Shown: piece by piece, positions 1 through 64,000 of the stretch
Layout of the letters: the number at the start of each line of letters is the position of its first letter
How positions within the stretch are numbered: the first letter of the stretch is position 1
DNA from: Alistipes sp.
GTDB lineage: Bacteria; Bacteroidota; Bacteroidia; Bacteroidales; Rikenellaceae
DNA: 64,000 bases
NCBI GenBank assembly: GCA_017938765.1
Contig: JAGBAX010000003.1
Span: 1 to 64,000, forward strand
Direction of reading: 5' to 3'
Notes under the pieces: model-generated
What the model was told of the DNA's origin: nothing
What the model saw: the letters and a program-made list of their open reading frames with translations, nothing else
Database searches by the model: none
Position numbers and translations under genes: made by a program

Positions 1-2
1 CA

Positions 3-131
3 TTTTTCGGACATCTAAAGGATCATCTGCGACTCCATCGCGGTCTGTCCAGTAAGCATTTTAAAGACTTCGTCAAATGGTTCCTTTTTCTGCAAAGTAA
101 TCAGGGTAAAGCAAGCAAAAAAATAGGGTGA
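3..131 (+). CDS. 3' end of an unidentified gene, cut by the left edge
   Basis: One frame is open from the window edge to a TGA at 129-131, giving 42 residues rich in Lys, His and Phe with segments such as FGHLKDHLRLH and KHFKDFVKWFLFL. The basic/aromatic mix resembles the C-terminal end of some transposases, but the piece is too short to assign. A strong terminator hairpin follows, and its left arm (126-135) contains the stop codon, which supports a real gene end here. Upstream sequence is needed to identify it. Confidence 0.35.
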   Translation, partial: FFGHLKDHLRLHRGLSSKHFKDFVKWFLFLQSNQGKASKKIG

Positions 132-160
132 GAAATACTGCCTTTCTCACCCTTTATTTT
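126..160. terminator. Bidirectional-looking terminator hairpin
   Basis: GGGTGAGAAA (126-135) pairs with TTTCTCACCC (143-152), followed by TTTATTTT. The stem includes the stop codon of the left-edge fragment. A-rich sequence before the stem could also serve minus-strand transcripts leaving galM. Confidence 0.75.
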
Positions 161-199
161 CTCTCTAAAAAGCGCCACTTTTGGCATCATTACCCAATA

Positions 200-230
200 A
201 AAAATCCCAGCAGGTTTTGCTGGGATTTTT
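200..230 (-). terminator. galM: galM terminator
   Basis: A perfect stem, AAAAATCCCAGCA (200-212) with TGCTGGGATTTTT (218-230), ends one base from the galM stop codon. Read on the minus strand it gives a GC-rich stem followed by a T-run, the form of an intrinsic terminator for the gltX-galM unit. Confidence 0.8.
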
Positions 231-231
231 G

Positions 232-1284
232 TTAGATATTTCTTAAGCGAAAAACTATCTTCTGACAGTACAGCTCATCTGGCTGCAGAATAACACTTGG
301 GAAATCTGGCTGATTGACCGCATCGGGATAGCCCTGACACTCAATAGCCACGCCAGCATAGTCTGAGTAGCGAGAGCCACTCTTTGTCACTGGGCAGCCA
401 CCAGAGAGCCAGTTGCCCGTATAGACCATACAGCCAGGCTGTGACGAGAGAATCTCAACGGCGCGGCCAGAGCGAGGGTCTGCAAGAGTACCCACCTCAC
501 CCAGAATATTCTTCTGCCAGCCATCCACAACAAAGAAGTGGTCGTAGCCTCTAAAGTCGCTGATATGGTTAAACTCCGATGTGATATCGTCACCCAGACG
601 GCGCGCAGAGGTAAAATCCTGCGGCGTGCCTGTCACATCTAAAAGTTTACCCGTAGGAATCTGCACTGCGTTCATCTCAAGAGCCTTTGAGCAGTTAAGG
701 GTCAGTGTATGGTCAAGGATAGTACCCGAACTCTCGCCCGCAAGGTTCCAGTAAGTGTGGTTTGTGAGGTTTACTGGCGTAGTGGCGTCAGACTTTGCCA
801 TAAGGGTAATCTCAAGGTTATTCTCATCGTCAAAATCGTAGACCACCTGAGCGGTAACCTCGCCCGGATAGCCACAGTCGCCATCCTCCGACACAAGGGT
901 AAAAATCACGCGGTTATACTCCACACAGCTCTCCCAGAGGCGGTTTGAGAAGTTCTTCGTGCCTCCGTGCAGGTGGTTTGGACCATTATTTACCTCAAGG
1001 TGGTACTCCTTACCCTCGACTGTCATCTGTCCGCCAGCAATACGGTTTGCCACGCGACCAACGGTCTTTCCTGCGCAAGGGCCATCGCCAAAGTAGCTCA
1101 TCGGCTCTTTATAACCCAGTACCACATCGGCAATATTTCCCTCACGGTCGGCAAACTTAACACTTACAATGCCCGCGCCGATATTACTCAGCTGCACTTC
1201 ACTGCCAAGGCTATTTTTGAGTGTATAGATTACAATAGCCTCGCCCTCAGGTGTTGCTCCCCAGATATGTTGCAGAATCTCCAT
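232..1284 (-). CDS. galM: Aldose 1-epimerase (galactose mutarotase)
   Basis: Interconverts alpha and beta anomers of galactose and other aldoses, the first step of the Leloir pathway, in the cytoplasm. The 350-residue product has the whole family pattern: GRVANRIAGG near residue 76, NHLHGG at 103-108, NHTYWNLAG with the catalytic-type His176, and ECQGYPDA with the general-base-type Glu315. No signal peptide is visible. The ATG overlaps the gltX stop by one base (TAATG), so the two genes are probably translationally coupled in one transcript, although their functions are unrelated. A terminator follows at once. Confidence 0.95.
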   Translation of the reverse strand: MEILQHIWGATPEGEAIVIYTLKNSLGSEVQLSNIGAGIVSVKFADREGNIADVVLGYKEPMSYFGDGPCAGKTVGRVANRIAGGQMTVEGKEYHLEVNNGPNHLHGGTKNFSNRLWESCVEYNRVIFTLVSEDGDCGYPGEVTAQVVYDFDDENNLEITLMAKSDATTPVNLTNHTYWNLAGESSGTILDHTLTLNCSKALEMNAVQIPTGKLLDVTGTPQDFTSARRLGDDITSEFNHISDFRGYDHFFVVDGWQKNILGEVGTLADPRSGRAVEILSSQPGCMVYTGNWLSGGCPVTKSGSRYSDYAGVAIECQGYPDAVNQPDFPSVILQPDELYCQKIVFRLRNI

Positions 1285-2816
1285 TATGCATCAATAGGTT
1301 TTACATTTGCAATAAGAGCGTCAATACGCTTCAGGCACTCCTCCTTACCCAAGAAGGCTGTAACATCGTACATACCAGGACCTTTACCAGCACCGACGAG
1401 TGCTAATCGCAGTGAGTTCATCACCTGACCCACGCCATAGCCCTTCTCAGCTATCCAGCCGTGAACGATAGTCTCGGTATTCTCCTTGCTAAAGTCGTCT
1501 ATAGAGGCAAGTACCTCGCGAACCTCACTAAGGATACGAGGATTCTCGCCCTTCCAGTACTTCTTAACCTGCTTCTCGTCGTACTCTGTAGGGGCAACAA
1601 AGAAGTAAGAGGTCAAATCCCACAACTCGGAAGCAAATGTAGCGCGCTCCTTCATAATGCCCGCAACAAAGCCTGCAACAGAGTCGGAAACCTCAATGCC
1701 GTGCTCACGCAGAATTGGTTGATATATCTCTGCCAGCTCAGCATCTGTCTTATGGTGCATATACTGCGCATTGAACCACTTCGCCTTATCTGGTTGGAAG
1801 CGTGCGCCCGACTTTGAGACGCGCTCAAGAGAGAAGGCATCTATAAGCTCCTGCATAGAGAAAATCTCCTGCTCAGTACCCGGATTCCAGCCCAACAGTG
1901 CGAGCATATTGATAAATGCCTCGGCAAAGTATCCATCCTCGCGATAGCCGTGCGCTGTCTCGCCAGTAGGAGATACCCAGTAGAGCGGGAAGACTGGGAA
2001 GCCCATCTTATCGCCATCGCGCTTTGAGAGCTTACCGCCACCTGTAGGCTTAAGAAGCAGTGGCAGATGTGCAAACTCTGGCTGGGTATCTGTCCAACCA
2101 AAGGCGCGATAGAGCAGATAGTGCAGTGGCAGCGATGGCAACCACTCCTCGCCACGAATAACATGGCTAATCTCCATCAAATGGTCGTCAACGATATTTG
2201 CAAGGTGGTATGTTGGCAGAGCGTCAACACTCTTATAGAGCACCTTATCATCAAGGGTAGATGTGTTTACCTCAACATCGCCACGAATAAGGTCGTGCAT
2301 AGCGACAGTCTCATTCTCTGGCATCTTGAAGCGGATAACCCAGATATCGCCACGCGAAATACGAGCCTCTACCTCCTCGGCACTAAGGCTAAGGGATGTT
2401 GGAAGGGTTGTGCGCACCTTGTAGTTATAAGCAAAGGTCTCACCACGCTCCTCGTACTGCTTGCGCAGAGCATCAAGCTCCTCGGCAGTATCAAAGGCGT
2501 AGTATGCCCAACCAGCCTCAACAAGCTGCTTTGCATACTTAAGATAAATCTCACGGCGCTCTGACTGACGATAAGGCGCGTGTGGGCCACCATAGCCTAC
2601 ACCCTCGTCAATCTCAATGCCGCACCACTTAAGTGACTCAATAATATACTCCTCCGCACCAGGCACAAAACGCTGTGAGTCGGTATCCTCAATACGAAGA
2701 ATCATCTTTCCACCATGATGACGGGCAAAAAGGTAGTTATACAGCGCTGTACGCACACCACCGATATGCAGTGGGCCTGTTGGCGATGGCGCAAAACGAA
2801 CTCTTACTTCTCTCAT
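1284..2816 (-). CDS. gltX: Glutamyl-tRNA synthetase
   Basis: Class I aminoacyl-tRNA synthetase that charges tRNA with glutamate. The 510-residue protein opens with [14 protein letters not shown], the HIGH-type ATP-binding motif at about 17-20, and carries KLSKRDG, the KMSKS-type motif, near residue 265. The C-terminal part is the tRNA anticodon-binding region. Length is normal for the bacterial enzyme. The first ATG is used and the N-terminus matches the family start. The gene overlaps galM by one base downstream; upstream lies a 140-bp repeat-rich spacer (2817-2956) with no clear promoter. Confidence 0.97.
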
Positions 2817-2828
2817 ATATTTTTGCTT

Positions 2829-2942
2829 TTGGCTTTTAGCCTTTAGCCATTAGCTTTTCTGGTATCCGCTGCGCGGATGAGTATTTATAAGCTATAAACA
2901 CTATTAAAGCCAACAGCCAATAGCCAACGGCTAAGAGCTATA
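2829..2942. repeat. Degenerate 7-8 bp intergenic repeats (AGCC/GGCT units)
   Basis: The spacer upstream of gltX has two clusters of AGCC/GGCT units spaced 7 to 8 bp apart (about 2829-2855 and 2908-2942). Between them are a palindrome ATCCGCTGCGCGGAT and a small hairpin around TTTATAAGCTATAAA. The clusters resemble those at 13790-13827, 20674-20710 and 52224-52260, so they belong to a dispersed simple-repeat class. No gene is present. Confidence 0.6.
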
Positions 2943-2956
2943 AATTAAACTTAAAA

Positions 2957-3874
2957 TTACTCCCAGAGGTTGCGTGGGTACACGCCAGCCTCAATAAGAG
3001 CCTCAATCTTTGCCATCAGCTGTGGCTTATCCTCCTTATAAGTAACGCCAAACCACTGAGCTGTTGTTGAGAGAACCTTCATTGTTGCTGTACCGTTACC
3101 GATAAGGCGGTTTACCATCATTGGAATAAAGAACTCTGCCTTCAGATTACTCTTTGTGCTCTCGGCAGCAAGGAACTCACAAAATGCAGCCTCAGAGTGT
3201 GTGAAGTAGTCTGGGGTAAAGCCAAAGAGGTTCATTGACACTGGAGTATTCTCCTCAAGAGCTACATCCTCGCCAAGGTCGTGGAAGACAATTGTGCCCT
3301 CAGCATTGCGCTCAATCTTTGTGCGCTCAACCATAGATGTAAGATTTCCCGCCTCGTCTACAGTACAAACACCACGAGAGACTGTTCCATTCTCCGAGAG
3401 GGTCTTGTTTACCTCGTAGCCTACCATGCAGTACTTGCCAGTAGAACCTGCAAGGGTGCTCAGGTAGTTACCGATAACCTCGTAACCATTCTGACCGTAG
3501 AAGTCGTCAGCATTGATAACCGCAAAAGGAGTATTGATTGCCTTTGCAGCCATCATCACTGCGTGGTTAGTACCCCAAGGCTTCTCGCGGCCCTCTGGTA
3601 CAGTGAAGCCCTCTGGAAGGTAGTCAAGCTCCTGATATACATACTCAACCTCAATCTTTCCACCAAAGCGCTCTGCATTAAAGACAGAGATAAAATCCTC
3701 GGCAAAAGAGTGACGGATAACAAAAACGACCTTGCCAAATCCTGCGCGAATAGCGTCATAAACAGAGTAGTCAATAATCGCCTCGCCATTAGGACCTACA
3801 CCGTCCATCTGCTTGAGCGAACCATAGCGCGAGCCCATACCCGCAGCAAGTACTAAAAGAGTTGGTTTTACCAT
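2957..3874 (-). CDS. Sugar-1-phosphate nucleotidyltransferase
   Basis: Predicted to transfer a nucleoside monophosphate to a sugar 1-phosphate, giving an NDP-sugar. The N-terminus has the signature LVLAAGMGSRYGSLKQ, followed by a Rossmann-like NTP-transferase fold with NADDFYG as the metal-binding Asp segment. The ATG at 3874 was chosen because the family start is MVKPTLLVLAAG and because a well-formed promoter lies at 3911-3942, giving a 5' leader of about 30 nt; the 13 extra upstream codons look untranslated. Exact sugar and nucleotide are not determinable. A hexosamine-kinase-like gene at 29857-30936 could supply its substrate; in related genomes such genes tend to be linked (recalled, not checked). 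Confidence 0.85.
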   Translation of the reverse strand: MVKPTLLVLAAGMGSRYGSLKQMDGVGPNGEAIIDYSVYDAIRAGFGKVVFVIRHSFAEDFISVFNAERFGGKIEVEYVYQELDYLPEGFTVPEGREKPWGTNHAVMMAAKAINTPFAVINADDFYGQNGYEVIGNYLSTLAGSTGKYCMVGYEVNKTLSENGTVSRGVCTVDEAGNLTSMVERTKIERNAEGTIVFHDLGEDVALEENTPVSMNLFGFTPDYFTHSEAAFCEFLAAESTKSNLKAEFFIPMMVNRLIGNGTATMKVLSTTAQWFGVTYKEDKPQLMAKIEALIEAGVYPRNLWE

Positions 3875-3910
3875 AGCTATAATGTTTTTATATTGATTTC
3901 CAAAATCCCA

Positions 3911-3942
3911 CAAAGTTAGGAATTATTTGTATAATTCCCAAA
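3911..3942 (-). promoter_or_regulatory. Promoter of the nucleotidyltransferase gene with palindromic spacer
   Basis: On the minus strand TTTG (3942-3939) is followed after exactly 20 nt by TAACTTTG (3918-3911), a full match to the Bacteroidota promoter. The 20-nt spacer is itself a perfect inverted repeat, GGAATTAT-TTGT-ATAATTCC, which could be an operator. Confidence 0.75.
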
Positions 3943-3977
3943 CTTTGAAATTAGAGTGGTTATAATAACCATATTTT

Positions 3978-4008
3978 TTTGAACTTTTAATATTTTTGTT
4001 TAACTTTA
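3978..4008 (+). promoter_or_regulatory. Promoter of the 4036 gene
   Basis: TTTG (3978-3981), 19 nt, then TAACTTTA (4001-4008), one base off the TAnnTTTG consensus. Expected transcription start is near 4015, about 20 nt before the ATG. It diverges from the promoter at 3911-3942. Confidence 0.6.
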
Positions 4009-4035
4009 CAAAAGAATAACTAAAACCACACTACT

Positions 4036-4638
4036 ATGAAGCGATTTCTAACCATACTTATCACATTGGCAGTTTTCGTGTCTGCCAATGCTAACAATTT
4101 AGGAACAAATTGCGAAAATGGCACTGTGAAGCAAAAAAAAGCGTACAGATATGGCAAGAAGGGCTATTTCGGCAACGCATCTTTTACCTTTACTGACTTT
4201 GGAGCATTTTTAGATGATGAGGGTTGGCTGATAGATAAGCCTCACTATGGTGTAGATATTATCAACGGCTACTCGTTCAATCCATATCTTGACCTTGGCG
4301 TAGGTTTAGGCGCCCATTTCCAGCCGAGCAAGGATAAGACCGAGCAGTATATTATGATGCCGCTATATGTATACTTCCGCTACAACATCTTAGACCGCAA
4401 AGTTAGCCCATATTTGGCAGCAAAGGCGGGCTGGGCTGGCGTAGTCTACAGAGAGAAGAGTGGCGGGCAAGCTGGCAAATTCAACAAGTGGGGAGGCTCA
4501 ACATATACCAACCTTGAACTTGGTGCTATGGTGCGCTTCAAGGATGGCAAAGCTATCAACCTTGGCGTAGGTATGCCTTGGTACTTTATACCACTGCTTG
4601 CTACGGGAATTAGTGTTAATGTTGGTTTTACTTGGTAA
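4036..4638 (+). CDS. Secreted protein, probable small outer-membrane beta-barrel
   Basis: 200 residues with a clear signal peptide (MKRFLTILITLAVFVSANA, cleavage near 19-20). The mature part alternates aromatic and glycine residues in short amphipathic strands and has DLGVGLGAHFQP and NLGVGMPWYFIPLLATGISVNVGFTW, ending in an aromatic residue as outer-membrane barrels do. It is about the size of an eight-strand barrel. Function is unknown. It lies 12 bp before a secreted glycerophosphodiesterase and shares its promoter, so an envelope-lipid role is possible but not shown. Confidence 0.75.
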   Translation: MKRFLTILITLAVFVSANANNLGTNCENGTVKQKKAYRYGKKGYFGNASFTFTDFGAFLDDEGWLIDKPHYGVDIINGYSFNPYLDLGVGLGAHFQPSKDKTEQYIMMPLYVYFRYNILDRKVSPYLAAKAGWAGVVYREKSGGQAGKFNKWGGSTYTNLELGAMVRFKDGKAINLGVGMPWYFIPLLATGISVNVGFTW

Positions 4639-4650
4639 ATTTACAATATT

Positions 4651-5478
4651 ATGAGGAAGATTTTTTGCACACTTTGTTTTGCATTAGTTGCTCTAAGCGC
4701 AATGGCTCAGAAGCAACTTGCTATTGAGGTACTTGGACATCGCGGCGGGCGCTACGAGGTAGACGAAAACACGCTGTCTGCTTTCCAAATCGCATATAAA
4801 AATGGCATACAGAGCTTTGAGACCGATATTCGTCTTACAGCTGATGGGGAGTTGGTTATCTCGCACGATGCCTCGCTAAAGCGTATGTGTGGCGTAGATG
4901 TGATTGTTGAGAACTCTACCCGTCAGGAGCTGAAAAAACAGAAGAGCCTCAAAGGAAATGAGGTGCTCTTTGTGGATGAGCTGGCAGCATTCTTCGCTCC
5001 GCGCAACATCCGCTACATAGAGTGGGAGATGAAGACAAACAGCTACACCCCAGAGCAGCTAAAGGTCTACTGCGACAAGCTCTACAACGCCGTTATGCCA
5101 TCAAAACCCGCTGGGGCGGCATATATCTTCTCGTCGTTTGATACTCGCGCCATTACTACAATGAAGGCTCTCCATCCCGACGCTGAGTGTATGTACATCA
5201 CCAGCCGACCTGTAGAGCAGAGCGTCTTTGACAAGGCTGCCGAGCTTGGCGTAAAGCGTCTTGGTTGCAACCTTAATGGCACATCTCGCAAGGCGATGAG
5301 AGAGGCTCATAAACTGGGTCTTATAGTAAACCTCTGGCCGGGTGGCTCACTTGAGGACTTCCAACTCGCTGTAAGCCTCGGTGCTGATATCTCCTGCACA
5401 GACTACCCTCAGGCGGTGCTCAACTTCGTAAAGAAGAAGATGAAGTGGGTAAACCCTCACAACGACGCTATTAAATAG
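4651..5478 (+). CDS. Secreted glycerophosphodiester phosphodiesterase
   Basis: Hydrolyses glycerophosphodiesters to glycerol 3-phosphate and an alcohol, here outside the cytoplasm: residues 1-19 form a signal peptide ending ALSAMA before Q20. The GDPD signature is complete: GHRGG near 29, ENTLSAF, the metal-binding pair in ETDIRLTADGELVISHDASLKRMCG, and IEWEMKT. The C-terminal half keeps the TIM-barrel pattern through GADISCTDYPQ. At 275 residues it is a normal single-domain member. It is probably cotranscribed with the upstream barrel gene and ends before a long terminator hairpin at 5490-5550. Confidence 0.9.
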   Translation: MRKIFCTLCFALVALSAMAQKQLAIEVLGHRGGRYEVDENTLSAFQIAYKNGIQSFETDIRLTADGELVISHDASLKRMCGVDVIVENSTRQELKKQKSLKGNEVLFVDELAAFFAPRNIRYIEWEMKTNSYTPEQLKVYCDKLYNAVMPSKPAGAAYIFSSFDTRAITTMKALHPDAECMYITSRPVEQSVFDKAAELGVKRLGCNLNGTSRKAMREAHKLGLIVNLWPGGSLEDFQLAVSLGADISCTDYPQAVLNFVKKKMKWVNPHNDAIK

Positions 5479-5489
5479 CCAATAATTAC

Positions 5490-5550
5490 AACACAATAAT
5501 TTAATTAGATATCCGTTATATTGCGGACTAATTAGATTATTGTGTTTTTT
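5490..5550 (+). terminator. Long terminator hairpin abutting the next start codon
   Basis: AACACAATAAT (5490-5500) pairs with ATTATTGTGTT (5536-5546), with TAATTAG/CTAATTA and TCCG/CGGA helices inside, and a T-run to 5550. It ends the phosphodiesterase transcript. The ATG of the next ORF starts at 5551, directly after the T-run. Confidence 0.75.
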
Positions 5551-5991
5551 ATGATTTCGCAGATATTAGAGAGCATTTTTGCCCAGACGGCCTTTGACCT
5601 TGAGCGCAGTGGCAATAGTTTTAGGATAAAGGACCATCTTGCACTGTCAATCCTGCAGCACAGAGGCAGCAAAGCTGTTAGACACTTGCAGGAGATGATT
5701 TCTGAAAGTCAGTTACAAGCAGTCATACAACATCTTAAGAGTAATCTTGAGCATAAGAGTGGCAACAGAGCTGGTGCTGCGTCCTTTCTGCGTGACTACA
5801 GAAAGTACCTATCTCTAAAGCATGCTGAAGTGGGTTTTGTATCAACTGTAGACGTAGTGATAGATATTCTTGAGGACAGCACTACCCTACTTTGTGAGGC
5901 TTTTAAGCTCTACGTGATAACAGAAAAAGAGTACTATGAAAGTAGTGAATACTCTCATAGTACAGTTTTCAGTGATGTTGGGTTAGGTTAG
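5551..5991 (+). CDS. Uncharacterised helical protein
   Basis: 146 residues from ATG 5551; the frame can be extended three codons to a GTG at 5542, but that lies inside the terminator stem. No signal peptide or membrane segment. It is helical, with segments [44 protein letters not shown] and [20 protein letters not shown]. The arrangement is faintly like a Clp-type N-terminal repeat, which is only an impression. It converges on infC: the two stop codons share the bases TTAG at 5988-5991. Expression would have to pass the hairpin immediately upstream or start within it. Confidence 0.6.
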
Positions 5992-6584
5992 TTTTTCTTC
6001 GACTTTGGAGCAAGAATCATATTCATCTTCTTACCCTCCAGAGTTGGCATAACCTCTACCTTTGCAATATCCTCAAGGGCAGTTGCAAAGCGGAGCAACA
6101 GAATCTCACCCTGCTCCTTAAAGACGATGCTTCGTCCGCGAAAGAATACATAGGCCTTCACCTTTGCGCCCTCCTTAAGGAAGTTCTCGGCGTGGCGAAG
6201 TTTGAAGTTGAAGTCGTGATCGTCAGTCTGCGGACCGAAACGAATCTCCTTGATAACCACCTTGGTCTGCTTTGCCTTAATCTCCTTCTGCTTCTTTTTC
6301 TGCTGATAGAGGAACTTCTGATAGTCAACAATACGACATACCGGTGGCTCGGCATTTGGAGAGATCTCTACAAGGTCGAGCTCCATCTCGTCAGCAAGGG
6401 CAATAGCCTTGGCGATTGGAAGAACGAGGTTTGGCTCAACATTGTCGCCTACAACACGAACTGTTGGAGCTGTAATCTCATTGTTAATGCGGTTAGGATT
6501 CTCCTTTGCAGGACGGCGACCGCGATTTTGATTTCCCTGCGCGTTGTTCTGTGGGCGGGGAGTAAATGGTTTAAAACCAGCCAT
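5988..6584 (-). CDS. infC: Translation initiation factor IF-3
   Basis: Binds the 30S subunit and enforces correct initiator tRNA and start-codon selection. The protein has the IF-3 N-domain ([19 protein letters not shown], then [26 protein letters not shown]), a lysine-rich linker and the C-domain ([32 protein letters not shown]). A 30-residue Asn/Gln/Arg/Pro-rich N-terminal extension precedes the core. The start is ATG, not the rare AUU of enterobacteria. thrS lies 84 bp upstream on the same strand. The usual downstream partners rpmI and rplT are not here; infC instead runs into a convergent ORF. Confidence 0.97.
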
Positions 6585-6628
6585 TAAAGTTGTTTAGTGT
6601 GTTAATAATAAAATAAGTTATGGTAGCA

Positions 6629-6651
6629 GGGGCTGCACTGCACACAGCCCC
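6629..6651 (-). other. Hairpin between thrS and infC
   Basis: GGGGCTG (6629-6635) pairs with CAGCCCC (6645-6651), with GTAG/CTAC able to extend the base. It lies in the thrS-infC spacer without a T-run on the minus strand, so it may be a processing or attenuation structure and not a terminator. Confidence 0.45.
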
Positions 6652-6668
6652 ATATATACTACGTAAGT

Positions 6669-8615
6669 TTACTGCAATTTGTTTGCCTCAATCTCTGCTG
6701 CAACAAGTCCGAGCATATAATCACGGTACTGCTCAAGAGTCATAGCACCCTTGTCACCCTCGCCCTGTGCGCGAACAGATACTGTACGCTCTGCAGCCTC
6801 CTTCTCGCCTACGATAAGCAGGTAAGGGATTCGCTTGAGCTCGTTGTCACGAATCTTACGACCAATCTTCTCGTTACGGTCGTCAATCTGTGCGCGAACA
6901 TCATGCTGGTTAAGGTAAGCAACAACCTCCTCAGCATAAGCGTTGAACTTCTCAGAGATTGGAAGCACTACGCACTGGTCTGGAGCAAGCCAGAGTGGGA
7001 ACTTACCAGCAGTATGCTCAAGAAGCACAGCCACAAAACGCTCCATAGAGCCAAATGGCGCACGGTGAATCATAATTGGGCGGTGGAGCTTATCGTCTGC
7101 ACCCTTATAGGTAAGGTCAAAGCGCTCTGGAAGGTTGTAGTCCACCTGAATAGTACCGAGCTGCCAGCTTCTGCCCAGTGCATCCTTAACCATAAAGTCA
7201 AGCTTCGGTCCATAGAATGCAGCCTCGCCAGTCTCAACTACAGTGTTAAGACCCTTCTCCTGACAAGCCTGAATAATAGCATTCTCTGCCTTCTCCCAGT
7301 TCTCGTCCGTACCGATATACTTTGATGTATTCTCTGGATCACGCAGTGAAATCTGTGCTGTATACTTGTCAAACTTCAGCGTACGGAAGATATAGAGCAC
7401 GATGTCAATAACCTTCTCAAACTCCTCAAGAAGCTGATCTGGGCGAACAAAGAGGTGAGCATCATCCTGAGTAAATGAACGCACACGGGTAAGTCCGTGA
7501 AGCTCACCAGACTGCTCGTAGCGGTATACAGTACCGAACTCGGCAAGACGAACAGGCAGGTCCTTATATGAACGAGGCTTGCTACGGTAAATCTCGCAGT
7601 GGTGAGGACAGTTCATTGGCTTAAGCAGATACTCCTCACCCTCAAATGGGGTATGGATAGGCTGGAACGAGTCCTTACCATACTTTGCATAGTGACCAGA
7701 GGTTACATAGAGGTCCTTATTACCGATATGCGGAGTGATAACCTGCTGGTAGCCGTGCTCCTTCTGAATCTTACGAAGGAAGCGCTCCAGACGGTCACGA
7801 AGCTCTGCGCCCTTTGGAAGCCACAAAGGCAGACCCTGACCTACGCGCTGTGAGAATGTAAAGAGCTCAAGCTCCTTACCCAGTTTACGGTGGTCACGCT
7901 TCTTAGCCTCCTCAAGCATCTGCAGATACTCGTCAAGCATAGCCTTCTTTGGGAATGAGATACCATAGATACGTGTCAGCATCTTATTCTTCTCATCGCC
8001 ACGCCAGTAAGCACCAGCAACAGAAGTTAGCTTGATAGCCTTAATAAAGCCTGTGTGTGGAATATGTGGACCGCGACAAAGGTCTGTAAATGCGCCATTT
8101 GTGTAGAACGAAATTGTTCCATCCTCAAGGGCAGTAATAAGCTCAACCTTATACTGGTCGCCCTTCTCTGTGAAGGTCTTAAGTGCATCAGCCTTTGCTA
8201 CCTCTGTGCGAACAAGGGTCTCCTTGTTACGAGCAAGCTCCATCATCTTGTTCTCAATCTTTGGCAGGTCAGCCTCAAGGATTGGCACTGGAGAGTCTAC
8301 ATCGTAGTAGAAACCCTGCTCAATAGCTGGTCCGATACCGAACTTAATGCCTGGATAGAGCGCCTCAAGAGCCTCTGCAAGCAGGTGTGAAGATGTGTGC
8401 CAGAAGGCGTGCTTACCCTCTGCATCGTCCCACTTGTAGAACTTCACGGCACAGTCGTTGTTAATAGCATACGACAAATCAACAGTTGTCTCATCTACCG
8501 AAGCGGCCAGACAGTCCGCAGCTAAACGAGGGCTGATACTCTCGGCTACTTGGTAGGCAGTTGTTCCCGCTGCATACTCTCTTACAGAGCCATCGGGAAA
8601 GGTTACTTTAACCAT
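6669..8615 (-). CDS. thrS: Threonyl-tRNA synthetase
   Basis: Charges tRNA-Thr and edits mis-acylated Ser. From ATG 8615 (648 residues) the order is: TGS domain ([19 protein letters not shown]), editing domain with [16 protein letters not shown], class II catalytic core with motif 2 ([18 protein letters not shown], then TQDDAHLF) and motif 3 near [11 protein letters not shown], and the anticodon-binding domain from about residue 545. The frame opens 18 codons further upstream, but [10 protein letters not shown] is the family start. Gene order thrS-infC is conserved in many bacteria. Confidence 0.97.
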
Positions 8616-8703
8616 AATTCTCTTTACTTTTTTTAATTGTTTATATTTTGCACCTTCGCAGCTCCACAATAACGAGACGGATTACTGCTCAGTTGTGCCT
8701 CTT

Positions 8704-9801
8704 TTACTCGTCACTCTCTGGAATATCCTTCAGAGAGATAGATACATCGCGCCCCTTCTCTCTTTCAAAACGCTCCAGCGGATTACGACTCCAACGGGCG
8801 AAGTTCTCACGACGACGAACAATGTCTATGGCCGCATAAATAGCGTTTCGCATAGACTGCGCATCAGCAACACCCTTGCCCGCAATATCAAATGCCACAC
8901 CGTGATCTGGCGATGTACGCACAATGTCAAGACCAGCCGTAAAGTTCACTCCCTCAGGCGAAAGAGCCTTGAATGGAATAAGCCCCTGGTCGTGGTACAT
9001 AGCAAGGATGGCGTCATAGTTCTTATACCCACCACTTGCAAACAGTCCATCCGCCGCCATAGGACCAAAGGCAAGTACACCTTGCTCATAAGCCTGATTT
9101 ACCGCTGGGCGGATAATATCGTTCTCCTCGCTGCCAAGCATACCGCCGTCACCCGCGTGTGGGTTGAGCGAGAGAACAGCAATGCGAGGCTCTACAACAC
9201 CAAAGTCGCTCTTCAGCGTAGCACGAAGGGCTACTAACTGATTTACAAGAGCCTCTGTAGTAAGCGACTGCGACACACTCTGCACTGGAATATGTATCGT
9301 TGCCAACGCCACGCGGAGGATATCAGAGCACATCATCATCGTAGCACTACACTCTGCCTTGTCGGCAAAATACTCAGTGTGGCCCGTATAACCAAAGCCT
9401 GCGGCACTCATACCCTCCTTGCAGATTGGAGCAGTAACTACAGCATTCAGCTCTTCCGACTGTAGGTCAGCCACAGATGCCTCAAGAGCCGCTATTGCCG
9501 CCTTCGCTGAAGCCTCAGTGCTTTTACCCTGCTCAATTGCAAGCTGCTTATCGCCCACCTCAACAAAGTTCACAGCACCATATCGTGCATCAGCCGCCGA
9601 AGCGCAGAAGTAGAAGTGGGGAGAGACAAACTCCTCGCCCATCTTTGTGCTGTAGTACTCCGCCGCCTTGCGACTGCCATATACAACAGGCGTACATATC
9701 TCAAGTATCATAGGGTCCGCCAACGCACCGAGAATAACCTCCCAGCCAATTCCATTGGTATCGCCCTGCGTAATTCCTATCTTTATTCTATTATCAAACA
9801 T
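8704..9801 (-). CDS. pdxA: 4-hydroxythreonine-4-phosphate dehydrogenase
   Basis: NAD-dependent oxidation of 4-phosphohydroxy-L-threonine in the DXP-dependent route to pyridoxal 5'-phosphate. The 365-residue protein starts KIGITQGDTNGIGWEVI and has the metal-site segments GYTGHTEYFAD, LNPHAGDGGMLGSEE and YHDQGLIPFKA, followed by VNFTAGLDIVRTSPDHGVAFDIAGKG. Family length is about 330-365. thrS starts 88 bp downstream on the same strand and may be read from the pdxA promoter. Confidence 0.96.
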   Translation of the reverse strand: MFDNRIKIGITQGDTNGIGWEVILGALADPMILEICTPVVYGSRKAAEYYSTKMGEEFVSPHFYFCASAADARYGAVNFVEVGDKQLAIEQGKSTEASAKAAIAALEASVADLQSEELNAVVTAPICKEGMSAAGFGYTGHTEYFADKAECSATMMMCSDILRVALATIHIPVQSVSQSLTTEALVNQLVALRATLKSDFGVVEPRIAVLSLNPHAGDGGMLGSEENDIIRPAVNQAYEQGVLAFGPMAADGLFASGGYKNYDAILAMYHDQGLIPFKALSPEGVNFTAGLDIVRTSPDHGVAFDIAGKGVADAQSMRNAIYAAIDIVRRRENFARWSRNPLERFEREKGRDVSISLKDIPESDE

Positions 9802-9822
9802 TATCTGTAACGCTTTAAACTA

Positions 9823-9830
9823 CAAAGATA
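9823..9830 (-). promoter_or_regulatory. pdxA: Probable pdxA promoter -7 box
   Basis: TATCTTTG on the minus strand at 9830-9823, 21 bp from the pdxA ATG at 9801. No TTTG at ideal distance is visible; the nearest TTTTTTG is about 23 nt upstream. Confidence 0.5.
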
Positions 9831-9920
9831 TATCTTTTTTTTTAATCAACACTCAAAAAAGAAAAAATATTAATGCTTATCCTAGAAAGATGTTGACAAT
9901 GAACTATATTAAAAAAACAA

Positions 9921-9948
9921 CAAAAAGAGTCCAGCAATCGCTGGACTC
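9921..9948 (-). terminator. Terminator of the 13225-10005 operon
   Basis: GAGTCCAGC (9927-9935) pairs with GCTGGACTC (9940-9948). On the minus strand the stem is followed by TTTTTG, the form of an intrinsic terminator about 55 bp after the FISUMP lipoprotein gene. The rest of the 9802-10004 spacer is AT-rich with no gene seen. Confidence 0.8.
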
Positions 9949-10004
9949 TTAGCCAAATAATCAGAAATAATCAAACAATTTTTTCTAAATATCTTTGATA
10001 AACC

Positions 10005-11102
10005 TTACTCAATATCTACAACGCCACGAATAGACATTCCTAAATATTTTGACCAATAAGAAACGTCACCAACTGCTTTGACATTTATAAACGAGTAATA
10101 AGCATTTGATTTACTATGAGTGAAACTTGTCCATAAATAAGCGCCCGCCCCTAAAGCTAGAACATTTTCCTTTTTCTTGTATCCTGCTTTGGGTATAAAA
10201 ATACTTTTACCAGATGGGCCTGTAATAACAAAGCCATCTACATTGTTATATTTTCCCGTTTCAATTTTACAATTATTGATCAATGATGCACACTCTGCTC
10301 TTGTAGGCATTCGCCAATTACCACCCATTTTCACTCTTGCTGCGTCATAATTCGTTCCTGATATATCTGAATATGGAGTCTTGAATTTTGATTCATCAAG
10401 GTAACTATTCGGATCTCCAGTGTATAAAGAGTAATACCACCACCACGAACTGCTGCGTGTAACCGTTTCTCCCCACATATAATATCCTCCATTTTGTTCA
10501 GGCGAAGAAGCCCCAACATTTTGCACAGCCCAACAAACACCGATACCTAAATCTACATAGTCGTAACCGTTTTCTGTACCAGAAGGAGAAAAGTCCGGAC
10601 CTGTATGTACATTGTCTTCATCAGGATCTACATATGTCCACGCTACAGTTGCGTACTTTAATTCATTACCCTGCTTAATCTTACCATATGCGAGTGTTGA
10701 TTTTTCTTTTAAATAATAAACCAATGCATTCTCAGACTCTGACACTTTAACGTAATCTGTCAAACAATGTTTTACTATTGTTGACACACTACTGATACGA
10801 GATTGGGTCAAAGAAGATGCTACCAATTTATCATTCTCAAAATTGTAACCAAGAACAACATTTTTCTGATTATTAGTATATCTCAAATAACTATCTGTTT
10901 CTATTTCCAATTCTAATTCATTTGACTGCATTGATTTTATCGTCTGCTTATCAATTCCCCAATCCATTACTGGAAGTATTTTCCCAAACGACTCTGATCC
11001 ATCCAAGTTGTCACCGCTACCATTAAATTCTCCACTGCTACATGCTACAGACAACATGACAGATAGTATAACCATTATAATTCTATTCATAAGTGTATTC
11101 AT
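10005..11102 (-). CDS. FISUMP-domain surface lipoprotein
   Basis: 365 residues. The N-terminus is a lipoprotein signal with lipobox SVAC (Cys at about 21) and then SSGEFNGSGDN, a flexible acid/Gly stretch typical of surface-exposed Bacteroidota lipoproteins. The C-terminal half is a Fibrobacter succinogenes major paralogous (FISUMP) domain: YDYVDLGIGVCWAVQNVGA, GGYYMWGE, GGNWRMPTRAEC near 265, and a terminal SIRGV motif. ATG 11102 is used; an internal ATG at 11090 gives an equally good signal. It lies 15 bp after the Ig-like gene. No enzymatic role is known for FISUMP. Confidence 0.85.
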   Translation of the reverse strand: MNTLMNRIIMVILSVMLSVACSSGEFNGSGDNLDGSESFGKILPVMDWGIDKQTIKSMQSNELELEIETDSYLRYTNNQKNVVLGYNFENDKLVASSLTQSRISSVSTIVKHCLTDYVKVSESENALVYYLKEKSTLAYGKIKQGNELKYATVAWTYVDPDEDNVHTGPDFSPSGTENGYDYVDLGIGVCWAVQNVGASSPEQNGGYYMWGETVTRSSSWWWYYSLYTGDPNSYLDESKFKTPYSDISGTNYDAARVKMGGNWRMPTRAECASLINNCKIETGKYNNVDGFVITGPSGKSIFIPKAGYKKKENVLALGAGAYLWTSFTHSKSNAYYSFINVKAVGDVSYWSKYLGMSIRGVVDIE

Positions 11103-11117
11103 CTTTAATTTGTGTGA

Positions 11118-12083
11118 TTATTGAATAATATCCTCTGCCATTTCTAACATACTTGCCGTTCTTTTCAGCGCACTTGATACACCCATAAGTTGCGTTTTAT
11201 CTTCTACTATTACGACAGTACATTTTGCCATCAAATCATTTAATGTTTTTACCGTAACGTCGGTAATTCCTAAGCCTCTAGCTTTTACTGTTCCTTGAGA
11301 GTCATGAGACACAGATACTATTGATCTATCACCTGAATCCCATTCATAAAGTGTCGTGGCTGCTTGTGGATACAATGAAGGAAGTATCTTATACTCTTCG
11401 TCTTTTGAAAGAATAAGAACAGATGGTACACTTATACTTTCAGGTGATGTCCATGTTGGATCAAACACTGTAACCATACAAGTACTAGAGATTGTGTTAT
11501 CATTTTCATCATAGAAATAGACTGTTAACTTTTCTATACCAACAGACCCTCCATATACAGTAACAAATTGTTCTTGACTATTATGGCTTATTCCTATATA
11601 ATCTCCAGGATAGCGACTAACCCAAACCTCAGCGGCACTACCTACAGGAAGCAATTGATATGGAATTGTAACTTTCTTACCAATTTCAACAGATATCTCT
11701 GGTTGGATTAATATTGAAGTTGCTTTCTGGCTTGAATTATCTCCTGACCCACCAACACAACTCACATAAAATTGTTTGTAATAGGTATTAGCACGAATAT
11801 GTCCCGTGATAGATTGATATCTTTCCACATAAACAAGCTCAATAGTTGCATAACCATCAAATTTTTTAGTAACTTCAATGGTTGCTGAAATTTCAGACTT
11901 ACTTATAAAAGTAATTGCCGGATTTGCACATGCCCAAATAGCCTTATCCACATAACCAACTGGCACAGATGGAACATTTAACTGAAGCGTTTCACCAACT
12001 TGAACATTGTATGTTTGCCCAAATGACAAATTTGAGCAAAGCATACAGGCAAACAGTAATACATATCTTACAATATATTTCAT
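11118..12083 (-). CDS. Secreted protein with bacterial Ig-like (BIG2-type) repeats
   Basis: 321 residues with a signal peptide (MKYIVRYVLLFACMLCSNLSFG, cleavage before QTYN). The mature region reads as about three Ig-like modules. They start at QTYNVQVGETLQLNVPS, at TSILIQPEISVEIGKKVTIPYQLLP, and at ESISVPSVLILSKDEEYKILP. The last ends with the typical VKARGLGITDVTVKTLN pattern. Such modules mediate adhesion or act as stalks. The final 30 residues look helical. It sits between a membrane-protein gene and a FISUMP lipoprotein gene in one operon; the partners are unknown. Confidence 0.8.
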   Translation of the reverse strand: MKYIVRYVLLFACMLCSNLSFGQTYNVQVGETLQLNVPSVPVGYVDKAIWACANPAITFISKSEISATIEVTKKFDGYATIELVYVERYQSITGHIRANTYYKQFYVSCVGGSGDNSSQKATSILIQPEISVEIGKKVTIPYQLLPVGSAAEVWVSRYPGDYIGISHNSQEQFVTVYGGSVGIEKLTVYFYDENDNTISSTCMVTVFDPTWTSPESISVPSVLILSKDEEYKILPSLYPQAATTLYEWDSGDRSIVSVSHDSQGTVKARGLGITDVTVKTLNDLMAKCTVVIVEDKTQLMGVSSALKRTASMLEMAEDIIQ

Positions 12084-12145
12084 ATCTATATATGCGTTAA
12101 ATTAAAACAGAATCTATCAAAAAAATACAGTGTTTGATCAAGTAT

Positions 12146-13225
12146 CTAAATTTTAAATTTGCTTATATAATTGCATACTTTGAACATTTCTGATCCCTCA
12201 AAAGCTCCTCCAACATATAAACTAGTAAATTCTTTTCCCCTCCAATTGTATTTTGTAAGCAGATAATTTGTTAACCAATTGTCAGAAAGCACCTCTTTTG
12301 GCAATATGAAAATATTGAATTTTTCGGCATCTACCGCACCTAAATTTAAGTGTATATCATCATTCATGTGTTTCCTGATAACTGCAGTAGTTGAGAATGT
12401 GATAGTATTATTATCGTCATCATTTAATCTAACTAGTATATACGGATTGGTTAGAGTAATATCTGGATTTTTAAATGTAAGATCTATATGAAGTTCGGAC
12501 CCATAAAAATAACCACTTTTTTTGATGTCTAATGATTCATTAATGTTGTAAGCGGTTAGATTGCGAAGTCCTTCAAAATAGACATTATATTTTGCTCGGT
12601 TGTCAAATTCGGCCATACATAGTTCACTGTCAGTAACTCGGTTATGTGAAAAATATCCACCAAGTTCCAGAATTTTGATTTCATCTTCTGTAAATCCATA
12701 GTTGTTAAGACCTGCTGATTCAATAATACAAGTTTCGTTTGCCTTACCAGAGATACTTACATACAGTATAATATTATTATGGTCTAAAATATTAGCATAC
12801 GTTTCTGTGTCTAAAGCATCTGTTGTTTGATACTCTAATTTAGCCTCGGCAATATAACTTTTGCCTTGAATGGTATCTTGGCTGAAGCTTACTAATTTAA
12901 GGGTTTTGCCAGAATGAGATGAGTTGTACTCTTTGATAAACTTAGCAACTTGCCTTTCTGCCTTTTTTGTTGGATCGCTGGAGACGTATGCGTATTTTGA
13001 TATAAAAACACATAAGATGCAGGATAATATTACAAATAATGTATACTTAACTTTATGTCTATTCTTTTTGCGGCATAGAAATATAACACCTACCAATAAA
13101 GATATAAGTGATATTGCAACGAATAATATTGCGGAAACTACTCTTACATTTTCATTGTAATAAGACAATGAAAATACCAAATATGAGATAGTAATAAGTA
13201 GTAAAATTTTATAAAAAGTCTTCAT
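12146..13225 (-). CDS. Membrane-anchored protein of unknown function
   Basis: 359 residues from ATG 13225. The N-terminus holds three hydrophobic segments: KILLLITISYLVFSLSYY, VVSAILFVAISLISLLVGVIFL and TLFVILSCILCVFIS. A long soluble domain of about 270 residues follows, rich in Asn, Asp and beta-strand patterns. No recognised domain. The soluble part is probably periplasmic given the odd number of helices, but topology is not proven. First gene of a three-gene minus-strand operon; only 62 bp separate it from the Ig-like gene. AT-richer than the flanking housekeeping genes, which fits an acquired segment. Confidence 0.7.
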   Translation of the reverse strand: MKTFYKILLLITISYLVFSLSYYNENVRVVSAILFVAISLISLLVGVIFLCRKKNRHKVKYTLFVILSCILCVFISKYAYVSSDPTKKAERQVAKFIKEYNSSHSGKTLKLVSFSQDTIQGKSYIAEAKLEYQTTDALDTETYANILDHNNIILYVSISGKANETCIIESAGLNNYGFTEDEIKILELGGYFSHNRVTDSELCMAEFDNRAKYNVYFEGLRNLTAYNINESLDIKKSGYFYGSELHIDLTFKNPDITLTNPYILVRLNDDDNNTITFSTTAVIRKHMNDDIHLNLGAVDAEKFNIFILPKEVLSDNWLTNYLLTKYNWRGKEFTSLYVGGAFEGSEMFKVCNYISKFKI

Positions 13226-13326
13226 CGTTTTGTTTAGAATTAATAATATTAAGTAGTGTATTTGCATCAGTAATCAAGGGCACCACTATCCCTATAATTA
13301 CATTAGTCTGTCGTAAAATTAAACCT

Positions 13327-13528
13327 CTATATACGCACAAAAAAAGCGCGGGACAAATAGATATTCTCTACTCAAGGTGTTTGGCGTAACCTGACTGACA
13401 GAATAACTAAAAGCCCGCGTAGAAAACGCGAGCATTTAGCAATATTCCTGCCAGTCTTATCAGTCGCCAAACTTTTGAGTAGACAGAATAAAGCTAAAAC
13501 GCTTTTCCATATTTAAATGTGCGTATAG
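13327..13528 (-). ncRNA. 202-nt rod-like inverted repeat, candidate structured RNA
   Basis: The ends pair (CTATATACGCACA 13327-13339 with TGTGCGTATAG 13518-13528), as do CTACTCAA (13368-13375) with TTGAGTAG (13475-13482), GTTTGGCG (13379-13386) with CGCCAAAC (13465-13472), and GCCCGCG (13413-13419) with CGCGAGC (13427-13433). Where the two sides differ, the minus-strand RNA gives G-U pairs and the plus strand gives A-C mismatches, at several sites. A TACCTTTG box on the minus strand at 13583-13576 could start the RNA. It could be a 6S-like RNA, another small RNA, a 5' leader of the 13225 operon, or a MITE. Confidence 0.6.
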
Positions 13529-13575
13529 AAATACGCTAATGTTTCATAGGCTATAAATTTTATGGTTTATAATAA

Positions 13576-13583
13576 CAAAGGTA
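13576..13583 (-). promoter_or_regulatory. Possible -7 box for the rod-like RNA
   Basis: TACCTTTG on the minus strand matches TAnnTTTG and would start transcription near 13569, about 40 nt before the outer helix. The upstream TTTG box is not evident, so this is weak evidence alone. Confidence 0.4.
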
Positions 13584-13689
13584 TATCATTTTTTTTGAAA
13601 ATAGTACGCGCGCGAAAAAAAAATATGGTATAGGCCTTACTGACGGTGCACAGAGCACTCTACAGCTGACGCAGAACAGAGAATTTAAT

Positions 13690-13827
13690 GAAGTTAAGGA
13701 ATTTAGGGAAGTTAGCGAAAAACACTAAACTCGTTAATCTCCTTAAACTCCTTAATTTCACTACTGTCGGCAAATTTGCCGACACCGCTAAAAAGCTAAT
13801 GGCTAATAGCTAACGGCTAACAGCCAA
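13690..13827. repeat. Inverted and simple repeats in the 729-bp gene-free spacer
   Basis: Within the gene-free stretch 13226-13954 there are an imperfect 28-bp inverted repeat (13690-13717 with 13732-13759), an 18-bp perfect palindrome GTCGGCAAATTTGCCGAC (13766-13783) and a run of GCTAA/GGCTAA units (13790-13827). No ORF of coding character was seen. The 18-bp palindrome could be a regulator site. Confidence 0.55.
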
Positions 13828-13956
13828 TTTCTCGTCAGAAGGCGTAAGATGTGGTGCATCACAAAAGAAACCCCTTTGGGATAGTACTAAAACGTACAGC
13901 CCAAAGGGGTTTACTTTTAGGGATGTGCCGCAGGTTGCGGCTTATCACGAGAAATT
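13826..13956. ncRNA. Structured 131-nt element at the mutB stop codon (copy 1)
   Basis: Outer helix AATTTCTCGT (13826-13835) with ACGAGAAATT (13947-13956); the right arm covers two bases of the mutB stop. Inside are GGTGCATC (13853-13860) with GATGTGCC (13922-13929), a 13-bp stem 13868-13880 with 13900-13912 capped by GTAC-TAAAAC-GTAC, and a small hairpin GCCGCA/TGCGGC (13927-13941). The cap and the GGGATGTGCCG segment recur in the element at 54642-54769, while the helices differ but still pair. On the minus strand the main stem followed by CTTTTG could also terminate mutB transcription. Confidence 0.65.
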
Positions 13957-16075
13957 ACTCGGAGAGGATTTCCAAAATCTTAATCGCCGCCACAGAAATC
14001 TTTGAACCTGGTCCGAAGATTGCTGCTGCGCCGTCGCGATAGAGCTGGTCGTAGTCCTGTGCTGGGATTACACCACCAACAACTACGATGATATCCTCAC
14101 GACCGAGCTTTGCAAGCTCCTCAATAATCTGTGGAACGAGAGTAAGGTGACCTGCTGCAAGTGAAGATACACCAACAACGTGTACATCGTTCTCTACAGC
14201 CTGCTTTGCTGCCTCTGCAGGGGTCTGGAAGAGAGGACCCATATCCACATCAAAGCCGATGTCTGCGTAACCTGTTGCAACAACCTTAGCGCCTCGGTCG
14301 TGACCGTCCTGACCAAGCTTTGCAATCATAATACGTGGCTGACGACCCTCGCGCTTTGCGAACTCTGCGCACATCTGCTTTGCCTTCTCAAACTCTGCAT
14401 CCTGCTTCATAGCTGAACTATATACACATGAAATTGAACGAATTACTGCATTGTAGCGGCCTACAACAACCTCGCAAGCGTATGAAATCTCACCCAGTGT
14501 TGCGCGAACCTTAGCTGCCTCAACAGCGAGCTCAAGGAGGTTACCCTCGCCAGTCTCAACGCACTTAGTGATAGCTGCAAGAGCTGCATCAACAGCTGCC
14601 TGGTCACGATTAGCCTTAAGCTCATTAAGACGAGCAATCTGGCTCTCACGAACAGCTGTGTTATCTACTGCAAGGATATCAATTGGAGCCTCCTTCTCAA
14701 GGCGGTACTCGTTAAGACCGATAATCTTCTGCTCACCAGAGTCGATGCGAGCCTGTGTACGTGCTGCAGCCTCCTCAATACGCATCTTTGGAATACCTGT
14801 CTCAATAGCCTTAGCCATACCACCAAGCTGCTCAACCTCCTCAATAAGAGCCCAAGCCTTGTGAGCAATCTCATTTGTAAGGCTCTCAACATAGTAAGAA
14901 CCTGCCCAAGGGTCTACAGAGCGGCAAACATTAGTCTCCTCCTGGATGTAAATCTGGGTGTTACGAGCGATACGAGCTGAGAAGTCGGTAGGAAGGGCGA
15001 TAGCCTCATCAAGAGCATTGGTATGCAGTGACTGAGTGTGACCCAGAGCTGCGCCCATAGCCTCAATAGCTGTACGGCCAACATTGTTGAATGGATCCTG
15101 CTCGGTAAGTGACCAACCAGAGGTCTGTGAGTGTGTACGCAGTGCTAATGACTTAGGGTTCTTAGGCTCAAACTGCTTAACAATCTTAGCCCACAGCATA
15201 CGAGCGGCACGCATCTTTGCAATCTCCATAAAGTGGTTCATACCGATAGCCCAGAAGAATGAAAGGCGTGGAGCAAAGGCGTCAATGCTCATACCAGCGT
15301 TGATACCTGCGCGCAGGTACTCAAGACCGTCTGCAAGGGTGTATGCAAGCTCAATGTCAGCTGTTGCACCTGCCTCCTGCATATGGTAGCCAGAGATAGA
15401 GATTGAGTTGAACTTAGGCATATTCTTTGAAGTGTACTCAAAGATATCAGCGATAATCTTCATAGAGAACTTTGGAGGGTAGATATAGGTGTTACGCACC
15501 ATAAACTCCTTCAAAATATCGTTCTGAATAGTACCAGCAAGCTGATCAAGAGTACAACCCTGCTCAAGACCTGTAACGATGTAGAATGCAAGCACTGGAA
15601 GTACTGCACCGTTCATTGTCATAGATACAGACATCTTGTCAAGTGGAATACCGTTGAAAAGCACCTTCATATCCTCTACAGAGCAGATAGATACACCAGC
15701 CTTACCAACATCACCCACTACGCGAGGGTGGTCTGCATCGTAACCTCGGTGTGTAGCGAGGTCAAAGGCTACTGAAAGACCCTTCTGACCTGCAGCAAGG
15801 TTACGACGATAGAATGCGTTAGACTCCTCAGCAGTAGAGAAACCTGCATACTGACGGATAGTCCATGGACGCATAACATACATAGTAGAGTAAGGACCAC
15901 GCAGGAACGGTGCAACACCAGCTGCATAGTTCAGATGCTCCATACCCTCAAGGTCTGCCGCAGTATAGCCATCCTTGACAGATATCTGCTCGGCAGTAAT
16001 CCAAGGCTCCTTTGTAGCCTCAGCAGCAGCGGCTGCGCCGCCCTGATATTTCAATTCTGAAAATTTTGCTCTCAT
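13955..16075 (-). CDS. mutB: Methylmalonyl-CoA mutase, large (catalytic) subunit
   Basis: Adenosylcobalamin-dependent interconversion of succinyl-CoA and (R)-methylmalonyl-CoA, the key step of succinate-to-propionate fermentation. 706 residues: an N-terminal TIM barrel with [15 protein letters not shown] (substrate-CoA contacts), [17 protein letters not shown] and [19 protein letters not shown]-terminal B12-binding domain carries [17 protein letters not shown], whose DxHxxG supplies the cobalt-ligating His. The mutA start is 12 bp upstream, so the pair is one operon. No MeaB-type chaperone gene is in the window. The stop codon is embedded in the structured element at 13826-13956. Confidence 0.97.
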
Positions 16076-16087
16076 TGTCTCTGCTCT

Positions 16088-17947
16088 TTAGATACCCATC
16101 TGAGCCAAGTAGCCGCGAAGTGTCTCAAGGACATTGCTCTTGACGCTGATGAAGTTGTTAATACCCTTTGCCTGAAGCTCCTCTGTGCAAGCAGGTGCGC
16201 CTGCTACTACGAGGATAGCCTTGCCACCAAGAAGCTCCTGAACCTGTGGAGCTACTGTAGCGTAGTCGTCATCTGATGCGCAGACAACAACAATCTGTGC
16301 GCCTGATGCAAGTGCCTCCTTGACGCCATCCTCAACATTTGCGAAGAAGTTGTTATCCTGAACGCGGATACCAGCGCAAGCGAAGAAGTTGCAAGAGAAC
16401 TGTGCACGAGCACGAGCCATAGCAAGGTTACCACATGTGAGCATAAATGCCTTAAGCTCCTTGCCAGAGCGGTCAACACCCAGACGCATAGCCTCAAATG
16501 CCATAGCACCACGATAAGGAACAAGAACATTACCCTCAACTACTGGACGAGTTACAGCACAAGCCTCAACAGCAGCATCTGCAACCTCGTTAAAGTTAGG
16601 ATACTGGTTTGCACCAAGCAGAATCTGACGGCGTGTAGCGATAGCCTTATCCTTAGCAGCTGCAGAAGCCTTTACGCGCTCTACAACATAGCCAGACTCA
16701 AATGCTGCTACATAGCCACCCTTCTCCTCCAACTCAAGGAAGAGCTTCCATGCCTCATTAGCGATGGTCTCTGTGAGGGTCTCAATGTAGTATGAACCAC
16801 CTGCAGGGTCGATAACCTGGTCGAAGTGGCTCTCGTGCTTAAGCAGCAAGCTCTGGTTACGAGCAATGCGCTGTGAGAACTCTGTTGGAGCGGTGTATGA
16901 GTGGTCAAATGGAAGTACCTCAAGAGAGTGTACACCAGCAATAGCAGCACTCATAGCCTCAGTTGTACCACGAAGCATATTTACATATGGGTCGTATACT
17001 GTCTGGTTCCAAGCAGATGTACGAGCGTGTACAAACGCCTTGCAAGAGCAGTCGCAAGCAGGCTCATACTGCTTTACGATGTTAGCCCACAGCAGACGTA
17101 CTGCGCGGAACTTTGCCATCTCCATAAAGTAGTTAGAGGTAACGGCAAAAGTAAAACGAATCTTACGAGCAGCCTGATCTACAGTAAGGCCTGCCTCCAT
17201 AAGGCGTACGAGGTACTCGTGTGCAACAGAGAGACCAAAACCAAGCTCCTCAACGATTGTAGAACCGCTGTCAGAGAATACGTTTGCGCCAACATTTACT
17301 ACGCGAACATTCTTGTACTCAGCAGTAGCCTTTACAAGCTCGGCAATCTTTGAGATGCACTTGCCACCCTGACAATCATCGCACCAAACACCCTTCTGAG
17401 ACAGGTGCTTTACGATAGGGTCAATAGCGAAGTTCACGCGAAGCTCATCCTTTGCTACGCCATCCTTCTCTGCCTTTGCAAGAAGGAGAGCAGCAATCTT
17501 TGCCACGCCCTTACCGCAGAAAGTAAGCTCAACCGCTGGAAGAACGATACCTGCAAGCAGAGTATCAAGGTCCTGAGCAGTAAACTCGCCCTCGGCATTG
17601 CAGAAGCAGAAGCCTAAAGAGTCAACACCTGCGTTAAGCATCTTCAGAGCTGTCTCATTTGCAGCCTTAGGGCAGCTTACAGAGATAGTCTGATGTGTCA
17701 GCCAGCTATTATCACCGCTAACACCTCTCAAATAAGGGAACTCACCTGCCTGAGTGCCCAAAGTCTTAAGACCCTCAAGGTTCTCAGCACGGTAGTATGG
17801 ACGGAGGTTAAAGCCCTCAGTAGTTCTCCACACCAACTTGCGCTCATAGTCAGCACCCTTGAGATCAACAGCTATCGCCGCCTCCCAAGCCTCGGTAGAG
17901 ACCTCAGGAAACTCGGCAAATAACTTTTCACAATTGGTTGTTGCCAT
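16088..17947 (-). CDS. mutA: Methylmalonyl-CoA mutase, small subunit
   Basis: Non-catalytic partner of MutB, 619 residues. It keeps the barrel-domain landmarks (VHARTSAWNQTVYDPYVNMLRG, PTEFSQRIARNQSLLLKHES, DPAGGSYYIETLTE). Its C-terminal domain lacks the DxHxxG cobalamin motif, reading SCNFFACAGIRVQDNNFF where the large subunit has the His loop, as expected for the small subunit. First gene of the mutA-mutB operon with its own promoter at 18002-18032. Start ATG 17947 matches the family N-terminus. Confidence 0.95.
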   Translation of the reverse strand: MATTNCEKLFAEFPEVSTEAWEAAIAVDLKGADYERKLVWRTTEGFNLRPYYRAENLEGLKTLGTQAGEFPYLRGVSGDNSWLTHQTISVSCPKAANETALKMLNAGVDSLGFCFCNAEGEFTAQDLDTLLAGIVLPAVELTFCGKGVAKIAALLLAKAEKDGVAKDELRVNFAIDPIVKHLSQKGVWCDDCQGGKCISKIAELVKATAEYKNVRVVNVGANVFSDSGSTIVEELGFGLSVAHEYLVRLMEAGLTVDQAARKIRFTFAVTSNYFMEMAKFRAVRLLWANIVKQYEPACDCSCKAFVHARTSAWNQTVYDPYVNMLRGTTEAMSAAIAGVHSLEVLPFDHSYTAPTEFSQRIARNQSLLLKHESHFDQVIDPAGGSYYIETLTETIANEAWKLFLELEEKGGYVAAFESGYVVERVKASAAAKDKAIATRRQILLGANQYPNFNEVADAAVEACAVTRPVVEGNVLVPYRGAMAFEAMRLGVDRSGKELKAFMLTCGNLAMARARAQFSCNFFACAGIRVQDNNFFANVEDGVKEALASGAQIVVVCASDDDYATVAPQVQELLGGKAILVVAGAPACTEELQAKGINNFISVKSNVLETLRGYLAQMGI

Positions 17948-18001
17948 AATCTTTTTTGTTTATAGTTTAAGGTGAAAAAATTGTTCTGTTATAAAATCGC
18001 G

Positions 18002-18032
18002 TAAAGTTAGCGACTTTTTTCAAGAAATCAAA
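18002..18032 (-). promoter_or_regulatory. mutA: mutAB promoter
   Basis: On the minus strand TTTG (18032-18029), 19 nt, TAACTTTA (18009-18002). Transcription would start near 17995, leaving a leader of about 48 nt. A palindrome AAAACACTAAGTGTTTT sits upstream near 18064-18080. Confidence 0.65.
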
Positions 18033-18150
18033 ATATTTCACAAAATAGTTATCCGCCCACCCAAAACACTAAGTGTTTTAGGCAGACGGACAACGGTTTT
18101 CTTGTACTACCTTATAGAGATATTAAATTCAAAATTCTATCAGACACTAC

Positions 18151-18184
18151 AAAAAAAGAGGTCGGGCAAAACTGCTCAACCTCT
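18151..18184 (-). terminator. Terminator of the POT transporter gene
   Basis: AGAGGT (18157-18162) pairs with ACCTCT (18179-18184), with an inner TGC/GCA helix. On the minus strand the stem is followed by seven T residues (18157-18151). It ends about 23 bp after the stop at 18207. Confidence 0.75.
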
Positions 18185-18206
18185 GTATAGATAGAAGTTA
18201 GTAACC

Positions 18207-19757
18207 CTACTTAGTCACCTTCTCAAGCCACTTAACCATTGAAAGCATCACACCCATAGAGGCACCACATGCCAGCACAAATACGCCCCAAGTAACCCAC
18301 ATTGGAGTGTGAGTGTACAACCAGCCACCAACAAAGAGCAGCGAGTTACCTACAGCGGTAGCAGCAAGCCACATACCCTGCATAAGACCCTGCATGTGTG
18401 GAGGGGCAACCTTTGACACAAAAGCAAGACCGAGTGGAGAGATAAAGAGCTCAGCAACGGTAAGAATAAAGTATAGACCAATCATTACCCATGGTGTTAC
18501 AAGGATACCCTGCGCCTCAGCAGCAGACATACCTGCAAGCTCAGTCTTTGATGGAAGAGCAAATGAGAAGAATACAAGGAAGAGGTATGCAAGAGCAGCG
18601 ATACCCATACCGAGTGCAATCTTCATAGGGGTTGAAACCTCATACTTCTTCTGCTTAAGCCAACCAAAGAGCCACATAATCACCGGAGTGAGGAACACCA
18701 CAAAGAATGGGTTTACACACTGGAAAATCTCAGCACCCTTAATAGTTGTAAAGCCAAGGTCAATATTAATTACATTGAGGTCTACGTAGTCACGCGCAAA
18801 GTAGGTGAGCGAATAACCATTCTGGTGGAATGATACCCAGAAGAAAATTACCACACCAAACACTGCAAACAGAGCAAGAATACGCTGGCGAATCTCCTGT
18901 GCGCTCATTGCAATATCCTCCTTAGAGGCAACAGCACTTGCAACCTTCTTCTGTACATCTGGGAAGCTTGAACGGTTTACCAAGTAGATAACCAAAGAGA
19001 CAAGCATCATCACAATAGCTGCCGCAAAAGCATAGTGGAATCCACGGTTAAATACATCAAGGTAGGTACTGCAGAACTGTGTCAGACCCTCAGCAGTAAC
19101 CTGAGCACCTGAAAGTGTAACCTCATTAGCATAAGTAACAAGGTTTGATGCACCCTCAGCAGTCATCTCTGCGCCACCAAGGTACTGATGACATAGCTCT
19201 GGCAACTTAGCATTGTAGTCAAAGCCATTGAGACGCAACCACCAGTTACGCACGCCGATTGCAATCCATGGAGCAAAGAAACCACCAATATTGATAAACA
19301 TGTAGAAAATCTGGAAACCAGTCTCGCGCTTATCGGCATACTCAGGCTTATCGTACATCTGACCCACAAGAGCCTGAAGATTACCCTTGAAAAGTCCGTT
19401 ACCAAATGCAATTACCAACAATCCCACACATGTAAGTGTCAGATAGAGAGGAAGATTTGGCACTGGGGTTGGAGTAGGAATGGATATTATCACATATCCA
19501 ATAGCCATCACAATCAGACCCCACATAATAGTACTCTTGTAATTACCAGTCTTATCAGCAATAATACCACCCACAAGAGCAAGCAGATAGATTGAGGCAT
19601 AGAAGACTGAATAGATGTATCCTGTGGTGGTCTCATCAAGTCCAAACTTTGACGAGATAAAGAGGGTCAGGATAGCCATCATAATGTAAAAACCGAAGCG
19701 CTCACCCATATTGGCAAGTGCAGCAGCAATCAAACCTTTAGGTTGTCCTTTGAACAT
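18207..19757 (-). CDS. Proton-dependent oligopeptide transporter (POT/PTR2 family)
   Basis: Inner-membrane symporter that imports di- and tripeptides with protons. The 516-residue protein has the POT signature NMGERFGFY (ExxERFxxY) in helix 1, then FYASIYLLALVGGIIADKTGNYK and a pattern of about 12 to 14 hydrophobic helices. GNGLFKGNLQALVGQMYD and FQIFYMFINIGGFFAPWIAIGVRN are family landmarks. Transcribed from a promoter that overlaps the divergent ZIP promoter (19799-19862). Substrate preference cannot be read from sequence. Confidence 0.93.
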   Translation of the reverse strand: MFKGQPKGLIAAALANMGERFGFYIMMAILTLFISSKFGLDETTTGYIYSVFYASIYLLALVGGIIADKTGNYKSTIMWGLIVMAIGYVIISIPTPTPVPNLPLYLTLTCVGLLVIAFGNGLFKGNLQALVGQMYDKPEYADKRETGFQIFYMFINIGGFFAPWIAIGVRNWWLRLNGFDYNAKLPELCHQYLGGAEMTAEGASNLVTYANEVTLSGAQVTAEGLTQFCSTYLDVFNRGFHYAFAAAIVMMLVSLVIYLVNRSSFPDVQKKVASAVASKEDIAMSAQEIRQRILALFAVFGVVIFFWVSFHQNGYSLTYFARDYVDLNVINIDLGFTTIKGAEIFQCVNPFFVVFLTPVIMWLFGWLKQKKYEVSTPMKIALGMGIAALAYLFLVFFSFALPSKTELAGMSAAEAQGILVTPWVMIGLYFILTVAELFISPLGLAFVSKVAPPHMQGLMQGMWLAATAVGNSLLFVGGWLYTHTPMWVTWGVFVLACGASMGVMLSMVKWLEKVTK

Positions 19758-19798
19758 AAATTTATAGTTTTAAAAGTTAAAAATTGCAAAATCGCAGT

Positions 19799-19829
19799 CA
19801 AAGATAACGAAAAATTCCATAACTGCAAA
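19799..19829 (-). promoter_or_regulatory. POT transporter promoter
   Basis: Minus-strand TTTG (19829-19826), 19 nt, TATCTTTG (19806-19799). Its TTTG box is one base from the TTTG box of the divergent ZIP promoter. Confidence 0.75.
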
Positions 19830-19830
19830 A

Positions 19831-19862
19831 TTTGAAATTATTGCCTAAAAATTGTATCTTTG
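19831..19862 (+). promoter_or_regulatory. ZIP transporter promoter
   Basis: TTTG (19831-19834), 20 nt, TATCTTTG (19855-19862), a full consensus match. The start would be near 19869, 21 nt before the ATG. Confidence 0.75.
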
Positions 19863-19889
19863 CACTAAATAACTTTATTTTTGTAAAAT

Positions 19890-20675
19890 ATGACTCCACT
19901 ACAGATAGCAATAGTGCTTCTTATACCATTCACTGGCACGGTTTTAGGCTCTGCCAGCTCACTTGTTTTGGGACGCGAGAGCGCATCAAAGATGCAGAAT
20001 ATTCTACTCGGTTTTGCCTCAGGCGTTATGGTGGCGGCATCAGTCTGGTCGCTACTCATACCTGCTATTAACCACACAGAGGCTGCGGGAGGCATTGCGT
20101 GGCTTCCTGCTCTGATAGGTCTACTGGGAGGTATGGGATTTATGCTTCTTCTTGATATGTTTACGCCCCATCTGCATATTGACAGCACAACACCTGAGGG
20201 CGTACCCACATCGCTCGGCAAGTCTACGATGTTGATGCTCGCCGTAACGCTCCACAACATCCCTGAGGGTATGGCCGTAGGAGTAGTTCTCGCTGGCGCA
20301 CTATCGGGCGAAACAGATATGAATATGGCAGCTGCACTGGCTTTAGCAGCAGGTATAGCCCTGCAGAATGTACCTGAGGGCGCTGTTATCTCACTGCCTC
20401 TGCGCTCGCAGGGGCTGTCACGACTGCGCTCATTCTCCTATGGTGTGGCATCGGGCGTAGTTGAGCCTATCTCGGCCGTTATCACTATACTGCTTATAGA
20501 GCAACTCATCGGCGCATTTCCATATATGCTCGCCTTTGCCGCTGGAGCAATGATATATGTCGTTGTTGAGGAGCTTATCCCCGAAGCGCACTCTGGAAAG
20601 CACTCTAATCTGCCAACTATCGGTTTTGCTATCGGCTTTGCCGCCATGATGGTCTTAGACATCGCATTAGGATAA
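19890..20675 (+). CDS. ZIP-family divalent metal transporter
   Basis: Inner-membrane importer for zinc and possibly iron or manganese. 261 residues, about eight hydrophobic segments. Helix IV contains HNIPEGMAVG and helix V the variant QNVPEGAVISLPL, the two metal-site motifs of the ZupT/GufA branch; VVEELIPEAHS lies in helix VII. A His-containing loop (DMFTPHLHIDS) sits between helices III and IV. The QN in place of HN in the second motif is common in this branch. Its promoter is back to back with that of the peptide transporter. Confidence 0.9.
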   Translation: MTPLQIAIVLLIPFTGTVLGSASSLVLGRESASKMQNILLGFASGVMVAASVWSLLIPAINHTEAAGGIAWLPALIGLLGGMGFMLLLDMFTPHLHIDSTTPEGVPTSLGKSTMLMLAVTLHNIPEGMAVGVVLAGALSGETDMNMAAALALAAGIALQNVPEGAVISLPLRSQGLSRLRSFSYGVASGVVEPISAVITILLIEQLIGAFPYMLAFAAGAMIYVVVEELIPEAHSGKHSNLPTIGFAIGFAAMMVLDIALG

Positions 20676-20710
20676 AACCAATAGCCAACAGCTAATGGCC
20701 AATGGCCAAA
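20674..20710. repeat. Degenerate GCCAA/GCTAA repeat
   Basis: A run of AGCCAAC, AGCTAAT and GGCCAAT units with a 7-bp period directly after the ZIP gene stop. Same class as at 2829-2942, 13790-13827 and 52224-52260. Confidence 0.5.
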
Positions 20711-20763
20711 TCTATGGCTTGAAAGTTGCTCTAAGCATAGCAAATCACTTAAAATATTTGCTT

Positions 20764-22212
20764 ATGGATAAGAGTAACAATTCTACTTTTAAGTTGTCGG
20801 TGGCGACGTTAGCCATTATGAATGTGACGGCGGTAGTGAGTCTTCGTGGATTGGCTGCCGAGTCGGTATATGGCTTAAGCTCAGCGTTTTACTACCTTTT
20901 TGCCGCCTTTGTATTTTTGATTCCTACGGCACTTGTTGCTGCCGAGTTGGCGGCTATGTTTAGCGACAAGGAGGGTGGCGTGTTTCGCTGGATAGGCGAG
21001 GCTTTTGGTGCTAAAGCTGGTTTTTTGGCTATCTGGCTACAGTGGATTCAGTCCACCATTTGGTATCCTACAGTGCTAACATTTGGAGCCGTAAGTATAG
21101 CCTTTATAGGCATGAATCAGCAGGCCGATATGGCACTTGCGTCAAACAAGATGTTTACCCTTGTTGTGGTGCTGGCGATATACTGGACAGCAACTTTCAT
21201 ATCGCTCAAGGGTCTTGACTGGGTAGGTAAAATCAGCAAGTGGGGAGGTATTATCGGCACAATTATCCCCGCAGCGCTACTTATCGTGCTTGGCATTATC
21301 TACCTCGCTACGGGCGGACACAACAATATGGATATGAGCGCAGGATTTTTCCCTGACCTGAAGAAGTTTGACAACCTTGTTCTTGCAAGTAGTATCTTCC
21401 TCTTCTATGCCGGTATGGAGATGATGGGTATCCATGTTATGGAGGTAAACAACCCTAAGCGCAACTATCCTAAAGCCATTATTATCGGCTCGCTGATTAC
21501 CGTAGCGATATTTATTCTGGGCACCTTCTCGCTCGGATTTATCATCCCTGCCAAGGATGTATCACTCACACAGTCACTACTCATCGGCTTTGATAAGTAC
21601 TTTGAGTATCTACATATGTCGTGGGCAGCTCCGCTGATAGCCATAGCACTGATGTTCGGCGTGCTTGCAGGTGTGCTTACGTGGGTTGCAGGACCATCAA
21701 AGGGTATATTTACGGTTGGCAAGGCTGGCTACCTGCCTCCATTCTTCCAGAAGAGCAACAAGAATGGTGTACAGCGCAATATTCTGCTTATTCAGGGAGG
21801 AATTGTAACACTACTCTCGCTACTATTTGTAGTAATGCCGAGTGTGCAGTCCTTCTACCAGATACTCTCGCAGATGACCGCCTCGCTCTACCTGATAATG
21901 TATATGATGCTCTTTGCAGCAGCTATAGTATTGCGCTATAGACTCAAAAATACCGAGCGACCATTCCGTCTGGGTGGAAATATGGTTATGTGGATTATCG
22001 CGGGACTTGGTTTCTGCGGCTCTCTGCTCGCCTTTATACTGAGCTTTATCCCACCTGCACAGATTCCAACAGGAAGCCCAAAGACATGGGTTACGATACT
22101 TATCGTTGGTTGCCTTGTGGTGATTATCGTTCCGCTGATTATCTACGCGCTGCGCAAGCCACACTGGAAGAGCGACGACACACAGTTCGCTCCATTCCAC
22201 TGGGAGAAATAA
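20764..22212 (+). CDS. APC-superfamily amino-acid transporter (GadC/YjeM-like)
   Basis: 482 residues from ATG 20764, 12 predicted helices. The N-terminal block SVATLAIMNVTAVVSLRGLA and the segment FIGMNQQADMALASNK flank the first half; EGGVFRWIGEAFGAKAGFLAIWLQW matches the glutamate:GABA-antiporter-like branch. The frame extends 23 codons upstream into a simple-repeat spacer, so the later ATG is preferred. Substrate is inferred only at family level: an amino acid, possibly glutamate or related. Converges on fabI and shares a hairpin terminator at 22218-22242. Confidence 0.85.
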   Translation: MDKSNNSTFKLSVATLAIMNVTAVVSLRGLAAESVYGLSSAFYYLFAAFVFLIPTALVAAELAAMFSDKEGGVFRWIGEAFGAKAGFLAIWLQWIQSTIWYPTVLTFGAVSIAFIGMNQQADMALASNKMFTLVVVLAIYWTATFISLKGLDWVGKISKWGGIIGTIIPAALLIVLGIIYLATGGHNNMDMSAGFFPDLKKFDNLVLASSIFLFYAGMEMMGIHVMEVNNPKRNYPKAIIIGSLITVAIFILGTFSLGFIIPAKDVSLTQSLLIGFDKYFEYLHMSWAAPLIAIALMFGVLAGVLTWVAGPSKGIFTVGKAGYLPPFFQKSNKNGVQRNILLIQGGIVTLLSLLFVVMPSVQSFYQILSQMTASLYLIMYMMLFAAAIVLRYRLKNTERPFRLGGNMVMWIIAGLGFCGSLLAFILSFIPPAQIPTGSPKTWVTILIVGCLVVIIVPLIIYALRKPHWKSDDTQFAPFHWEK

Positions 22213-22217
22213 CAAAT

Positions 22218-22242
22218 AAAGGGTAGTTTCGCACTACCCTTT
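22218..22242. terminator. Shared terminator between convergent APC transporter and fabI
   Basis: AAAGGGTAGT (22218-22227) pairs with ACTACCCTTT (22233-22242). The right arm contains the fabI stop codon (22234-22236), so the helix forms across the end of fabI on the minus strand and just after the transporter gene on the plus strand. Confidence 0.75.
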
Positions 22243-23055
22243 ATTGTTTAGAAAAGTATTGTAAACCTCTTCGCTCAATCCCATATTTGAGAAGCCACCG
22301 TCGTGGTAGAGGTTTTGCATCGTCACCTTGCGCGTAAGGTCGCTAAAGAGCGTTACACAGTAGTCGGCGCAGTCAGCAGCATCTGCATTTCCCAGTGGCG
22401 ACATCGCCTCGGCAAAGTCTAACATACCGCCCATACCTGCAATACCCTTGCCTGCAGTTGTGGCAGTTGGCGACTGAGAGACTGTATTGACCCTAACCTT
22501 GCGGTCACGACCATAGATAGCACCAAAGCTACGAGCCACAGACTCAAGCAGTGCCTTTGCATCTGCCATATCGCTGTAACCAACAAATGTACGCTGCGCT
22601 GCCATATAGGTCAGAGCAACGACCGAGCCCCACTCATTGAGCGCATCCTTTGCATAGAGCACCTGCAGCACCTTATGGAACGAAACGGCTGAGATATCCA
22701 GCGTACGGTCCAAAAATGTGTAGTTAAGCGACTGATAAGGGATGCTCTTTCTAACATTTGGCGACATACCCACAGAGTGAAGCACAAAGTCAAACTTACC
22801 TCCGAAGTGCTCCATTGCCTTATCTACCAACGCCTCCAAATCCTCAACCTTAGTGGCATCGGCAGCAATAACTGGTGCATTACACCTCTCTGCCAACTTT
22901 GAAATTTCACCCATACGCAGTGAAATCTCTGTGTTTGTAAGCACAATCTCGGCCCCCTCTTCTCTCGCACGCTCGGCCACTTTCCAAGCAATAGATTGCT
23001 CGTTTAGTGCACCGAAAATAATTCCCTTCTTGCCTTTTAAAAGATTGTATGCCAT
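22234..23055 (-). CDS. fabI: Enoyl-[acyl-carrier-protein] reductase (NADH), FabI type
   Basis: Last reductive step of each fatty-acid elongation cycle. 273 residues of the short-chain dehydrogenase fold: nucleotide-binding GALNEQSIAW near 15, HSVGMSP near 93, and the FabI triad spacing Tyr150, Tyr160 and Lys167 in LTYMAAQRTFVGYSDMADAK. SPTATTAGKGIAGM is the substrate-loop region. Length is usual for FabI. A small acidic-protein gene lies 69 bp upstream on the same strand, so they may be cotranscribed. Confidence 0.97.
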   Translation of the reverse strand: MAYNLLKGKKGIIFGALNEQSIAWKVAERAREEGAEIVLTNTEISLRMGEISKLAERCNAPVIAADATKVEDLEALVDKAMEHFGGKFDFVLHSVGMSPNVRKSIPYQSLNYTFLDRTLDISAVSFHKVLQVLYAKDALNEWGSVVALTYMAAQRTFVGYSDMADAKALLESVARSFGAIYGRDRKVRVNTVSQSPTATTAGKGIAGMGGMLDFAEAMSPLGNADAADCADYCVTLFSDLTRKVTMQNLYHDGGFSNMGLSEEVYNTFLNNKG

Positions 23056-23099
23056 AATATAATAATTTGTGTATAAGCTCCTTTTACAGAGTTTTTTTT

Positions 23100-23125
23100 A
23101 GAAGTTGATTAACCAATCAACTTCT
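23100..23125. other. Perfect stem-loop between the acidic-protein gene and fabI
   Basis: AGAAGTTGATT (23100-23110) pairs with AATCAACTTCT (23115-23125), loop AACC. It overlaps the stop codon of the 23125 gene. On the minus strand it is followed by an A-run, not a T-run, so it is not a canonical terminator and may be an RNA-stability or processing hairpin. Confidence 0.5.
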
Positions 23126-23463
23126 TAGTCCTCATCATCAAATTCGATTGGAGATGGGCGGCGCTCCTCCTCTTCCTCTTCATCATCCTGAATCTGGTCT
23201 GCGCCCTTAATCTCATCGTCGTAGTACTCCTTATCGTCGTCCTCCTCTGTTGGGTCGTCAATCTTTACGTCAATCTTTACAAGATAACTAACCTCATCAG
23301 TCTCAAAAGGGACTGCAAAGAAAAAGTCTCCATTAGGCTTGTTGATTCTCATCATCGCCTCAGAGTAGCCGTAAGGGTAGAAAGCCTTTACTGCCTCCTG
23401 AATCTCCAACGGAAGATTGTTAAAACTGATTACTGATCTCCTTTTATTAGTTGGTGTTGCCAT
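23125..23463 (-). CDS. Small conserved protein with acidic C-terminal tail
   Basis: 112 residues. The first 70 form a compact domain (RRSVISFNNLPLEIQEAVKAFYP, FFFAVPFETDEVSYLVKIDVKI); the rest is almost purely acidic, with runs of Asp and Glu (DDEEEEEERRPSPIEFDDED). No signal peptide, no known domain. The layout recalls small Bacteroidota proteins of unknown function. The tail suggests binding to a basic partner, but that is inference. A minus-strand TTG, 21 nt, TATACTTG arrangement near 23505-23540 is a plausible promoter. Confidence 0.75.
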   Translation of the reverse strand: MATPTNKRRSVISFNNLPLEIQEAVKAFYPYGYSEAMMRINKPNGDFFFAVPFETDEVSYLVKIDVKIDDPTEEDDDKEYYDDEIKGADQIQDDEEEEEERRPSPIEFDDED

Positions 23464-23614
23464 ATTTTGTATAGTTTTTTTTATTGTTTGTCATCAATTT
23501 CGGGTGCAAGTATAAGCAAAAATTTGTTATCACACCAATTTCACAGATTTTTTTTGATTTTTTTTTGAAATTGCGCTCTATTTGAAATAAAATATGTATT
23601 TTCGTGCGATGTGA

Positions 23615-25705
<2,091 letters not shown>

Positions 25706-25708
25706 CGT

Positions 25709-26608
25709 ATGACAATAACAAATAAATTCACAGGCGTAGGTGTTGCGCTGATAACACCTTTTGACAGCAAGGGTAGCATAGACTTTGGAGCCCTTGCAGC
25801 CATTATTGACCGAGTAATAGATGGCGGCGTAGACTATCTGCTCGCCCTTGGAACTACATCCGAGACCCCGACTCTGACACCTTCAGAGCGCGTTGCAGTA
25901 GCGAAGTTTATCGCGCAGAGAGTTAATGGCCGAGTGCCTCTTATGGTGGGCATTGGCGGCAACTGCACTGCCGATGTAGTAGCGACGCTCCGCAGTTGGG
26001 ATTTTACGGGCTACGATGCCGTTTTGAGCGTTAATCCATACTACAACAAGCCAAATCAGGAGGGACTTTTCCTCCACTTTAAGGCTCTTTCGGAGGCATC
26101 CCCGCTGCCGATAATGCTCTACAACATTCCGGGTCGTACGGGCGTGAATATGACACCTCAGACCGTTGCTCGTATAGTGGCTGCCTGCCCAAATATCTTC
26201 GGTATTAAGGAGGCTTCGGGCGACACTGATCAGATGGAGGAGGTAGTAAAGGCTGTGGCTAAAGTTCGCGAGGACTTTATCCTTGTCAGTGGCGACGACG
26301 GCCTTACAGTAAAGGCTATACGCCTTGGTGGCAAGGGCGTTCTATCGGTGCTTGCACATCTCTATCCCGCCGATGTTAAGAGTCTTACAACACTGGCTCT
26401 TGAGGGCAACTACGACAAGGCAGAGTATATGCTCTCGCGCCTTGAGGCCATTACCGACTCGCTTTTTGCCGAGGGTAACCCTGTCGGCATAAAAAATGCA
26501 CTTGCAACAAAAGCTCTCTGCACTCCGACCGTCCGACTACCACTTGCACAGGCGAGCGTAGAGCTTGATATTAGACAAAGAATTGAGATTATTAAGTATG
26601 AGTCTTAA
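25709..26608 (+). CDS. dapA: 4-hydroxy-tetrahydrodipicolinate synthase
   Basis: Condenses pyruvate with aspartate semialdehyde, the committed step to diaminopimelate and lysine; its substrate is made by Asd at 47459-48466. 299 residues: GTTSETPTL, NPYYNKPNQEGL, YNIPGRTG with the proton-relay Tyr138, and FGIKEASGD with the Schiff-base Lys167. It follows ligA by 3 bp and overlaps the next gene by 11 bp, so ligA, dapA and the DUF4919 gene form a tight operon. Confidence 0.97.
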   Translation: MTITNKFTGVGVALITPFDSKGSIDFGALAAIIDRVIDGGVDYLLALGTTSETPTLTPSERVAVAKFIAQRVNGRVPLMVGIGGNCTADVVATLRSWDFTGYDAVLSVNPYYNKPNQEGLFLHFKALSEASPLPIMLYNIPGRTGVNMTPQTVARIVAACPNIFGIKEASGDTDQMEEVVKAVAKVREDFILVSGDDGLTVKAIRLGGKGVLSVLAHLYPADVKSLTTLALEGNYDKAEYMLSRLEAITDSLFAEGNPVGIKNALATKALCTPTVRLPLAQASVELDIRQRIEIIKYES

Positions 26609-27332
26609 GCGAATATTTGTTCTGCTCTGCACAGCCATTATTACAGTGGCTGCAGTGGCTAAGAGACCTATAAACACCGAGATTTTTGCCGCCATAAACG
26701 ACAGCAACTCGGAGTTCTATTACCCCAACCTTATGATGCGATATAAGGCTGGCGAGCCACTGACTGACGAGCAGTACCACTACCTCTACTACGGATTTGC
26801 CTATCAGGCGGCATACCGCCCTCTGAATGACAATCCGGGTATGACAAAGGTACAGAATATCATGGCGCGCATAGCCATAGACACCCCATCTGTTGTGGAT
26901 ATAGACCAGCTTATTGCCGCCTGCTCGGAGGCTATGGAGTACGACCCCTTCTCGCCAAAGTTGCTCAACATTATGGCGTACGCATACGGAACGGCAGGCG
27001 ACACTGCCCGTGAGAAGATATACTCCGACCACCTTGCTGCAATTCTGAGAACTATTGCCACCTCTGGCACAGGTGCTAAAGAGAGGGAGCCGATGCATAT
27101 TATCTTCTTCTCGCACGGTGTAGATTTTATAGCTGCCAAGGGTTGGAATCAACGTAAGGGTAAAATTATCAGCCGCGAGGTTGAGTTTATACCATTTGAG
27201 GCACCAAAGAACAAGCTGAAGGGCTACTACTTTGACTACAGCCGCGTCTACTGGAACAAGCCAGACGACTACACCTTTAAGCGCGAGCGTACATGGCAGT
27301 TCAACAACCTCAAGCCAAGAGAATACAAATAG
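26598..27332 (+). CDS. Exported DUF4919-type protein
   Basis: 244 residues from ATG 26598, chosen because it starts a signal peptide (MSLKRIFVLLCTAIITVAAVA). The frame opens 11 codons earlier inside dapA. The body has FYYPNLMMRYKAGEPLTDEQYHYLYYGFAYQ and a repeat-like helical layout, recalling the DUF4919 family of Bacteroidota (assignment from memory). No catalytic motif is visible. Translation is probably coupled to dapA through the 11-bp overlap; the gene after it starts 4 bp downstream. Confidence 0.8.
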   Translation: MSLKRIFVLLCTAIITVAAVAKRPINTEIFAAINDSNSEFYYPNLMMRYKAGEPLTDEQYHYLYYGFAYQAAYRPLNDNPGMTKVQNIMARIAIDTPSVVDIDQLIAACSEAMEYDPFSPKLLNIMAYAYGTAGDTAREKIYSDHLAAILRTIATSGTGAKEREPMHIIFFSHGVDFIAAKGWNQRKGKIISREVEFIPFEAPKNKLKGYYFDYSRVYWNKPDDYTFKRERTWQFNNLKPREYK

Positions 27333-27335
27333 ACT

Positions 27336-29378
27336 ATGAAGAGACTTTCACTATACACACTACTACTCACACTCTTTACTGTAGGCTGTAACCCTGTAGA
27401 GCCAGTGCCAAATGACTCACTGTCAATAGTTAGCGGTGTTACAAACAACACCCTTACCCTTGACGGCGCTGCTGGTAGTAAAGCAACATTTGCTATCAGT
27501 TCAAAGCTCGCTTGGGAGGTGCTTGACATCCCTGGCGTAGAGTATAGCCCTAATAGTGGCGAAGCGACAACAAAGACCACAATTACCGCCACAGCCCTAC
27601 AGCCTAATCGCACCCTTAAGACCATAACCCTTGGGGATGTGGTTATACGCCTCTCTCGCACACGCTTTACCGGTATTAAGGCGCAGCAGAGACCTCAGAT
27701 TATCATTGAGGAGCAGTATAGTGAAGCTATCTCGGTCGCTCCTGAGCAGAATAGAGTTACAGAGTTTACCTTTGAGTGCAAAAGTAGCGACTTTGAACTT
27801 ATTGCAGAGGGTAATGTGACCGTAACGCAAGGCACACAGATTGGCACAAACAAGTACCGCGCAACAGTCTGCGCAACAACAGACAACCTCTCAACAGAGG
27901 AGCATACAGCTGGTTATATTGGCTTTAAGATTGGAGGCGAGACTCTTGATGGCAAGATTGCCGTTGTGCAACGCTCAGCAATACTCTTTGACCGTAACCG
28001 CGTGATTATCAATGGTACTGAAGGGGCAACGATGAGCCTTACTATTGACTCCCCATTTGACTTTACTGTTATCAGCTCCACAACAGCCCTTACAGCTGTT
28101 CGTGGCGAGGGTCAAACCGTAGTTCTTACAGCCATAGAGCGCAACAGCACTGACAGCGAGCGCAAGTTGGGAACTATTACCGTCTCACTGAAGGATAAAC
28201 CCGACTGCAAAGCCACAATAGATGTTTGGCAACGCAAGGAGAGGGCTGACCATGCACTACTCTTCTACTTCCTCGGCACAAGCCTTAAGGGCTACTACCA
28301 GAGCAATCTTGCAATGGTAGAGACTATCGCCGCTAAGGGTACTTTGGATAATAGCCGCGTGATAGTCTTCCTGCAGAATAGCACCAACAGCGGCTCTATG
28401 TTTGAGATTCGCTACGACAGAGGCACAAATACCATTCTGCGCGAGTCTATCGCCGACTATGATTTACCATCCATCTACAACGAGCAGATGCTCTACACTA
28501 TTTTCAACGACCTGTTTGCTGCAGCACCTGCCGCCGAGTATGGACTCTATGTAGGCTCTCACGGTCGCGGATGGATTCCAAAGAGTGGCAGCACTAAAGG
28601 TCTTACAACTCTCCAGACAAGCCTTGATGACTATATCTGGACTCCTGCCCCTGGGGCAGCTATGGTGCGACATATGGGCGACACAGCCTCTACGCAGATA
28701 AATACAACTGAGTTTGCCTCTGCCATTGCTCGCACTGGCAAACACTTTGACTACATCATCTTTGATGTCTGCTACATGGCCAATGTTGAGAGCGCATACG
28801 ATATGAAGGATATAGCGGACTATATCCTCGGCTCTCCGTGCGAGGTTATGGCGGCAGGTATGCCTTATTCAGAGATGATACCAGTAATGGTCAGCACATC
28901 ACCGCTCAAAGAGCGCCTTGATACTGCCGCAAAGGCCTTTGTGGAGTACTATAAGACAAATAAGGAGGGCATCTACTCATCAGCCTGCTCAGCCGTTATT
29001 GCCTGCAAAGAGCTTGATGCACTCGCTGCGGCTGTTAAACAAGCAAATAGTTCGCTGAAGGATATTGACCCCGATACTATTCAGGTCTATGACGGTGTTA
29101 GCCCTTCGCGTAACCCAACGCATATCTTCTTTGATATTGAGGACTACATCGTCCAGAGTTGTACCGATGCTGCAGCAGTCACCGACTTCCAGAGCCAACT
29201 CTCGCGCACCGTTTCGGGCCAGCACCACACCGATACATTCTACTCGGCCTATAACAACCTCGCCAACCCGATTACCTCCTACTGCGGCCTTACAACATCA
29301 GCACCAATAATGCTCAACAGCGCCTCCGCCTACCGCGACCAGTGGCAGACTACCGCGTGGTACAAGGCTACGCATTAG
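27336..29378 (+). CDS. Clostripain-family (C11) cysteine protease lipoprotein
   Basis: 680 residues. Lipoprotein signal with lipobox TVGC (Cys18). Residues about 25-300 are beta-rich modules of BACON/Ig type (VVQRSAILFDRNRVIINGTEGATMSL). The protease domain begins near 310 with DHALLFYFLGTSLKG. The catalytic dyad is His409 in YVGSHGRGW and Cys479 in DYIIFDVCYMANVESAY, as in clostripain and gingipain-fold enzymes, which cleave after basic residues. Surface-exposed in all likelihood. Last gene of the ligA operon; a terminator follows at 29399. Confidence 0.88.
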   Translation: MKRLSLYTLLLTLFTVGCNPVEPVPNDSLSIVSGVTNNTLTLDGAAGSKATFAISSKLAWEVLDIPGVEYSPNSGEATTKTTITATALQPNRTLKTITLGDVVIRLSRTRFTGIKAQQRPQIIIEEQYSEAISVAPEQNRVTEFTFECKSSDFELIAEGNVTVTQGTQIGTNKYRATVCATTDNLSTEEHTAGYIGFKIGGETLDGKIAVVQRSAILFDRNRVIINGTEGATMSLTIDSPFDFTVISSTTALTAVRGEGQTVVLTAIERNSTDSERKLGTITVSLKDKPDCKATIDVWQRKERADHALLFYFLGTSLKGYYQSNLAMVETIAAKGTLDNSRVIVFLQNSTNSGSMFEIRYDRGTNTILRESIADYDLPSIYNEQMLYTIFNDLFAAAPAAEYGLYVGSHGRGWIPKSGSTKGLTTLQTSLDDYIWTPAPGAAMVRHMGDTASTQINTTEFASAIARTGKHFDYIIFDVCYMANVESAYDMKDIADYILGSPCEVMAAGMPYSEMIPVMVSTSPLKERLDTAAKAFVEYYKTNKEGIYSSACSAVIACKELDALAAAVKQANSSLKDIDPDTIQVYDGVSPSRNPTHIFFDIEDYIVQSCTDAAAVTDFQSQLSRTVSGQHHTDTFYSAYNNLANPITSYCGLTTSAPIMLNSASAYRDQWQTTAWYKATH

Positions 29379-29398
29379 AATTATACACCTACAAATAA

Positions 29399-29424
29399 TG
29401 CCTGCAATTAAGCAGGCATTTTTC
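29399..29424 (+). terminator. Terminator of the ligA-dapA-C11 operon
   Basis: TGCCTGC (29399-29405) pairs with GCAGGCA (29412-29418), followed by TTTTTC. Classic intrinsic terminator 20 bp after the protease gene. Confidence 0.85.
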
Positions 29425-29434
29425 TTTTACGACA

Positions 29435-29460
29435 ACAAAAAAAGGCGAGTTGCCCCGCCT
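29435..29460 (-). terminator. Minus-strand terminator after the 29487 ORF
   Basis: AGGCG (29443-29447) pairs with CGCCT (29456-29460); on the minus strand a run of T residues follows (29443-29435). It supports transcription of the small ORF at 29487-29696. Confidence 0.5.
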
Positions 29461-29486
29461 TGAATGTTTTCACAACGGAATAATCC

Positions 29487-29696
29487 TTATTGTGATTTGC
29501 TTTGTGTTTTAATAATCTGTACTACGAAATTAAGGAAAAACCACCCAAGAGCTATCGCGGTTTCGCGGGGGTTACTCTCTACATCTAAGCTCGGCAAAAA
29601 ATGTAGTATTCTGGGGTTCCATACGAAGGTAAATACAATCCAAGGTTTGTCATCTTTGGCTATACCGAATCCACATTTTATAATATCATTCAACAT
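29487..29696 (-). CDS. Small uncharacterised protein
   Basis: 69 residues from ATG 29696 (the frame is open for 46 more codons upstream, but that part runs through a hairpin and looks non-coding). Sequence pattern KDDKPWIVFTFVWNPRILHFLP then NPRETAIALGWFFLNFVVQI has the conserved-looking aromatic clusters of a real small protein. No domain recognised, no signal peptide. A minus-strand terminator follows. A strong hairpin at 29798-29840 lies upstream. Confidence 0.5.
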   Translation of the reverse strand: MLNDIIKCGFGIAKDDKPWIVFTFVWNPRILHFLPSLDVESNPRETAIALGWFFLNFVVQIIKTQSKSQ

Positions 29697-29797
29697 AATA
29701 TATGATTTATGCGCATATATCTTCGCTATTGAGAATTTGCTTTTTGGAATGTTTGTGCTATATTTGCAAATGAAACGCTGGCTGTAGCGTTGAGAAG

Positions 29798-29845
29798 ACT
29801 CTCGTGGTGGGGCATGCACAGCCCGGAAATCCACGAGAGTTTTTT
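29798..29845. other. Strong hairpin downstream of the sugar kinase gene
   Basis: ACTCTCGTGG (29798-29807) pairs with CCACGAGAGT (29831-29840), with an inner GGGC/GCCC helix and T-run on the plus strand. On the minus strand it sits between the kinase stop and the 29696 ORF, so it could be a 3' end or a leader structure. Confidence 0.6.
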
Positions 29846-29856
29846 CGTTTCATCCC

Positions 29857-30936
29857 TTACTTTGCCAGGTTGTGGATGATTTGTCTCATAGCCGTGTACT
29901 GGCTCTCCATGCTTGTCAGGAGGCGGTATTGGGCGTGGGTGCGGACAAGGTTATGGTCGGCAGAGGTGATTTTATAGTATTTATCGCCGTCGATATAGTC
30001 CATCAAAAAGCGAAGCACCTGCTCGTATGTAATATAGAGAGCCGAGAAGGCGAGCCAATCAACTTCTGACTCAGTAAGGCTCTCTTTACGCTCGGAGAGG
30101 TAGCCCTCGGCGTAGGCGCGGAAGATATCAATATCCATACCCACTCTACTCAAGTCACGATCATCCTCAGCGCCTGTATTTGTGTATGAGCGGATAGCGT
30201 CGCCAAAATCATTAAGCGAGGTGGAGCTCATAACAGTATCAAGGTCAATAGCGCAGAGTACCTCGTCGGTATCTGCATCAAAGAGGATATTGCTCAGCTT
30301 AGTATCGTTATGTGTTACGCGCGTAGGGATTGTTCCATCCTCAACAAGGCTCCAAAACTCAAGCATCTGCTCGCGGCGAGACTCTATCCAGCCAATCTCG
30401 GTCTTAAGTTCTGCCACACGGCCTGCTGCATCAGCTGCCACAGAGGCATCCCACTGCTCAAAGCGGTGGCGGATATTATGAAAGCCCTTGATAGTCTCAT
30501 GCAATGGAGCGGTAAAGTCCGACAGCTGGCTCTGGAAGCGGCCTATACCCACGCCACCCTGATAGGCAAGAGCAAGGCTATCTGCCCTATCGTAACTCTT
30601 TGAGCGCGGGATAAAGAGGCAGGCAGCCCAGAAGTTACCATCTACCTCGGCATAGAGTCGTCCATCGCGTGCAGGAGTAATAGTGAGCGTCTGGCGCAGT
30701 GGGTCGGCAACCTTACGCTTGATATGCGCCGTAACGGCGGCGATATTCTCCATCATCGCTGGCACATTGGGAAAGATGTTGTGATTTTTGCGCTGTAGGA
30801 TATAGTTTGGATAACTTCCAGCGGTTGTCACAACATATGTATCGTTAATAAATCCCTCGCCAAGAGGTGCAATGCTCTCAATTTCGCCCTCAAAGGCAAA
30901 CAAAGAGGCTATCTGAAACAGTTTCTCGTTATTCAT
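29857..30936 (-). CDS. Phosphotransferase, probable N-acetylhexosamine-type sugar kinase
   Basis: 359 residues of the aminoglycoside-phosphotransferase/choline-kinase fold: LGEGFINDTYVV nucleotide loop, catalytic loop VTHNDTKLSNILFD with HND near 213, and metal-binding CAIDLDTVMSS. This group includes N-acetylhexosamine 1-kinases, which make HexNAc-1-phosphate; the nucleotidyltransferase at 2957-3874 could use such a product. The substrate is inferred. The start overlaps the upstream CBM9-like gene by 8 bp, giving an ung, CBM9-like, kinase operon. Confidence 0.8.
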   Translation of the reverse strand: MNNEKLFQIASLFAFEGEIESIAPLGEGFINDTYVVTTAGSYPNYILQRKNHNIFPNVPAMMENIAAVTAHIKRKVADPLRQTLTITPARDGRLYAEVDGNFWAACLFIPRSKSYDRADSLALAYQGGVGIGRFQSQLSDFTAPLHETIKGFHNIRHRFEQWDASVAADAAGRVAELKTEIGWIESRREQMLEFWSLVEDGTIPTRVTHNDTKLSNILFDADTDEVLCAIDLDTVMSSTSLNDFGDAIRSYTNTGAEDDRDLSRVGMDIDIFRAYAEGYLSERKESLTESEVDWLAFSALYITYEQVLRFLMDYIDGDKYYKITSADHNLVRTHAQYRLLTSMESQYTAMRQIIHNLAK

Positions 30937-31576
30937 ATTTGGCTATTAGTGTACCGAAAAATTCGGGACAGTGAAAGTTTGGTTTATCAAGTGTTATAGG
31001 TGACCAGCTAAGGTAGTGCGGCTGGAGTAGGTTGTCGCCACACTTATATATATTTACAGAGAGAGACTCAGGCATAGACTCCACGCCAAGCAGAGTGAAA
31101 GGTATAACCTCGCCTGCCCACCAGCTATTCTGATGGCGAATATCTACTGGAGCGTTATCAAAACTACCATGTCTGACTATCTGCATAAGCAAATCATCAC
31201 TAAAGTGCACAGCATCGGTGCGCGAGAGTCGCTTGGCTGCAAGAAGACTCTTTATGGCGTTCATCTCAAAGTTAAAGTACCCCTCGCCCACTGGGTTAGC
31301 AATAAACAGCTCCACACAACTATCCTCCCACACGCGGCCATTATCCGCCATCTCTACGGCGCAAGTGTGGCTCTCGGTAACCTCAAAAAGGATGGCTATA
31401 GCACTCTTGCTATATGCCATATATGCCGTAACAGTTGGGGTGTATGGATACTCCGACTGCCAATTACAGCAAGCGACATCAAGGCGGACACCTTTTTGGG
31501 ACATAGTTGTTCTAAATGTCGCGCTATCAAGGCTCTCCAACGCCTCAACAAATGGGATAAATGCACTACTACTCAT
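30929..31576 (-). CDS. CBM9-like domain protein
   Basis: 215 residues without an obvious signal peptide. It matches the carbohydrate-binding-module-9-like pattern: AYSKSAIAILFEVTESHT, WEDSCVELFI, GYFNFEMNAIKSLLAAKR, a WWAGEVIPFTLLG strand, and a C-terminal GDNLLQPHYLSWSPI then KPNFHCPEFFG. In Bacteroidota such proteins often stand alone and their ligand is rarely known. Position between ung and a hexosamine-type kinase suggests a sugar link, but its cytoplasmic or exported location is uncertain. Confidence 0.75.
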   Translation of the reverse strand: MSSSAFIPFVEALESLDSATFRTTMSQKGVRLDVACCNWQSEYPYTPTVTAYMAYSKSAIAILFEVTESHTCAVEMADNGRVWEDSCVELFIANPVGEGYFNFEMNAIKSLLAAKRLSRTDAVHFSDDLLMQIVRHGSFDNAPVDIRHQNSWWAGEVIPFTLLGVESMPESLSVNIYKCGDNLLQPHYLSWSPITLDKPNFHCPEFFGTLIAKYE

Positions 31577-31577
31577 A

Positions 31578-32240
31578 TTACCAAACTATTTGTTCACGAC
31601 CGACTCTTGCCAGATAGTCATTTGCCTTTGAGAAGTGGCGGCAACCGAAAAATCCGCGATATGACGAGAGTGGCGATGGGTGTACACTCTTTAGAATAAG
31701 GTTGTTATTTGGGTCTGCTATAGCACCCTTACGCTGTGCGTAACTTCCCCAGAGCATATAGACAACGCCCTGCTTACGAGTAGCGATAGCACGAACAACA
31801 GCATCTGTAAACTGCTCCCAGCCACGACCCGCATGTGAGGCTGCTTGATGAGCCCTTACAGTGAGCACAGCATTGAGCAGAAGTACACCCTGCTCTGCCC
31901 AGCGGTCAAGGTTTCCGCTTGTGGGGATAGGTGCGCCCGTATCAGCATTTACCTCCTTAAAGATATTCTGCAATGATGGCGGAAATGGCACACCCTCGCC
32001 AACAGAGAAGCAGAGTCCATTTGCCTGACCCACACCGTGATAGGGGTCTTGACCGATAATTACCACCTTCAACTTCTCAAAGGGGCACTTATCAAAGGCG
32101 CGGAAGATATCCCTTCCCTTTGGGAAGACCTCTCCTGCGGCATACTCTGCGCGCACAAACTCTACAAGTTCCGTAAAGTAGGGCTTACTAAACTCTTCGC
32201 TCAGAATCTCTTTCCAATCTTGGGCTATGCGTACATCCAT
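31578..32240 (-). CDS. ung: Uracil-DNA glycosylase, family 1
   Basis: Removes uracil from DNA to start base-excision repair. 220 residues with the water-activating loop GQDPYHG (catalytic Asp65), FPPSLQNIFKE, LLLNAVLTVRAHQAASHAGRGWE, and the Leu-intercalation loop HPSPLSSYRGFFGCRHFS. Length is typical. One base separates its stop from the next ATG, so ung leads a three-gene operon. Promoter at 32262-32293. Confidence 0.97.
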   Translation of the reverse strand: MDVRIAQDWKEILSEEFSKPYFTELVEFVRAEYAAGEVFPKGRDIFRAFDKCPFEKLKVVIIGQDPYHGVGQANGLCFSVGEGVPFPPSLQNIFKEVNADTGAPIPTSGNLDRWAEQGVLLLNAVLTVRAHQAASHAGRGWEQFTDAVVRAIATRKQGVVYMLWGSYAQRKGAIADPNNNLILKSVHPSPLSSYRGFFGCRHFSKANDYLARVGREQIVW

Positions 32241-32261
32241 AAATTTTAATAAATTATACCA

Positions 32262-32293
32262 CGAAGTTAGTAAGATTTTTTTCGCAAATCAAC
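32262..32293 (-). promoter_or_regulatory. ung: ung promoter
   Basis: Minus-strand GTTG (32293-32290), 20 nt, TAACTTCG (32269-32262), one mismatch in each box. It diverges from the deoD promoter. Confidence 0.5.
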
Positions 32294-32302
32294 TTTTTTT
32301 CG

Positions 32303-32310
32303 TAAATTTG
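32303..32310 (+). promoter_or_regulatory. deoD: deoD promoter -7 box
   Basis: TAAATTTG, a full TAnnTTTG match, 27 bp before the deoD ATG. The region 19-20 nt upstream reads TTTC, a weak upstream box. Confidence 0.55.
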
Positions 32311-32337
32311 TCTGTGAAAATTTAACCAACTAATATT

Positions 32338-33042
32338 ATGACACCTACACCTCATATTGGAGCAAAGGCTGGCGAGATTGCCGAGAAGGTTATTATGGCT
32401 GGCGATCCCCTGCGTGCCAAGTTTATGGCAGAGCGTTATCTTGAGAATCCGACTCTTGTAAATCAAGTACGCGGAATGTATTGCTACACAGGAACTTACA
32501 AAGGTAAGCGAGTATCTGTGATGGGTCACGGAATGGGTATCTCGTCTATCGGCATCTACACTTTTGAGTTATACAACTTCTACGGCGTTAAGCGCATTAT
32601 CCGCACAGGCTCTGCGGGCGCATACCATCCAGACCTGCATATTGGAGATATTGTTATTGCGCAGGGTGCGTGTGACAACTCAAACTTTGCAGCGCAGTTC
32701 CGCCTTCCTGGCACATTTGCACCTATTGCCGACTTTAACCTGCTTCGTGCAGCGGTAGAGAAGGCTGAAAGCATGGGCATAAACTTCCGCGTGGGTAATA
32801 TTTTGGCAAGCGAAATCTTCTACAACGACGACCCAGAGGCGTGGAAGAGTTGGCAGAAGATGGGCGTGCTGGCCGTTGAGATGGAGGCTTCAGCGCTCTA
32901 TATGAACGCAGCAAGAAGTGGCAACGAGGCACTCTGCATCTGTACAATATCTGACTCGCTCGTCACTCACGAGGAGACCACTGCAGAACAGCGCGAGAAG
33001 ACCTTTACAGATATGATGGAGATTGCCTTTGAGATTATCTAA
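32338..33042 (+). CDS. deoD: Purine-nucleoside phosphorylase
   Basis: Phosphorolysis of purine (deoxy)nucleosides to base plus (deoxy)ribose 1-phosphate. 234 residues of the hexameric trimeric-hexameric NP-I family: TPHIGAKAGEIAEKVIMAGDPLRAKF, GHGMGISSIGIY, RTGSAGAYH, and MEASALYMNAA with the ribose-contacting Glu. DSLVTHEETTAEQRE carries the catalytic-type Asp/Arg segment. The next gene, an exported S1/P1-type nuclease, starts 6 bp after the stop, suggesting a nucleic-acid scavenging unit. Confidence 0.95.
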   Translation: MTPTPHIGAKAGEIAEKVIMAGDPLRAKFMAERYLENPTLVNQVRGMYCYTGTYKGKRVSVMGHGMGISSIGIYTFELYNFYGVKRIIRTGSAGAYHPDLHIGDIVIAQGACDNSNFAAQFRLPGTFAPIADFNLLRAAVEKAESMGINFRVGNILASEIFYNDDPEAWKSWQKMGVLAVEMEASALYMNAARSGNEALCICTISDSLVTHEETTAEQREKTFTDMMEIAFEII

Positions 33043-33048
33043 GAGCCG

Positions 33049-33834
33049 ATGAGAAGAGTACTTTTAACACTTTGCGCACTTGCTATCTGCACAACAGCGT
33101 TTGCATGGGGTCGCTTAGGGCATGAGATTGCCATAGCCGTAGCACAGCGACACCTTACCGAGCGCGCAAAGGCAAATATTGCAAAGTATATCGACTACGA
33201 CCTTAAAAAGGATGCAGTATGGATGGATGAGCACCGCCGAGACGAGCCGATAGCCTATACTACTCACTATCACGTCTTTGCGTGTGACAAAAATCTGCGC
33301 TATGACCCAAACTACCGCCTTGCAGAGGGTGGCGATGTGGTCTATGCGCTTGCTCTGTCTGAGTACAACCTTGGCAGTGAGAACTACAAGAATCTTACCG
33401 ACAGCGCAGCCATTTTTAACATCCGAATGCTGATTCACTTTATGGGCGATATGCACTGCCCTGTCCACACACATATTGAGGGTGTGAAGACCATCTGGAA
33501 GTGCAAGCTCAATGGCAAGGAGTGGGTTAAGTTCCACCCTATTTACGACAAGATTCCGATGATGATTTACGGCAAGAAGGCTGACCCAGATGCCGTTGCT
33601 GCAAAGATAGACAACATCAAAAAGAGCGAGATTAAGCGCGTTGTTAAGGGAGATATTGTAGACTGGGCTTGCGATGCGGCAGCAGTAAGCGCAGAGATTT
33701 ACAAAATTAACCCTATAGGCGCCTACGACCTTGACCCAAAAACTATTGAAAAGTCTCAGCCGATAGTAGAGCGTCAGCTTCGCAATGCCGGGTATCGTCT
33801 TGCCGCCAAACTAAACGAATATTTTGACAACTAA
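33049..33834 (+). CDS. Exported S1/P1-type zinc nuclease (copy 1)
   Basis: Predicted single-strand nuclease/3'-nucleotidase of the S1/P1 family. 261 residues; signal peptide ends TTAFA so the mature protein starts with Trp20, whose amino group is a zinc ligand in this family. Further ligand segments: WGRLGHE, TTHYHVF, and HFMGDMHCPVHTH. It would act in the periplasm or outside. Lies 6 bp after deoD and is followed by a paralogue at 33848, so the three genes may together turn extracellular nucleic acid into bases. Confidence 0.88.
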   Translation: MRRVLLTLCALAICTTAFAWGRLGHEIAIAVAQRHLTERAKANIAKYIDYDLKKDAVWMDEHRRDEPIAYTTHYHVFACDKNLRYDPNYRLAEGGDVVYALALSEYNLGSENYKNLTDSAAIFNIRMLIHFMGDMHCPVHTHIEGVKTIWKCKLNGKEWVKFHPIYDKIPMMIYGKKADPDAVAAKIDNIKKSEIKRVVKGDIVDWACDAAAVSAEIYKINPIGAYDLDPKTIEKSQPIVERQLRNAGYRLAAKLNEYFDN

Positions 33835-33847
33835 AAAACTAATAACA

Positions 33848-34621
33848 ATGAGAAAAGTAGTAACATTTGTAGCAGCTGCAGTGCTCTGCTTTCAGGCATT
33901 TGGCTGGGGTGGCGTAGGCCACCGCGTAATTGTAGAGATTGCACAGCGCAACCTTACAGAGAAGGCTAAGGAGAATATCTCCAAGTATATGGACTACGAC
34001 CTTAAGAAGGAGGCCGTATGGATGGATGTTCACCGCAATGATAAGCCTATTGCCTACACAACCTCTTGGCATGTCTATAATGTGGACGAGAAGAGTCTTT
34101 ACGACCCAAACCCACGCCTCTACAAGGGCGACTGTGTACACGCGCTTAAGGTTGCTGACTACAACCTTCGCAAGTATGAGCAGCTAACGGACAGCGCAGT
34201 AGTGTTCAATCTGCGTATGCTTCTGCACTTTGTAGGCGATTTGCACTGCCCTACACACTCATACGTTCCAGGTCCACGTTGCTTCTGGCCTTGCACACTT
34301 AATGGCAAGGAGTATAAGGCATTTCACGGTCTTTATGACAAGATGCCACAGCTGATTCACAAGGGCAAGAAGGATAATGATATTGCAGCCGAGCTTGACG
34401 TGCTGAAGAAGGGTCAGATTAAGAAGATTGTCAAGGGCGACTTGCACGACTGGGTACACCAGATTGGTAGCGACAATAAGGTTATCTACGAGTGGAATCC
34501 TCATAACACACCTGTTCTTAAGGATAACACTATTGAGCTCTCTACAGAGCTTGTAAACAAGCAGATGCAGTATGCAGGCTACCGTCTTGCATATCTTCTA
34601 AACCTATATTTCGGTAAGTAA
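33848..34621 (+). CDS. Exported S1/P1-type zinc nuclease (copy 2)
   Basis: 257 residues from ATG 33848 (eight extra codons are open upstream, overlapping the previous gene). The signal peptide ends FQAFG and the mature N-terminus is again Trp20 (WGGVGHR). Zinc-site segments TTSWHVYN and HFVGDLHCPTHSY are intact. The copy-specific loop differs: VPGRCFWPC-type in place of the IEGVKTIWKC-type in copy 1. Clear tandem duplication, about half identical by eye. A terminator follows at 34645. Confidence 0.88.
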   Translation: MRKVVTFVAAAVLCFQAFGWGGVGHRVIVEIAQRNLTEKAKENISKYMDYDLKKEAVWMDVHRNDKPIAYTTSWHVYNVDEKSLYDPNPRLYKGDCVHALKVADYNLRKYEQLTDSAVVFNLRMLLHFVGDLHCPTHSYVPGPRCFWPCTLNGKEYKAFHGLYDKMPQLIHKGKKDNDIAAELDVLKKGQIKKIVKGDLHDWVHQIGSDNKVIYEWNPHNTPVLKDNTIELSTELVNKQMQYAGYRLAYLLNLYFGK

Positions 34622-34644
34622 AAGAGCTTTTTTCTGTTGTAATT

Positions 34645-34678
34645 ATCCACCTTTGGCACTTCCGAAGGTGGATTTTTT
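34645..34678 (+). terminator. Terminator of the deoD-nuclease operon
   Basis: ATCCACCTT (34645-34653) pairs with AAGGTGGAT (34664-34672), followed by six T residues. Confidence 0.85.
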
Positions 34679-34740
34679 GTCTATTGTTGATAGAAAATCA
34701 GCGCTAAAGACTCTATAATAGTAAAAACAAATAACAAATC

Positions 34741-35238
34741 ATGGACAACGAGAATACTAAGAGTCAAGAAATTATTGACCAGAAGCGCCAATCAGACCGC
34801 TACTATCTTGAGTATGAGTTTATACCTCAATTAGTTGAGGGTATATCTTTAGGCAAACTTGCGCCAGAGATTCTTTTAGATACCGACCATTGGAAGGAGC
34901 TGATAAACAGCACGGTAGAGGAGAATTTTACTTATGACTGGGACAACCTACACTGCAGAGGCGCTAAGATAGACGATACTTATGTTATGGCTGTCTACCT
35001 CTTTCCTGCGCCAACTGTTATTCCAGAGGCTGCCTTTGGTGCGGTGCTGATAAATACCACAACTAACGAGGCGACATACTACACCCTTGAGTACTCATTG
35101 GACAACAACTGGGTATTGGGAAGTAAAAACCTCAAAGGGCACTACAACTTCGGCAGATTAGAGAATCCAGAGCTTGAGAAGTTCGTAGAGTGGGTTGTAA
35201 ACCGTACAAAGAGTAATAGCAATGAAAAATCGTGTTAA
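34741..35238 (+). CDS. Uncharacterised soluble protein
   Basis: 165 residues, acidic, no signal peptide. The N-terminal third is helical (DRYYLEYEFIPQLVEGISLGKLAPEILLD); the rest is beta-rich with YVMAVYLFPAPTVIPEAAFGAVLI and ATYYTLEYSLDNNWVLGS. Not recognised. It overlaps the next gene, a two-helix membrane protein, by 17 bp, so the two are likely coexpressed and may interact. Confidence 0.7.
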   Translation: MDNENTKSQEIIDQKRQSDRYYLEYEFIPQLVEGISLGKLAPEILLDTDHWKELINSTVEENFTYDWDNLHCRGAKIDDTYVMAVYLFPAPTVIPEAAFGAVLINTTTNEATYYTLEYSLDNNWVLGSKNLKGHYNFGRLENPELEKFVEWVVNRTKSNSNEKSC

Positions 35239-35776
35239 AATTTTTCTGTGGGTCTTCTTGATAGCATCTACCATATGTATAATGATTGCACTAATTGCTC
35301 GCTCAGGGCTTTTAACGCCTCACCACACACTGGCAAAAGACCCTAATAGCATCCTTAAGATTACAGGCATCCCCCTTCCGCACATCTGCCGCTCGGAGTC
35401 CTCAAACGCCCTGCTTCAAGATAGGCCAGAGTGGGTTGTCTATCAACACACTGCCCACTTTGCAGAGCCACTAAATAGTCTTACATACAACCAACTGGAT
35501 AGTCTGTGTAATGCGAAGAGTAATCGCTGGAGCAAAAATGCGACTGAGGCCTACTACCAATATACAGACAACGCCTGTAGCAGAGGAAAAGGCTACTCTA
35601 TCCTCTGCCAAATCTACGCCGACCACTCATATGTAGAGTACTCCGTTGATAAGAGTATGTACTACATCCCAAAACTCATCCTTGCCATGATTATGGCAAT
35701 ATCCATTACAACTATCATAACATGGGCAGCAACACTAATCTTTATACGGCTCAACGAGTGGGCCAATGCAGAGTAG
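35222..35776 (+). CDS. Small membrane protein with periplasmic-type loop
   Basis: 184 residues with one hydrophobic segment at each end (IFLWVFLIASTICIMIALIA and ILAMIMAISITTIITWAATLIFI) and a 110-residue loop between them holding several Cys. With both ends on the same side, the loop is probably extracytoplasmic. No domain recognised. Partner of the preceding gene by overlap; converges on the FAD oxidoreductase gene 10 bp away. Confidence 0.65.
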   Translation: MKNRVKIFLWVFLIASTICIMIALIARSGLLTPHHTLAKDPNSILKITGIPLPHICRSESSNALLQDRPEWVVYQHTAHFAEPLNSLTYNQLDSLCNAKSNRWSKNATEAYYQYTDNACSRGKGYSILCQIYADHSYVEYSVDKSMYYIPKLILAMIMAISITTIITWAATLIFIRLNEWANAE

Positions 35777-35786
35777 TAATTAGTTC

Positions 35787-37190
35787 TTACACTAATGCAC
35801 CCAATTCGCGGAGAGTCTTGACAAGTATTTCGGAGTCTATCTGGTGGACTGTCTGGTTGTTAGCTACACACTGCGCTGCAGCAGCACCTGCTGCCTGACC
35901 AGTTCCCATACAACTTGCCATAACTCGCAGTGAGGCAAGGGCTTGGCGGTCTGTAGATATACATCTACCTGCAACAAGCAAGTTTGGATACTCTGGTGCA
36001 ATAAGGGCGCGATATGGCACATAAGCTGGCTTGTCAAGGTCTATTCTCACCTGACTTGTACCTTTGCTTGCGTGGATATCTATCGGGTGTATTCCGCGCG
36101 AAATGCTATCCTCATATTTATACGCTGACACATACTCATCTGCCGTAACGGTATGCACACCAACGATGCGGCGCGACTCGCGAATACCAGCCTGCGGAGC
36201 CGTTGAGGCAACATAGCAATCCTTAAACTCCACAAAGTTCTCCTTCAGCAACTTTGTAAAGGTAAATATATCCTCGCGCAGCTGACACTCCACAGCCGTA
36301 AAGTTGCGGTTATCAGTAGAGTCGGCAGCACGACGAGTCATATTGACAGCCACACTTCCTTTATGCAACACATTGTTAAACCAAGGGCCTCCGAAATCAG
36401 GCATCTCAACTCCTGCAGCCTTCATCGCCAGTAGTTTCTCGCGCACTGGACGACACTGGCTTGGACCATTTATGCCGTTGTGGTACATACACTTATTGAG
36501 TAGCTCACTATCTGTATCCACACCGGAGAGGATAAAGCAGAACGACGACGGCTGCAGCTCCCCATCTGGATTTGGCTGCATAGGCACCTGCGCCATATAT
36601 GCAAGGTCGCCATCGCCCGTACAATCTATAAATGTCTTGCCCACGATAGTCTCAAGGCCATTTTTATTCTCAATTATTACCGAGTGAATGCTCTTGCCAT
36701 CCATCTGACAGCCCACCATTGCCGAGTGCATATAGAGTTCAACACCCGCCTCAAGCACCATACGCTGACAGCAGAGCTTGTAGAGCTCAATATCAAAGTC
36801 TATATTTGCCTTTGGCCACTCAATAAATGCGCCACCCATGCTCTCTAATCGCTCTACGAACTCCCAAGGGATACCGCCGATAACAAGTTCATTATTCTTT
36901 GCAAAGACGCTTATCGGCGCAACATATCCAATTGTTGCCATGCCGCCCAAAAATCCGTAACGCTCAATAAGTGCCACCTTAGCACCCTGACGAGCAGCAG
37001 TAATTGCAGCGATAAAGCCCGCAGGGCCACCACCCACCACAACCACATCGTATTGACCTACCGTAGGCGCAATTTTTCTTAGTTCCTGCTCCTCTTTGCT
37101 ATCACAAGAGAGTAGATTTGGAGCAACAGCAAGGGCTGCCAAGCCTGCAACAGCTCGCTTAAGGAATAATTTTCGTGAAATTTTCTCCAT
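35787..37190 (-). CDS. FAD-dependent oxidoreductase, exported
   Basis: 467 residues. The N-terminus SRKLFLKRAVAGLAALAVAPNLLSC combines a Tat-like RK motif with a lipobox (LLSC), so it is probably an exported lipoprotein. FAD-binding VVVGGGPAGFIAAITAARQ lies near 49, and GDGDLAYM, then RIVGVHTVTADEY and LLVAGRCIS, are further landmarks of the FAD_oxidored group. Such proteins are often found with glycan or sulfatase genes, but here the neighbours give no hint. Substrate unknown. Strong promoter at 37217-37248. Confidence 0.85.
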   Translation of the reverse strand: MEKISRKLFLKRAVAGLAALAVAPNLLSCDSKEEQELRKIAPTVGQYDVVVVGGGPAGFIAAITAARQGAKVALIERYGFLGGMATIGYVAPISVFAKNNELVIGGIPWEFVERLESMGGAFIEWPKANIDFDIELYKLCCQRMVLEAGVELYMHSAMVGCQMDGKSIHSVIIENKNGLETIVGKTFIDCTGDGDLAYMAQVPMQPNPDGELQPSSFCFILSGVDTDSELLNKCMYHNGINGPSQCRPVREKLLAMKAAGVEMPDFGGPWFNNVLHKGSVAVNMTRRAADSTDNRNFTAVECQLREDIFTFTKLLKENFVEFKDCYVASTAPQAGIRESRRIVGVHTVTADEYVSAYKYEDSISRGIHPIDIHASKGTSQVRIDLDKPAYVPYRALIAPEYPNLLVAGRCISTDRQALASLRVMASCMGTGQAAGAAAAQCVANNQTVHQIDSEILVKTLRELGALV

Positions 37191-37216
37191 AACTTTGACT
37201 GGCTATAATTTGCTAC

Positions 37217-37248
37217 CAAAGTTAGCACAAAAATATCTAATATTCAAG
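37217..37248 (-). promoter_or_regulatory. Promoter of the FAD oxidoreductase gene
   Basis: Minus-strand CTTG (37248-37245), 20 nt, TAACTTTG (37224-37217). The start would be near 37210, a leader of about 20 nt. Confidence 0.65.
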
Positions 37249-37293
37249 CAAAAATGTCTAAAATATACTATGTGCATTGAAAATGGGCAAATA

Positions 37294-37325
37294 TTTGTTA
37301 AACCGTAAATTTATTACTACCTTTG
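37294..37325 (+). promoter_or_regulatory. Promoter overlapping the start of the 37331 gene
   Basis: TTTG (37294-37297), 20 nt, TACCTTTG (37318-37325), full consensus. The ATG at 37331 comes 5 bp after the -7 box, so the mRNA would be leaderless or nearly so. Confidence 0.7.
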
Positions 37326-37330
37326 CAAGG

Positions 37331-37708
37331 ATGTTAAGGCTTGTATACATAGTGCTATTCTCGCTCTGCTCGTTTATGTTTGGGCAGGGGGCTATGGTCG
37401 TTGAAAACAACGGACAGCCAAAGCGTAAGAGTGTAGATATTGTAAACAGCCAATATGCCGTACAGTTAGAGTGTGCACATCGGTATAACAACACTGCCGA
37501 GCGCTCGCATAGCATCGTTATTCCAGCAACAACATCCTCAACGGTCGGCACTCGCGCTCGCCTTCAGCATAGGGTTGATGTTTGCGCTGAGCCGATAATT
37601 ACCGTTGGAACAAGGGTTAATTTTTCAACACATTTTTCTCTCTATCGTATTTGTTGTAAGCGTGTTATAGATTTCTATCTATACGCATTATGTTGTTTGC
37701 GATTGTGA
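37331..37708 (+). CDS. Small secreted protein of unknown function
   Basis: 125 residues from ATG 37331, which begins a signal peptide (MLRLVYIVLFSLCSFMFGQG). The frame opens 18 codons earlier, but that part overlaps the promoter. The mature part is Arg/Val/Cys-rich with VQLECAHRYNNTAERSHSIV and ends in a Cys-rich segment RICCKRVIDFYLYALCCLRL. No family recognised. The 3' part may be non-coding, since its codon use is less typical than its neighbours. Confidence 0.5.
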   Translation: MLRLVYIVLFSLCSFMFGQGAMVVENNGQPKRKSVDIVNSQYAVQLECAHRYNNTAERSHSIVIPATTSSTVGTRARLQHRVDVCAEPIITVGTRVNFSTHFSLYRICCKRVIDFYLYALCCLRL

Positions 37709-37764
37709 TTTGTTACTCCACTTTTCAGATTGACAAATTACTAATATAAACAACATATAAACCA

Positions 37765-38262
37765 ATGAATAAGATGAAATTTTTCGAGGCATTGTATGCT
37801 TCGACACCGAGCGTTGTAGCTCGCCGCAGAAGTGTAGTTCTGCCAATTGTAGTGATTATTTTAGGCATTGCCCTGCCATTTGTATTCATGAGTGTCTTGG
37901 GTGATGCGCAGTACGATGATATTAACTCATCAATGGTTCTTATCGGCATTGCACTTGCAGTAGGTGGTGGTGTATGGCTTCTTGGCCGATTGATGGGCAG
38001 TGGAGAGCCATATCACAAGGATAAGGGCGCTTTCCTAACAACTCGCACACTCTCCTTTGACCGCTCTCGCCGCTCAGAGGTTATTAACGCCATTGGTAGT
38101 GGCGATACGGCCAAACTCTTTGCTATTCCTACTTGCGAGGTTTCAGCTCTGTGTGTAATGGTTAGCCATACGGCAGACAATAGCTTTGTTGCAGCGCAGG
38201 CCTTTGAGTATGCCGAGCTTGAATACAGAGAGCTGTGCGGCGTAACAGTAATGAAAAAATAG
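37765..38262 (+). CDS. Small inner-membrane protein of unknown function
   Basis: 165 residues. Two adjacent hydrophobic segments (VVLPIVVIILGIALPFVFMSV and MVLIGIALAVGGGVWLLGRLM) follow a short basic N-terminus; the C-terminal 80 residues are soluble (GAFLTTRTLSFDRSRRSEVINAI...). No domain recognised. It precedes a cation/proton antiporter gene by 45 bp on the same strand and may be cotranscribed. Confidence 0.65.
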   Translation: MNKMKFFEALYASTPSVVARRRSVVLPIVVIILGIALPFVFMSVLGDAQYDDINSSMVLIGIALAVGGGVWLLGRLMGSGEPYHKDKGAFLTTRTLSFDRSRRSEVINAIGSGDTAKLFAIPTCEVSALCVMVSHTADNSFVAAQAFEYAELEYRELCGVTVMKK

Positions 38263-38307
38263 AGGCATTTTTCAGTGATTAAATAGACAAAATATTAGTT
38301 AGGATAT

Positions 38308-39801
38308 ATGGAGATAACAACGGAGAATTTTCTATTAATTGGTGCTATACTGCTCTTTGTAGCTGTGTTAGCCGGAAAGGTAGCCTACCGACTCGGCGCA
38401 CCTGCATTGTTGCTATTCTTGGGCGTGGGAATATTCTTTGGATACGATATTCTCTCATTCAACTCGCCTGAGCTGACGCAGTTTATGGGTATGATTGCTC
38501 TGAGTATCATACTCTTCTCTGGCGGTATGGATACCAAGTTTTCGGAGATTCGACCTGTTATGCTCCCCGGTATAATTCTGGCTACGGTTGGTGTGCTTCT
38601 TACGGCACTTATCCTCGGCGGATTTATATACGGCATATCTCCTCTGGTAGGTGCAGGGCTGAGCTTTCCGCTCGCCCTGCTGCTTGCCTCAACAATGGCC
38701 TCTACAGACTCTGCCTCTGTATTCTCAATTCTAAGAACAAAGAAGCAGGGATTAACCGAAAATCTCCGCCCACTGCTTGAGCTTGAGAGTGGCTCTAACG
38801 ACCCTGTGGCATATATCCTTGTAGTGCTGCTTGTGGGTATTCTATCTCCAAATGGAGAGGCAATGAGCATCGGCACAAGTATTGTTATGTTCCTTGTGCA
38901 GATGGTTGTGGGTGCTATTGCAGGCTACTGCTTTGGTCGCGCAGCTGTGTGGACGATGAACAAGATTAACATCTCTAATGCCTCGCTCTACTCGGTGCTT
39001 CTGCTGGCCTTTGTATTTCTGACATTCTCATTTACAACACTTGTGCACGGCAACGGATTTTTGGCCGTATATATCGCAGGTCTTGTTGTCGGAAATATGA
39101 AGATTGTCCATAAACGTACAGTAGTCTCCTTCTTTGACGGTGTTACTTGGCTTGTGCAGATTATTATGTTCATCATGCTGGGTCTGCTTGTGAACACCCG
39201 CTCTCTGCTACACCCATCAACGCTTATTTTGGGTGGAGCTGTAGCACTCTTTATGATACTTATCGCTCGCCCTGTGGCTGTCCATATATGTATGCTTCCA
39301 TTCAAAAGGTTTTCGTCAAAAGCTCGCTTATATGTCAGTTGGGTGGGTCTGCGTGGCGCTGTGCCGATTATCTTTGCCACATATCCACTCGTGGCGGATG
39401 TTCCGAGCGCAGAGCTTATCTTTAACATAGTCTTTATCGTTACAATCATATCCCTCACCGTGCAGGGTACTACTGTTAGCGGCATGGCAAATACCCTTGG
39501 CGTTGCTAAAGAGGAGCGCGAAAGCTCATTTGGCGATGCCTTCCAAGACCGCATGAAGTCGGCATTTACCGAGGTGGATGTAAACGAGCAACTATTGGCT
39601 TCTGGCAACACTCTGAGCCTTATTAATCTGCCACCACACACCCTTGTGATTATGGTCTGCCGCGATGGCGACTACTTTGTTCCTCAGGGAAATACACCAC
39701 TTAATGTGGGCGATAAACTGCTTATCCTCTCCGACAGAAATGAGGAGCTACAGGCACAGTATAAAGAACTGGGTCTGGACGAAGTTATCAAGTTTAGCTA
39801 A
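38308..39801 (+). CDS. K+/H+ or Na+/H+ antiporter, NhaP2/CvrA-like
   Basis: 497 residues: 12-13 helices of the CPA1 fold with the ion-site segment STDSASVFSILRTK and ELESGSNDPVAYILV, then VGLRGAVPIIFATYP. The cytosolic tail has a TrkA-C-type domain (VDVNEQLLASGNTLSLINLPPHTLVIMVCRDGDYFVPQG...). The TrkA-C tail and layout fit potassium/proton antiporters of the NhaP2 type. The stop is 2 bp from the convergent DUF4435 gene; no terminator space separates them. Confidence 0.92.
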   Translation: MEITTENFLLIGAILLFVAVLAGKVAYRLGAPALLLFLGVGIFFGYDILSFNSPELTQFMGMIALSIILFSGGMDTKFSEIRPVMLPGIILATVGVLLTALILGGFIYGISPLVGAGLSFPLALLLASTMASTDSASVFSILRTKKQGLTENLRPLLELESGSNDPVAYILVVLLVGILSPNGEAMSIGTSIVMFLVQMVVGAIAGYCFGRAAVWTMNKINISNASLYSVLLLAFVFLTFSFTTLVHGNGFLAVYIAGLVVGNMKIVHKRTVVSFFDGVTWLVQIIMFIMLGLLVNTRSLLHPSTLILGGAVALFMILIARPVAVHICMLPFKRFSSKARLYVSWVGLRGAVPIIFATYPLVADVPSAELIFNIVFIVTIISLTVQGTTVSGMANTLGVAKEERESSFGDAFQDRMKSAFTEVDVNEQLLASGNTLSLINLPPHTLVIMVCRDGDYFVPQGNTPLNVGDKLLILSDRNEELQAQYKELGLDEVIKFS

Positions 39802-39803
39802 AG

Positions 39804-40877
39804 CTATTTATCCTGCAACTGCAAAGCTGCAACCGTTGTCTCTATATACCGCTGAATATCAGCTTCAAGGCGTTTATAGAGCGGGCAAGAGGTGTAATTA
39901 TCATTATCCAACAACACATCGCGGATAGAACGAAGAGTATTCTTATAGTTACTCATCTCGTTATTGAGAGCAACCCCCTCCTTTGACGAGGCGACAATCT
40001 TTGCAAGCGACATCTGACGCAACTTCTCACACACATCGTGCAGAAGAATCATCACAACATTATCCATCAGCGTATGGCCGTGCATAAAGAGGTAAGTCAG
40101 CTCTGGCTCAACGCCCTTTTGCTTAAGATACTCACCAAAACGAGGTATCTCCTGCGCTATATCAGGGTACTGATACTCAAGAGCTTGCTCTCGGCGAGCA
40201 ACTTGACGCTCAAGCCACTGTATAGTATTTCGGCCATTATCTGGAATATCAAGATAATTTAGGCGCACCGAGGCCTTGAAGTCTGCAAGCGGAAAGACAT
40301 TCTCTGTATGCTTGCTTGCCGAGTATACATACCACAGAAATAGCGGATATATAGTCCTTGAGTAGTCCGCCAAAAAGGTCTCAAAGCTGAAGATTCGGGT
40401 ATCGTTCTTGGTCGCCTTAACACATACATTGTGCAGTGACGGAGCATAGCAAAGGTAGTTCTCCGTAGCATAAGCATAAGTATGAAACATATATGGGTGC
40501 TCAGTGATAAACCTACTCTGCGGATCATCGTCACTGAGTAGATAGTCAAAGTCCGAATCCATACACAGTAGCAACAGATGATTGGCCTTGTCGGCATTGT
40601 TTATCAGCACCTTCTTACCCTTTGGCAAATCCTCACGCGTGGGCACAGATATTTCAAAGCGCAGATATGGATTTGTAAAGTTGTCAAAGATACAACGCCA
40701 GAAAGCCACATCCTCGTAGCCCTCAACAAAGACCCTAACAAGCCTCTTATCGTCCTCAACCCTCAACGGCTCAGGTAGTGTTGCAAGGTCCACCTTGCTT
40801 GAGGCAAGTGCGCGAGAGCGCATCTTTTCAATCTTCTGCTGCTGTCGTTTTGCGCTATTTTCGGCTCTTCTTGTCAT
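39804..40877 (-). CDS. DUF4435-type protein (TOPRIM-like nuclease fold suspected)
   Basis: 357 residues from ATG 40877 (11 more codons open upstream overlap the -7 box region). The N-terminal part reads RVFVEGYEDVAFWRCIFDNF, then FEISVPT, GKKVLIN and LLLCMDSDFDYLL, the acidic E...DxD layout of DUF4435/OLD-TOPRIM domains. The C-terminal half is helical. In other genomes DUF4435 proteins occur near ATPases in defence-like loci; none is present here. Function unknown. Good promoter at 40899-40930. Confidence 0.75.
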   Translation of the reverse strand: MTRRAENSAKRQQQKIEKMRSRALASSKVDLATLPEPLRVEDDKRLVRVFVEGYEDVAFWRCIFDNFTNPYLRFEISVPTREDLPKGKKVLINNADKANHLLLLCMDSDFDYLLSDDDPQSRFITEHPYMFHTYAYATENYLCYAPSLHNVCVKATKNDTRIFSFETFLADYSRTIYPLFLWYVYSASKHTENVFPLADFKASVRLNYLDIPDNGRNTIQWLERQVARREQALEYQYPDIAQEIPRFGEYLKQKGVEPELTYLFMHGHTLMDNVVMILLHDVCEKLRQMSLAKIVASSKEGVALNNEMSNYKNTLRSIRDVLLDNDNYTSCPLYKRLEADIQRYIETTVAALQLQDK

Positions 40878-40898
40878 ACTATCACACTTTCTTGCAAA

Positions 40899-40930
40899 CA
40901 AATATAGCAAATATCCCCGAAATCTACAAA
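40899..40930 (-). promoter_or_regulatory. Promoter of the DUF4435 gene
   Basis: Minus-strand TTTG (40930-40927), 20 nt, TATATTTG (40906-40899): exact consensus, starting transcription near 40892. Confidence 0.75.
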
Positions 40931-40938
40931 ATATTGAT

Positions 40939-40946
40939 TACTTTTG
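40939..40946 (+). promoter_or_regulatory. yciH: yciH promoter -7 box
   Basis: TACTTTTG fits TAnnTTTG, 31 bp before the ATG. It lies just upstream of the divergent DUF4435 promoter and lacks a clear TTTG box. Confidence 0.45.
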
Positions 40947-40977
40947 TGGCGTTAATGTTACACATTAAACAGTAATT

Positions 40978-41316
40978 ATGGCGGATTGGAAAGAGAGGTT
41001 GGGCGTGGTATACTCCACCAACCCAAATTTTGAATACGATAATGGCGAAGCGGAGAGAGTAGAGACTCTGCCTAAAGATAGGCAGAACTTGCGCGTATGG
41101 CGCGATACTCACGGCCGTGCAGGTAAGGTTGCAACTGTCGTCAAGGGCTTTGTCGGCAGCGAGGAGGAGCTTACAGAGCTGGGCAAAACTCTCAAGCGCA
41201 AGATTGGCGTGGGTGGCTCGGTAAAGGATGGCCAGATAATTATCCAGGGTGAGAATCGCGACCGCGTGCTGCAAATTCTGCTTGACGAGGGATACAGCCG
41301 CACTAAAAAGGTATAG
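40978..41316 (+). CDS. yciH: SUI1/eIF1-like translation factor (YciH)
   Basis: 112 residues, bacterial homologue of eukaryotic eIF1. The SUI1 core reads GRAGKVATVVKGFVGSEEELTELGKTLKRKIGVGGSVKDGQIIIQGENRDRV: basic residues, GVGGSVKDG and the Gln-Gly turn are all present. It probably affects start-site fidelity; its role in bacteria is not settled. The next gene starts 3 bp after the stop. Confidence 0.92.
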   Translation: MADWKERLGVVYSTNPNFEYDNGEAERVETLPKDRQNLRVWRDTHGRAGKVATVVKGFVGSEEELTELGKTLKRKIGVGGSVKDGQIIIQGENRDRVLQILLDEGYSRTKKV

Positions 41317-41318
41317 TT

Positions 41319-42041
41319 ATGAGAATTACAAGGTGGATTATAGTGGTAGTGTTTACCCTACTCTGTTTTCAAGTCACAGCTGGGAGGCTCTCGCGCAGGG
41401 AGATGGCAGAGCAGGTTGCAGCTCTAATGGCAAAGGTTGACTCGCTTCAGCGTGCCGTAGATGGTTGTCTAAAGGTCACTATGCCTGTAGACCCTGCTTG
41501 GGATAAGTGGCAGGATGTGCGTTACAACTACGGCTTTAACACCGCAGAGCAGCCACGTTTTGCTACGGTAGATGGAGTATTGGAGAGCCGCACGATGCTC
41601 TCTGTGCGTGGTGGTCGTGGCCGCTGGAACAACAGTACAAGCAAGCCATATACAACCTTTGTAGATGGCGGACACCTCTTTGAGGGTTGGAACGGAACAG
41701 AGACCTGCCGCCTTACGATGCTTATTGGCAAGCAGGCTCCAGATATCGCCTGCATACAGGTCTACTCTCCAAAGGGTCTCTACCTACCAAAGCGACACTT
41801 CGGCTGGGTAAAGCTCGGCTCGGACGATGCGCGTCAGGGTGTAGATTTTGGAAGGTACTGGGCAGTATCTTTCGTGCCATTTACCCTCGGAGCCTTTGAC
41901 AGCGCGCCCTCAACAACGGTCTACCACAACAATCAACTACCATCTACTGCCGTGCCAGTGGGTACGCTATACTACGACACTACAGTAGGCAAGGTGGGGT
42001 GTTATACTCCAAAGGGTTGGCGATATATTGCTTTTGAATAG
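41319..42041 (+). CDS. Secreted protein of unknown function
   Basis: 240 residues with a signal peptide (MRITRWIIVVVFTLLCFQVTAG). A short helical heptad-like stretch (MAEQVAALMAKVDSLQRAV) is followed by a beta-rich, Trp/Tyr-rich domain (WDKWQDVRYNYGFN, RYWAVSFVPFTLGAFD, GTLYYDTTVGKVGCYTPKGWRYIAF). The last segment resembles tail-fibre or surface-protein end modules. Not recognised. The stop TAG overlaps the GTG start of the next gene, so they are translated together. Confidence 0.7.
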   Translation: MRITRWIIVVVFTLLCFQVTAGRLSRREMAEQVAALMAKVDSLQRAVDGCLKVTMPVDPAWDKWQDVRYNYGFNTAEQPRFATVDGVLESRTMLSVRGGRGRWNNSTSKPYTTFVDGGHLFEGWNGTETCRLTMLIGKQAPDIACIQVYSPKGLYLPKRHFGWVKLGSDDARQGVDFGRYWAVSFVPFTLGAFDSAPSTTVYHNNQLPSTAVPVGTLYYDTTVGKVGCYTPKGWRYIAFE

Positions 42042-45037
42042 TGAAAAGGTTGCTCTACATACTCATCTTTGCGGTGGCACTCCTCTACAGTGGCACCTCT
42101 TCGGCGCAGTTCTACTCTTGGGGAGCTGACGCTCAGAGTATGTCATGGCGCAAGATGAAGGGCAACAAAATTTCTGTCATCTACCCCGACACAGCCGCCA
42201 CACCAGCCTATCGTTTGATGCACTATGTCAAGGCTGTTCAGCCGTCGATAGACTTCGGTTTCAGATATGGGCCGATGGATATTCCATTTGTCATCCACCC
42301 TGAGAATATGTCATCAAATGGACTTGTGATGTGGCTTCCAAAGCGAGTTGAAATTATCAGTGCACCATCTATAGAGAGCTACTCTATGCCTTGGCTCAAG
42401 CAGCTTGCCGCACACGAGTATCGCCACGCCGTGCAGTACAACAACCTCAATCACGGCTGGGTAAAGGCCTTCAGCTACATACTGGGCCAGCAGAGCTCTA
42501 CCATAGGACTGCTCTTTATGCCTCTGTGGGGCATTGAGGGCGATGCTGTGGTATCTGAAACGGCTATGAGCACCTTTGGTCGCGCGCTACAACCCTCATT
42601 TTCGCTCCACTATCGCGCTGTGGGAGAGGATATACTGAGGCGCAAGAATATAGACAAGTGGTTCTGTGGCTCATACCGCGAATATATCCCCGACCACTAC
42701 CAGTTGGGCTACCAGATTACAGCCTATGCAGACACAAAGTACAACGAGAATATCTGGGATAAGATAGTAAACTACTCTGTGCGCCACCCCTATGTCATTG
42801 TGACAAGCTATGTGGCGATGAAGAAGTTCTACAACACCACAACCACAGCACTCACTCGCGAAACGTTCACAGACCTAAACGCCCACTGGGCAACGCTTCC
42901 AGCTGTTAAAAATAGCTCAACAATGGTTGCCGTGCCTAAGCAAAAGAGTTATACCAAGTACTCACACCCTATCTTCTTCGGTAGTCGCACAATATTCTCT
43001 GTCAAAGAGTCGCTTGATACGCCCGCAGCCCTTGTTCGTACAAACATTAACAATGGCGAGCAGCAGAGAATATGCTATATCGGCAACCTCTCCACTCGCC
43101 CAATAATCCAAGGTAGCCGTATCTGGTGGACAGAGTATCGCCGCTCACTGCTCTATGAGCAGAGGGTAAACTCTCGCCTATGCTATGTAGACCTTGATAA
43201 GGGCACTCCGCGCACCATAAACCGCTACCGCAACGTTCTATACCCTACCGCCATTGAGGGTCAGAGGGATATCGCGTGGGTAGAGTACTATGCAGACGGC
43301 AGCTATGCCATTGTTATGGGCAACAAGCAGAGCAAGAAGACCCTGCTCACAATACCATCAGGCACCGAAATTCACTCTCTTGCATACGATAACGCTACAA
43401 AAGCTCTCTACTTTATCGCCACAGACGACTCTGGACAGTGGATAGGTCGCGTGAACGATGACAAGAGCTATAGCCACATCACTAAGGGGGCATATATTAC
43501 TATCTCTGACCTTCGTGCCGAGGGTGGAGTTCTCTACTTCGGCTCTATAGCCTCTGGCAAGGATGAGGTGCACTGCCTTGACCTTGCTACGGGTACCGAG
43601 TATCAGATATCAACCTCTACATACGGCTCATTCTCGCCAGCACCGACATATAACGGTGGCGTGGTGATGACAACATACGACCGCAATGGATATCATCTTG
43701 CAATGCAGCAGATAGAGAAGGGCTCTCTTAAACGAGTAACGGCTTCTGCTACACCAAAGAATATTGTCAATCCAGCGCGCAAGCAGTGGAACGTAATAAA
43801 TCTTGATACTGTTCGCTTTACCAAGGCCGACTCTGTGGCGACAACCAAAGCACACCGCTCACGCCGATACTCTAAGTTCACCCACCTATTCAATGTCCAC
43901 TCGTGGGCACCAGCCTCCTACGACCCATTTACCCTTGTAGAGGAGGGGGCAATGAACTTCAATCTCGGTGCTACAGTGATGTCACAGAGCCTACTATCCG
44001 ATACGGAGGGCTTTGCCACTTGGGGTTGGAACAAGAGCAACGGGCACTTTTTCAAGGGTACTATTCGCTACTATGGCTTGGGTGTAAACCTTGCTGTGAG
44101 TGGCTCGTATGGTGGTAAGCAGCAGATGTATACAGCCTACACATACCAGTTAAACCCCGAAACTGGCAAGTATGAGGTGGTCTTCCCTGAGGCTCCAGAG
44201 CAGAAACGATACTACAACATCTCCGCCTCGGCATCCCTACCGCTCTATCTGCAGAGTGGACACCACACCCGCATATTAGGCTTCAATGTAGCGTGGAGCT
44301 ACTCCAACGGACTGGTAGCAAAGCTTGATAAGCTCATTATTGAGGGTGGACAGATTACAAACCTCGCCACTATCGGCTACTCGGAGGGTCTGCATCTGCT
44401 ACAGGCGGGCATCGGCTTCCAAGATATGGTAGCTTTAGCGCACAAGGACTTCCTTCCACGCTTGGGATACGTTCTGTCTGCCAACTACGCCTTCAACCCT
44501 GCCAATTCGGACTTTGGACAGCTTCTGTCGCTCTACGGCAAGGCATATATCCCAGGTTTTGCACCGCACCACTCAATTAGCATTGCGGCGCTCTACCAGA
44601 ATAGCATGGGAGGCTTCAACTCTAAGCTCCTCGCCTCAAACTTTACGTTCCACTCCTCACGACTCATCCCACGCGGATTTCACACTGCCGAGGTTGAAAA
44701 TCGTGACTATGTAGCCACAAGCCTTAACTACCAATTCCCAGTATGCTACCCTGAAGGTGGTATACCGTCGGTGTTATACTTCAAGCGTATACGCATAAAT
44801 GTAGGCTTTGACTACGCATCGTTTGGCAAGCAGTTCTTTGTTGCCTATCCAGAGATTGACAAGGTAAACCTTATCTCTAAGCGCAACAACCTCTTCTCAT
44901 ATGGTGGAGATATAACTTTTGATGTAAACATATTCCGAATGCCTTCATCGGCAACCACCTCCGTAACCTTTACCCTCTACAAGCCTCACGGCAAGAGGGG
45001 TCTATACTTCTCGGCAGGTGTGGGTCTTCCGTTCTAA
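42041..45037 (+). CDS. Large exported protein: HExxH metalloprotease-like domain plus predicted outer-membrane barrel
   Basis: 998 residues starting at GTG 42041 (TAGTG overlap with the gene before). Signal peptide to SSA. Residues about 25-270 form a gluzincin-like domain: QLAAHEYRHAVQ with His125, Glu126 and His129, and WGIEGDAVVSE with Glu166 as a possible third ligand. Residues 300-600 look like beta-propeller blades (INNGEQQRICYIG, RINVDLDKG-type repeats). From about 630 to the end are amphipathic strands ending in GLPF, typical of an outer-membrane barrel. Function unknown; maybe a surface protease or assembly factor. Confidence 0.7.
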   Translation: MKRLLYILIFAVALLYSGTSSAQFYSWGADAQSMSWRKMKGNKISVIYPDTAATPAYRLMHYVKAVQPSIDFGFRYGPMDIPFVIHPENMSSNGLVMWLPKRVEIISAPSIESYSMPWLKQLAAHEYRHAVQYNNLNHGWVKAFSYILGQQSSTIGLLFMPLWGIEGDAVVSETAMSTFGRALQPSFSLHYRAVGEDILRRKNIDKWFCGSYREYIPDHYQLGYQITAYADTKYNENIWDKIVNYSVRHPYVIVTSYVAMKKFYNTTTTALTRETFTDLNAHWATLPAVKNSSTMVAVPKQKSYTKYSHPIFFGSRTIFSVKESLDTPAALVRTNINNGEQQRICYIGNLSTRPIIQGSRIWWTEYRRSLLYEQRVNSRLCYVDLDKGTPRTINRYRNVLYPTAIEGQRDIAWVEYYADGSYAIVMGNKQSKKTLLTIPSGTEIHSLAYDNATKALYFIATDDSGQWIGRVNDDKSYSHITKGAYITISDLRAEGGVLYFGSIASGKDEVHCLDLATGTEYQISTSTYGSFSPAPTYNGGVVMTTYDRNGYHLAMQQIEKGSLKRVTASATPKNIVNPARKQWNVINLDTVRFTKADSVATTKAHRSRRYSKFTHLFNVHSWAPASYDPFTLVEEGAMNFNLGATVMSQSLLSDTEGFATWGWNKSNGHFFKGTIRYYGLGVNLAVSGSYGGKQQMYTAYTYQLNPETGKYEVVFPEAPEQKRYYNISASASLPLYLQSGHHTRILGFNVAWSYSNGLVAKLDKLIIEGGQITNLATIGYSEGLHLLQAGIGFQDMVALAHKDFLPRLGYVLSANYAFNPANSDFGQLLSLYGKAYIPGFAPHHSISIAALYQNSMGGFNSKLLASNFTFHSSRLIPRGFHTAEVENRDYVATSLNYQFPVCYPEGGIPSVLYFKRIRINVGFDYASFGKQFFVAYPEIDKVNLISKRNNLFSYGGDITFDVNIFRMPSSATTSVTFTLYKPHGKRGLYFSAGVGLPF

Positions 45038-45049
45038 AAGAGTTTGACT

Positions 45050-47434
45050 ATGGCAAAAATGAAAGATACAACTAAGAAAAAATTGGTCCGCTGGATGTGG
45101 ATACTCTCAATGGTTCCTGTGGCTATTGCAGCCATCATGCTAATCCTTACAGCCTGCGGAGCCTTTGGTCGCATACCCTCTTTTGAGGAGTTAGAGAACC
45201 CTAAGAGCAACCTTGCAACAGAGATTTATGCCGACAATGGAAAGGTTATCGGCAGCTTCTTTGTCCAAAATCGCTCCTATGTTCAGTATGCCGACCTCTA
45301 CCCTACAGACTCTACAGCAATATACAGAGTCTCTGGTCAGCAATTTCCCCCACTTGCTACTGCACTTATAGCTGTTGAGGATGAGCGATTTTACGACCAC
45401 TCAGGCATTGACTACCGCTCACTTGCCCGCGTAGGTATTAAGACCGTACTTCTCGGACAGAAGCAAGGTGGTGGTAGTACCATTACCCAGCAACTCGCCA
45501 AGAATCTCTTCCCGCGTAACACCTCGGCAAATGATGGCAAAATTGCCCGCACACTGCGCCTTGTAGGCAACAAACTCAAGGAGTGGATTACAGCCATAAA
45601 GTTGGAGTACAACTACACTAAGGAGGAGATTATAGCCATGTACCTCAACACTGTTGAGTATGGCTCAAACGCCTACGGAATAAAGTCTGCCGCAGCAACA
45701 TTCTTCGGCAAGCAGCCTTCAGAGCTAAATCTTCAGGAGGCGGCAATGCTTGTGGGTGTTGTAAATGCGCCAACGCGCTACTCTCCAGTGCGCAACCCTG
45801 AGAATGCTCTCAAGCGCCGTAACCTTGTGCTTAAGCGAGTGCAGAATATCGGTGCTATAACTAAACAGGAGTGCGACTCTATCTGCGCAGTGCCTATCAC
45901 GCTTAACTACCGCCCCGTATCGCACAACTATGGTCAGGCAACCTACTTCCGCGAGATGCTCCGCCTTGTGATGACGGCCGATGAGCCTAAGCGCCGTAAC
46001 TTCTACACCGAGTGGGACTATGAGCAGGCACTGAAGCAGTACAACGAGAATCCACTCTACGGCTGGTGTCACAAGAATCATAAAGCCGATGGCAGTGAGT
46101 ACAACATCTACCGCGATGGACTCAAAATCTACACTACTATCAACGCCTCTATGCAGAGCTATGCCGAGGCGGCACTACACAAGCAGTTGCAGAGCGTTAT
46201 TCAGCCAGCTATGGACAAGCAGGTGCGCGACACTCGCACCCTGTTTATCGACACAAGCAAAGAGGAGGCCGAAAAGATTATCCGCCGAGCGATGCGCAAC
46301 TCAGACCGCTTCCGCAATATGAAGAGGGATGGCGTATCAGAGAAGGATATCTACGCATCGTTTGAGCGCAAGTGCAATATGAAGGTCTTTACCTACAATG
46401 GCGAGCGCGACACGCTACTCACCCCGCGTGACTCTATTCTGCACCACAAGCGCATTATGCGAGCATCTTTTGTAGCTATAGAGCCACAGACAGGACATAT
46501 CAAGGCCTATGTTGGTGGCCCATCGTTCCAGTACTTCAAGTACGATATGGCAAAGCAGGGCAAGCGACAGATTGGCTCTACGGTAAAGCCATTTATCTAC
46601 ACCTTTGCCATTGACCACCTCGGCATGAGCCCTTGTACTATGGTACCAAACCTACCAGTGACTATTGAGACCTCTGTCGGCACTGCGTGGTCTCCAAAGG
46701 AGGCGGGAAATGTAGAGTATGACGGCACTCTGCACCCTCTTAAGTGGGGTCTTGCGCTGAGCCGTAACAACTACTCGGCTTGGATTATGAAGCAGGCAAA
46801 GCAACCAGAGGCCGTAGCCGACTTTATCCACAATATGGGTATTGCAAGCTACATAGACCCCGTATATGCACTCTGCTTGGGTACTTTTGAGAGTAATGTC
46901 TTTGAGATGGTTAGCGCATATGCCACCTTTGCAAATGAGGGCGTATACAACTCGCCACTCTTTGTCACACATATTGAGGACCGTCAGGGCAACCTTATCG
47001 CCAGCTTCTCCTCTACATCTCAGGATGCAGTGAGCAAGCAGACCGCCTACACGATGATTACGATGCTCAAGAATGTAATCACAAATGGTACTGGTCGCCG
47101 TATGGGTTGGCAGTTTGGGCTGAGCGATGTAGAGATTGCCGGCAAGACGGGTACATCTAACGAGAACCGCGATGCGTGGTTTATGTGCATCACTCCAAAC
47201 CTTGTTGCTGGCTCGTGGGTCGGTGGCGAGGACCAGCAGATACACCTGCGCCGTCGTGGCGAGGGCTCTATGATGGCTCTGCCTATTGTCGGAGACTTCC
47301 TCGTAAGAACATACAACGACCCTAACATTCCTATCAACCGCGACGATACCTTCCCTCGCCCAGCACTATGGACCGAGCAGGTGTGCGATGAGACAGTGGA
47401 GGAGAAGGAGCTGGAGGATGAATTTTTTGAGTAA
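45050..47434 (+). CDS. mrcA: Class A penicillin-binding protein (PBP1A-type)
   Basis: Bifunctional peptidoglycan glycosyltransferase and transpeptidase. ATG 45050 gives 794 residues (a TTG 6 bp earlier is also in frame). One N-terminal membrane anchor (about 15-37), GT51 domain with AVEDERFYDHSGID (catalytic Glu110) and GGGSTITQQLAKNLFP, then the transpeptidase with the active serine in IGSTVKPF, SxN in LSRNNYS and KTG in IAGKTGTSNENRDAW. A long insertion separates the two domains. It follows the preceding gene by 12 bp and precedes asd by 24 bp. Confidence 0.95.
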   Translation: MAKMKDTTKKKLVRWMWILSMVPVAIAAIMLILTACGAFGRIPSFEELENPKSNLATEIYADNGKVIGSFFVQNRSYVQYADLYPTDSTAIYRVSGQQFPPLATALIAVEDERFYDHSGIDYRSLARVGIKTVLLGQKQGGGSTITQQLAKNLFPRNTSANDGKIARTLRLVGNKLKEWITAIKLEYNYTKEEIIAMYLNTVEYGSNAYGIKSAAATFFGKQPSELNLQEAAMLVGVVNAPTRYSPVRNPENALKRRNLVLKRVQNIGAITKQECDSICAVPITLNYRPVSHNYGQATYFREMLRLVMTADEPKRRNFYTEWDYEQALKQYNENPLYGWCHKNHKADGSEYNIYRDGLKIYTTINASMQSYAEAALHKQLQSVIQPAMDKQVRDTRTLFIDTSKEEAEKIIRRAMRNSDRFRNMKRDGVSEKDIYASFERKCNMKVFTYNGERDTLLTPRDSILHHKRIMRASFVAIEPQTGHIKAYVGGPSFQYFKYDMAKQGKRQIGSTVKPFIYTFAIDHLGMSPCTMVPNLPVTIETSVGTAWSPKEAGNVEYDGTLHPLKWGLALSRNNYSAWIMKQAKQPEAVADFIHNMGIASYIDPVYALCLGTFESNVFEMVSAYATFANEGVYNSPLFVTHIEDRQGNLIASFSSTSQDAVSKQTAYTMITMLKNVITNGTGRRMGWQFGLSDVEIAGKTGTSNENRDAWFMCITPNLVAGSWVGGEDQQIHLRRRGEGSMMALPIVGDFLVRTYNDPNIPINRDDTFPRPALWTEQVCDETVEEKELEDEFFE

Positions 47435-47458
47435 AACAGAATTAAAAATAGAAACACT

Positions 47459-48466
47459 ATGGTTTTAGCAGTAGTTGGCGCAAGTGGCGCCGTAGGTCAA
47501 GAGTTTTTGAGAATTTTAGAGGAGCATAACTTCCCTTGCGATGAGCTTTTGCTCTTTGGCTCAGCACGCAGTGCAGGTCAGAAGCGAACATTTCGTGGCA
47601 AGGAGATAGAGATAAAGCTTCTTCAGCATAACGACGACTTTAAGGGTGTAGATATCGCCCTTGTATCGGCAGGAGGCTCTGTATCAAAGGAGTTTGCGCC
47701 AACAATTACAAAGCACGGCACACTGATGATTGACAACTCAAGCTGCTTCCGTATGGATAGCGATGTACCTCTTGTTGTTCCAGAGGTAAACGCCGCTGAC
47801 GCCCTCAACGCGCCACGCCGCATTATCGCCAATCCTAACTGCACAACCATTCAGATGGTCGTAGCCCTTGCTGCCCTTGAGAAGATTGCACATATCGTGC
47901 GCGTGCGCGTGGCGACATACCAGAGCGCAAGTGGCGCAGGTGCTACAGCAATGGCAGAGCTTGAGGCTGAGCACGCCTCTATAGCAAATGGTCAGGAGCC
48001 AAAAGTAGAGAAGTTCGCATATCAGTTGGCATTCAACGTAATCCCTCATATTGATGTATTTACCGAGAACGACTACACCAAAGAGGAGATGAAGATGTTC
48101 AACGAGACCCGCAAGATTATGCACTCCGACATCAAGGTCAGCGCAACCTGCGTGCGTGTGCCCGTTATGCGCGCCCACTCCGAGGCTATATGGGTAGAGT
48201 TTGACCGCCCAGTGACTGTTGCAGAGGTTAAAGCCGCCTTCAACACAGCCCAAGGCATCGTTGTTATGGACAACCCACAGAATAAAGAGTACCCTATGCC
48301 ACTCTTTATCGCCCATAAAGAACCAGTATATGTGGGCCGTATCCGCGAGGATGTTACCGACCCTAACTGCGTGACCTTCTGGTGCGTGGCCGACCAAATC
48401 AAAAAGGGCGCCGCACTTAACGCCATACAAATCGCCGAGTGGCTCATCGCCAACAACGCTATATAA
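47459..48466 (+). CDS. asd: Aspartate-semialdehyde dehydrogenase
   Basis: Makes aspartate 4-semialdehyde for lysine/diaminopimelate, threonine and methionine; its product feeds DapA (25709-26608). 335 residues: NADP loop [16 protein letters not shown], catalytic Cys128 in [17 protein letters not shown], and active-site His in [15 protein letters not shown]. The dapA and asd products meet in peptidoglycan synthesis, which suits the position next to a penicillin-binding protein. Confidence 0.97.
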
Positions 48467-48492
48467 TATATAGGTGTTGGCTGACGCGAACT

Positions 48493-48690
48493 GCCCGCTT
48501 TTTGAAAAAAGCAGGGCGTGCAAAAACTTTCTGAGAAACTTCGTTTCTCTTCTGTGCTGATGCGGATTTAGGATAGCCTTACGGCTATTACAATAAAAAA
48601 GAGAGATATGCTTTTGCTCAAGTAAACTTGGCAAGCAATCTCTCTTTTCCATTGTACCATCTGCGATGGGCAACCTAAATCCGAACATCA
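48493..48690. ncRNA. Folded intergenic region after asd, multibranch element
   Basis: The 363-bp gap 48467-48829 holds no gene but several helices: GCCC-GCTTTTT hairpin (48493-48517), GAGAAAC/GTTTCTC (48533-48549), and a multibranch unit. There CGGATTTAGG (48563-48572) pairs with CCTAAATCCG (48674-48683), extended by TGATG/CATCA, and encloses ATAGCC/GGCTAT (48573-48588), AAAAGAGAGAT/ATCTCTCTTTT (48597-48648) and CCAT/ATGG (48649-48669). It may act as a terminator complex for asd and frr, or be a distinct RNA. Confidence 0.55.
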
Positions 48691-48703
48691 ATCATCGCAC
48701 CGC

Positions 48704-48830
48704 ATTTTGTCGTCAGAGCGGGGTAGTTGCAAGGCATACAAGAAACCGAGCGCGCAGCATACTAAAGCGTATGTGAGCAGCTCGGTTATCGCAGTATAAC
48801 GCAGCAAATGCCCCGCTATCACGACAAAAT
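48704..48830. ncRNA. Structured 127-nt element at the frr stop codon (copy 3, variant)
   Basis: Outer helix ATTTTGTCGT (48704-48713) with ACGACAAAAT (48821-48830), the last base being the first base of the frr stop. Then AGCGGGG (48717-48723) with CCCCGCT (48811-48817), AACCGAGC (48744-48751) with GCTCGGTT (48780-48787), and a cap CATAC-TAAAGC-GTATG (48758-48773). The loop TAAANC, the length and the flush position match the elements at 13826 and 54642; the rest differs. Confidence 0.6.
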
Positions 48831-49387
48831 TAGACGGTCATAATTTCTTTCTCCTTCTTCTCAAACGCAGCATCAATGAGTTTGCTGAACTTCTCAAGGA
48901 GCTTCTGAACTTGGCTCTCGCCATCCTTGCTCTCGTCCTCTGGCATACCCTCCTTAATAGCCTTCTTGAATGCCTCAACAGCATCGCGGCGGGCGTTACG
49001 GATAGAGATACGAGCATTCTCAACCTCGCTCTTACACTGCTTTACGAGCTCCTTACGGCGCTCCTCGGTAAGTGGTGGGATAGAGAGGCGGATAGTCTCG
49101 CCATTGTTTGATGGAGTAAGGCCGATGTTTGAGTCAAGGATAGCCTTCTCAATTGTGCGAATCATATTCTTATCCCAAGGCTGGATAAGGATAGTCTTTG
49201 CATCTGGCACAGTTACACTGGCAACGCCCGATACTGGGGTCTGCGAGCCATAGTAGTCTACGAAAACGCCATTGAGAACATTTGTTGAGGCCTTGCCTGC
49301 GCGGATATTGAGCAGGGTCTCCTCCAAAAAGTCTACTGCACGCTGCATTCTTGCAGAGGCATCAGCTAAAATAGTCTTGGAATCCAT
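48830..49387 (-). CDS. frr: Ribosome recycling factor
   Basis: Works with EF-G to split post-termination ribosomes. 185 residues, the normal length, with the coiled-coil/hinge pattern: NIRAGKASTNVLNGVFVDYYGSQTPV, WDKNMIRTIEKAI, GETIRLSIPPLTEERRKELVKQ and RNARRDAVEAFKKA. It lies 14 bp after a TlpA-type gene, which separates it from its usual partner pyrH. Its stop is part of a structured element (48704-48830). Confidence 0.97.
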   Translation of the reverse strand: MDSKTILADASARMQRAVDFLEETLLNIRAGKASTNVLNGVFVDYYGSQTPVSGVASVTVPDAKTILIQPWDKNMIRTIEKAILDSNIGLTPSNNGETIRLSIPPLTEERRKELVKQCKSEVENARISIRNARRDAVEAFKKAIKEGMPEDESKDGESQVQKLLEKFSKLIDAAFEKKEKEIMTV

Positions 49388-49401
49388 TGTAGTTATTATT
49401 A

Positions 49402-49995
49402 TTATTTGTTATTAATTGTCTTTTCTATTGTCTGAACAAGGTGAGCAAACTCAGCCTTATCATATCCGATGCTTGCAAGGACGACCTTACCCTCGCGGTC
49501 TATAAGGAAGTTGCGAGGTATATAGTTTGTTGCATAGCGGCGGAAAATTCGCTGGTCTGGGTCAAGGCCCATAGGGAAAGTATAACCCATACGCTTACGG
49601 AAGGCGGCAACGGTATGCTCCTCCTCGCCGCGTGAAATAGGCAAAAATACAAACTCCTCGCCTGCAAAGCGGTCAATAATCTCCTTCTGCACACGGGTAA
49701 GCTCCTCACGGCATGGAGGACACCATGTAGCCCAGAAATTGACAAGCACGACCTTACCTCTAAGGTCTGAGAGTTTGATAGGCTTACCTTCAAACATCTC
49801 AACAGTAAAGTCTGGAGCTACTGTTCCCTGCTTAGCGAGGGTTGTAGCCTCTATCTGCTCCTGACTCTGTGGTGCAGGTGCGGCAGCCTTCGCTGGTGCT
49901 GGGTTCCAGAACAGCAGCACTGCTATAATAGCAATAATGCCGATAATCATCAGTATAAGAGTAAGGTTACTCTTTCTTTTTCTACGCTCTTTCAT
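49402..49995 (-). CDS. TlpA-type membrane-anchored thioredoxin
   Basis: 197 residues from ATG 49995. One N-terminal membrane helix (LTLILMIIGIIAIIAVLLFW) with a basic cytoplasmic start, an Ala/Pro linker, and a periplasmic thioredoxin fold: APDFTVEMFEGKPIKLSDLRGKVVLVNFWATWCPPC with redox Cys92 and Cys95, and YIPRNFLIDREGKVV with the cis-Pro loop. Reduces or isomerises disulfides of exported proteins. The frame is open 30 codons upstream into pyrH; the chosen ATG gives the proper anchor. It sits between pyrH and frr. Confidence 0.93.
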   Translation of the reverse strand: MKERRKRKSNLTLILMIIGIIAIIAVLLFWNPAPAKAAAPAPQSQEQIEATTLAKQGTVAPDFTVEMFEGKPIKLSDLRGKVVLVNFWATWCPPCREELTRVQKEIIDRFAGEEFVFLPISRGEEEHTVAAFRKRMGYTFPMGLDPDQRIFRRYATNYIPRNFLIDREGKVVLASIGYDKAEFAHLVQTIEKTINNK

Positions 49996-50005
49996 AATAG
50001 TGGCT

Positions 50006-50713
50006 CTATTGATGTACAAGTGTTCCAATAGTTTGACCCTCAAGCACCTTGATAAGATTTCCTGGAGTATCCATATCAAAAACAATGATACTCAGTCCAT
50101 TCTCCTTACAAAGTGTGAAGGCTGTCATATCCATAATCTTGAGGTTGCGAGTATAGACCTCATCAAAGGTTATGGTGTCAAACTTCACGGCTGTAGGGTC
50201 CTTCTCTGGGTCGGCAGTGTAGATACCATCTACGCGAGTGCCCTTGAAGAATCCGTCTGCCTCAATCTCAATACCGCGCAGGGCTGATGCTGTGTCGGTA
50301 GAAAAGTATGGGTTAGACGTTCCACCGCCAATAATTACCACATAGCCAGCATTGAGATACTCCAGTGCCTTATCCTTTGAGTAGTACTCGCCAATAGGCT
50401 CCATACGGATAGATGTGAGCACCTTGCACTTCACACCCTCATCAGCAAGCACCGCCTGCAGACCGAGTGAGTTGATAATTGTCGCAAGCATACCCATCTG
50501 GTCGCCCTTCACGCGGTCAAAGCCACGCTTTGCGCCCTGCAGGCCTCGGAATATATTACCACCACCAATAACAATACCAATCTGAACGCCCATCTCTACA
50601 GCCTGCTTAATCTGCACAGCGTAGCTACGGAGCTGGTCCATAGAGATACCATATTTCTGCTCGCCCTGAAGCGACTCACCACTCAACTTAAGAAGGATTC
50701 TTTTGTACTGCAT
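50006..50713 (-). CDS. pyrH: Uridylate kinase
   Basis: Phosphorylates UMP to UDP. 235 residues of the hexameric amino-acid-kinase-like fold: KRILLKLSGESLQG, GIVIGGGNIFRG, DQMGMLATIINSLGLQ, GTSNPYFSTDTASALR and KGTRVDGIYTADPEKDP. Length is typical. It leads the pyrH, tlpA-like, frr operon (10- and 14-bp gaps). TATATTTG and TACTTTTG boxes lie upstream on the minus strand near 50745-50765, either of which may be its -7 element. Confidence 0.97.
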   Translation of the reverse strand: MQYKRILLKLSGESLQGEQKYGISMDQLRSYAVQIKQAVEMGVQIGIVIGGGNIFRGLQGAKRGFDRVKGDQMGMLATIINSLGLQAVLADEGVKCKVLTSIRMEPIGEYYSKDKALEYLNAGYVVIIGGGTSNPYFSTDTASALRGIEIEADGFFKGTRVDGIYTADPEKDPTAVKFDTITFDEVYTRNLKIMDMTAFTLCKENGLSIIVFDMDTPGNLIKVLEGQTIGTLVHQ

Positions 50714-50827
50714 AATATTAAAATCGGTTTATAGTTTACCAAAAGTACTACAAATATACTAAATTTTATGTAACTACAGCTAAAAGTTGCTAAAAATGTA
50801 AAAAAACAAGAAAAAAAAAGTGATATG

Positions 50828-50858
50828 ATTGTTATTTGATAAAAAGTTCGTATATTTG
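50828..50858 (+). promoter_or_regulatory. rpmB: rpmB operon promoter
   Basis: ATTG (50828-50831), 19 nt, TATATTTG (50851-50858), starting near 50865. Confidence 0.7.
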
Positions 50859-50864
50859 CACGCT

Positions 50865-50883
50865 CTATGGGATAATCCCGTAG
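50865..50883 (+). promoter_or_regulatory. rpmB: Hairpin at the 5' end of the rpmB transcript
   Basis: CTATGGGA pairs with TCCCGTAG (8 bp, one G-U) around a TAA loop, at the predicted first nucleotides of the mRNA. It may stabilise the message or be a ribosomal-protein leader. Confidence 0.45.
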
Positions 50884-50909
50884 GGGAGTAATTAAAACAG
50901 TTTAACAAA

Positions 50910-51143
50910 ATGAAAGTTTGCGAAATTACAGGCAAGGTTGCATTGGTGGGAAACAATGTTTCACACTCCAACCACAAGACCAAGCGCAAGTTTAATCCAA
51001 ACCTTAAGACTAAGCGTTTCTGGTCAGAGGAGGAGGGTCGCTGGATTACCTTGAAGGTATCTGCTGCCGGAATCAAAACAATTAACAAAAAGGGTCTTGC
51101 TGCTGCTCTTAAGGGCGCTGCTGCTCCAAAGAACATCTACTAA
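50910..51143 (+). CDS. rpmB: Large-subunit ribosomal protein L28
   Basis: 77 residues, basic: [32 protein letters not shown], then [28 protein letters not shown]. The family start MxVCxITGK and the [12 protein letters not shown] core are intact. First gene of the L28-L33-DUF4295 operon of Bacteroidota. Confidence 0.97.
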
Positions 51144-51156
51144 AATTTAACGACAA

Positions 51157-51339
51157 ATGGCAAAGAAAGGTAACAGAGTTCAGGTGATCCTTGAGTGCAC
51201 AGAGCAGAAGGAGAGCGGCGTACCAGGTATGTCACGCTACATCACCACAAAGAACAAGAAGAACACCCCAGAGCGTCTTGAGCGCAAGAAGTACAATCCG
51301 TATCTTAAGAGGGTGACAGTACATCGTGAAATTAAATAA
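51157..51339 (+). CDS. rpmG: Large-subunit ribosomal protein L33
   Basis: 60 residues: [60 protein letters not shown]-type composition with the [13 protein letters not shown] and KKYNPYLKR signature. Only one Cys remains (ECTE), so it is a zinc-free form of the protein. 13 bp after rpmB and 11 bp before the DUF4295 gene. Confidence 0.96.
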
Positions 51340-51350
51340 TTTGTAGAGTT

Positions 51351-51500
51351 ATGGCAAAGAAAGCAGTTGCAACCCTCAGAACAGGTGTAGGTAAGCAGTT
51401 TACCAAGTGCATCAAGATGGTTAAGTCTGAGAAGACTGGCGCATATATCTTCAAGGAGGCTATCGTACCAGTTGATCAGGTAGCAGAGTATATGAAATAG
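51351..51500 (+). CDS. DUF4295 small protein
   Basis: 49 residues, basic: MAKKAVATLRTGVGKQFTKC, then KMVKSEKTGAYIFKEAIVP and a short acidic end. It matches the small Bacteroidota family that follows rpmG, thought to be ribosome-associated because of its position (inference). Transcribed with rpmB-rpmG; terminator at 51533. In many relatives ftsY follows (recalled, not checked); here a repeat island follows. Confidence 0.9.
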   Translation: MAKKAVATLRTGVGKQFTKCIKMVKSEKTGAYIFKEAIVPVDQVAEYMK

Positions 51501-51532
51501 TAGTACTCGCGTATTTAAGAGGCAACTCTTAG

Positions 51533-51565
51533 AAAAGGTTTTTCCGAAAGGAGAGACCTTTTTTT
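51533..51565 (+). terminator. Terminator of the rpmB-rpmG-DUF4295 operon
   Basis: AAAAGGT (51533-51539) pairs with ACCTTTT (51556-51562), inside it TCC-GAAA-GGA, then T-run. Confidence 0.8.
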
Positions 51566-51582
51566 GTTGTAGCGAGATTAGG

Positions 51583-51872
51583 GAACTGAAAACTGAAAAC
51601 TGAAAACGGAAAAGTGAAAAGTGAAAACTTACGGACTCCACCGAACAACACCGAACGAACGAACAAGGGCGCGAACAAAGCGAACAAAACCGAACACGCC
51701 GAACAAAAGCGAACAAAGCGAACAAAGCGAACAAAACCGAACACGCCGAACAAAAGCGAACAAAGCGAACAAAGCGAACAAAAGCGAACAAAGCGAACAA
51801 AAGCGAACACGAACGAACACGAACACGCCCGAACGCCCCTGTTCGTTCGTTCGGTTGTTCGCTTGTTCGCTT
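51583..51872. repeat. Microsatellite block A (GAAAACT units plus GAAC array)
   Basis: About six 7-bp units of the type GAAAACT/GAAAAGT (51583-51629), then an array of GAAC every 9-10 bp (51640-51837) and a short inverted tail of GTTC units (51838-51872). A 47-bp higher-order unit repeats twice. Read in reverse complement the block has the same plan and many identical stretches as block B, for example CGAACGAACGAACAGGGGCG. Open frames across it (RTKRTK, FVRFVR) are artefacts of the repeat. Confidence 0.85.
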
Positions 51873-51938
51873 GGCTGTGCTATAACCCAATGATTGATAG
51901 CTCATTGTAAAATAATTGGTAAAAAGTTGCCAAAATAC

Positions 51939-51970
51939 TTGACAAAGGGGGTAGTGATGTATTATATTTG
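51939..51970 (+). promoter_or_regulatory. Promoter of the 59-codon ORF
   Basis: TTGACA (51939-51944), then TATATTTG (51963-51970). The TTG end and the -7 box are 21 nt apart, acceptable for this phylum. The start would be near 51977, giving an 83-nt leader with CCACT/AGTGG and GGGTG/CACCC hairpins. Confidence 0.6.
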
Positions 51971-52059
51971 TGGCTGGATATCCACTCTATTAACTATCTA
52001 AGTGGGTGGCTGTGTTGTTCTGGCACGCACCCGTAACCTTTTAATTATTATTTATTTAT

Positions 52060-52239
52060 ATGAGTACAACTACGCAAGTAGGTGCATCTGCTATCTCTGC
52101 ACCTAAGTTTAACATCGCGGCATTAGAGCGCGAAGTTGAGGCTTTAGTAGCTAATGGCACTAAAGATTTAGAATTTGAACTGCGAAAGGAGCGCATAGAC
52201 CCCTATCGCATTGATATTACCAAGCCAGCTAATGGCTAA
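52060..52239 (+). CDS. Small ORF between the two repeat blocks
   Basis: 59 codons: MSTTTQVGASAISAPKFNIA, then ALEREVEALVANGTKDLEFE and a tail ending DITKPANG. Predicted mostly helical, soluble, slightly acidic. It has its own promoter and structured leader. The last codons and the stop lie in a GCTAATGGCTAAC-type simple repeat (52224-52260), so the true C-terminus may be set by the repeat. No family recognised. Located 0.5 kb upstream of rpsA inside the inverted block pair. Confidence 0.55.
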   Translation: MSTTTQVGASAISAPKFNIAALEREVEALVANGTKDLEFELRKERIDPYRIDITKPANG

Positions 52240-52330
52240 CTGCTAATGGCTAACGGCCGAAATGTAACAATGTAACGCCGTAACAGGGGCGTGTAACAGC
52301 GTGACAAGTTACAGTAGAGTGACAGAAGTG
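52224..52330. repeat. Simple repeats after the 59-codon ORF
   Basis: GCTAATGGCTAAC units (52224-52260) followed by GTAACA/GTGACA units (52263-52330), all degenerate and 6-8 bp in period. With block B (52370-52546) and the rpsA promoter this fills 52240-52749; no other gene is seen. Confidence 0.6.
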
Positions 52331-52369
52331 AGAAGTACAACAGATGACGAGTGTCCGTTTTAGCGAGAG

Positions 52370-52608
52370 CCGAACGAACCGAACGAACGAACAGGGGCGT
52401 TCGGGTCTGTTCGTGTTCGTTCGCGTTCGGATTTGTTCGCCTTGTTCGGTTTTGTTCGGTGTGTTCGCTTTTGTTCGGCTTGTTCGGCTTTGTTCGGCTT
52501 GTTCGGCTTGTTCGCCCCCTTGTTCGTTCGTTCGGCTGTTCGGTTGCTCTCTGTTCTCTGTTATCTGTTCTCTGTTCTCTGTTCTCTGTACTCTGTACTC
52601 TGTACTCT
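52370..52608. repeat. Microsatellite block B (GTTC array plus TTCTCTG units)
   Basis: Short GAAC run, then GTTC every 8-10 bp (52370-52546) and about nine 7-bp units of TTCTCTG/TACTCTG type (52548-52608). It is an inverted relative of block A, in the same order: GAAC start, GTTC array, CCCTTGTTCGTTCGTTCGG end, 7-bp array. The 7-bp units differ between blocks (TTTTCAG against TTCTCTG). Confidence 0.85.
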
Positions 52609-52627
52609 AAAAAAACTCTCCAAATAT

Positions 52628-52658
52628 TTTGGCGGTACAAGAATTTTACCTATCTTTG
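52628..52658 (+). promoter_or_regulatory. rpsA: rpsA promoter
   Basis: TTTG (52628-52631), 19 nt, TATCTTTG (52651-52658). Transcription starts near 52665, an 85-nt leader. The promoter begins only 20 bp after repeat block B. Confidence 0.75.
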
Positions 52659-52749
52659 CAGTCCTTGCGTGCGTGTATTTGCGCGCGTAGGTATAACTAA
52701 TTAATTTTTAACAATTTAACGGGCGATTGTATCGCAAAAACAAAAACAA

Positions 52750-54531
52750 ATGGAAAACATTAAGGTAGCAAACGAGAATTTCGATTGGGCAGCGTTTGAG
52801 AGCGAGTCTGGTCTTTACCCTGTTTCAAAGGAGGAGATTGCAGCGCAGTATGACAACACAATGTCAAACATCGCTGTAGGCGAGACCGTAGAGGGTACTG
52901 TAACTGAGGTAAACAAGCGCGAGGTTATCGTAAATATCGGCTACAAGAGCGAGGGCGTTATCGCTGCATCTGAGTTCCGTTACAACTCTGAGCTGCAGGT
53001 TGGCGACAAGGTAGAGGTTTATGTAGAGTCAGTAGAGGATCGTGGCGGTCAGCTTATCCTTTCTCACAAGAAGGCTCGTCAGCTTAAGAGCTGGGATCGT
53101 GTTAACGAGGCTCTGGAGCGCGATGAGGTTATCAAGGGTTATGTTAAGTGCCGTACTAAGGGCGGTATGATCGTTGACGTATTTGGTATTGAGGCATTCC
53201 TCCCAGGTTCACAGATTGACGTTAAGCCTATCCGCGACTACGATGTATATGTAGACAAGACTATGGAGTTCAAGGTTGTTAAGATCAACCAGGAGTTCCG
53301 CAATGTTGTTGTATCTCACAAGGCTCTTATTGAGGCTGAGCTTGAGGCACAGAAGCAGGTTATTATGTCTAAGCTTGAGAAGGGTCAGATTCTTGAGGGT
53401 ACCGTTAAGAACATCACTACTTACGGTGTATTCATTGACCTTGGTGGCGTAGACGGTCTTATCCACATCACAGACCTCTCTTGGGGCCGCGTAAGCCACC
53501 CAGAGGAGGTTGTTGCTCTTGACCAGAAGCTCAACGTTGTAATCCTTGACTTTGATGATAGCAAGAAGCGCATCGCACTTGGTCTTAAGCAGCTCACAGC
53601 TCACCCTTGGGAGTCTCTTGACGCAGAGCTCAAGGTTGGTGACCGCGTAAAGGGTAAGGTTGTTGTTATGGCTGACTACGGCGCATTCGTTGAGATTGCA
53701 CCAGGCGTAGAGGGTCTTATCCACGTATCAGAGATGTCTTGGAGCCAGCACCTGCGTTCTGCACAGGACTTTATGAAGGTTGGCGACGAGGTAGAGGCTG
53801 TAGTTCTTACACTCGACCGCGAGGAGCGCAAGATGAGCCTCGGTATCAAGCAGCTCACTGCTGACCCTTGGGAGAACATTGAGACTAAGTACCCTGTAGG
53901 CACAAAGTGCACTGCAAAGGTTCGCAACTTCACAAACTTCGGCGTATTCGTTGAGATTGAGGAGGGTATTGATGGCCTTATCCACATCTCTGACCTCTCT
54001 TGGACAAAGAAGGTTAAGCATCCAAATGAGTTCACATCAGTAGGTGCAGACATTGAGGTTGTAGTACTTGAGATTGACAAGGAGAACCGTCGTCTCAGCC
54101 TTGGTCACAAGCAGCTTGAGGAGAACCCTTGGAACGCTATTGAGCAGCAGTTTGCCGTAGATACAGTTCACACTGGTACTATCACAGAGCTTACAGACAA
54201 GGGCGCTATCGTATCACTTGCTGAGAATGTAGAGGGCTTCGCTCCTGCAAAGCAGCTTGTTAAGGAGGATGGCACCACTCTTAAGGCAGGTGAGACAGCA
54301 GAGTTCAAGGTAATTGACTTCTCAAAGGCAACAAAGCGCATCACCCTTTCACACAGCCGTCTTTTTGAGGAGGCACGTCGTGCAGAGGCAGCAGCAGAGA
54401 AGGCAGAGCGTAAGGCAGCAGCAGAGGCTACAAAGTCATCTGTAAAGAAGATTCAGCAGGCTGTTGAGCGCACAACACTCGGCGACATCGCAGGTCTTGC
54501 AGAGCTTAAGGCACAGCTGGAGAAGAAGTAA
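52750..54531 (+). CDS. rpsA: Small-subunit ribosomal protein S1
   Basis: 593 residues with six S1 (OB-fold) repeats at about 43-110, 128-190, 210-278, 295-365, 382-452 and 470-535. Repeats 3 to 5 have the strong form GVFIDLGGVDGLIHITDLSWGR. The C-terminal 55 residues are a charged Ala/Glu/Lys helix. S1 binds mRNA and is important for initiation without strong Shine-Dalgarno sites, the normal case here. Own promoter and terminator, so monocistronic. Confidence 0.96.
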   Translation: MENIKVANENFDWAAFESESGLYPVSKEEIAAQYDNTMSNIAVGETVEGTVTEVNKREVIVNIGYKSEGVIAASEFRYNSELQVGDKVEVYVESVEDRGGQLILSHKKARQLKSWDRVNEALERDEVIKGYVKCRTKGGMIVDVFGIEAFLPGSQIDVKPIRDYDVYVDKTMEFKVVKINQEFRNVVVSHKALIEAELEAQKQVIMSKLEKGQILEGTVKNITTYGVFIDLGGVDGLIHITDLSWGRVSHPEEVVALDQKLNVVILDFDDSKKRIALGLKQLTAHPWESLDAELKVGDRVKGKVVVMADYGAFVEIAPGVEGLIHVSEMSWSQHLRSAQDFMKVGDEVEAVVLTLDREERKMSLGIKQLTADPWENIETKYPVGTKCTAKVRNFTNFGVFVEIEEGIDGLIHISDLSWTKKVKHPNEFTSVGADIEVVVLEIDKENRRLSLGHKQLEENPWNAIEQQFAVDTVHTGTITELTDKGAIVSLAENVEGFAPAKQLVKEDGTTLKAGETAEFKVIDFSKATKRITLSHSRLFEEARRAEAAAEKAERKAAAEATKSSVKKIQQAVERTTLGDIAGLAELKAQLEKK

Positions 54532-54559
54532 TTTGCTACTTTACTTAAAATCCAATAGC

Positions 54560-54588
54560 GAGGGCGGCCAAACGGTCGCCCTCTGTTT
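54560..54588 (+). terminator. rpsA: rpsA terminator
   Basis: GAGGGCG (54560-54566) pairs with CGCCCTC (54577-54583), extended by GCC/GGT, then TGTTTGT. Confidence 0.75.
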
Positions 54589-54641
54589 GTGTCCTCCTTT
54601 GAGAGTTGTAGATAAATCTCGTTGTCCGCATAGCACTAACT

Positions 54642-54769
54642 ATTTTGCTATTAGAGTATGCCAGATACGGTGCATCGTGAAAAAAAGCAGTGGCGGATAG
54701 TACTAAATCGTACAGCCGCCACTGATTTTTAAGGGATGTGCCGTAGGTGGCACACTATAATAGCAAAAT
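54642..54769. ncRNA. Structured 128-nt element at the GGGtGRT gene stop (copy 2)
   Basis: Outer helix ATTTTGCTATTA (54642-54653) with TAATAGCAAAAT (54758-54769). Inside: GGTGCATC (54669-54676) with GATGTGCC (54735-54742); CAGTGGCGG (54688-54696) with CCGCCACTG (54716-54724) capped by GTAC-TAAATC-GTAC; and GTGCC/GGCAC (54738-54753). The cap and GGGATGTGCCG are shared with 13826-13956, the helices are not. On the minus strand the main stem is followed by CTTTTTT, so it is also a good terminator for the GGGtGRT gene. Confidence 0.65.
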
Positions 54770-55767
54770 TATTTCATTGCCTGCTGAACTGCTACAGCCA
54801 CTGCAACGGTAGCACCTACCATTGGGTTGTTACCCATACCGAGGAAGCCCATCATCTCAACGTGTGCTGGAACTGAAGATGAGCCTGCGAACTGTGCGTC
54901 AGAGTGCATACGGCCGAGGGTGTCGGTCATACCGTATGAAGCTGGACCTGCGCCCATGTTATCTGGGTGAAGAGTACGACCAGTACCACCACCTGATGCT
55001 ACAGAGAAGTACTTCTTACCTGCAAGAACGCGCTCCTTCTTATATGTACCTGCTACTGGGTGCTGGAAGCGGGTTGGGTTTGTAGAGTTACCAGTGATAG
55101 ATACATCTACATCCTCCTTCCACATAACAGCTACGCCCTCGCGAACATCGTCTACACCGTAGCAACGAACCTTTGAACGAAGGCCGTCAGAGTAAGCGAT
55201 AGTCTCTACCTCGTGAACCTCACCTGTGTAGTAGTCAAACTGTGTCTGAACATAGGTAAAGCCGTTGATACGAGAGATAATCTTTGCAGCGTCCTTACCA
55301 AGACCGTTAAGGATTACGCGAAGAGGATTTACGCGAACCTTATTTGCCATCTCTGCAATCTTGATTGCGCCCTCAGCAGCTGCGAAAGACTCGTGACCAG
55401 CAAGGAATGCGAAGCACTGAGTCTCCTCACGAAGAAGACGAGCAGCGAGGTTACCGTGACCGATACCTACCTTACGATCGTCTGCTACTGAACCTGGGAT
55501 GCAGAATGCCTGCAAGCCCTCGCCGATAGCCTCGGCAGCGTCTGCTGCAGATGTGCAGCCCTTCTTAATTGCGATAGCAGCGCCAACAACATATGCCCAC
55601 TTTGCATTCTCAAAGCAGATTGGCTGGGTCTCCTCACACATTGTGTATGGGTCGATGCCCTTAGCCTCGCAAATTGCCTTTGCATCCTCAATACCGTTGA
55701 TGCCATATTGTGCAAGCACAGCGTTAATCTTATCTATTCTGCGCTCATAGCTCTCAAATAATGCCAT
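54769..55767 (-). CDS. GGGtGRT protein
   Basis: 332 residues, the family named after the motif seen here as ASGGGTGRTLHPDN near 270. The remaining part is well conserved in character: RRIDKINAVLAQYGI, CFENAKWAYVVGAAIAIKKG, GIGHGNLAARLL and FLAGHESFAAAEGAIKIA. Function is not established. It follows the Fe-S scaffold-like gene by 34 bp in one operon, a pairing I recall as typical in Bacteroidales, suggesting a metal-cluster role. Its stop merges with a structured element. Confidence 0.9.
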   Translation of the reverse strand: MALFESYERRIDKINAVLAQYGINGIEDAKAICEAKGIDPYTMCEETQPICFENAKWAYVVGAAIAIKKGCTSAADAAEAIGEGLQAFCIPGSVADDRKVGIGHGNLAARLLREETQCFAFLAGHESFAAAEGAIKIAEMANKVRVNPLRVILNGLGKDAAKIISRINGFTYVQTQFDYYTGEVHEVETIAYSDGLRSKVRCYGVDDVREGVAVMWKEDVDVSITGNSTNPTRFQHPVAGTYKKERVLAGKKYFSVASGGGTGRTLHPDNMGAGPASYGMTDTLGRMHSDAQFAGSSSVPAHVEMMGFLGMGNNPMVGATVAVAVAVQQAMK

Positions 55768-55801
55768 AATCTAAAAATCTTTAAGGGTTTAACAATATGG
55801 T

Positions 55802-56494
55802 TTACTCGTGACGAGGATCAATGTACTTAACAGCATCCTTGAAGCGGCCATAAGAGCCCTTAGCCTTCTCAAGTGCCTCTGCTGGCTCAATGCCCTTCTT
55901 TACGAAGTCCATGAACTTGCCGAGGTGAACGAACTCGTAGCCGATAATCTCGTCGTTAGCGTCAAGGCCCATGCGTGTGCAGTAGCCCTCAGCCATCTCA
56001 AGGTAACGAGCACCCTTTGCCAGAGTACCGAACATAGTACCTACCTGTGAGCGAAGACCCTTACCAAGGTCCTCAAGAGATGCACCGATAACAAGACCGC
56101 CCTCAGAGAAAGCCGACTGTGTACGACCGTAAACAATCTGCTTGAACAGCTCACGCATAGCGGTGTTAATAGCGTCACAAACAAGGTCAGTGTTGAGAGC
56201 CTCAAGGATAGTCTTACCTGGGAGAATCTCTGAAGCCATAGCTGCAGAGTGAGTCATACCAGAGCAACCGATAGTCTCAACGAGTGCCTCCTGGATAATA
56301 CCATCCTTAACGTTGAGTGTAAGCTTACAAGCACCCTGCTGTGGAGCACACCAACCAATACCGTGTGTAAGACCAGAAATGTCCTTAATCTCCTTGGCGC
56401 GAACCCACTTGCCCTCCTCTGGAATTGGAGCTGACTCGTGATTTGCACCCTTCTTTACGCAGCACATCTGCTGCACTTCGTGTGAATAAATCAT
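55802..56494 (-). CDS. Iron-sulfur cluster scaffold-like protein (NifU/IscU N-domain)
   Basis: 230 residues. The first half matches the IscU/NifU scaffold fold: IGWCAPQQGACKLTLNVKDGIIQEALVETIGCSGMTHSAAMASEILPGKT, with Cys at about 49, 56 and 77 as cluster-ligand candidates. The N-terminus has an extra CC pair (QQMCCVKKG). The C-terminal 100 residues are specific to this branch. No other isc or suf gene lies nearby; the partner is the GGGtGRT gene. Confidence 0.82.
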   Translation of the reverse strand: MIYSHEVQQMCCVKKGANHESAPIPEEGKWVRAKEIKDISGLTHGIGWCAPQQGACKLTLNVKDGIIQEALVETIGCSGMTHSAAMASEILPGKTILEALNTDLVCDAINTAMRELFKQIVYGRTQSAFSEGGLVIGASLEDLGKGLRSQVGTMFGTLAKGARYLEMAEGYCTRMGLDANDEIIGYEFVHLGKFMDFVKKGIEPAEALEKAKGSYGRFKDAVKYIDPRHE

Positions 56495-56547
56495 AGTCTA
56501 AATATTTTATTAAAAAAGTTTTTACACATTCAGAAGTTGTTTGAATT

Positions 56548-56667
56548 TGTTTACGAAATTATTTTATAGCTGTTTTGTGGCTATTTTCTCGTATGATTTG
56601 AGGCGCATAGGAGTACCTATGTAACGAAAATCATATGAGAAAAGGGTCGTAAACAGTATAAAATAAT
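56548..56667. ncRNA. Folded 120-nt spacer element upstream of the Fe-S scaffold gene
   Basis: TTTTCTCGTATGATTT (56584-56599) pairs with AAATCATATGAGAAAA (56628-56643) around a CATAGG/CCTATG hairpin. Outside it TGTTTACGA (56548-56556) can pair with TCGTAAACA (56647-56655), and ATTATTTTAT (56558-56567) with ATAAAATAAT (56658-56667). The last two pairs cannot nest together: they form alternative helices or a pseudoknot. The 250-bp spacer 56495-56744 holds no gene. Confidence 0.5.
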
Positions 56668-56744
56668 GAGATAAATAAATTTTAAGCAACTTCTCATCCG
56701 CAAAGATAATAATTTTTTGGAGTAATCTGCTGTTTTCGTCCAAA

Positions 56745-59342
56745 TTATTTTCTTGCCTGCTCTACAATTTCAGCCGCTTTGCGCTCCGCCTCGGCGATAA
56801 TCTTGTCAGCAGCGGCCTTGGCAGCCACCTTGGCAATCGGATTTGTTGCCTTCTGGACAAGTTTGTCAGCCTCAGTGCGGGCAGCCTCAATAATCTTTGC
56901 CGCGCGAGCCTCCGCCTCGGCTATAAGGGCTTGCTTTGCAGAGTCAACCTTCTGGGCAACCTCCTGCTTATCAATGCCCGCCTTCTCAAGGGCAGCCTCG
57001 GCGCTCTTGGCAGTATCAAGGGCTATCTTTGGAGAGGTAAACGAGCCACCAATCTTTGCGTGCAGGGTTATCTGCGGCAGGGCTACAGCGACCTTGTAGT
57101 CTATTGATTGGTCAAGACCTGTAAGACCAGAGAGAGTTAGCTTTGTCTTGCCTAACTTAATGTCAAACGGTTTGGTGATGATATTTCCATCCTCAATAGT
57201 AAAGCTGATGACAGTAGCCTCGGTAGACTGAATCTTATTGAGGTCTACCCCATTGCCAACAAGTTTCGCAAGGGTGTTAAAGGCTGGAATATTAGATAGT
57301 TGGAAGTTTCCAGACGAGATTTTTCCGTTACCATTTACGCTCTTCAGCACTGGCGACATTCTCTTATCAAGAGCCATATCGGCATTGAGCGACATAGTAT
57401 ATGTACCCTCAATACTATTAAACAGTGGCACCATCTTCTCTATCATCTCGACCTGCGCCGCTGTCGTCTTAAACGACGCTTTGTCAAAAGTTGCGTTGAG
57501 TCGGAGCCGGGGATTGGAGATGTTGGCGGTAGAGTAGGATGCTGATGCCTTAGCAGTACCGTCAAACATCTTCATACCGAGGTTATCTAAAGACAGCACG
57601 CCTCCACGCACCGATGCAGCACCAGCAAGATTATCTATAACCATCTTGTCAAATAGCACCCTCTTAAGGTCGCAGTTGAGCGCAAGGTCAAGGTTCTTTG
57701 GCACCTCAATAACAGAGAGTGGCTCTGCTTCGCCCTCGTCTGTGGTCTGAGTAGCCTCTGCACTCTGCTCCTCGTCTGACATTGATGCCATCAGCTCGTT
57801 CAGGTCAAGCAGCGATGATGAGATATCAAGCTTACCAGAGAGGGTCTTATCGTGGAGAATATATCCCCAGTAGTTTGTAAGAGTACCTTTTGCCGCAATG
57901 TCGCTCTTGCCAATCTTTACAGCAAGGCTCTCAAGTGCCATCCTTGATGGGGAGAGGGTTGCAAGGGCATTATTAACCTCTATAGTTGGAAGCCCCCCAT
58001 ACTCAACAGCGATACCCTCAACGCCAAGTTTACCAGATACTGCAAGGCGGTCGTAGGCTCCTCTGTCAATGTCCGACATCTTTCCAGCAACCGCCGCATC
58101 GGCAGTAACAACACCCGCAAGTGTCATATCCTCAAGCGGATAGATATCCTTTATAGCACCAAGGTCTACTTTACCCTTTGCCGTTACGGCGAAGCTCAAA
58201 TCTGACATTGGCGTTGCCGCCTTAAGCGTTGCGCTGAAGCTCTGACCACCAAAAGATGCGCCAAAGTGCGAAACATCAACTGTCGTAGCATCAAGATTGC
58301 CTCCCCTATTCTCAACGCCCGCAGTGACATTAATTGCCGTTACAGCCTTTGGCAGGTCGGCATACTTAAACGAGCCATTTGCCACCTTCAGTTTGAGGTT
58401 AAATGCAGGGTATTTATCTCCGCTCATACGGCCCTTAACAGCACCTGTGAGCGAGACATCGCCCGCCGCTGTGAGGTTTGTAAAGTCCTTAGTGTAGAAC
58501 ACTGGCACAAGCGAGAGTATATCCTTGAAGTTGTTGTCTGAGCAATCTAAGGTGATATCAGTCAGCATATCATCGCCCTCAAAGGCTACCCAACCATTCA
58601 TCGCCGCCTTAACGCTATTTACAGAGAGCTGCAAGTTGTCCAAAGTGTACTTATCTGCCTCAAGCTCGGCACCTACACTACCATTGAGCGAAGCACTAAG
58701 GCCAGAGGCGTAAGACTCCTTATCAAGGATAAATGTTATATCGCCAGCCGTAGCCTTAAGGTCAAGGGTGGTATTTGCAGCAGACAAATCGCCCGACAGA
58801 AGGAGCGAAGCAGGAGCAGTATGGAAGTGCATATCTGACTCATTATCAGTATAGTATATCTTCGCATCCTCTATTGAAACAGAACTAAGTGAGAGTCGGA
58901 ACGAAGATGGCTCTTCAACCTCCACCTCTTCTTCAACCTCCCCATCCGTAGAGTTCATAATATCCCAGTTTACAGCGCCATCTTTAGCCACCACGCCATA
59001 AATCTCTGGTTCAAGAAGCCACACCTTGCTCACCTCAAAGCTCTCGCCAAAGATTGAGAACAAATCTACAGCTACCTCAATACGCTTGCCCGCAACAAGG
59101 GTCTGACCCTCAAAATTTCCCACGCCCGTAACGCTAAAATCTACAAGCTCCAGCGAAGCCTTCGGAAAGTGGCGCAGCAGTGATATATCAAGCTCACTAA
59201 ACTCAACCTTGGCATTGAGCATATTATTCGCCTCGCGCTTGACAATATCGCTAATCTTGCCGCTAAGTAAAGATGGGATAATGAGCACAATAGCAAAAAG
59301 TGTTACCAAAACAATGGCAAAAATTGTCAAAAACTTCTTCAT
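56745..59342 (-). CDS. AsmA-like envelope protein
   Basis: 865 residues. One N-terminal membrane anchor (KKFLTIFAIVLVTLFAIVLIIPSLL), then a long beta-rich region in the AsmA/TamB/YhdP style: KVEFSELDISLLRHFPKASLELVDFSVTG near 45 and a C-terminal AsmA segment (GNGKISSGNFQLSNIPAFNTLAKLVG). These proteins form hydrophobic grooves that move lipids between membranes. Residues about 775-865 add an Ala/Glu/Lys-rich helix (AEARAAKIIEAARTEADKLV), probably a coiled coil. It has a mirror-image promoter with the DUF4923 gene. Confidence 0.88.
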   Translation of the reverse strand: MKKFLTIFAIVLVTLFAIVLIIPSLLSGKISDIVKREANNMLNAKVEFSELDISLLRHFPKASLELVDFSVTGVGNFEGQTLVAGKRIEVAVDLFSIFGESFEVSKVWLLEPEIYGVVAKDGAVNWDIMNSTDGEVEEEVEVEEPSSFRLSLSSVSIEDAKIYYTDNESDMHFHTAPASLLLSGDLSAANTTLDLKATAGDITFILDKESYASGLSASLNGSVGAELEADKYTLDNLQLSVNSVKAAMNGWVAFEGDDMLTDITLDCSDNNFKDILSLVPVFYTKDFTNLTAAGDVSLTGAVKGRMSGDKYPAFNLKLKVANGSFKYADLPKAVTAINVTAGVENRGGNLDATTVDVSHFGASFGGQSFSATLKAATPMSDLSFAVTAKGKVDLGAIKDIYPLEDMTLAGVVTADAAVAGKMSDIDRGAYDRLAVSGKLGVEGIAVEYGGLPTIEVNNALATLSPSRMALESLAVKIGKSDIAAKGTLTNYWGYILHDKTLSGKLDISSSLLDLNELMASMSDEEQSAEATQTTDEGEAEPLSVIEVPKNLDLALNCDLKRVLFDKMVIDNLAGAASVRGGVLSLDNLGMKMFDGTAKASASYSTANISNPRLRLNATFDKASFKTTAAQVEMIEKMVPLFNSIEGTYTMSLNADMALDKRMSPVLKSVNGNGKISSGNFQLSNIPAFNTLAKLVGNGVDLNKIQSTEATVISFTIEDGNIITKPFDIKLGKTKLTLSGLTGLDQSIDYKVAVALPQITLHAKIGGSFTSPKIALDTAKSAEAALEKAGIDKQEVAQKVDSAKQALIAEAEARAAKIIEAARTEADKLVQKATNPIAKVAAKAAADKIIAEAERKAAEIVEQARK

Positions 59343-59361
59343 AAATCACATATTTTGTCTC

Positions 59362-59369
59362 CAAAGTTA
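59362..59369 (-). promoter_or_regulatory. AsmA-like gene -7 box
   Basis: Minus-strand TAACTTTG (59369-59362), 20 bp from the ATG at 59342. It lies in mirror image to the plus-strand box at 59382-59389. Confidence 0.55.
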
Positions 59370-59381
59370 ATAAAATTTTCC

Positions 59382-59389
59382 TAACTTTG
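59382..59389 (+). promoter_or_regulatory. DUF4923 gene -7 box
   Basis: TAACTTTG (59382-59389), 26 bp before ATG 59415. The nearest TTTG is 24 nt upstream, longer than ideal. Confidence 0.5.
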
Positions 59390-59414
59390 TGTGAAACTAA
59401 CAATTTTTAGAGAT

Positions 59415-59999
59415 ATGAAACGACTTTTTATTACACTCATTGCGCTCTTTACGCTCACTACTGCCGAGGCTCAGTGGCTTGATGCACTGAAGAAGGTTGC
59501 CACAGAGGCTATTGACAAGGCTACAGATGGAAAACTTACCCAGATGGCCGTTATCGGCACATGGAACTACACTGCCCCTGCAGTAAAGCTTGAGGGAGAT
59601 AATGCGCTGTCAAATATCGGTGGCTCGGCTATCAGTGCTACTGTCGGAGATAAACTTGAGCAGGCATTTACAAAGGTTGGCATCAGCAGTGGCTTCTGCT
59701 CTGTGACATTTAATGAGGATGGGACATACACAATGCCCGTGAAGGGTCGCCAGATTAAGGGTACATACACCTACAACAGCTCTGACCACTCTCTTACACT
59801 GAATGTCGGCCAGAGCGGAAAGGTAGAGGTTAAGGGATACGCCTATATCAGCGGCACAAACCTGCAGATAGTCTTCCCTATAAACAAGCTGACCGACTTT
59901 ATGGTCGCCATCGGCTCAAGCATAAAGTCGCTCAACAGCATCACAAAGCTCATTGAGCAGTACGAAAATATCTATTTAGGATTTGAGTTCGCAAAGTAG
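59415..59999 (+). CDS. Exported DUF4923-type protein
   Basis: 194 residues from ATG 59415 (a GTG eight codons earlier lies just behind the -7 box). Signal peptide MKRLFITLIALFTLTTAEA. The body opens with WLDALKKVATEAIDKATDGKL and continues as a lipocalin-like beta sheet: IGTWNYTAPAVKLEGDNALS, FCSVTFNEDGTYTMPVKGRQIKGTYTY. It fits the DUF4923 family of Bacteroidota. Function unknown. Terminated by a long shared hairpin at 60026-60055. Confidence 0.82.
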   Translation: MKRLFITLIALFTLTTAEAQWLDALKKVATEAIDKATDGKLTQMAVIGTWNYTAPAVKLEGDNALSNIGGSAISATVGDKLEQAFTKVGISSGFCSVTFNEDGTYTMPVKGRQIKGTYTYNSSDHSLTLNVGQSGKVEVKGYAYISGTNLQIVFPINKLTDFMVAIGSSIKSLNSITKLIEQYENIYLGFEFAK

Positions 60000-60022
60000 T
60001 TTTAGGCTCTACATAGGGACAA

Positions 60023-60060
60023 AAAATAGAGTGACACCCTTTCGTGTCACTCTATTTTTG
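60023..60060. terminator. Shared bidirectional terminator
   Basis: ATAGAGTGACAC (60026-60037) pairs with GTGTCACTCTAT (60044-60055), with A-run before and T-run after; serves the DUF4923 gene and the convergent esterase gene. Confidence 0.88.
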
Positions 60061-60073
60061 TATATATCAACAA

Positions 60074-62008
60074 CTACTCTACCTCTACAAGTGTAATATC
60101 CTTTGCTAGAACAAAGAGTGAGTAGTGGTCCTTAACGCGTGGCAGAGCGACAGTCTCGCCAGCCTTAACATTGCGGTAGCAGACATACTGCGCACCAATC
60201 TTCTTACCATCTGGCTTCACGGCACGTACCTCTGCAGGAACGATAATCTTCCAGCCGTGCTTGTCATGGTACTTGCGGATATCGGCAGTATTACGAGCGA
60301 TGCAGTAGATTCTACCATCAGCAGCGGCAGTAATCTTACCACCAGCGGTCTTATGCTTCTTAAGGCTTGGAGCAGTAAGCATCTTGAAGCCCTCAAACTC
60401 GCGTGGATATACCTCTGAAAGCTTCTGCTTGAGATTTGGCCACATATGTGCGCCCTCTGTAAACTCACCCATTGTGTAGTAGCCCTTCTTTGCCTCTACA
60501 GTTACAGCAATCTCTGATGCAGGCTCTACATATGGAGTAGCAGAGAGAGATGCGTTGCTCTTATCAGAGCGGAAAGGAAGCAGTGGAAGACCCTCGGCAG
60601 AGAATACATTACCTACATCCTCATTGAAGCAGTAGCGAACAGCCTTTGGAGCTGTTACACCCTCTGCAGAGACAACAATCTGCTTGCCCTCAATAACTGC
60701 GTCAGCAAGGCAGAAGAGAATCTTCTTCTCGTTCTTTGGGTCAGTAACGCCAATCTGGAAACCGTTGATGCGACCCTCAGCAACAAGAGTTGAAGGGACA
60801 TTGTTAAATGAGATGCGGATAGAGTTACCCTCAACGCTGATGCTCTTATAAGCAGGGTTGCGGTATACACCTACACTCTTGCCGTAGTGCTCACCCAGAG
60901 CGGTCTGTGCAAGGCGGTGCGCAACATCTGCCTTATAGCGTGGGTGGATATCGCCAGGGATATCAAGCTGGTCCATAGTACCGACAACCTCGCAGTGCTC
61001 AATGCGCTTTGCAGCCTTCTCCTGTGACTCACGAAGCTGTGCACCCTTAATGCCACCATATGTATGAGGCACGAGCTGTACGATATAGAATGGCATAGTT
61101 GGATTACGGAACTCCTCTCTCCAAGAGTTTACAAGCACCTCAAGAGCGTGTGCATAACCGCGTGGAGATGATGATACATTTGCGCAACCCTGATACCAGA
61201 TAACACCAGCAAATGAGTTGTGGCGGATAGGATAGATATTTGCATTGTAGAGCTGAGACTCCTTACCAGCCCACTTCTTATGCTTAATCTTTGTGCAATC
61301 CTTTGCAATCTTAGCGTCTGCGTCGATAACCTCCTTCTTCATCCAACCCTCAATGAATGTACCTCCGTAAGATGCATCAACAAGACCTACTGGCACGCCG
61401 AGTCTCTCCTGAAGCTCCTTACCGAAGCCATAACCTACTGCAGAGAACTCTGCAAGGTCCTTTGGATTGCAAACAGCCCACTTAGTATTCTTACCCTCCT
61501 GAACTGGGATGTCACGCTGTGGTGTAGCAGCCTCAATGCGACCAGTGCAGAGGAGGCGGATGTTACTATTCATCTCGCCCTCAAGGTCCTTCTTCATATC
61601 AAGGGTCTTGCGTACTGGCCACTCCATATTACTCTGACCAGCGCAGAGCCATACCTCACCAAAGAGGATATTCTTTAGAGTAACTACCTGCTTGCCGCAC
61701 TTAATTGTCACGGTGTGTGGGTCAAAGCTTGCTGCAGGAACTGCTACTGGCACAATCCATACACCCTCGGCATCTGCTTTAACCTGTACTGGCTTACCTG
61801 CAATCCAGTCGCAAGCAACAGAGACCTTTGCCTTTGGCTTAGCATAACCCCAGATATTAACGGTGCTATTCTGCTGAAGCACCATATTGTCGCCAATAGC
61901 CGACGGAATCTCAAGTGTCTGCGGAAGTGAAACCTCCTGAGCAGAGAGATTAAAAGCGAGACAGAGAATAGATACTGTAATCGCTAAAATACGAGTGATT
62001 TTTTTCAT
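60074..62008 (-). CDS. Sialate O-acetylesterase (SGNH-type), exported
   Basis: Removes O-acetyl groups from sialic acids so that sialidases or aldolases can act. 644 residues; signal peptide to LSAQ. A beta-sandwich (about 30-110) precedes the SASA core: WLCAGQSNMEWPV with nucleophile Ser126, VGLVDASYGGTFIEGWM, GVIWYQGCANVSS, and GDIHPRYKADVAHRLA with the Asp-x-x-His pair. The C-terminus adds another module of 170 residues (GYYTMGEFTEGAHMWPNLKQ). In place of the usual QGESN there is QGCAN, a variant I recall from other Bacteroidota. No sialidase gene is in the window. Confidence 0.9.
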   Translation of the reverse strand: MKKITRILAITVSILCLAFNLSAQEVSLPQTLEIPSAIGDNMVLQQNSTVNIWGYAKPKAKVSVACDWIAGKPVQVKADAEGVWIVPVAVPAASFDPHTVTIKCGKQVVTLKNILFGEVWLCAGQSNMEWPVRKTLDMKKDLEGEMNSNIRLLCTGRIEAATPQRDIPVQEGKNTKWAVCNPKDLAEFSAVGYGFGKELQERLGVPVGLVDASYGGTFIEGWMKKEVIDADAKIAKDCTKIKHKKWAGKESQLYNANIYPIRHNSFAGVIWYQGCANVSSSPRGYAHALEVLVNSWREEFRNPTMPFYIVQLVPHTYGGIKGAQLRESQEKAAKRIEHCEVVGTMDQLDIPGDIHPRYKADVAHRLAQTALGEHYGKSVGVYRNPAYKSISVEGNSIRISFNNVPSTLVAEGRINGFQIGVTDPKNEKKILFCLADAVIEGKQIVVSAEGVTAPKAVRYCFNEDVGNVFSAEGLPLLPFRSDKSNASLSATPYVEPASEIAVTVEAKKGYYTMGEFTEGAHMWPNLKQKLSEVYPREFEGFKMLTAPSLKKHKTAGGKITAAADGRIYCIARNTADIRKYHDKHGWKIIVPAEVRAVKPDGKKIGAQYVCYRNVKAGETVALPRVKDHYSLFVLAKDITLVEVE

Positions 62009-62034
62009 AGAGTGATATTTTTAGGTTGTATATT

Positions 62035-62067
62035 TTTGCAAATATAACGATTTTTTCTATATCTTTG
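62035..62067 (+). promoter_or_regulatory. Promoter of the 62095 gene, interleaved with the esterase promoter
   Basis: TTTG (62035-62038), 21 nt, TATCTTTG (62060-62067). On the minus strand TATATTTG (62046-62039) is the probable esterase -7 box and lies inside this spacer, directly after the TTTG. Confidence 0.65.
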
Positions 62068-62094
62068 ATAAAAATTACATAAAATATAGAGATG

Positions 62095-64000
62095 ATGAAA
62101 CGGCTTGTATTTTTATTATTAACTATAATATTTTGTTGTCCCATTCTCCTTGGTCAAAAAAAGGCTAAGAGCAACCCTCTGCCAGAGGAGCTGATGACTC
62201 CTACGCTGAGCTTTTCACAGAGGCTGGAGAAGAACTACGCGGATTTCTATCAAAGTGGTGGCGTATTTGAGAAGCTCTACATTATGACCGACAAGCCATA
62301 CTACAGTGCTGGCGAGACGATATTTTTCAGCGGCCATCTTGTTCACGCAACGCTGCTTACCCGCAATTCATCCTCTATGTTTGTCTATGCAGAGCTTATC
62401 TCGCCAGAGGGTGTGCTTATTGAGCGTATAAAGGTGGCTGCCGAGAGGAAGCAGTTTGTCGGCACATTTACCCTCAACCCACGCCTTACATCGGGAAGGT
62501 ACACCCTTCGTGCATACACCCGCTGGATGACAAACTTTGATATGGGATACTTCTACACGCGCGAGATATATATAGGTAACTATATTGACGATGCGGTGCA
62601 GACGACTGTAAACTATACGATAGACTCAAAGGGTGTTGTCACTGCCGCACTAAGGGTCTACGACCAGTACTCAATGCCGATTGTCAGCACACCTGTAAGG
62701 TATCGCACAATTATAGACGGCAAGTCGCGCTCTGGCTCTATTCGTACAAATACCGATGGCGTTGTCAATATCCGCTTCCGCCCATCGGACAACACAAACG
62801 ACTGCATGGAGATTCGCATTCGCGCCAATAGCCGCGACCTGCAGCGATATATTCAGTTGCCATCATTCTCATCAGACTACGATGTGCAGTTCTGCCCAGA
62901 GGGTGGAAACCTTATTGCAGATATGGTGCAGGTTGTCGCCTTCCGCGCCCAGAGCGTCAATGGTCGCAGCAAGAGTGTTAAGGGCAAGCTCTTCAACTCA
63001 AAGGGCGAGCAGGTGGCAGAGCTATCTACAGAGCACTACGGCATGGGGCGCTTTGTGATGCGAGCAGAGGCTGCTGAGAGCTACTATGCCGAGTTTACAT
63101 CCGAAGATGGCATTACCAAGCGTTTTGAGCTGCCGAGAGTTGAGCCTTATGGCGTAGGTGTGCGTGTGATGCGTAAGCAGGATGGTTTTGCAATCCTTGT
63201 GCAGGCCTCTAAGGGGGTAGATATTGCCAACTATGCAGCAGTAATCCACTCGCGCGGTGCAGTAATGAGCGTAATAGAGAACCTGTCAAGACCTATTATG
63301 CTGATGAACAAGGATATGTTTGATGGCGTGGCGCAAATAACTGTCGTAGAGCGCAATAGCGCGACAATTGTCGCCGAGCGACTCTTCTATGTGCGCGACA
63401 ACAGATATGCAAAGGCCGAGATTGTACCAGATAAGAAGAAGTACGACCGCCGCGACCGCGTGATGCTCTCGCTGAAGATTACCGACTCGGATGGTAAGCC
63501 TGCTACGGGTAACTTCTCACTCAGCGTGACGGACAAGAGCGTTGTTGAGCATAACCCTGGCGAGCAAAATATCCTATCCTATATGCTCCTTAGCTCTGAC
63601 CTAAAGGGCGAGGTGGAGAATCCTGGTCAGTACTTTGTAGATTCAGAGCCAACAACACTCAACAACCTCGACCTTGTGATGCTTACGGGCGGATGGCGTC
63701 GTTATTCGCTCAAGGCTGTGCTTGCGGGCGAACATCCGAGAATCCTCTACCCGATGGAGGACTCGGAGCGCATACGAGGCTCTGTATTTGGACTTATTGG
63801 CAGGGCTAAGAAGCCAAGCGTAGTGCTGATGAATCCAAAGACCAAGTATGTTGAGCAGTTTGAGCTGAACGAGTATAACAACTTTATGATTGCTGGATTA
63901 GAGTGCAAGGAGGATACGCAGTACATAGTCCAGGCGCTCAACAAGAAGGGCCGTGACAAGACTGTGCGAATTGAGATTGAGACCGAGAACTTCCCTGTTA
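62095..64000 (+). CDS. MG2-domain surface protein, cut by the right edge
   Basis: At least 635 residues from ATG 62095 (ATG 62092 is also in frame), open to the window end. Signal peptide (MKRLVFLLLTIIFCCPILLG). KLYIMTDKPYYSAGETIFFSGHLVHA is the start of an alpha-2-macroglobulin MG2-like domain, and further Ig-like repeats follow (EIVPDKKKYDRRDRVMLSLKITDSDGKPATGNFSLSVTD near 440-480). VMLTGGWRRYSL is a landmark of a Bacteroidota protein group that is often linked to TonB-receptor plug domains at the C-terminus, which would be beyond the edge. Function unknown. Confidence 0.75.
   Translation, partial: MKRLVFLLLTIIFCCPILLGQKKAKSNPLPEELMTPTLSFSQRLEKNYADFYQSGGVFEKLYIMTDKPYYSAGETIFFSGHLVHATLLTRNSSSMFVYAELISPEGVLIERIKVAAERKQFVGTFTLNPRLTSGRYTLRAYTRWMTNFDMGYFYTREIYIGNYIDDAVQTTVNYTIDSKGVVTAALRVYDQYSMPIVSTPVRYRTIIDGKSRSGSIRTNTDGVVNIRFRPSDNTNDCMEIRIRANSRDLQRYIQLPSFSSDYDVQFCPEGGNLIADMVQVVAFRAQSVNGRSKSVKGKLFNSKGEQVAELSTEHYGMGRFVMRAEAAESYYAEFTSEDGITKRFELPRVEPYGVGVRVMRKQDGFAILVQASKGVDIANYAAVIHSRGAVMSVIENLSRPIMLMNKDMFDGVAQITVVERNSATIVAERLFYVRDNRYAKAEIVPDKKKYDRRDRVMLSLKITDSDGKPATGNFSLSVTDKSVVEHNPGEQNILSYMLLSSDLKGEVENPGQYFVDSEPTTLNNLDLVMLTGGWRRYSLKAVLAGEHPRILYPMEDSERIRGSVFGLIGRAKKPSVVLMNPKTKYVEQFELNEYNNFMIAGLECKEDTQYIVQALNKKGRDKTVRIEIETENFPV

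Follow-up and report, generated by a model that had tools for sequence, protein, structure and literature searches.

The element at positions 54642-54769 of the 64,000-nt stretch of Alistipes sp. DNA analyzed here (the window) is an interrupted, rod-like hairpin of ∼125 to 130 nt, with a conserved tip, conserved internal loops, and complementary stems that change freely. We think it fairly probable that it is one copy of a non-autonomous, MITE-derived, stop-codon-anchored mobile hairpin family of Bacteroidales, whose Rikenellaceae version is most likely a MITE-derived family specialised for gene 3′ ends. This reading draws on the structure of the copies, their dispersal, variation at orthologous sites, tandem stacking, stop-codon register, strand bias, and MITE relatives. 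The features of the window are as follows.

54642-54769, + strand: element copy 1 (MFE −66.7 kcal/mol, z −12.1, 126.8 bits with covariance model R1)
54642-54653, + strand: 5′ arm of the outer helix of copy 1, partner of 54758-54769 in the dot-bracket structure
54758-54769, + strand: 3′ arm of the outer helix of copy 1, whose last base is the third stop-codon base of the gene at 54769-55767 (−)
54696-54716, + strand: conserved cap GATAGTACTAAATCGTACAGC, with a GTAC/GTAC tip helix and unequal bulges
54688-54724, + strand: main stem CAGTGGCGG...CCGCCACTG with A/T flanks
54666-54745, + strand: extent of the subtype A inner helix, formed by 54666-54676 and 54735-54745
13826-13956, + strand: element copy 2, at the methylmalonyl-CoA mutase stop (z −10.4, R1 128.3 bits)
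48704-48830, + strand: element copy 3, at the ribosome recycling factor stop (R1 65.5 bits, E 1.1e-13)
54769-55767, − strand: carrier gene, GGGtGRT protein (PF14057)
13955-16075, − strand: carrier gene, methylmalonyl-CoA mutase
48830-49387, − strand: carrier gene, ribosome recycling factor (PF01765)
54560-54583, + strand: ordinary terminator of the convergent S1-domain gene at 52750-54531, outside the element

Copies 1 and 2, which the initial annotation had set side by side, have the coordinates that it gave, and each folds strongly on the + strand. They share the cap (GATAGTACTAAAnCGTACAGC) and the segment GGGATGTGCCG, for which the chance expectation in the window is 0.01 and 0.03, and their outer helices and main stems are compensated between the two copies, as had been claimed. 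The third helix described there, a small hairpin, does not form a separate helix when the + strand is folded optimally; each of its halves has its partner on the 5′ side, across the rod (in copy 1, 54666-54676 with 54735-54745 and 54655-54663 with 54748-54756), so that the element is one long interrupted hairpin. A local small hairpin was seen only in the weaker minus-strand fold of the copy at 13826-13956. The subtype A inner helix of copy 1 contains G-U pairs on the + strand. When covariance model R1, built from 58 copies, was run on the window, it found the third copy at 48704-48830, the inner part of which has diverged.

We examined covariation in alignment A2, which holds 58 of 63 non-redundant copies, the other 5 having irregular ends. 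It is biased to good folders, since 38 nested pairs were the minimum for inclusion. Double-sided changes were present in 29 of the 36 consensus pairs, a number reached by 0 of 500 shuffles; standard pairs filled 94.5% of cells, and 457 cells were double-changed versus 137 in the shuffles. Sliding the partner by 1 to 3 columns abolished the signal. In an unselected test on the 149 cap-defined copies of the loci retrieved, the left arm paired with its own right arm at a median of −64.4 kcal/mol, compared to −28.7 with the arms of other copies, and own arms beat all ten swapped partners in 136 copies. The proposal of a selected fold is thus strongly supported, both by covariation in A2 and by the arm swaps on unselected copies. 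What is conserved is the tip, with its GTAC/GTAC helix and unequal bulges, and the small internal loops, while the stems vary freely. G-U intermediates are absent from most pair swaps in the main stem, which suggests that part of the covariation probably arose by block exchange or hairpin-templated copying, besides single compensations. Where hairpins are mobile and modules are exchanged, covariation alone is no proof of a functional RNA. The initial annotation had also held that these are not mere repeats; the fold is indeed conserved, but the copies also belong to a repeat family that is dispersed, turns over, and has relatives among MITEs.

At each of the three copies in the window, the stop codon of a gene on the opposite strand lies no more than 3 nt from one end. 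In the same genome (G000), where we examined 34 of ∼42 copies, 32 lay where an ORF of 120 aa or more stops; the end and the stop were at most 3 nt apart in 27, and the register was identical in 20. Among the 149 cap-defined copies, an opposite-strand frame of ∼100 aa or more stops −30 to +18 nt from the gene-side end in 124; in 85, an ORF of 120 aa or more stops no further than 3 nt away. Of the 25 copies outside the 124, judged by eye, 14 follow on another copy at its far end, 6 begin where an ordinary terminator has its T-run, 3 lie at the stops of frames that are short or cut, and 2 are ambiguous. As a control, 535 genes were scanned for ordinary terminators; 421 had none by the simple scan, and 106 were excluded as element-like. 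The terminators of element-free genes started 0 to 3 nt from the stop in 14 of 114 cases, compared to 85 of 149 copies (Fisher p 2e-14, copies taken as independent, some of them orthologous).

The third base of the stop codon is often part of the outer helix's last base pair, and a TGA in the outer arm acts as a stop for shifted frames. The register with TA outside and R inside the element was TTA:A in 49 of 56 and CTA:G in 18 of 27 cases, with no clear arm in 59 of the 149 copies. An exact register of this kind was rejected, as inspection shows 0 to 3 nt of play. A RelE-like cut between stop-codon bases 2 and 3 was dropped because of this flexibility.

Copy 1 had further been described as a terminator-like stem for the GGGtGRT gene. 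Its position agrees with this: the stop codon overlaps the element end, the PF14057 assignment was confirmed, and element-free orthologues mostly have ordinary terminators. However, the better-folding strand is antisense and the simple terminator scan makes no call, so that a terminator role at this gene is one that we only infer. The main stem of copy 1 is flanked by A- and T-runs on both sides, and no U-run is found in the sequence at its 3′ end.

The strand that folds is the one antisense to the carrier gene. Read on the + strand, the consensus pairs include 168 G-T versus 27 A-C, and of 97 sequences, 91 had the lower MFE on this strand under RNA parameters and 95 under DNA parameters. Fixed subtype-specific wobbles account for part of this bias. 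G-U pairs make up 8 to 10% of the strand-specific fold.

A family match was obtained for 25 of the 30 carriers submitted from the same genome. They include pyruvate:ferredoxin oxidoreductase, GAPDH, fructose-bisphosphate aldolase, malate dehydrogenase, inorganic pyrophosphatase, EF-G, and GMP synthase, as well as transporters, a response regulator, a lipase, and a phage-repressor-like S24 peptidase. The median fraction of C-ending codons was 0.583 in carriers (n = 106) versus 0.474 in same-strand non-carriers (n = 298; p 6e-12). The value in other-strand genes was 0.556 (n = 245), so strand composition contributes, and we regard the carriers as presumably, from their codon usage, well expressed. 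At 4-fold sites, G+T was 0.545 in carrier-strand non-carriers versus 0.458 in other-strand genes (0 of 2000 permutations), which indicates that the carriers are leading-strand genes. On contigs with at least two listed copies, 37 of 38 copies in the same genome shared the orientation of their contig, as did 58 of 60 in G003 and 33 of 36 in G017 among the matches listed; this tally was made by hand, with weak own matches left out, e.g., a 47-nt match on the other strand at C26:154487.

The family is dispersed in its own genome, with about 40 copies. At least 114 stretches were matched, every one titled Alistipes or Rikenellaceae. Matches occurred in 14 of 41 genomes, all in the same genus, at 0 to at least 84 per genome with both strands counted, and across Rikenellaceae in 109 of 268 genomes, from 3 of 22 genera (E 1e-6). 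At the GGGtGRT stop, compared by eye in 13 of the 20 loci fetched, one subtype is found in the own genome and G006 and another in G017, G021, and G011; the nine other loci read have no element and mostly ordinary terminators. Orthologous carriers may bear different subtypes, unlike copies are stacked in tandem at 22 junctions, synteny is kept around several carriers, and element-free orthologues keep the same C-terminus in clear cases (L002/L096, L015/L129, and L051/L101). Presence that varies among relatives, subtypes that differ at the same stop, and unlike copies in tandem are what would be seen for a mobile element.

Flank alignment yielded no clean empty site, 14 of 16 pairs falling below the cut (≤4 of 200 shuffles as good), which we ascribe to the intergenic DNA of the relatives being too diverged. 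The pairs L022/L075 and L104/L030 were rejected, the match in the former lying only in an unrelated GGCTAAY repeat and that in the latter being a short stretch 200 nt off. For Rikenellaceae copies, no target duplication was found outside the helix (109 of the 149 copies, those with a clear helix), the significant flank equalities lay inside the palindromic arms (AATT), and no second TIR was found. A match on a viral contig (L027) was a chance match with no stems.

Several observations concern the surroundings of the copies. L041, L059, L070, and L116 (variant, L004) lack the far outer arm and are joined to a recurring sequence, ∼GAGCAGTGAAGAGCCnCCAAAGGTGGGTCA, at junctions that look as if truncated at a preferred microhomology. 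At L188 (G003, C64), the GGGtGRT gene has its last ∼60 nt duplicated as a direct repeat; the second copy lies 126 nt downstream of the first, and the two are not separated by an element. Several copies have runs of GGCTAAY-like heptamers (GCTAATGGCTAACGGCTAACAGCC) on their far side, at 13790-13826 and in the left flanks of L003, L008, L014, and L021; such runs occur without any copy too and are a separate intergenic repeat. A long palindromic stretch, GAAGTTAAGGAATTTAGGGAAGTTAGCG...CTCGTTAATCTCCTTAAACTCCTTAATTTC, lies at 13680-13765, with similar ones near copies L055, L061, and L092.

The strand, carrier, and distribution data also bear on an alternative in which the element is a 3′ module with a function for the host, acting as a strong terminator or protecting the mRNA 3′ end. 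It would be favoured where well expressed genes end, would have spread by gene conversion and not by transposition, and would owe its leading-strand bias to such genes being on the leading strand. That many carriers are housekeeping genes richer in C-ending codons than their same-strand neighbours is consistent with such a role, as are the ordinary terminators that element-free orthologues have past the same stop and the A- and T-runs flanking the main stem on both sides. We nonetheless consider this explanation unlikely. A selected mRNA hairpin should put its G-U pairs on the gene strand, and the opposite was found; moreover, the module is patchy among congeners and unlike copies are stacked in tandem.

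A MITE origin is suggested by relatives in other Bacteroidales families. A broader model, R2 (42 sequences), matched 12 of 393 genomes of the order (E 1e-5), of which 10 belong to other families. Among the 25 listed matches of those genomes, 18 have a stop (frame of at least 100 aa) −30 to +16 nt from the corresponding end, 5 of these within 3 nt, as raw counts; on the expected side, matches were at gene ends in 6 of 6 cases in G474 and 0 of 3 in G568. Copies in G357 and G568 are 97.6 to 99.4% identical over 157 to 167 bp and are bounded by ∼17-bp terminal inverted repeats. The TIR pattern matched 190 times in G357 (control, 26), 120 times in G568 (control, 5), and 18 times in G300 (control, 10). 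Of 15 paired-TIR elements, 11 (G568, 6/8; G357, 4/5; G300, 1/2) have exact 4-bp ANNT duplications within TANNTA, a count in which the search pattern itself supplies the last T of the left copy and the first A of the right one; 8 of these 11 have an R2 match. Thirty TIR-selected loci gave ten R2 matches (E <1e-6), two of which are the same element; this element and two more were among the matches of the order-wide R2 search, and six are new. R2 hairpins within elements with TIRs and target duplications indicate that in these distant relatives, from two other Bacteroidales families, the hairpin travels in genuine MITEs. The R2 scores that join the Rikenellaceae copies to these TIR-MITEs are moderate, about 43 to 60 bits. 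The abundant MITEs of G357 and G568 (L266-L294) have TAGTGCTTGCAAGAAAAC-type ends and 4-bp ANNT duplications, and some of them, such as L272 and L293, are without an R2 match.

As to the features that define MITEs, the element is short (∼128 nt), non-coding, and multi-copy, and it has terminal inverted repeats in the form of the outer helix in Rikenellaceae and of the ∼17-bp TIRs in the G357 and G568 relatives, with target duplications seen at the relatives' TIR elements and none detectable at Rikenellaceae copies. REP sequences, at 20 to 40 bp with a GTAG/CGTC tag, are not matched; the outer arm of our element varies and CGTC occurs in some copies only. The comparison with Rfam (Rfam 15) returned 0 matches in the window and none on the element in 14 related loci, the best sub-gathering matches being miRNA hairpin models at E 0.003, far below the gathering score. 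We found no description of the family in the open-licence papers searched.

Mobilising enzymes were sought as well. In the loci examined, no composite copy, with an ORF separating its halves, was seen; the four long frames enclosed by paired TIRs were, by eye, unlike transposases; and no parent transposon with matching ends was found. A Y1 transposase was rejected as the driver, with Y1_Tnp in 0 of 25 congeneric genomes (incomplete assemblies), as was a special tyrosine recombinase, for which the copy-rich G011 and G022 have only two matches each (E 1e-10). A reverse transcriptase was likewise rejected, PF00078 being present in 10 of the 25 genomes with no correlation with copy number and not found in the copy-rich G011, G017, G021, and G022 (78 to 87% complete).

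The last result weighs on an RNA- or cDNA-mediated, SINE-like spread, in which the insertion site would be set by translation or mRNA 3′ ends and not by DNA sequence: the folded antisense strand would be joined to mRNA 3′ ends, at stops or terminator U-runs, and fixed by annealing to the lagging-strand template, so that well expressed leading-strand genes would be the ones to receive it. Stop codons, terminator T-runs, and the ends of earlier copies are sites that such a process would use, and the leading-strand bias, the carrier types, and the antisense folded strand would also fit. With the PF00078 distribution and the DNA-transposon TIRs and TSDs of the relatives against it, we judge this quite improbable. 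To our knowledge, a SINE-like way of life has not been described in bacteria; if true, this would be a bacterial SINE-like element targeted by translation or mRNA 3′ ends. Less probable still is a repeated small antisense RNA gene transcribed from the folded strand. A strand-specific fold with its G-U pairs would suit one, but no promoter-like site was found near copy 1 in a scan of the sigma-70 type, not the Bacteroidetes type, copy 1 is without a U-run at its 3′ end, and the far-side gene reads the other way in about half of the copies (55 +E−, 53 −E−). Integron attC sites, which conserve structure over sequence, fold from the bottom strand, and lie close to stop codons, resemble the element in these respects and in its internal loops and tandem arrays, but we give an attC-like identity almost no credence, since no R-box pair (GTTRRRY/RYYYAAC) was seen in A2 by eye, the synteny kept around several carriers means that they are not cassettes, and the two tyrosine-recombinase matches in each of G011 and G022 came from a general model that is not IntI-specific.

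Under the MITE-derived reading, insertion, or re-insertion next to an older copy, would take place at gene 3′ ends. The element end would restore the stop codon, as TA plus the element's A or G or as TGA in the outer arm, and the A/T-flanked main stem would take over as terminator; with the stop restored and the terminator replaced, insertion would be nearly harmless. The antisense-strand fold would probably be what the mobilising machinery recognises, in single-stranded DNA or in RNA, and the bias in replication strand and in carriers suggests a process tied to replication and carrier expression. Several points weigh against this reading: a target of TA or TANNTA would not by itself lead one to expect stops at most copies, no transposase was found, the Rikenellaceae copies have no second TIR or target duplication and no clean empty site, their homology to TIR-MITEs relies on moderate R2 scores, and G568 gave 0 of 3 matches at a gene end on the expected side. 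The family redefines many gene 3′ ends in Rikenellaceae and links hairpins across several Bacteroidales families, and its covariance models can be used for annotation. With its stop register, often essential carrier genes, and placement nearly always on one replication strand, it is also a natural system for asking how an element finds gene ends harmlessly.

Among described repeats, ERIC is similar in size to the element, and we know of no stop-codon anchoring for bcr1. REPs, the GTAG/CGTC-tagged palindromes, are high-copy, intergenic, and near genes according to PMC3733652, which also states that single-stranded REP DNA is bound by RAYT and that GTAG REP ends give flanking ORFs a TAG stop codon. 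REPs are 20 to 40 bp, whereas the element measures ∼128 nt, contains several internal loops, and lacks a fixed tetranucleotide tag; a Y1 transposase is present in 0 of 25 genomes. Like ERIC, Correia, and other bacterial MITEs, as described in PMC10969869, the element is an imperfect palindrome, intergenic, variable in copy number, and of effect at gene 3′ ends; unlike them, it has a close stop register, a replication orientation, and almost freely co-varying stems, differences drawn from their description. BrickBuilt of Porphyromonas gingivalis is likewise a Bacteroidales MITE (PMC4596501) and differs by its TIRs (e.g., CCGAAAGGTCTC) and internal minisatellite. The bcr1 repeat of the Bacillus cereus group, from another phylum, is similarly a structured repeat of ∼150 bp in PMC2267715, where its mobile character appears in the title of a cited reference. 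The hairpin family is distinguished by its size, register, replication bias, and the lack of a detected RAYT, while contact of repeats with stop codons had already been reported. In genus g36 (L213, L221, L228, and L235), we also observed a hairpin family with unrelated stems (AAAAACGCATATAGCGGG...) and a similar tip, whose hairpins adjoin TAA triplets that, by eye, resemble stop codons.
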